Source: a virus
Length of the DNA stretch: 20,155 nucleotides
Strand: one strand, 5' to 3'
IMG/VR virus record: IMGVR_UViG_3300030450_000926
Coordinates: 1 to 20,155 of that record
Positions 1-20,155 of this stretch are shown piece by piece. A model generated the notes under the pieces. It was not told the DNA's origin, searched no databases, and worked only from the letters and a program-made list of their open reading frames with translations. The stretch's first letter is position 1. Each line of letters starts with the position of its first letter. The position numbers were made by a program, and so were the translations under genes.

Positions 1-2
1 AT

Positions 3-752
3 AAATTTTCCACAATACAATTACAAAATTTAAACAATCAACAACAAACAGCTTTAGCTAATTCTGCTGTTTTTGCTTCTATGGATCGTGCTAATCTTGA
101 TGCACGTATGACAGCATTAGTAAATAATAGTAGAGCCTTTTTATCTATTGATACACAAAATCTTACTAATGAACAGCAAACAGCCACACTAGATTTTCAA
201 ACACAATCACAAAAATTATTTTCAGAAGCTGCTGCTCAGAACGCTGCAAACAATTTTAATGCAACGTCTGAAAATCAAGTCACACAATTTTATAATACAC
301 TTGATACAACAGTAGAACAAAATAATGTAAATAGATTAGCAGCACAAAATCAATTTAATGTTGATGAAGTTAATTCAATGAGACAGTTCAATACAAGTAT
401 TAATGATCTACGTGATCGTACTTTTGAAGCTCAACAACAAGCTATCAATCAGTCTAATGCTTTATGGAGAAGAACAATTAATACTGCTAATACTACAAAC
501 ATTAATGCTTCACAACAAGCTAATGCACAAGCATTGTTAGGTATTAGTGTAGATGCACAAAATAGATTGTGGCAACAGTATAGAGATGAAGCAAACTTTT
601 TAATGAATGTTTCTGAAAATAGAGCACAAAGAGCACATGATGCTGCAATGTTAGCAACACAAATTAATTCCAATATAAATTCCTATAACCAAGCTGTAAA
701 AGATAATTTTCAAAGTAGTTTAGGAAATGCTATATTTAACTTATTAGATTAG
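3..752 (+). CDS. 5'-truncated Ala/Gln/Asn-rich coiled-coil virion protein (partial)
   Basis: The reading frame is open without a stop from base 3 to the TAG at 750-752, so the gene very probably begins upstream of the window. The ATG at 81 has no ribosome site in front of it and should not be taken as the start. The visible part (about 249 residues) is rich in Ala, Asn and Gln, has almost no Cys or Gly, and reads as long amphipathic helices, ending in a short hydrophobic tail (SLGNAIFNLLD). Such composition is common in phage fibre or internal core proteins. It is followed by the candidate ejection proteins on the same strand, which supports a virion role. Exact function is not recognised; T7 gp14-like internal protein or a tail component are the alternatives. 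Confidence 0.75.
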   Translation, partial: KFSTIQLQNLNNQQQTALANSAVFASMDRANLDARMTALVNNSRAFLSIDTQNLTNEQQTATLDFQTQSQKLFSEAAAQNAANNFNATSENQVTQFYNTLDTTVEQNNVNRLAAQNQFNVDEVNSMRQFNTSINDLRDRTFEAQQQAINQSNALWRRTINTANTTNINASQQANAQALLGISVDAQNRLWQQYRDEANFLMNVSENRAQRAHDAAMLATQINSNINSYNQAVKDNFQSSLGNAIFNLLD

Positions 753-762
753 GAGAATATAA

Positions 763-1155
763 ATGGGTAAGAGTTTATTTGAATCAATAGGAACCTTTGC
801 TAAAGGTCTTATACCTGGATCTATTGATGATGTAATTATTGACACCATTACAAAGGGTGATACGATTGGAAAAATTAAGGAAGGATTTTTTCCAAGTAAG
901 GGTGATGATGATGATGGTGCATCTGCTCAACCTTTTATTCAAATGAAAGGTAGAGATTTACCAGAGATAGGAGCAAGAAGAGATATAAGTAGAATAGAAA
1001 GACTTACAGGTGAAACTCAATCAAGATGGACACGTTTTATGACAGCAAGTATTATGCAAAAATTTGCAGAAGGAAATACTGTAACACCTGTTCCTAGTAG
1101 TGCTGTTAGAAAAGTACGTCCAACAAGAGCAGCTAAAGCAAGGATGACAACATGA
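763..1155 (+). CDS. Hypothetical late protein, 130 aa
   Basis: A 130-residue protein that I do not recognise. The AGGAG at 751-755 sits just before the ATG. It has an N-terminal segment with Gly and hydrophobic residues, a run of four Asp near residues 47-50 (GDDDDG), and a strongly basic C-terminal third rich in Arg and Lys. The charge asymmetry (acidic middle, basic tail) could fit a DNA- or virion-associated protein, but this is inference. It lies 10 bases downstream of the truncated coiled-coil gene and its TGA overlaps the next ATG by four bases, so it belongs to the same late operon. Confidence 0.7.
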   Translation: MGKSLFESIGTFAKGLIPGSIDDVIIDTITKGDTIGKIKEGFFPSKGDDDDGASAQPFIQMKGRDLPEIGARRDISRIERLTGETQSRWTRFMTASIMQKFAEGNTVTPVPSSAVRKVRPTRAAKARMTT

Positions 1156-1646
1156 TACCACAAGATCCTTTTAGAAGACCTATACCATTACAGTCTTTAA
1201 CAGATGAGACTGGTCAATGGATGTGGAATAGACCTCCAGAGTATGCAGACGTAGATGACTTTGTAGATGCTATTGAGGAAAAATTAACAACTAATGAAAC
1301 AGCAAGAGATGATATTCTTGATATGTTAATGATAGGTGCAACTGTTGAAGATGTTGTAAACACACTTGCTCTTGCAGCTTTTTCACAAGGTAAGATTACT
1401 CCTGATGCTGCTGAGATAGCTAAAGTTCCTCTCGCTGCAATGATTTTACAAATGGCTATAGATAAAGAAATACCTGTAAAAATATTCTCTGACTTTCCAG
1501 AAGATAGAGAATATGAAAAAGATGTTGATAAATTATCTTTAATGCGTCAAGTAAATCCAGAGGGGTTTAAAGCAGTAGAGGAAGGTCTTAATCAAGAAAT
1601 TGATATACAAGAAGAAGAACAATCATTTATGGACATGGAGAAATAA
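1152..1646 (+). CDS. Hypothetical acidic late protein, 164 aa
   Basis: Starts at the ATGA overlap with the preceding gene, implying translational coupling. The protein is acidic and mostly helical, with no Cys. Residues 58-100 hold a hydrophobic helical stretch (MLMIGATVEDVVNTLALAAF and following), and the last 20 residues are dominated by Glu and Asp. No family is recognised. Its place between other late genes and ahead of the very large candidate ejection protein suggests a structural or assembly role, which is inferred from context only. Confidence 0.7.
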   Translation: MIPQDPFRRPIPLQSLTDETGQWMWNRPPEYADVDDFVDAIEEKLTTNETARDDILDMLMIGATVEDVVNTLALAAFSQGKITPDAAEIAKVPLAAMILQMAIDKEIPVKIFSDFPEDREYEKDVDKLSLMRQVNPEGFKAVEEGLNQEIDIQEEEQSFMDMEK

Positions 1647-1647
1647 G

Positions 1648-2286
1648 ATGGCATTGTATGCACTTGCAGGAGGATTTTTAAATGCTTACAATAGTAGTGA
1701 AGCTTCAAAAAGATTATCTGCTGCTAAACGTGAGGAAATAGCAAGACAAATAGCTAGAGAAGATTTTAAAGATGACAGAGATAGAGCTAGAACTTTAGCT
1801 GATCTTGCTACACAAAGAGAGTATGATGCTGCCGAAAACCAAAAAGAGAGAGATTATCAAGAAGAACAAAATAGGCTAAAAAATATTAGAGAAGACGGTA
1901 AATTACAAGCAGCAACTACTTTAGCTAGGCAACAAGAAACAAGAAATGCAAATAGACAAAGAAATAAAGTCATATATAATGCGTTAGCAAGTGTTGCACA
2001 AAACCAAGAAAATACTCCATTAGGTAATAAAGCTTTAGAACTGCTAGGAATATTAAGTGAACCTTATCTTACAGACACAGCTTTTGATATAGAATCTTTA
2101 GGTCCTGAATTTTTTGAAGGTTTTAAAAATATAACTCTTCAAAAAATGCCTCAAATGAGTTCAGCAGGTGCTCCTATTGTTTCTTTTGGTGGAGGTTTAG
2201 GTGCTGCTGGAAACAAACCAGGCAATCAAGGTATAAATCCTAACACATACTTACCTGGTCAAATAATTAACAAAGGTCCTAAATAA
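1648..2286 (+). CDS. Candidate internal virion protein, coiled coil with Gly-rich tail (212 aa)
   Basis: The open frame extends upstream to 1600, but I take the ATG at 1648 because GGAG at 1637-1640 precedes it and it follows the previous stop by one base. Residues 1-20 are hydrophobic and small (LYALAGGFLNAYNSS). Residues 20-115 are a long, highly charged Arg/Glu/Gln/Ala coiled coil, and residues 170-212 are Gly/Pro/Asn-rich and probably flexible. A short hydrophobic head followed by a charged coiled coil recalls small T7-like internal core or ejection proteins (gp14/gp15 class), and it directly precedes the 1458-residue protein. Function is inferred from layout and position; no signature motif is visible. 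Confidence 0.72.
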   Translation: MALYALAGGFLNAYNSSEASKRLSAAKREEIARQIAREDFKDDRDRARTLADLATQREYDAAENQKERDYQEEQNRLKNIREDGKLQAATTLARQQETRNANRQRNKVIYNALASVAQNQENTPLGNKALELLGILSEPYLTDTAFDIESLGPEFFEGFKNITLQKMPQMSSAGAPIVSFGGGLGAAGNKPGNQGINPNTYLPGQIINKGPK

Positions 2287-2288
2287 TA

Positions 2289-5200
2289 ATGACTGATACA
2301 ACAGAAGCACAACAATCCTTTGAAGGTTTTCGTGTCCTAGATGAAAGAGATGCGTGGGGTAATATGGTTGTTGAAACACCTAGCACATTTCAATTACCTA
2401 TTCAAACAGATGATCCTAATATTGCATTACAAACAGCTTATAGTGTTAGTGAACAAATAAGAGTTAACAGAGATAAAGATCCTATATACTCAGACTTTCT
2501 TACAACAGATCAAAACTTTATGAATACAGTTCGATTGTATTATAAAGATAAAGAACCTGAAAGTATTAACAAAGATTGGTATAGTGATGACTTTATGTTA
2601 GTAGATAAGTATGTCTCTGATATGAGATGGAGAGATAATAATACTGTGTCTATGGCTAGAAGTTTATCGTATACATCTGGTGGTTCAATGTCTGATGAAC
2701 AAAAACGTAGATCAGCTTATTTGTTTTATGTTTGGGATTCTCTTCCAGATTTTCATGAAACAGGTGGTGCTGGTATGGATGGTCTAGCTAGTAATGTATG
2801 GAGAGCATTTGCTGATCCTGTAAATATATTAGGTTTTGGATTAGCTAAAGGTGCAACAAAATTATTAGGAAGAGAAGTATTAAAATCACAAACAAAGAAA
2901 CTAGCTGCTGAAGTAGGATTATCTGCTGGTGTAGATGGTTTGATAAGTGGTGGTTTTGCTTACGCAGATCAAGTAGATAGAGTTAATCTTGATATGCAAA
3001 CAGAAATTAATACCAATGCTATTGCAACTGCTACTGCTATAGGTTCTCTTGGTGCTGGAGGTTTTGCATTATCAGGAAATCTAGCTACTAAAATTATTCC
3101 ACAACCTATTAAAAACTTTTCTCAAAAACAAACAGATAAACTTAATGAAAAAGTTCGTAGAGCTTCTTTAGTATTACCTAGATATTTAACAACTCATGCA
3201 GGATTAGGAAGAGAAGCTCAGAATGTAACTACAAGGTTTACAGGAACAATAGATGCTAATAAACGTGAAGTTCGTGACAGAGCAAGTGTGTTAGAACTTG
3301 AACTTGAAAAACATTATGGTAAATCTTATGATGAGATTATGAGTGATGACCAGCTTCTTAATGAGGTTGATTCTTTTATTGCTTATAAACTTGATGAGAC
3401 AGGACCAAATACTTTAAGTGGTTCTAGGACAGGTTTAACAGATGAACAAAGATTATTAGAAAGTATTCCTAAAGGAGAAACACCAGTAGGATTAGCTGCT
3501 CCTAAAACAGCTACTCTTATGAAAGGAACAATAGAAGAAACTATTGATCCTAATATAGCAAGAAATATCTTATCACAAAATGAAGATTTAGATCAAGCTG
3601 TAACAAAATTTGTTACGTCTACTTCTAAATTAAGAAAAAAACTTATTGATGAAGGTATTGTTGATGAAAATATAACTTCTATTTTTATGCAAAGAGGTAA
3701 TAAACATTTAACTAGAACATGGGAAGCATTTCTAAGACCAGATGATAATTTAAAAAGATTAAACGATCCAAAAAATAAACAGCAGTTAGATGATGCAAAA
3801 GAATATATTGCAAATCAACTTAATAAATCTGACTCTGTTAGTGAAAATAATTTTAATGTTCACTCACCAGAAGTTAGAGACATTATTGAAATGTTAGCTC
3901 AAGGTAGATTATTTGAATCAAAACAAATTGTTAGAGATCTTGGAAAAAATTTACCAGAAAATAAAAAATTAAGTGATGATATTTTAAAATTTTTAGAAGA
4001 CGATCCTACTGCTACATCAAAAGAAATGATTAGTTTACTTTCTGAGTCAGGAAATTTTAACAGTAAAAAAATTACTGGTGAACAATTTTCTAAAGCTGCT
4101 TTAACTGCAAGAGCAAATATTCCAAAAGAAATACAAAATGTTTTAGGAATAGTAAAAAATCCTCTTGAAAGAGTAATACAAACTAACATGAATCTTAGTT
4201 CATTATATCATTATGCAAAATTTTCAAACGAGTTAACTTATGAATTAATAAGAACAAAACAAATTGATAGAGGATTGGTTGCAGGAAAAGGACAAGTATT
4301 AGACCAAAGTTTAAAAGATTTAGGTGTAACAAGAAGTGATATTGATACAAATAAAACATTGCGTCAAGCTGTAGAAGATGGTGATATTGCAGACAAAGAT
4401 GCTTTTGCTACTGTTCTAAAAGAAAATGATAAGTATCGTGAACAATCTTTTCAACAACTAGCTGCACAAGTAGATCAAGGTAAAATATTTAATCCGTTAG
4501 GTGCTATAACTTTTCATAAAGGTTTCTATGAAGGTCTTAATCAATTAATGTATGGAGCAAGATTTGAAAAAAGTGATGGTGCTTTTGGTACTTTGCAAGA
4601 ATTAATTCACAGAGTAAACATAGTTCCTCAAGCTATGCAAACAGTTTATTCAACAGTAACAACAGCAAGAAACATAACAGGTGGACTTTTACAATTCATA
4701 GCAAATGGTGGAGCTATAACTACTAAGCAAGACTTAGCGTATTTAAAAAATACTTATCTTCCAATTTGGCTAGAGATACTTAAAAGTAAAGCACAGAAAA
4801 AACCAACAATAAATGCATCAAGAAAGTTAAGAGAAAAAGGTTACACTCTTGAACAGATAGATGATGTAATAGAAGAGATGAATGAGTTATATGCACAAAA
4901 AATTACAGATGCAGATATGTTAGCTGATAGTACAAATATGTGGAAAGCGCAAACAGAAACTCCTTTCTTTAAACAAATAGATCAAATTTATAGTGCAGGT
5001 ACAAACAGTATAAGTATTAGAGCTGTTGATAATTTATTCCGTAGATTTTATGCTAGTGGTGATGAGTTGTTTAAGGTTATACATTTTTCTCAAAGAAAAA
5101 GATTTTGGAAAGATAAGATAGGTTTTAGTAGAAGTGATGCTGTTAGTAAAGCTGGAGAAGAAACTAGAGATAGGTTTCCTATGTATAGCATGACTCCAAG

Positions 5201-6665
5201 AGGTTTTAAAGCAGCAAGACTTTTAGGTGTTGGAACATTTACATCTTTTACTACGGAGATTACTAGAAATACTAAAAACATATATAGAGATATTGGAAAA
5301 GATTTTTTTGAAGCTAGAAAAATGATTAGAGAAGGAAAAGTTGGAACACCTACAACTAAAGAAATTATTACTTCTACAGGAAAAACAACTGTAACAAGAA
5401 CGGTTCGTGATAATCTTAAAATTAAACAGGGAATGGCACTTCAAGCAGATGCTGCAAAAAGATTTGGAATGATAACTGCTGTTATGGGTGCTGCTGCACA
5501 AGGAGTTTCCGTTGTTGAAAATGCTTTTTCCGACCAAGATAAAAAAGTTAAAGACGCTTATAGATCTATTCTTCCAGAATACTTACAAGCAGACCAACTT
5601 ATTACAACAGATGTAGATAAAGAAACAGGTAACATGAGAGTTGTTAATGCTTCTTTTGTTAATCCATTTACACCTTTAGGTCAACTTCTACCTGGAACAA
5701 TAATAAGAGCAAATGAAAAAATGTCTCAAGGAATGTCTTTCGGTGAAGCTATTACAGATTCTTTTTACGATTCTGCTGGACAATCTTTTGGAACTTATTT
5801 ACAACCAGGTTTAGGAAGTGGTCCAGTTATTAAAGGAATATTTGCTGCGTTGGAAGGAAATGATGCTCAAAAAGAAAGAGCTTTTGAAGAATTAATTAAT
5901 AATTATAAGCCTGGTACAATGAGAGAAGCTAGAGAGTTCTTTAACAGAGTATATGACCAACCAAGAGAAGCTAGAGATATTGGTCCTCTTGATACAAAAA
6001 AACAAAGAGCATTAGATCAACTCTATAGTAATGTAGGAGTACCTTTACTTAATATTAATTTACAAGCAAACGTAGAATTTAAATTTAAAGTTTTAGCAAG
6101 TGATTATAAAAAAGCTAGAAGATCTTTTACAAGCACTTTGACAGATAAAGGAATAGGTAAAAAAGGAAGAAAAGATATTGACTTACAAGACCTTGAACTT
6201 ATGGGTATGGGTACTTTAAATCCAAAGTATAAAATAATTTTACCGACAGCATTAGAAGATTATACAAAAGATTATCTTAAAGCAAATAATGAAAAGTTTA
6301 TAACTGAAAGAAATCTTTATGCAACTATGTTAAGTTATAGAACTATATTAGATAGACAAGCTGGACTTTCAAAAGATCAGATCTATGATAAATTAAATGC
6401 TTTATTAAAGTTACCAAGTATAAACATTGATAAGTCTACTAGAGTTGAATTAGTTAATGCTGTAGCATATAATAAACAACCACGTTTCAAACCATTTAAA
6501 ATGACTAATGAAAGTTTTAAAGGATTTCGTCTAAAAGTTAAAAGTCAAAAGTATATAAGTGATGAAGAAACAGAAGTGTTTGTTCAACAATTAAAAAATA
6601 ACTTTGAAAAAATAGGACAAGAGTTTGAGGGTAGATCTTTAGGAATGTCAATTAGGGAAGAATAG
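2289..6665 (+). CDS. Giant internal virion / DNA-ejection-type protein, 1458 aa
   Basis: The largest gene in the window. Length and position at the end of the late block match the large internal virion proteins of T7-like podoviruses (T7 gp16 is about 1318 aa), which leave the capsid and form the DNA-translocation channel through the cell envelope. Around residues 165-270 there is a motif set common to large phage internal proteins: an ADPVNILG-type sequence, then Ala/Gly-rich hydrophobic segments (GLSAGVDGLISGGFAYA, TATAIGSLGAGGFALSG) that could enter membranes. Another Gly/Ala-rich hydrophobic stretch lies near 1060-1080. The rest is long charged helix. I see no lytic transglycosylase signature at the N-terminus, unlike T7 gp16, so any peptidoglycan-cutting role would have to be elsewhere. 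The stop is followed after three bases by the next ATG. Confidence 0.7.
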   Translation: MTDTTEAQQSFEGFRVLDERDAWGNMVVETPSTFQLPIQTDDPNIALQTAYSVSEQIRVNRDKDPIYSDFLTTDQNFMNTVRLYYKDKEPESINKDWYSDDFMLVDKYVSDMRWRDNNTVSMARSLSYTSGGSMSDEQKRRSAYLFYVWDSLPDFHETGGAGMDGLASNVWRAFADPVNILGFGLAKGATKLLGREVLKSQTKKLAAEVGLSAGVDGLISGGFAYADQVDRVNLDMQTEINTNAIATATAIGSLGAGGFALSGNLATKIIPQPIKNFSQKQTDKLNEKVRRASLVLPRYLTTHAGLGREAQNVTTRFTGTIDANKREVRDRASVLELELEKHYGKSYDEIMSDDQLLNEVDSFIAYKLDETGPNTLSGSRTGLTDEQRLLESIPKGETPVGLAAPKTATLMKGTIEETIDPNIARNILSQNEDLDQAVTKFVTSTSKLRKKLIDEGIVDENITSIFMQRGNKHLTRTWEAFLRPDDNLKRLNDPKNKQQLDDAKEYIANQLNKSDSVSENNFNVHSPEVRDIIEMLAQGRLFESKQIVRDLGKNLPENKKLSDDILKFLEDDPTATSKEMISLLSESGNFNSKKITGEQFSKAALTARANIPKEIQNVLGIVKNPLERVIQTNMNLSSLYHYAKFSNELTYELIRTKQIDRGLVAGKGQVLDQSLKDLGVTRSDIDTNKTLRQAVEDGDIADKDAFATVLKENDKYREQSFQQLAAQVDQGKIFNPLGAITFHKGFYEGLNQLMYGARFEKSDGAFGTLQELIHRVNIVPQAMQTVYSTVTTARNITGGLLQFIANGGAITTKQDLAYLKNTYLPIWLEILKSKAQKKPTINASRKLREKGYTLEQIDDVIEEMNELYAQKITDADMLADSTNMWKAQTETPFFKQIDQIYSAGTNSISIRAVDNLFRRFYASGDELFKVIHFSQRKRFWKDKIGFSRSDAVSKAGEETRDRFPMYSMTPRGFKAARLLGVGTFTSFTTEITRNTKNIYRDIGKDFFEARKMIREGKVGTPTTKEIITSTGKTTVTRTVRDNLKIKQGMALQADAAKRFGMITAVMGAAAQGVSVVENAFSDQDKKVKDAYRSILPEYLQADQLITTDVDKETGNMRVVNASFVNPFTPLGQLLPGTIIRANEKMSQGMSFGEAITDSFYDSAGQSFGTYLQPGLGSGPVIKGIFAALEGNDAQKERAFEELINNYKPGTMREAREFFNRVYDQPREARDIGPLDTKKQRALDQLYSNVGVPLLNINLQANVEFKFKVLASDYKKARRSFTSTLTDKGIGKKGRKDIDLQDLELMGMGTLNPKYKIILPTALEDYTKDYLKANNEKFITERNLYATMLSYRTILDRQAGLSKDQIYDKLNALLKLPSINIDKSTRVELVNAVAYNKQPRFKPFKMTNESFKGFRLKVKSQKYISDEETEVFVQQLKNNFEKIGQEFEGRSLGMSIREE

Positions 6666-6668
6666 TAA

Positions 6669-7115
6669 ATGGAAATCAGTAAAGGTTTAACATCAGCCAT
6701 ATCAGAACTTGGCTTTCCAATAGTTGTTGCTTTGGTATCTATATTTATATTATATAAATTAGGAATTATAATTTTAAAATTTGTTCAAGATCTAGTTGGT
6801 AAACAACAAACAGATCGTATGAAAAATATTGAACAGATTAAAATTGATACTGTTAAAGCAATAGAACAACTTCAAGTTGAACTAGATGAAGAACAAAGAG
6901 ATACTAGGAAAGAAATAGCCGAGATTAAAACAATGGTCATACGATTAATAGATCGTGTAAGATTATTGGCTGAAGAAGTTTATGACCATGACACAACTGC
7001 TAGGGCTGTGTGGGATATTGGAAATAGAAAACCTAAACATAGAACTAGAACTGAAAGAAGAGAACAGCTACAAGATGAGTTAGCTGACATAGGTAAGAAC
7101 GGTGATGACCATTAG
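6669..7115 (+). CDS. Small membrane-anchored coiled-coil protein (holin-like candidate), 148 aa
   Basis: One clear transmembrane helix at residues 16-38 (FPIVVALVSIFILYKLGIII) is followed by a long charged heptad-like coiled coil (about 45-105) and a basic, hydrophilic tail ending in Asp-Asp-His. GGAAG at 6655-6659 is a plausible ribosome site. As the last gene of the late operon it could be a holin or spanin-like lysis protein, or a membrane anchor used in assembly. Single-TM proteins with long cytoplasmic coils occur among phage holins, but this layout is not diagnostic. Its TAG overlaps the stop of the opposing gene by four bases. Confidence 0.6.
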   Translation: MEISKGLTSAISELGFPIVVALVSIFILYKLGIIILKFVQDLVGKQQTDRMKNIEQIKIDTVKAIEQLQVELDEEQRDTRKEIAEIKTMVIRLIDRVRLLAEEVYDHDTTARAVWDIGNRKPKHRTRTERREQLQDELADIGKNGDDH

Positions 7116-7139
7116 TTCTTAAATGACTTCTTGTTTTTT
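7094..7139 (+). terminator. Weak candidate terminator at the convergent gene junction
   Basis: TAAGAAC (7094-7100) and GTTCTTA (7115-7121) are perfect inverted copies, with an inner GGT/ACC pair closing a GATG loop. The structure covers the overlapping stop codons of the converging genes. A run of six T begins at 7133, about 11 bases after the stem, which is too far for a textbook intrinsic terminator. On the opposite strand no U tract follows. It may attenuate + strand transcription, but confidence is low. Confidence 0.3.
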
Positions 7140-7321
7140 ATATCTTTAATGTATTGTGATACCTCTTTCATTGACGCATCAAGAGGAACGTACAAACACC
7201 AAGCACAAGGAAATTCCTCTGAGTAACAGTTCTTTTCATCCAAACACACAGGCAACATATAATCCTCTGTGTTCTCAGGTGTGAATAGTATTCGTAGTTC
7301 CTCTTTCTCATCATCAGACAT
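7112..7321 (-). CDS. Small cysteine-containing protein downstream of ribonucleotide reductase, 69 aa
   Basis: The ATG (7321-7319) overlaps the reductase TAA by one base (TAATG), so the two are translationally coupled. The protein has four Cys (26, 32, 39, 42), the last two as CAWC, in a middle segment flanked by an acidic N-terminus and a Lys-rich C-terminus. This could bind a metal or serve as a thiol pair. Coupling to a reductase that needs external reductant makes a redox role tempting, but it does not look like a glutaredoxin or thioredoxin fold (too short, no cis-Pro motif). No family recognised. Confidence 0.7.
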   Translation of the reverse strand: MSDDEKEELRILFTPENTEDYMLPVCLDEKNCYSEEFPCAWCLYVPLDASMKEVSQYIKDIKNKKSFKN

Positions 7322-9309
7322 TATATGTCCACAACTTCACAAAAGTCAGAAGTACAGGCAAACTCCTGAGAAGATTTTGTTTCATCCTCTTTTTCATATT
7401 GTGATAATGCACTCCACTCAATTTGGGCAGGAGTGTTTTTTAATAGCTGTTCATAAGTTTGTTTATCAACAGCTTCGTATGGTGCTTGTGTATATTTACC
7501 ACCATCATAAGGTAGAAAAGATATACCAGACATTTCATCAAAATGTTCATAAACCCATGCAGCAACTGTCAACCACTCATCCTCTCTAACAGTTACAGTA
7601 ACACTAGGTTTATGTTCGCACCAATACCTATAATAAGATAACCATAGTTTTAATTGATCTATAGCTACCTCATCATCTCTAGTTACACAATTATCAGGTG
7701 ACTTAATAGGGAAAGCAAACACTCCCATATTATCATTATAGATAGGTTTCTTTTGTTCTGCATCTTCAAAACCATTTATTGCGTGTTCAAAAGATACTCC
7801 ACTATCACGTAAGAATTGTGTCAACTTATCTTTCATATCTCCACGTACTCTTCTTATATAATATTCACTATGTCTTGAATGAATACCACTAGCTGTATCT
7901 GTTAATTGACTAACAGTACCACTAGGTTTAACACAAGTAATAGCAGCAGAAACATTGATACCTAACTTATCTGCAAATTCTTTATTAGTTTCTATAGCAA
8001 CATTCTTTAATGTTGTTAATGTTTCTTTCAAACCATCTTCAACATCTTTATAAGCTTTACCATTAGTTAATAATGAATCCATAATACCTGTAAGGCTAAC
8101 ACCTAACAATCGTTCTTCTTCTGTATTAAGTTGCCATCTCTTACGTAGATATTTAAAATCTGTAAGAGTAGATTGATACGTTCCTAATATTGTTGCAAGT
8201 CTTACTTTATTTTTTAACTCTTCTAAAGTATCAGCAGATCTTACCATCACTTCAGTCAAGTTGCAAAATTGGTTAGGACGTAAGATAATTTCTGAACATG
8301 GGTTAGTTCCATACTCCCAAGTCTTTCCATCACTACGTTTAGTATCTCTTCTACCATTCTCTTTTGCTTTATTAGTAGAAGCTTCTCTACTAAAGATACC
8401 ACGTTCACCAGACAAACTATCGTATAAAGCTTTCCATTCAGATAGAAAAATACTTACATCAGGTTTTGACGAATACACAGCCGAGTTATTCGACAAAGCT
8501 CTTTGTGCATTGATAGCCCACCAATTACCAGACTTAGCATTACGAAGGCGATCATCAGATAGATTGCTGAGAGAAATAAGAGCAGACCTCCTAACACCTC
8601 CCACAACAACAACTTCAGCAGTTTTACAAACAAGATCATGGCACTCTAAAGAAGTTAATCTTCTTCCCTTTGCTTCTTTAATTAAATTTACAGCGAAAGT
8701 AAACAGTTCATTTAATGGTGCAGGACCAGATGAACGTCCACCAAAAGTTCTTAGTCTTGCACCTGCTGGTCTAAGTTTAGATAAATCCCATTTAGGTATT
8801 TGACCTGCGTATAATAAAGTAATAAGTTCTCTAAATGCTTTAGCCCAACCAAGTTTACTATCAGCAACAACAATAGTAGTATCACTATTTTCAAACTCTT
8901 CATTAACTTTAGGAAGCTTATCTACGTTCTGTCTTTCAACACTAAATCCTACACCAGTACCATTCATTAGAACATATAATATTTCATCAAAGGATCTTAT
9001 ACTATCTACTGGAATGTAAGAACAGTTATAGGCAGCAACATTACATTGTTCTACTGCTGGTCCAGAAGTCATTAACAATCTCATAGATGGCATAATTTTT
9101 AAATTTAAAACAGAAGTTTGTAATTCATCTCTTAACTTATCATCTAAATTAAAATCAAACTTTTCTTTTAAATGTTTTTTCATATGGTCAAAATATCTTT
9201 GTACTGTCTCCGACCAAGTTTCTCTACGTCCTTCCTCCTCTAACCACCTAGCATATCTTGAGACATGAATGTATTGTTGGTATGCTGTTGGTAAATCTAT
9301 TTGATCCAT
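7321..9309 (-). CDS. nrdJ: Adenosylcobalamin-dependent (class II) ribonucleoside-triphosphate reductase
   Basis: Reduces ribonucleotides to deoxyribonucleotides using a cobalamin-derived radical. The sequence matches the monomeric Lactobacillus leichmannii RTPR type (about 739 aa; here 662). Seen with the ATG at 9309 as residue 1: an NPCSE motif with thiyl-radical Cys338 and catalytic Glu340; Cys349 eleven residues later, the same spacing as Cys408/Cys419 of the L. leichmannii enzyme; Cys89 in CNVAAYNC, the partner of Cys349; a CVKPSGTVSQ phosphate-binding loop near 459; and a C-terminal CTSDFC pair (652/657) with the CX4C spacing of the redox-shuttle cysteines. The frame is open to a TTG at 9336, but AAAGGAAG six bases before the ATG at 9309 decides the start. 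It overlaps the upstream nuclease gene by 13 bases. It would supply dNTPs for phage replication and depends on host or imported B12. Confidence 0.95.
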   Translation of the reverse strand: MDQIDLPTAYQQYIHVSRYARWLEEEGRRETWSETVQRYFDHMKKHLKEKFDFNLDDKLRDELQTSVLNLKIMPSMRLLMTSGPAVEQCNVAAYNCSYIPVDSIRSFDEILYVLMNGTGVGFSVERQNVDKLPKVNEEFENSDTTIVVADSKLGWAKAFRELITLLYAGQIPKWDLSKLRPAGARLRTFGGRSSGPAPLNELFTFAVNLIKEAKGRRLTSLECHDLVCKTAEVVVVGGVRRSALISLSNLSDDRLRNAKSGNWWAINAQRALSNNSAVYSSKPDVSIFLSEWKALYDSLSGERGIFSREASTNKAKENGRRDTKRSDGKTWEYGTNPCSEIILRPNQFCNLTEVMVRSADTLEELKNKVRLATILGTYQSTLTDFKYLRKRWQLNTEEERLLGVSLTGIMDSLLTNGKAYKDVEDGLKETLTTLKNVAIETNKEFADKLGINVSAAITCVKPSGTVSQLTDTASGIHSRHSEYYIRRVRGDMKDKLTQFLRDSGVSFEHAINGFEDAEQKKPIYNDNMGVFAFPIKSPDNCVTRDDEVAIDQLKLWLSYYRYWCEHKPSVTVTVREDEWLTVAAWVYEHFDEMSGISFLPYDGGKYTQAPYEAVDKQTYEQLLKNTPAQIEWSALSQYEKEDETKSSQEFACTSDFCEVVDI

Positions 9310-9614
9310 TGTGCTTCCTTTATTATTTTTATCCAAGTGATTTCAGGTAAAATATATAATCTTTGTTTACGGTCTACTCTAATCGTTAAAAAATCTGGCT
9401 CCTTATCAATCCAATCATAGATCTGTTTAAAACCTGACTTACGAACTTTACATTCACCAGTATAATTATTAAGTATGACATCATGTTTATAGCCTTCCGC
9501 TAGTCCAGACAGAGGAACTCGCAATGCTTTTTCTCTAGGCATCCCTAATTCTCTATGTAAATTAACAATAGCTCTTTCTTCTGATGCTCCTTTAGTCCTT
9601 TGACTTTTACCCAT
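9297..9614 (-). CDS. Holliday-junction-resolvase-like PD-(D/E)XK endonuclease, 105 aa
   Basis: A compact archaeal-Hjc-like nuclease. Visible signature: Glu12/Glu13 in a helix (GASEERAIVNLHRELG), the RVPLSG strand, Asp45 in KHDVI and the catalytic GECKVRK (Glu54, Lys56), followed by a GFKQIYDWI helix. This arrangement (Glu, then Asp, then ExK) is the Holliday-junction resolvase form of the PD-(D/E)XK fold, and the length is right for one domain. In T7 the corresponding job (resolving branched DNA and cutting host DNA) is done by gp3, a different PD-(D/E)XK protein. It overlaps the upstream small gene by eight bases and the reductase by 13, all in one operon. Function is known from the family, not proven here. 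Confidence 0.85.
   Translation of the reverse strand: MGKSQRTKGASEERAIVNLHRELGMPREKALRVPLSGLAEGYKHDVILNNYTGECKVRKSGFKQIYDWIDKEPDFLTIRVDRKQRLYILPEITWIKIIKEAQWIK
9314..9321 (-). promoter_or_regulatory. Ribosome binding site fixing the reductase start
   Basis: AAAGGAAG on the - strand lies four bases before the ATG at 9309. No comparable site precedes the upstream in-frame TTG at 9336. Confidence 0.7.
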
Positions 9615-9789
9615 CAGTTTCTATCTCTTCTATTAATTGTTTTTTAATACTATGCTTACTATCTTTTTTACGTTTATCTTCAACAACACGCATTTTATAT
9701 TTGGGAGTCCTGAGATCTTTAGCTATAGGATTATGTTTTAGACTAGCTTTAAGTCTCTCTCTTCTCTTAGCTTTACTCTCTGAACTCAT
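9607..9789 (-). CDS. Small basic protein with conserved phage motif, 60 aa
   Basis: I choose the third Met (9789) because the longer frame starts on ATT. GGGA lies about nine bases upstream of this ATG, and the alternative ATG at 9798 is also possible. The protein is very rich in Lys and Arg, with a core reading NPIAKDLRTPKYKMRVV followed by a basic DKRKK. Proteins with this pattern are widespread in marine podoviruses beside nuclease and replication genes (from memory). No function is known. The charge suggests nucleic-acid contact. It overlaps its neighbours on both sides (17 bases upstream, 8 downstream), showing tight coupling. Confidence 0.75.
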   Translation of the reverse strand: MSSESKAKRRERLKASLKHNPIAKDLRTPKYKMRVVEDKRKKDSKHSIKKQLIEEIETDG

Positions 9790-9955
9790 TGTCTTCATTC
9801 CCAAAATCAATATCTAAAACGTCTTCAAACTTATTCATGTTGTCTGAGATCTTGTACCAAAGAATATCCACAAGTTCTTCTACAGATATATCTAGTATAT
9901 CTAGTATATCAGTCTGATCGCATTTGTCAATTATTAATTGTCGAGTTTCCAACAT
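9773..9955 (-). CDS. Small acidic protein, 60 aa
   Basis: AAGG is found about 13 bases and GAGAA about five bases before the ATG at 9955. The start lies inside the end of the upstream nuclease gene (29-base overlap) and the end overlaps the next gene by 17 bases. The sequence is strongly acidic, with an amphipathic helix (VEELVDILWYKI) and an Asp/Glu-rich tail. Part of the N-terminal helix is encoded by a 9-bp tandem repeat giving repeated Asp-Ile-Leu. Function unknown. Acidic proteins of this size may be inhibitors or DNA mimics, but nothing here shows that. Confidence 0.7.
   Translation of the reverse strand: MLETRQLIIDKCDQTDILDILDISVEELVDILWYKISDNMNKFEDVLDIDFGNEDNEFRE
9888..9910. repeat. 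9-bp tandem repeat inside a coding region
   Basis: The unit ATATCTAGT occurs about 2.5 times in perfect copies (9888-9896, 9897-9905, then ATATC). Nine bases keep the frame, and on the - strand the repeat encodes DIL-DIL-DI in the acidic protein. It looks like a recent slippage expansion. Confidence 0.8.
9903..9930 (-). promoter_or_regulatory. Candidate internal sigma70 promoter (near consensus)
   Basis: TTGACA (9930-9925) and TATACT (9908-9903) are separated by 16 bases on the - strand, inside the acidic protein gene. It would boost the downstream basic protein, resolvase and reductase. The -10 has one mismatch and the spacer is one base short. In AT-rich coding sequence such matches can arise by chance, so confidence is low. 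Confidence 0.3.
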
Positions 9956-10787
9956 TTAATTCTCTACCTTTTGGTTCTCTAACTACTTCTGTAAAATGTT
10001 TAATGGCATGAGTAAAAGCAAAACTTCTTAAACCTTTACCACCATTAGCATCAGACCAACAATGTTGTTTAAATCCACAATAGGCACATCCTATAGGTAA
10101 AACTCTATTGCCACTAACACCTTCAGCTACATCTTCATAACATCTTTCTGGAGGTGTGTCTTTATCTAATAGTTGTTTTAATTTTTTAATTCTAGGCTTA
10201 ACATTTTTTGCTTTTATTCTTGATATAGTTGCCGTTCCATTCTGTTTATCAACTGCAAGAAAAGCTGGATACTCATCTCCTTCTGATTGAGCATAACCAC
10301 TAATCTGATCTATGTAACCAAAAGGATCATCTTCTGCAAGGGTATTGTTTCTAAATTTTTTAAAAGCAAAAGAACTAGCAGACTTAACATCAACGACTAC
10401 ACCATCTATAATAGCATCCATGCGTCCTTTGATACCATCAATCTCTATTTCTTTTTGCTCTCCCTCTACTTTGTGTCCAGCTTCTTTTGCAAGAAAAAGA
10501 AAAAGCTCCTCGATAATATCACCTAATAAAAATTTAATCTGTGTATTAGGTAGCCACTTTTCTCTTGGAGCTTTATTCAGTTCGTACCAAACTTGACGAT
10601 CTGGTTTACCTATATTAGACATTCTCAAACGAGGTTCCCACTCTCTGTTCTTTAACATCTTTAATCTGACAGCTTTAGCAATACCATTTAAAAGTATTCT
10701 AATATTATTGTCTTCTGGGTAGTGACTTTCTTCACCATTAAAGAGATCGTAAATATCTCCAACCAGAGTATCAAGTTTTTTTTCCAT
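9927..10787 (-). CDS. RecB/Cas4-like PD-(D/E)XK exonuclease, 286 aa
   Basis: A RecB-family nuclease domain fills residues 85-190: GRMDAI with Asp124, then VVDVKSAS with Asp133 and Lys135 (the DxK catalytic pair), then QISGYAQ (Gln161), the motif typical of the RecB/Cas4 group. After the nuclease core come Cys216 and CAYCGFKQHC (Cys234, 237, 243). Four cysteines in this arrangement could hold an iron-sulfur cluster, as in Cas4 and AddB, although the first Cys of those families sits before the nuclease core. Its place between SSB and the resolvase equals that of the T7 gp6 exonuclease, so a role in host DNA breakdown or end processing is likely. The ATG overlaps the SSB stop as TAATG. It is unlikely to be a CRISPR Cas4, as no cas genes are near. 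Confidence 0.85.
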   Translation of the reverse strand: MEKKLDTLVGDIYDLFNGEESHYPEDNNIRILLNGIAKAVRLKMLKNREWEPRLRMSNIGKPDRQVWYELNKAPREKWLPNTQIKFLLGDIIEELFLFLAKEAGHKVEGEQKEIEIDGIKGRMDAIIDGVVVDVKSASSFAFKKFRNNTLAEDDPFGYIDQISGYAQSEGDEYPAFLAVDKQNGTATISRIKAKNVKPRIKKLKQLLDKDTPPERCYEDVAEGVSGNRVLPIGCAYCGFKQHCWSDANGGKGLRSFAFTHAIKHFTEVVREPKGRELNVGNSTINN

Positions 10788-11296
10788 TATGCGAACTGTT
10801 CTTCTAGGTACTCATTATTGGAAGCAGAGAAACCATCATCTCTCTTCTTAAATGTAGTAGATGATCCACCACTTCCACCTGCTCCCTCATAAGGAACAAG
10901 ATCAATGATCTGAACATTGCGTATAAATGCCTTGTTCTTTCCTTTAGCTGGACCACCTGGTACTTCTAGCACAGCAAACTCTACCACAACTTTACTACCA
11001 TTACCAATCAATACATCATGTGTAACATCATTCATATCACAATCATACACCTTTGGAGGTATTGCTGGTTTACCACTCTTTGTAACAGCATTGAGAACAA
11101 AACTAAATCCTTCACCAATATCATCTTTCTTAACAGAAGCTGTTAAATTTAAAGACTCTAATAGTTTTTTGTTTCGTGCATCAACATACACTTTAATAGA
11201 GTATTGTTCTTCATTAATAAAAGGATTACGTCTAGGCTGATCTAACTTAGCCCAATATGCAAGTCCTTCAACTGTATAAACATCTGCTTTAACCAT
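10787..11296 (-). CDS. Single-stranded DNA-binding protein, T7 gp2.5-like (169 aa)
   Basis: Coats single-stranded DNA and coordinates polymerase and helicase. The N-terminal part (PRRNPFINEEQYSIKVYV) and the strands through residue 135 fit the OB fold of the T7 gp2.5-like phage group. A Gly/Ser linker (about 138-147) leads to a tail ending NEYLEEQFA, a modestly acidic and aromatic end like the gp2.5 tail that contacts partner proteins, though T7's is more acidic and ends in Phe. It is shorter than T7 gp2.5 (232 aa). AGGAG precedes the ATG by about nine bases, and an exact sigma70 consensus promoter stands directly upstream, so it is the first gene of its own transcript as well as part of the longer operon. 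Confidence 0.85.
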   Translation of the reverse strand: MVKADVYTVEGLAYWAKLDQPRRNPFINEEQYSIKVYVDARNKKLLESLNLTASVKKDDIGEGFSFVLNAVTKSGKPAIPPKVYDCDMNDVTHDVLIGNGSKVVVEFAVLEVPGGPAKGKNKAFIRNVQIIDLVPYEGAGGSGGSSTTFKKRDDGFSASNNEYLEEQFA

Positions 11297-11330
11297 TGAT
11301 TATTTCTCCTATAAAATTAATCGTACTATT

Positions 11331-11359
11331 ATTATAAACTACTTCTACAACTTTGTCAA
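11331..11359 (-). promoter_or_regulatory. Exact-consensus sigma70 promoter upstream of SSB
   Basis: On the - strand TTGACA (11359-11354), a 17-base spacer and TATAAT (11336-11331) match the bacterial housekeeping promoter consensus at all twelve positions. The -35 overlaps the end of the MazG-like gene. Transcription would begin near 11324, about 28 bases before the SSB ATG, and serve SSB, both nucleases and the reductase. Confidence 0.85.
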
Positions 11360-11707
11360 GTCTACAGGTAAGTAATTGTTTGACTTCAATATTTTACCAT
11401 CTTCACGATAAATAGGTTTACCATCATCATCTAATTTTGTCATGTTAGAAGCGTGTACTAAATTAAACATAACAGATAAATCCCATCCATACCTTACAGA
11501 CATAGACACACAAACATATACTAAATCTACTAACTCCTTCTTTATATTGGGTACATCTTTAGCCTCCATTAATTCATTACATTCTTCTCTAATAAGTTTT
11601 AAAGGTAATTCACTATCCTCTGTAGAAAACTTTTTACCTACAGGATGTCCAAAAGCTTTGTGAAACTTTTCTAATTTATTTTCAAACGTATCATATGTAA
11701 ACAACAT
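11345..11707 (-). CDS. MazG-like nucleotide pyrophosphohydrolase (PRA-PH-like), 120 aa
   Basis: An all-alpha NTP pyrophosphohydrolase of the MazG/HisE-like superfamily, which splits NTPs to NMP and pyrophosphate with bound Mg2+. Residues seen: Glu42-x-x-Glu45 in REECNELMEA and Glu58-x-x-Asp61 in KKELVDLVY, the ExxE...ExxD metal site. The C-terminal segment (SNMTKLDDDGKPIYREDGKI) is typical of the phage phosphoribosyl-ATP pyrophosphohydrolase-like branch. Start: the frame runs to 11734, but AGGAG six bases before the ATG at 11707 decides it. The polymerase TAG lies within this ribosome site, so the two genes do not overlap. A role in nucleotide-pool cleaning, or in lowering alarmone signals as proposed for cyanophage MazG, is inferred. 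Confidence 0.85.
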   Translation of the reverse strand: MLFTYDTFENKLEKFHKAFGHPVGKKFSTEDSELPLKLIREECNELMEAKDVPNIKKELVDLVYVCVSMSVRYGWDLSVMFNLVHASNMTKLDDDGKPIYREDGKILKSNNYLPVDLTKL

Positions 11708-11715
11708 TTTTTCTC

Positions 11716-13455
11716 CTAGTGTGTTAGTGACCAATTATTACCTATCTTATATTCACCATCAAGAGGACAGTTAAGATTAAGAGCTTGTGCTGTGTTGCGT
11801 ATAGATCGTATACCTATGTTCGCTACTTGTTCACAAAGTCTTGTTGGTACATCCAACTGCCACTCATCATGTATGTTTGCAACAAAGTATTTTGCAGGGC
11901 TAAGTCTTTGTTTTAATAAGTCTTGATAAAAAATAGTTAAAGCTTTCTTCATTACAATAGCACCTGCACCTTGTAATAAAACATTAAGTGCTGAATGTTC
12001 AGATCTTATCGTAAGATACCTTCCGTCAGCACCCTTGATTTTACCAGTTTTAGCAGCCCTAAAGACTCTTTCTCTAAGATTTGCAAGTGCTGGAGTACGA
12101 TTGAGAAATCGTTCTTTAAGTTCTTTTCCATCTGCTCTACTTCCACCAACGACAGCTCCAATTTTTGCATCTCCTGCTCCATAGATAAAAGCATAGATGA
12201 ATGTTTTTGCCTGATCTCTTGATTGCAATCCTGCAACCATTTGGTTAACTGTGTGTATGTCTCCATGAACTACTTCCTTTGTATATTCTTTGTCATTCAT
12301 ATAATGTGATAACATTCTTAATTCTAAACTACTAGCATCTATACCAATCAAACTATTCCCACTACTAGGTATCCAACACTCCCTACATTCTTCTCCATAA
12401 GGTTTACGTGTTGAAGGTACTTGAGCCATGTTAGGTTTTCTATGTGTCATACGTCCTGTAATAGCTCCATTAGTTATAACACTACCATGCACTCTCCCAT
12501 CTTTCTCTGATGCTTCAATCCAAGATTTGATTTGTGCATTACGTTTTTCTAATGTTAGATACTCTGCTATTTGTTTTGCTTCTGGTATGTTTACTCTTTC
12601 TAAAACCTTTTCATTTACAATAGCTTGTCCCTTTTCTGTAAACTCTTTTGGTTTCCATCCCAATCTTTTTAACCTATCACTAATTTGTTGACGAGATGAG
12701 AGGTTAAAGGAAACATATTTAATACGACTAAAGTTACCACATACAGTAGACATAGGATCAGGAATACCACTAAGACCAACCTTACTAAGTCTACCGTCTT
12801 TAGTGTGACGTATCTTAACTTCTTTATCCAATGCAACAACTGGTAGCCACTTCTCTGTAATTTCTTTTTGAATATCATTTGCCCTCTGCATCAGGTCTGC
12901 TAATAATAATTGTGCCTTCTGCAAATCAAAATTAAAACCTACTTTTATTTGTTTACTAATTATATGTTGAACTTCATGTTCTAAAACCATAGACTCTTCT
13001 GAAAAATCTTTACCTTCTTCTAACAAACGATAGAATGTTTTCTCTGTTACTTCAACATCCTGTTTACAATACTTGAGCATCTCTTCTGAATACTTTTCAA
13101 AATCATTGAAATGTATTTTAGGACATCCGAGATATATTCCCCATGCGTCAAGAGCATGACCCTTTTCTCTAATTGGGCTAAACAAACGTGATAATAATAA
13201 CGTATCAATACAATCATTTACTTTTATCCTTGCGTTCCAAAGTCTATTTAATACAGGAGCATCAAAAGATATTCCATTGTGCATAATAAACACACTAGGA
13301 ACGGAATGAATATAAGAAGTAAAATCTTTTCCATCTCTAAAACTCCGTACTTCTTTTGTATCTATATCTTTCGTAACAGCAACATGAATAACTGTAGCAT
13401 CAAGACTATCTGTTTCAATATCAACTACTAACTTTCTCTTGTTCTGCTTCAACAT
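11716..13455 (-). CDS. Family A DNA polymerase, T7 gp5-like, with 3'-5' exonuclease (579 aa)
   Basis: The replicative polymerase. Exonuclease domain (1-150): DIETD (Asp12, Glu14), HNGISFDAP (Asp65) and YCKQD (Tyr129, Asp133) supply all four metal ligands plus the Tyr, so proofreading looks intact. Polymerase domain: motif A GIDASSLELR (Asp373); motif B/O-helix RDQAKTFIYAFIYGAG (Arg413, Lys417, Tyr421), nearly identical to T7; motif C IHDEW (His529, Asp530, Glu531); the chain ends NNWSLTH, keeping T7's C-terminal His. It is shorter than T7 gp5 (704 aa). The thumb region that carries the thioredoxin-binding loop in T7 (here about 202-255) looks some 25 residues shorter. The start at 13455 overlaps the primase-helicase end by 35 bases, with GGAGAG upstream. 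Confidence 0.95.
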   Translation of the reverse strand: MLKQNKRKLVVDIETDSLDATVIHVAVTKDIDTKEVRSFRDGKDFTSYIHSVPSVFIMHNGISFDAPVLNRLWNARIKVNDCIDTLLLSRLFSPIREKGHALDAWGIYLGCPKIHFNDFEKYSEEMLKYCKQDVEVTEKTFYRLLEEGKDFSEESMVLEHEVQHIISKQIKVGFNFDLQKAQLLLADLMQRANDIQKEITEKWLPVVALDKEVKIRHTKDGRLSKVGLSGIPDPMSTVCGNFSRIKYVSFNLSSRQQISDRLKRLGWKPKEFTEKGQAIVNEKVLERVNIPEAKQIAEYLTLEKRNAQIKSWIEASEKDGRVHGSVITNGAITGRMTHRKPNMAQVPSTRKPYGEECRECWIPSSGNSLIGIDASSLELRMLSHYMNDKEYTKEVVHGDIHTVNQMVAGLQSRDQAKTFIYAFIYGAGDAKIGAVVGGSRADGKELKERFLNRTPALANLRERVFRAAKTGKIKGADGRYLTIRSEHSALNVLLQGAGAIVMKKALTIFYQDLLKQRLSPAKYFVANIHDEWQLDVPTRLCEQVANIGIRSIRNTAQALNLNCPLDGEYKIGNNWSLTH

Positions 13456-14983
13456 CTGATATATTTCTCTCCATCATTCTTCCTGTTTCTGGATCATAGT
13501 ATAAGTGACAAGCTGTTCCAGTCTCACCTGTCCATCTATTCTTCCATACAACTACGTCTGTAGTGTTTCTTTCAATGTCATCCTCCGCTAACCTATCTCT
13601 TTTTAAACCTACCACCATGTTAGCTAACTGTTCTATACCAGCCGTACCTCTTATCTGTCCTTGTCTATTGACATGAACAACAGCTAACAAACATATTCCT
13701 AATTCTATTGTTAGGGTTTTTAATTTTGTTGCGATCTCATCCAAGATCTTTCTTTCATCTGCACCATTACGTCCATCACTAACAACAATACTAATATGAT
13801 CCAAGATAATAAACCTACAGTCTAATCCTTTAGCATAGTATCTAATCTTTGCTAAGAGATTGTCAATATCCATTGACCCAAATGAGTCATAAAAATATAT
13901 TCTATCATCAGCTAGTATCTGTTTTCCATATTGTTCTCTATCTTTAGGTTCTAAAACGGTCTTAAATTTATGAGCAGGTATATCTGCTTCCATAGATGCA
14001 AGACCAATACTACTAATTTTAGGTGTCTCTTCTAAAAATAAAGTACCAATTCGTTCCTTTGTATTCTTTAATAGGTAATGACATATCTCTCTTAGGAAAG
14101 ATGTTTTACCTACACCTGTCTCAGCGGTAACAACAACCATCTCACCTTCTCTCATACCATCTGTTATTCTATTTAATCCAGACCACGGATATGATATAGA
14201 CTGTGTTTCATCTGTCTCACCTAACGAACTAATTAAAGAAGATGATGCTAGTATACCATCTGGAACATAGTTCTTTGCGTTCCACCAAGCATTAACAAAA
14301 TCTTTTATCTTATTCTTTTGTAAATAATCATTAGCATCTTTCTCTACTAATGGAACTATCTTTGCTTTACGAGGTGAAAATAACTGAGCAACTTTTTCTG
14401 AAGCTGTTCTTCCTACCTCATCATTATCAAAACAAATGACTACATTATCAAAGCTGTCTAAGTATTCAAAATTTTTCTTAACATCTCTTACAGCAGATTG
14501 TCCACCATTCTTAATAGATACTACAGACCATTTGCTACCAAGCATTTGATAAGCAGACATAGCATCTACTTCACCTTCGCATATCGTTATATACTTACCA
14601 GTATTTCTAAAAAGATTTTGACCAAACAATCCTGCATCTTTTATATCACCTTGCGAGAAAAAGTTTTTATTAATTACATTCCTAACTTTAGTACCAACAA
14701 TATTATTATTAGCATCATAGTAAGGATAGTGATGCGTATTGTTATCAGGTGATACTGTTACTCCAAAAAATTTAACTGTATCTTCTGACAATCCTCTGAA
14801 TGGTTTATGTTGTAAGTTTGTTTCCATTTTATAAACATTCTTATCCTGTTGTTTGTAATCTTCATTCCATTTAAAAGTTTCACAAGAATAACAGTACGTG
14901 TGATTATCATACAATGCTAGTGCATCACTTGATCCACAATCCTCACATGGTAAATGTGTTTGTAATGCTTGTTCATTACTCAT
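13421..14983 (-). CDS. T7 gp4-like primase-helicase, 520 aa
   Basis: A bifunctional replisome protein. Primase half: a zinc-binding domain with Cys13, Cys16, Cys31 and Cys34; a TOPRIM fold with ICEGE (Glu136) and CFDNDEVG (Asp186, Asp188). Helicase half (RecA/DnaB type): Walker A AETGVGKTS (Lys293, Thr294), catalytic Glu in LFLEET (318/319), Walker B FIILDH (Asp395), His437 in VVHVNR, and the KNRWTGETG segment with the presumed arginine finger. All key residues are present, so both activities are likely. The length is close to T7 gp4A (566 aa). The ATG at 14983 overlaps the DUF3310 stop by eight bases, and the end overlaps the polymerase start. I see no good internal ribosome site for a helicase-only short form. 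Confidence 0.95.
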   Translation of the reverse strand: MSNEQALQTHLPCEDCGSSDALALYDNHTYCYSCETFKWNEDYKQQDKNVYKMETNLQHKPFRGLSEDTVKFFGVTVSPDNNTHHYPYYDANNNIVGTKVRNVINKNFFSQGDIKDAGLFGQNLFRNTGKYITICEGEVDAMSAYQMLGSKWSVVSIKNGGQSAVRDVKKNFEYLDSFDNVVICFDNDEVGRTASEKVAQLFSPRKAKIVPLVEKDANDYLQKNKIKDFVNAWWNAKNYVPDGILASSSLISSLGETDETQSISYPWSGLNRITDGMREGEMVVVTAETGVGKTSFLREICHYLLKNTKERIGTLFLEETPKISSIGLASMEADIPAHKFKTVLEPKDREQYGKQILADDRIYFYDSFGSMDIDNLLAKIRYYAKGLDCRFIILDHISIVVSDGRNGADERKILDEIATKLKTLTIELGICLLAVVHVNRQGQIRGTAGIEQLANMVVGLKRDRLAEDDIERNTTDVVVWKNRWTGETGTACHLYYDPETGRMMERNISDVEAEQEKVSS

Positions 14984-15230
14984 ATAATCCTCTCAGTCTT
15001 TCTAAATACCAGTTTGATTTATCCAAATCTTCTTTAGGTTTACCTTTGTAATTATATCTCCATAAATATTTTACCACATTTCCTTTTAAATATCCAGCAA
15101 ATTCTTCTTTAGTCATTGAAGCTTCTATAGCATTAATACATTCTATACTACCTTTGTTATAATGTGGAGGTTTATTTACTACATCATCTTCACGTATAGG
15201 TCTTGTTAAAATGTTACTATATATTGCCAT
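14976..15230 (-). CDS. DUF3310 family protein (T7 gp1.7-related), 84 aa
   Basis: The segment from VNKPPHYNKGSIECINAIE through YLKGNVVKYLWRYNYKGKP to DLDKSNWYLERL is the hallmark of DUF3310, a small helical domain common in tailed phages and found at the C-terminus of T7 gp1.7, which has nucleotide kinase activity. Whether this stand-alone domain has any enzymatic activity is unknown. Conserved His, Asn and Lys residues around PPHYNKG and LKGNVVKYLWR suggest a ligand or nucleotide site. AAGGAG lies about 11 bases before the ATG, which forms a TAATG junction with the upstream gene. It sits directly before primase-helicase, consistent with a nucleotide-metabolism or replication role. Confidence 0.88.
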   Translation of the reverse strand: MAIYSNILTRPIREDDVVNKPPHYNKGSIECINAIEASMTKEEFAGYLKGNVVKYLWRYNYKGKPKEDLDKSNWYLERLRGLYE

Positions 15231-15421
15231 TAATTTTCTCTCCTTACATCTACTGTATAATCTTTTTCAACTATCAAATTAGAAACTATTGTATAATATA
15301 TTTCACCATCTGGTTTCATATGTTTCTTTAACCTAGCTCCAGCATTAATTCCACGTTTTAACCAGAACATATTAATTCGCTGTACTAAATTTTTATTAAA
15401 TATAAAATCATCTTCACTCAT
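15230..15421 (-). CDS. Hypothetical phage protein, 63 aa
   Basis: The frame is open to a TTG at 15448, but AGGA nine bases before the ATG at 15421 favours that start. The core (QRINMFWLKRGINAGARLKKH, then EIYYTIVSNLIV) looks like one helix followed by two strands. I recall similar short proteins in marine podoviruses, but no named family or function. It ends in a TAATG junction with the DUF3310 gene. A close alternative start is the ATG at 15427. Confidence 0.72.
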   Translation of the reverse strand: MSEDDFIFNKNLVQRINMFWLKRGINAGARLKKHMKPDGEIYYTIVSNLIVEKDYTVDVRREN

Positions 15422-15542
15422 TATCATCCGTCCTATAACAATTTTCAAAACGTGCTACGAACACAAAGCTAGGTCTTTTCTCTGTTGCTTCAACTGTTAT
15501 TATCTGGAACGGTTTCTTTTTCTTCTTTAAATTCTTTTGCAC
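15414..15542 (-). CDS. Tentative overlapping small gene, GTG start, 42 aa
   Basis: A frame missed by length cutoffs. GTG at 15542 has GGAG ten bases upstream. The protein begins with a Lys-rich stretch, continues as PFQIITVEATEKRPSFVFVARFE-like beta-strand sequence, and stops eight bases inside the next gene, the same overlap style seen in the rest of the operon. Its first half overlaps the 52-aa gene in another frame, but its second half (15414-15489) fills what would otherwise be a gap in a gene-dense operon. No family recognised. Alternatively the 52-aa protein could be extended into this frame by a frameshift, but no classical slippery site is visible. Confidence 0.45.
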   Translation of the reverse strand: MQKNLKKKKKPFQIITVEATEKRPSFVFVARFENCYRTDDNE

Positions 15543-15648
15543 TTTTTAATATCTCCATAATAGAATTAACTTGTCCCCACGGAAGTCTGGATGTTGCTGA
15601 TAGTATATCAGTTAATTGTTTTTCTGTCAATACAAATTTTCTTTCCAT
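15490..15648 (-). CDS. Small hypothetical protein, 52 aa
   Basis: Starts at a TAATG junction with the upstream basic protein and ends at TGA 15490. The sequence is helical: RKFVLTEKQLTDILSATSRLPWGQVNSIMEILKSAKEF, then Lys/Glu-rich and ending in polar residues. The N-terminal half resembles a compact two-helix unit found in small early phage proteins. No function recognised. The ATG has no strong ribosome site of its own, so translation is probably coupled to the preceding gene. Confidence 0.65.
   Translation of the reverse strand: MERKFVLTEKQLTDILSATSRLPWGQVNSIMEILKSAKEFKEEKETVPDNNS
15602..15630 (-). promoter_or_regulatory. Candidate sigma70 promoter before DUF3310/primase (near consensus)
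   Basis: TTGACA (15630-15625), a 17-base spacer and TATACT (15607-15602) on the - strand, inside the 52-aa gene. Eleven of twelve consensus positions match with ideal spacing. It would serve the genes through primase-helicase and polymerase. Its location in coding sequence lowers confidence. Confidence 0.4.
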
Positions 15649-15800
15649 TATTTTTTACTCCATTTAATGTTGCTGTAGTTATCTCTATACTCATCTGATG
15701 TATACTTCTGTCTTTCTTTTCTAGCAGAAGGTATTGACCAACGTGGTCTTTTAACTCTCTGATCTTTTGAAGGTCTTAAATTTTTACTCTTCGACTTCAC
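15648..15800 (-). CDS. Small basic protein with GTG start, 50 aa
   Basis: GTG at 15800 overlaps the upstream TGA as GTGA and has AGGAG about six bases before it. The end makes a TAATG junction with the next gene. The protein is very basic: a Lys/Arg-rich N-terminal half with PRWSIPSARKERQKY, then a short polar segment with Tyr and Asp, ending WSKK. The composition suggests nucleic-acid binding or a ribosome/polymerase-binding early protein, which is inference only. The junctions on both sides are the main reason to believe the gene is real. Confidence 0.7.
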   Translation of the reverse strand: MKSKSKNLRPSKDQRVKRPRWSIPSARKERQKYTSDEYRDNYSNIKWSKK

Positions 15801-16030
15801 TTAACTCTCCTATGTTCTAACTCTCCTATACTCCAATAGTATCTAGGCTTAGTTCCTTTACTACTATAGATTAAGATAGCAGGATTGTCTCCTGTATCTT
15901 TCCAAAACTGTTTACCAGTATATTCCCACTCATGTCCTTGTTCTTTTAGCTCCTCTACTTTGTTAAAAAATTCTGAGTTTGTTGCGAATAATACAGACCA
16001 ACCCAATAACAATCCTACAATTATATCCAA
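15797..16030 (-). CDS. Small protein with N-terminal hydrophobic anchor, TTG start, 77 aa
   Basis: No ATG is available in the frame. TTG at 16030 is preceded by GGGGGAT with seven-base spacing and overlaps the upstream stop by ten bases. Residues 3-17 (IIVGLLLGWSVLFAT) form one short hydrophobic segment, enough for a membrane anchor or uncleaved signal. The remainder is polar and aromatic (WEYTGKQFWKD, RYYWSIGELE). No family recognised. Together with the next upstream gene it makes a pair of small predicted membrane proteins just after the hydrolase and metallopeptidase genes. Confidence 0.6.
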   Translation of the reverse strand: MDIIVGLLLGWSVLFATNSEFFNKVEELKEQGHEWEYTGKQFWKDTGDNPAILIYSSKGTKPRYYWSIGELEHRRVK

Positions 16031-16233
16031 TTATATATCCCCCATATTCCTGCGATAAAATAACAAATTTCCATTAACATTCTTGGTACATCCTTATCTT
16101 TTTTAGCAAACCAAATCCAAGCTAGACAGGATATAGATGATACTGTCCAACCTATCCATTGAATAGAAACATTACCAGACGTTAGCAGTAATAAAGATGC
16201 TACTGCTCCTACAAAAGCTATCCAACGAAACAT
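16021..16233 (-). CDS. Small multi-pass membrane protein, 70 aa
   Basis: Almost entirely hydrophobic with three predicted transmembrane helices at about residues 4-18, 24-43 and 52-69, the last two separated by a charged AKKDKDVPR loop. GAGGAT precedes the ATG at 16233, two bases after the previous stop. Small Trp-rich three-helix proteins of this kind are frequent in phages, and I cannot assign a function. Because it is near a cell-wall hydrolase it could be a holin, but its place in a likely early/middle operon also allows a superinfection-exclusion or host-membrane role. Confidence 0.68.
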   Translation of the reverse strand: MFRWIAFVGAVASLLLLTSGNVSIQWIGWTVSSISCLAWIWFAKKDKDVPRMLMEICYFIAGIWGIYNWI

Positions 16234-16235
16234 AA

Positions 16236-16424
16236 TTAACTATCCTCAAACAAACTTTCCAATATAACTTCTACAACTTCAACGGAATATCCTAATCGTA
16301 ACATTCCAATAGTAAACTCTTCTTGATCTATCCTAGAATACTCTAGTTTTTGTATAAGCTGTTCTGCTTTACGTTCTCTAAAAGCATCAACACCTACGAT
16401 TTTGTTAGGTTCTTCTTTATCCAT
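16236..16424 (-). CDS. Hypothetical helical protein, 62 aa
   Basis: Starts inside the end of the metallopeptidase gene (31-base overlap). The sequence is charged and helical: VDAFRERKAEQLIQKLEYSRIDQ, then EEFTIGMLRLGYSVEVVEVILESLFE, like a short helix-turn-helix-rich domain without a clear DNA-binding signature. No function recognised. No strong ribosome site is apparent, so translation probably depends on the upstream gene. Confidence 0.65.
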   Translation of the reverse strand: MDKEEPNKIVGVDAFRERKAEQLIQKLEYSRIDQEEFTIGMLRLGYSVEVVEVILESLFEDS

Positions 16425-16708
16425 GTCAATAACTTTGGGTTATCTCTAAAAATTTGTGTCCAGTATGTAGCCATAACTGCTACGGCTCTCTCTTCTTTCT
16501 GTGTTTTATTTTTTAATTGACCAACAGCCCAGACTACATGATTGATTTCATGTAGCAACGTATCAACCAATGTTGCACCTTCTAATCTATCATCTATTCT
16601 AATACGAGTATTGATGTAACTAAAATCACCAAACGTATCATCTTCTAGCGGCATACGAAATACCTCAACATCAATAGCTCCAACTCTAATTGTCATAAAT
16701 GGTTTCAT
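16394..16708 (-). CDS. Putative zinc metallopeptidase-fold protein (HEINH), 104 aa
   Basis: Residues 48-60 read VDTLLHEINHVVW, an HExxH zincin motif with His53, Glu54 and His57. Glu72/Glu73 in KEERAVAVMATYWTQIFRDNP follows at the spacing expected for the third zinc ligand on the next helix. A beta region precedes it (TRIRIDDRL), which gives the minimal zincin layout seen in small phage proteins of this type. The biological substrate is unknown; peptidoglycan peptides or a host regulator are both possible. The start overlaps the cell-wall hydrolase gene by 23 bases, so the two are probably translated together. AGGAAGG lies about ten bases upstream of the ATG. Confidence 0.75.
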   Translation of the reverse strand: MKPFMTIRVGAIDVEVFRMPLEDDTFGDFSYINTRIRIDDRLEGATLVDTLLHEINHVVWAVGQLKNKTQKEERAVAVMATYWTQIFRDNPKLLTWIKKNLTKS

Positions 16709-17243
16709 AAAACAAGTGCCTTCCTATTCTACCAAGATAAATAAAATCTTCAGAGTAAGCCCAATAAGGTGAAACATAATTTGCATGGTAGTGTGTTGCA
16801 AACTCTATTCCTTCAATCGTTACTCCATCCATCAATAAAATTACTACCTCTTGTACTTTAGCTAACGCTTTGATATTGTTATATCTTTCAGCTTTTCCAT
16901 CACACCAGTAGGTAAAAGCACATTTAAATTTTACAGGATTACCTTCCCAATAATGACCTTCATGTACAACATCACAAATAGTATTTGGGTATCGTTCACT
17001 TCTAACTCTATTTAAAATAACAATACCAATAGCTAACATACCACTTACACTTTCAGACCTACCTTCAAAATAAATTGCTTCAACAAGACAACCCATATCT
17101 TCTGGTCTATCTGTAGCTTTAGCTGTATTAAAAGTTAAGACAACTCCCAACACAACCACAAGACAACTATAATAACTACGATTAACATTTTGAAACCTTT
17201 TTATAAATTGCTTGTAAGAGAATAGATTTATCATCATTATCAT
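16686..17243 (-). CDS. SleB-type cell wall hydrolase with N-terminal signal (endolysin candidate), 185 aa
   Basis: The domain from residue 50 matches the Hydrolase_2/SleB family of peptidoglycan hydrolases: LVEAIYFEGRSES (Glu55, Glu60), AIGIVILNRVRSERYPNTICDVV, an FKCAFTYWCDGK segment and a C-terminal ATHYHANYV...PYWA...IGRHLFY. The N-terminus carries a basic region then a hydrophobic stretch (about 26-38) ending NTAKA, which looks like a cleavable signal peptide with cleavage near residue 43. The enzyme would then reach the periplasm without a holin pore. Starts at 17243, 17237 and 17234 are all possible; AAGG at 17244-17247 favours one of the latter two. The gene is in the - strand early/replication block, away from the late genes. 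Confidence 0.85.
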   Translation of the reverse strand: MIMMINLFSYKQFIKRFQNVNRSYYSCLVVVLGVVLTFNTAKATDRPEDMGCLVEAIYFEGRSESVSGMLAIGIVILNRVRSERYPNTICDVVHEGHYWEGNPVKFKCAFTYWCDGKAERYNNIKALAKVQEVVILLMDGVTIEGIEFATHYHANYVSPYWAYSEDFIYLGRIGRHLFYETIYDN

Positions 17244-17346
17244 CCTTGAATAGTGTTTTATTATCTTCTAAAATATTATATAATTCTTTTATAATATCTT
17301 TATAAGGAATTTCTTTAACATAAGCCCAATCATCTATGTGTGTCAT
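17182..17346 (-). CDS. Small protein at the head of a promoter, 54 aa
   Basis: Starts at ATG 17346 with AGGAAG/GAGGA directly upstream, about ten bases after the expected start point of the consensus promoter at 17363-17391. The protein is helical and charged (WAYVKEIPYKDIIKELYNILEDN, then an Asp/Asn/Lys-rich centre) and ends LLQAIYKKVSKC. Its 3' part overlaps the hydrolase start by about 60 bases in another frame, so it may act as a leader whose translation opens the hydrolase start. No family recognised. Confidence 0.68.
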   Translation of the reverse strand: MTHIDDWAYVKEIPYKDIIKELYNILEDNKTLFKDDNDDKSILLQAIYKKVSKC

Positions 17347-17539
17347 CTTCCTCTACTCCTATATTATATACTGGATTTATACTATTGTCAAGAAAAAAAT
17401 TATCATTTAATAATTCAATATCATACAGGATTTCTTTACTAATATTCTTACAAGTACCACAGTAATCCCATCTTTTTAATAGCTTATTAAACTTTATTTC
17501 ACTTTGTTCAAGTAATTTATCACAACACGAACACCTCAT
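17330..17539 (-). CDS. Zinc-ribbon small protein, 69 aa
   Basis: I choose ATG 17539: AAGGAG lies about eight bases upstream and the start forms an ATGA overlap with the previous stop, whereas the longer frame has no ribosome site. Cys3-x-x-Cys6 and Cys27-x-x-Cys30 with an intervening beta-like stretch (KFNKLLKRWDYCGTCK) make a typical zinc ribbon. The second half is acidic and helical. Its last codons contain the consensus promoter that drives the next genes. Small zinc ribbons of this kind are common early phage proteins, and function here is unknown. Confidence 0.75.
   Translation of the reverse strand: MRCSCCDKLLEQSEIKFNKLLKRWDYCGTCKNISKEILYDIELLNDNFFLDNSINPVYNIGVEEDDTHR
17363..17391 (-). 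promoter_or_regulatory. Exact-consensus sigma70 promoter upstream of the hydrolase unit
   Basis: TTGACA (17391-17386), 17-base spacer and TATAAT (17368-17363) on the - strand match the consensus fully. It is embedded in the end of the zinc-ribbon gene. Predicted initiation near 17356 leaves a very short leader of about ten bases that still holds the ribosome site of the 54-aa gene. Confidence 0.83.
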
Positions 17540-17730
17540 TGTCCTACTCCTTGCTTCCAATTAAATTCTAATTGATTAGGATTGTCTAGGTATCTAATGT
17601 AATCAGATAAACATTCATTAATATCTTGTAAGTTTATATCTGTAACGTAAGCCACTTGAAAAAAATCTCGCAACCAATGTTCATCCATTGTATGTATTTC
17701 ATCATGGGTTTTGTATGGTTTGAATTGCAT
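17536..17730 (-). CDS. Hypothetical protein, first gene after a consensus promoter, 64 aa
   Basis: ATG 17730 has AAGGAG about seven bases upstream and is the first gene downstream of the promoter at 17781-17809, with a leader of about 45 bases. The sequence (YKTHDEIHTMDEHWLRDFFQVAYVTDI, then LQDINECLSDYIRYL) is helical with several acidic residues and an aromatic cluster. It ends with an ATGA overlap to the zinc-ribbon gene. No family or function recognised. Being first in its transcript suggests that it is made in quantity. Confidence 0.75.
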   Translation of the reverse strand: MQFKPYKTHDEIHTMDEHWLRDFFQVAYVTDINLQDINECLSDYIRYLDNPNQLEFNWKQGVGQ

Positions 17731-17780
17731 TGTCTACTCCTTTCCAATAATCTATCCACTATTGAACAGAAAATTACCAT

Positions 17781-17809
17781 ATTATAACATACTATTACTA
17801 AAATGTCAA
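17781..17809 (-). promoter_or_regulatory. Exact-consensus sigma70 promoter in the largest intergenic gap
   Basis: TTGACA (17809-17804), 17-base spacer and TATAAT (17786-17781) on the - strand match the consensus at all twelve positions. It lies in a non-coding gap between the hairpin at 17837-17897 and the 64-aa gene, a classical intergenic position. Confidence 0.9.
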
Positions 17810-17836
17810 TACCTTCATATCCTTAATATAAGAGCC

Positions 17837-17897
17837 GTCAGAAACATTCTCTAAATTTTGGCTGTCTAGTACCTAAACTTTGAGAAAATGTTCTGAC
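17837..17897 (-). terminator. Long imperfect hairpin in intergenic gap (terminator, operator or processing site)
   Basis: Outer arms GTCAGAAACATTCTC (17837-17851) and GAGAAAATGTTCTGAC (17882-17897) pair apart from small bulges. The inner bases continue the stem (ATT/AAA block and GG/CC) with a few mismatches, leaving a loop of about ten bases near 17862-17871. It follows the stop of the 99-aa gene by about 18 bases and precedes the promoter. No U run follows on the - strand, so simple intrinsic termination is doubtful. An operator or an RNA processing signal are alternatives. Confidence 0.6.
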
Positions 17898-17914
17898 ACC
17901 CCTTCTCTGCTCTA

Positions 17915-18214
17915 CTAATCAACATCAACTCTAGTTACATCTTTAAAGTTATAATCGTAACCTAGTATATGAGAGCTAGGGTGTTTTCCACTTCTTCTTA
18001 ATTCATAATCACATGAAAGTATTTCAAAAAGTTCATCTTCGTGCATAGTAAAATAGTCATCACCAACAAAGCAAACCCAATCGTGCAGTATTTCATACTT
18101 TGATTTCTTACCTAAATTAGATAACCTTCTTTCTACAAGAGTAACAGAGTTATATCCTAAAACACTTGATTTTTTTCTACCTTTTATTATTTTATAGTTT
18201 GCTCCTACAATCAT
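17915..18214 (-). CDS. Hypothetical protein, 99 aa
   Basis: AAGGAG about nine bases before ATG 18214 supports the start. The protein begins with a basic beta-like stretch (YKIIKGRKKSSVLGYNSVTLVERRLSN), continues with aromatic and acidic segments (HDWVCFVGDDYFTMHEDELFEILS) and ends acidic. The mix suggests a small alpha-beta fold, perhaps a beta-barrel followed by a helix. No family recognised. It is the last gene before the hairpin and promoter gap, so it probably ends an upstream transcription unit. Confidence 0.72.
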   Translation of the reverse strand: MIVGANYKIIKGRKKSSVLGYNSVTLVERRLSNLGKKSKYEILHDWVCFVGDDYFTMHEDELFEILSCDYELRRSGKHPSSHILGYDYNFKDVTRVDVD

Positions 18215-18242
18215 TTGTTTTTCTCCTTATGCTACTTTAGTT

Positions 18243-18749
18243 TCAGATTGCTTTTCCTATACACTCTTTAGCTTGTTCTGTTGACATTTTAAACCATTCA
18301 CCTTTACGTTCAACAGCAATCTTTGAAGCAATTTTATGTGCTTCTTTTTCTGCCTTATCTCTATTTTCAAAATGATTTGAATAAATTAATTCATAATCAC
18401 GAAAAGGACTACTTGTTTGATAAGCATTACACCTATCCTTTGCATCTACAGCTTTACCTATCTTTACCCATCCATCCCATGCAGGATTGACCACGACATA
18501 TACATCCCCTGCCAATACGTTATCATATAAATTCTTAACAAGTTTAATATAGTCTTGAACCTTCTCTACATTGAATACAATCTTGTCAAGGCTACCTCCT
18601 TGTTGAAGATACCCATCAACTGTTCGGTGTTTACGTTTATAAAATACCATACCTCTTGCATCAGCATGATGGTTTATACCTGTTCTTCTCCAAACTGTAC
18701 CATCAAAACGTCTACCATCTGCACGAAAATCTCCATTACTAGGTCGCAT
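18243..18749 (-). CDS. T5orf172 / GIY-YIG-like nuclease-domain protein, 168 aa
   Basis: With ATG 18767 as residue 1, residues 87-160 carry the T5orf172 (MUG113-like) form of the GIY-YIG fold: GDVYVVV (Tyr90), WVKIGKA (residues 100-106), DRCNAYQTSSP (Arg112), DKAEKEAH (Glu140, His144) and GEWF at 156-159. The N-terminal third holds a separate Arg/Gly-rich piece (NGDFRADGRRFDGTVWRR), possibly DNA-binding. I place the start at ATG 18749 because GGAGAATAGAT lies right before it; ATG 18767, six residues longer, also has a GAGGA. Phage proteins of this type may be homing-type or host-directed nucleases. Cutting activity is not established for many members. Confidence 0.8.
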   Translation of the reverse strand: MRPSNGDFRADGRRFDGTVWRRTGINHHADARGMVFYKRKHRTVDGYLQQGGSLDKIVFNVEKVQDYIKLVKNLYDNVLAGDVYVVVNPAWDGWVKIGKAVDAKDRCNAYQTSSPFRDYELIYSNHFENRDKAEKEAHKIASKIAVERKGEWFKMSTEQAKECIGKAI

Positions 18750-18770
18750 ATCTATTCTCCTTTTCATAAT

Positions 18771-18947
18771 TTAATCCTCTACTTGATATTTATATTTACC
18801 ACTACTAAACTCTTGTTGTTCTCTTAACACTTTAAGTACAGCTTGTTCAATAAGCATTTCAAACCAATCACTTTTTACAAGTTCTTCTAGCCTACTTGTT
18901 ACAAATTCTTCAAGTGCGTTAGCTATTTGTTGACTAGGTTGTTGCAT
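18771..18947 (-). CDS. Small helical protein, 58 aa
   Basis: GAGGAGG directly upstream of ATG 18947 decides this start over the longer frame to 18998. The protein is helical and Gln/Glu-rich: QQPSQQIANALEEFVTSRLE, then SDWFEMLIEQAVLKVL and a basic tail. It overlaps the preceding gene by 14 bases. No family recognised; it is possibly a dimerising coiled-coil early protein. Confidence 0.68.
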   Translation of the reverse strand: MQQPSQQIANALEEFVTSRLEELVKSDWFEMLIEQAVLKVLREQQEFSSGKYKYQVED

Positions 18948-19197
18948 TATATTCCTCCTCATTAGATGTAACATAATTTTTAAGATAAAATATCGCATCT
19001 TCTATTGCCATATGATAATAGTCAGCAAAATCCATATGTTTTGTAGCACCATAAATAGCTTGATACATAACATCATCATCTAATTTTAAGATACGTTCTT
19101 TTTGTTCTTCAGATAAATCATGGTAATCATCATCTAAATTATTAATAATATCTTCTGAGCCTATTGTTAGTAACGATACTCCATCTGTGTCATACAT
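18934..19197 (-). CDS. Acidic hypothetical protein, 87 aa
   Basis: AAGGAG about eight bases before ATG 19197 lies inside the end of the previous gene. The protein is acidic, with Asp-rich patches (NNLDDDYHDLSEEQ, LDDD) and helices (MYQAIYGATKHMDFADYYHMAIEDAIFYL). No family recognised. Acidity and early-type position would fit a host-factor inhibitor, but there is no direct sign of it. Confidence 0.72.
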   Translation of the reverse strand: MYDTDGVSLLTIGSEDIINNLDDDYHDLSEEQKERILKLDDDVMYQAIYGATKHMDFADYYHMAIEDAIFYLKNYVTSNEEEYNATT

Positions 19198-19198
19198 T

Positions 19199-19348
19199 TC
19201 ATTTCTCCTTTGGTAAGTACACTAAATAGAAAGCATTACAGTTAGGGCAGGATAGGTTCGTTTCGATACAAAATTCCTCGCTTTTTTCGTCATCAATATC
19301 GTGATCACCACCCCAAATTAGTTCAGTTCCACAATGATAGCAATTCAT
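19199..19348 (-). CDS. Conserved zinc-ribbon phage protein, 49 aa
   Basis: Read directly: the protein begins NCYHCGTELIWGGDHDI, continues with an acidic segment and ends with TNLSCPNCNAFYLVY and a short basic tail. Cys3-x-x-Cys6 and Cys34-x-x-Cys37 form a zinc ribbon. I recall this compact pattern (CYHCGTELIWGGDHD) as common in small phage proteins of unknown function. AAGGAG is about nine bases before the ATG, which overlaps the upstream stop as ATGA; the next ATG follows this stop after one base. Confidence 0.82.
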   Translation of the reverse strand: MNCYHCGTELIWGGDHDIDDEKSEEFCIETNLSCPNCNAFYLVYLPKEK

Positions 19349-19542
19349 TGAGTAACTCCTTCTAAAGTAGCATTCAAATAATCTTTTGGGTCTATATAAA
19401 GTTCACCCTTATAAGGCATTAAGTTATCTCCATCACAGAACTCGAAATGCTCCCTTAATATCTTTCTAGCTTTTTGCTCATTGTTTGCTAAAATCGTGTA
19501 TTTATATGTAGCAGGTACAGAAAATTTATATTCTCTAATCAT
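19345..19542 (-). CDS. Hypothetical small protein, 65 aa
   Basis: GAGGAG about eight bases before ATG 19542. The first half reads as beta strand, helix (REYKFSVPATYKYTILANNEQKARKILREHF), a pattern seen in small alpha-beta phage proteins in which a strand carrying an aromatic signature precedes a helix rich in Ala, Arg and Lys. The rest is acidic with a short strand (GELYIDPKDY). No function assigned. Its end overlaps the zinc-ribbon gene as ATGA. Confidence 0.72.
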   Translation of the reverse strand: MIREYKFSVPATYKYTILANNEQKARKILREHFEFCDGDNLMPYKGELYIDPKDYLNATLEGVTQ

Positions 19543-19690
19543 TTTCTAACTCCTCTAAATTAAAATCTATTCTATCATTCATACTAGTATCAACATATAT
19601 TATTGACCTAATATCATCTTTAAAAAAACCAAAGCACTCTAACTCTTGGTTGCATTGTTGTAGTTTATTTATTATTTCTTTAACTTTCAT
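19535..19690 (-). CDS. Small acidic helical protein, 51 aa
   Basis: AAAGGAAA precedes ATG 19690 and the TAG overlaps the next gene's start region by eight bases. The N-terminal part (KVKEIINKLQQCNQELECFGFF) follows the common small phage pattern of a Lys-rich helix ending in an acidic turn, followed by DDIRSIIYVD and an acidic C-terminus. The ribosome site and operon overlap support it as a real gene. No named function. Confidence 0.72.
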   Translation of the reverse strand: MKVKEIINKLQQCNQELECFGFFKDDIRSIIYVDTSMNDRIDFNLEELEND

Positions 19691-19706
19691 TTTTTATTTC
19701 CTTTCA

Positions 19707-19874
19707 TTAATTGACAACTTCTATTTTATCAATAGTTTCCTCTTGATAATCTACCTCAAGACCATTATCCAAACCATTAGTAAATATATCTTGAGCTTCT
19801 TCTTCTGAATTAGCATTAACTGTATATACTGTAATTACAGTACAGCTTGTAGTTATTTTATATTCTTTATTCAT
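19707..19874 (-). CDS. Small alpha-beta protein, 55 aa
   Basis: ATG 19874 forms a TAATG junction with the upstream zinc-ribbon gene and has AAGGAG about ten bases before it. The layout is a Thr/Val-rich beta strand (KITTSCTVITVYTVNANS), an acidic helix (SEEEAQDIFTNGL) and an acidic end with a final strand, resembling the neighbouring 65-aa protein in outline (strand then helix). This may point to a duplicated small fold. Function unknown. Confidence 0.72.
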   Translation of the reverse strand: MNKEYKITTSCTVITVYTVNANSEEEAQDIFTNGLDNGLEVDYQEETIDKIEVVN

Positions 19875-20080
19875 TAGTTATCTCCTTCATCAATATCAAT
19901 CTGACATTCAGCACACATATAGTTATCATCAGCAGGTATGCGATTAACAAATTTACCAGAGCCAAAGCTCGTGTCCTCACCACATAAGATGCAATCATTT
20001 TCTCTAATTATATGTACTTCTTTTTCCTGTTCCTCAATAACAAGATTAGTCATTGTGGTTTGTTCTGGTAATTTACTCAT
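19874..20080 (-). CDS. Zinc-ribbon small protein, 68 aa
   Basis: AAGGAG about eight bases before ATG 20080. After a polar N-terminus come Cys30-x-x-Cys33 (CILCGEDTSFGSGKF) and Cys56-x-x-Cys59 (YMCAECQ), a clear zinc ribbon, and then an acidic tail (IDIDEGDN). No family or function recognised. It is coupled downstream by TAATG to the 55-aa gene and overlaps the partial upstream gene by eight bases. Confidence 0.77.
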   Translation of the reverse strand: MSKLPEQTTMTNLVIEEQEKEVHIIRENDCILCGEDTSFGSGKFVNRIPADDNYMCAECQIDIDEGDN

Positions 20081-20155
20081 GTGTATCTCCTTCAGTTAAG
20101 TCTAATGTTTCTTCATGCCATTGATCTATCTTTGCTCTTAGCTTTAATACTTCTG
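20073..20155 (-). CDS. Partial gene running off the right edge (C-terminal 26 aa visible)
   Basis: On the - strand an open frame enters from beyond 20155 and stops at TAA 20073, overlapping the next start by eight bases as elsewhere in the operon. The visible residues (EVLKLRAKIDQWHEETL and following) are charged and helical. The overlap and strand continuity support a real gene, but its identity cannot be read. Confidence 0.55.
   Translation of the reverse strand, partial: EVLKLRAKIDQWHEETLDLTEGDTHE

What the first reader, a model, noticed from the sequence alone, without database searches (positions are those of the whole stretch)
11331..17809. Three perfect sigma70 promoters on the same strand in a phage replication block
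TTGACA-N17-TATAAT occurs exactly at 11331-11359, 17363-17391 and 17781-17809, always on the - strand and each a few tens of bases before a gene with a strong ribosome site. Exact matches of all twelve positions with ideal spacing are rare even in AT-rich DNA, and three in one 6.5-kb stretch imply selection. It suggests the whole early/middle block relies on host RNA polymerase, with nested boosts for the SSB-nuclease-reductase unit and the hydrolase unit.
Basis: partly seen in the sequence, partly recalled or inferred. Interest (0 to 1): 0.6.

Follow-up and report, generated by a model that had tools for sequence, protein, structure and literature searches.

The report
Three conserved host-type phage promoters
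A fragment of a virus related to marine SAR11 phages carries three textbook-perfect bacterial promoters that its relatives also keep, so the virus most likely uses its host's own RNA polymerase; this is ordinary phage biology, with one unexplained conserved hairpin next to one promoter.

Summary
TTGACA-N17-TATAAT occurs exactly three times in the window, all on the - strand at the stated coordinates; about 0.03 matches are expected by chance. The sites are under selection. Close relatives keep P1 (SSB gene) and P2 at 12/12, and P3 at 11-12/12, while the 17-bp spacers drift (hexamers 35/36 identical, spacers 34/51). P1 and P2 are also recognisable in a ~73%-identical sister group. The nearest cultured phages, Pelagibacter phages HTVC103P, HTVC104P and HTVC115P (complete genomes), show no T7-type RNA polymerase or sigma factor by HMM search and carry 2-4 exact promoters each on the coding strand. 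Transcription by host RNA polymerase is therefore the best reading.

Perfect host-type promoters are common in viral contigs, some with 3-5 of them, so this is a good example of a known kind.

The one less ordinary item is a long conserved hairpin just upstream of P3 (17816-17905, -), the most structured 90-nt stretch of the window, without an Rfam match; my guess is an RNase III-type processing site or insulator.

The parts
11331..11359 (-). P1: TTGACA-17-TATAAT before the SSB gene; the -35 box overlaps the end of the MazG-like gene
   Evidence: exact match; 12/12 in nine relatives, TTGACA-17-TATCAT in the 73% group
17363..17391 (-). P2: TTGACA-17-TATAAT, wholly inside the 3' end of gene 17330-17560, 16 nt before the ATG of gene 17182-17346
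   Evidence: exact match; 12/12 in seven relatives; 11/12 with 17 bp (L138) or 12/12 with 18 bp (L137) in the 73% group
17781..17809 (-). P3: TTGACA-17-TATAAT, intergenic, before gene 17536-17730
   Evidence: exact match; 12/12 in four relatives, 11/12 in three
17816..17905 (-). conserved non-coding imperfect hairpin directly upstream of P3
   Evidence: z -4.4; most structured of 4,014 90-nt stretches; conserved in six relatives; no Rfam match
10787..11296 (-). gp2.5-like single-stranded DNA-binding protein, first gene after P1
   Evidence: PHROG 112, E 1.5e-6
9927..10787 (-). Cas4-domain exonuclease, downstream of P1
   Evidence: PHROG 1990, E 2.4e-40
7321..9336 (-). ribonucleotide reductase, downstream of P1
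   Evidence: PHROG 367, E 1.6e-187
11716..13455 (-). DNA polymerase
   Evidence: PHROG 17; 49-51% identical to HTVC103P-type phages
13421..14983 (-). primase-helicase
   Evidence: PHROG 239, E 1.4e-166
16686..17243 (-). cell-wall hydrolase (endolysin family), downstream of P2
   Evidence: PHROG 938, E 5.8e-18

Best explanation
The three sites are genuine host-type (sigma70/RpoD) promoters of a phage related to the HTVC103P-type pelagiphages, a group in which no T7-type RNA polymerase is found. Host RNA polymerase would start at P3 and P2 to read the small genes, the hydrolase and on into the primase-polymerase block, and at P1 to give the SSB-nuclease-reductase genes an additional supply of transcript. 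Shown: the sequences, their non-random occurrence, their conservation at the same gene boundaries, and no hit to the polymerase family in complete relatives. Inferred: that they fire, when they fire, and the 'boost' role.
For: Exact matches 3 against 0.03 expected. P1 is 12/12 in nine relatives, P2 in seven, P3 11-12/12 in seven. Hexamers 35/36 identical against spacers 34/51 versus L011 (Fisher p 0.0003), and 22/24 against 15/34 for P1 and P2 versus L138 of the 73% group (p 0.0002). The P2 -35 box uses GAC, a rare Asp codon in this block (27 GAC, 197 GAT), and the P1 -35 box uses TTG, a minority Leu codon (41 of 271). P2 is kept at the same gene boundary in the 73% group, though intergenic in L138. 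No PF00940 hit in HTVC103P/104P/115P or in partial relatives, while HTVC019P rings at 4e-106; no sigma factor region 4. The complete relatives carry 2-4 exact sites each, all on the local coding strand.
Against: HTVC010P also lacks the RNA polymerase but has no exact site, the same as HTVC019P which has one, so lack of polymerase does not predict perfect sites. The window is a fragment; its earliest region and any late promoter are not seen. P1 and P2 overlap coding sequence, which may explain part of their conservation. Many relatives are near-identical, so there are only about three independent lineages. No transcript data.
Confidence: 0.87

Rival explanations
1. The exact matches are chance or by-products of coding sequence in AT-rich DNA and do nothing.
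For: P1 -35 and all of P2 overlap coding sequence; looser promoter-like sites are at chance level.
Against: Expected number 0.03; hexamers conserved more than spacers; P3 is wholly intergenic and P2 is intergenic in L138 of the 73% group; no match of the reversed pattern in 24 related records.
Confidence: 0.05
2. The sites are host-type promoters, but the lineage also encodes its own RNA polymerase or a phage-specific transcription factor outside the window, so that the host enzyme serves only part of the programme.
For: The window and its close relatives are fragments; the distant HTVC104P has a gene annotated as a putative transcriptional repressor.
Against: No PF00940 or sigma70 region 4 in three complete HTVC103P-type genomes or in partial close relatives; those genomes carry exact host-type sites in their late blocks too.
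Confidence: 0.15
3. The conserved part at P3 is mainly the hairpin, which is a DNA-level element (protein-binding site or replication origin) rather than an RNA processing site, with P3 as a neighbour or as the primer promoter of an origin.
For: Sequence conservation includes the unpaired loop and exceeds that of the P3 spacer; no two-sided compensatory changes.
Against: Very strong folding as RNA and several one-sided changes that keep pairing; no further copies in the window group by exact pattern, and no skew change at this place.
Confidence: 0.3

Closest known systems
HTVC103P-type pelagiphages (HTVC103P, HTVC104P, HTVC115P)
   Same: Same architecture of a replication block converging on a structural block; DNA polymerase 49-51% identical; no phage RNA polymerase found; exact sigma70-type sites on the coding strand
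   Different: No nucleotide-level match; their exact sites are partly in late blocks and not at the same genes; the window's host is unknown
Early promoters of phages read by host RNA polymerase (T7 A1-A3, T5, lambda PL/PR; general knowledge)
   Same: Near-consensus -35/-10 boxes with 17-bp spacing ahead of phage genes
   Different: Here all twelve positions match three times, and the sites lie inside and just ahead of the replication block
HTVC010P-type pelagiphages (Skadi-1, PMC10504331)
   Same: No phage RNA polymerase; sigma70 promoters predicted near DNA replication genes
   Different: HTVC010P has no exact 12/12 site and a different gene set
T7 early-mRNA RNase III sites (general knowledge)
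   Same: Long irregular hairpins between genes, often close to promoters, like the element at 17816-17905
   Different: No sequence relation tested; cleavage untested

Membership tests
Bacterial sigma70-type promoter | -35 TTGACA and -10 TATAAT with 16-18 bp spacing | tested here: met
   12/12 with 17 bp at three places
Bacterial sigma70-type promoter | conserved at orthologous places | tested here: met
Bacterial sigma70-type promoter | transcription start 5-9 nt downstream of the -10 box | not testable with these tools
   needs 5'-end mapping
HTVC103P-type pelagiphage | replication genes with HTVC103P-type phages as best named relatives | tested here: met
   DNA polymerase best hits HTVC104P/103P/115P at 49-51%; one gene only, no tree built
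HTVC103P-type pelagiphage | SAR11 host | not testable with these tools
   host of the contig unknown
Autographiviridae (T7-like with own RNA polymerase) | single-subunit RNA polymerase gene | tested here: inconclusive
   no PF00940 in the window, partial relatives or three complete distant relatives, HTVC019P control positive; but the window is a fragment
RNase III processing site (hairpin) | long imperfect double-stranded hairpin between genes | tested here: met
RNase III processing site (hairpin) | cleavage by RNase III | not testable with these tools
   needs biochemistry
Intrinsic terminator (hairpin) | run of U directly after the stem | tested here: not met
   stem is followed by ATATTAAGG; not listed by the terminator scan

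The most novel reading that the evidence does not exclude
The hairpin at 17816-17905 and P3 form one control module, an RNA processing or attenuation device coupled to a consensus promoter that separates the early accessory genes from the replication block. It would be the switch that lets a phage without its own RNA polymerase or sigma factor stage its gene expression.
Probability: 0.15. Interest if true: 0.45.

Novelty: new member of a known kind. Interest (0 to 1): 0.24.

Why it matters
It supports the view that some marine phages related to SAR11 podoviruses run their replication genes from host-type promoters and may need no polymerase of their own. It also marks a conserved hairpin worth testing as a control point. 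Strong promoters as such are expected in such phages.

Tried and rejected
Looser promoter scanning: no signal above shuffles at 9 of 12. Rfam and tRNA scans: nothing. Nucleotide search in named phages: no relative (only a 47-bp match to a Streptomyces phage). Exact-pattern scans for further copies of the hairpin: only the same close group. Compensatory changes in the hairpin: none at both sides, only one-sided changes and some breaks, so covariation does not prove the RNA structure. Sites at 9903-9930, 10384-10412 and 1953-1980: inside genes, partly explained by coding or antisense to the gene, not counted as promoters. The apparent compensating indels in the P2 spacer of L010/L011 in the BLAST alignment, repeated in notebook entry 1, are plain substitutions at a fixed 17 bp; the same note's count of 11 relatives for P1 is corrected to nine in entry 2. 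A first PF00940 search of the window had no positive control and was repeated on relatives with one.

Full report
Observation. The pattern TTGACA-N17-TATAAT occurs exactly three times in the 20,155-bp window, at the coordinates given and always on the - strand; 0.03 matches are expected from dinucleotide shuffles, and Markov models of order 1 and 3 agree. The backwards control pattern has no match in the window or in 24 related records. Weaker sigma70-like sites are at chance level (94 against 94.2), so only the exact or near-exact sites carry information.

Setting. The window is a fragment of a virus record. The left 7 kb reads rightward; it includes a 1,458-aa ORF that I take, unconfirmed by any family search, to be a virion protein. 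From 7.1 kb to the right end the genes read leftward: ribonucleotide reductase, a small nuclease, Cas4-domain exonuclease, gp2.5-like SSB, MazG-like pyrophosphohydrolase, DNA polymerase, primase-helicase, then small genes, a cell-wall hydrolase and more small genes. The best DNA polymerase relatives among named phages are Pelagibacter phages HTVC104P, HTVC103P and HTVC115P at 49-51% identity, with the same converging layout. The host of the window's virus is not known.

Conservation. Related contigs fall into a close group (83-99% identical primase), a sister group (73%) and distant ones (35-46%). P1 is 12/12 in nine close relatives and TTGACA-17-TATCAT in the 73% group. P2 is 12/12 in seven close relatives; in the 73% group the same gene boundary has TTGACT-17-TATAAT (L138, intergenic) or TTGACA-18-TATAAT (L137). 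P3 is 12/12 in four relatives and 11/12 in three. Against L011 the hexamers are 35/36 identical and the spacers 34/51 (p 0.0003); against L138 of the 73% group (P1, P2) 22/24 and 15/34 (p 0.0002). Many contigs are near-duplicates, so this is about three independent lineages. Codon choice also points to selection on the DNA: GAC and TTG, minority codons in this block, are kept in the -35 boxes of P2 and P1.

Context of each site. P1 overlaps the end of the MazG-like gene and leaves a ~28-nt leader before SSB. P3 is intergenic with a ~44-nt leader. P2 lies wholly inside the end of the upstream gene and its -10 box is 16 nt from the ATG, so its leader would be about 10 nt; a similar short distance (about 17-18 nt) is seen in the 73% group.

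Which polymerase. No single-subunit RNA polymerase (PF00940) is found in the three complete HTVC103P-type genomes or in the partial relatives, with HTVC019P as a positive control, and no sigma factor region 4. The complete relatives hold 2, 2 and 4 exact sites, all on the local coding strand, including ahead of late-block genes such as Hsp20 and a putative structural gene. HTVC019P, which has its own polymerase, has none, but neither has HTVC010P, which lacks one; the link between lack of polymerase and perfect sites is therefore not established by this comparison. Host-polymerase use without a phage polymerase has been proposed for the HTVC010P-type phage Skadi-1, with sigma70 promoters near replication genes (PMC10504331).

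How unusual. I ran no background control for that scan, so it shows that such sites are frequent in viral contigs, not by how much they exceed chance. Three in 6.5 kb is a good example, not a surprise.

Hairpin. Directly upstream of P3, at 17816-17905 (-), lies an imperfect ~30-pair hairpin (z -4.4), the most strongly folding of 4,014 90-nt stretches scanned on both strands. It is conserved in six relatives, more strongly than the P3 spacer; in L011 the neighbouring downstream proteins are only 59-64% identical. It has no Rfam match and no exact-pattern copy outside this group. Changes within stems mostly keep pairing on one side, with no double compensations and a few breaks, so the RNA structure is plausible but not proven by covariation. 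It lacks a U-run, so it is not a classical terminator. It lies outside the P3 transcript and would be in transcripts arriving from upstream genes. By analogy with T7 early mRNA (general knowledge) I think an RNase III-type processing site or insulator is most likely, at perhaps 50%.

Verdict. Observation confirmed; promoter interpretation well supported by sequence but untested by experiment; ordinary in kind.

Noticed in passing
17816-17905 (-): Conserved long non-coding hairpin just upstream of P3, most structured stretch of the window, no known RNA family.
   Followed up: partly
L020 (HTVC115P) 18832-18860 (-); HTVC115P record 50898-50926 and 54238-54266 (-): Three exact promoters of HTVC115P share AGGTGTATAAT in and before the -10 box, suggesting a common promoter subtype or operator.
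   Followed up: no
L140 3190-3218 and 7165-7193 (-); L138 564-592 (-): Relatives carry near-identical promoters TTGACTTTGTTGTTNATTTGTGGTATAAT, twice in one contig, on the strand opposite to the primase; possibly a repeated early promoter with an operator in the spacer. L138 has a similar one.
   Followed up: no
15602-15630 (-): Near-perfect promoter-like site (11/12) inside the start of a small gene; exact 12/12 at the apparently homologous place in L008/L009 but lost in L010/L011.
   Followed up: partly
9903-9930 (-): TTGACA-16-TATACT inside a 60-aa gene; in the 73% group it is an exact TTGACA-16-TATAAT (L137, L138) within a conserved peptide, so coding may explain it.
   Followed up: partly
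L138 400-2000: Long stretch with few ORFs and repeated short motifs near the early end of a 73%-group contig.
   Followed up: no
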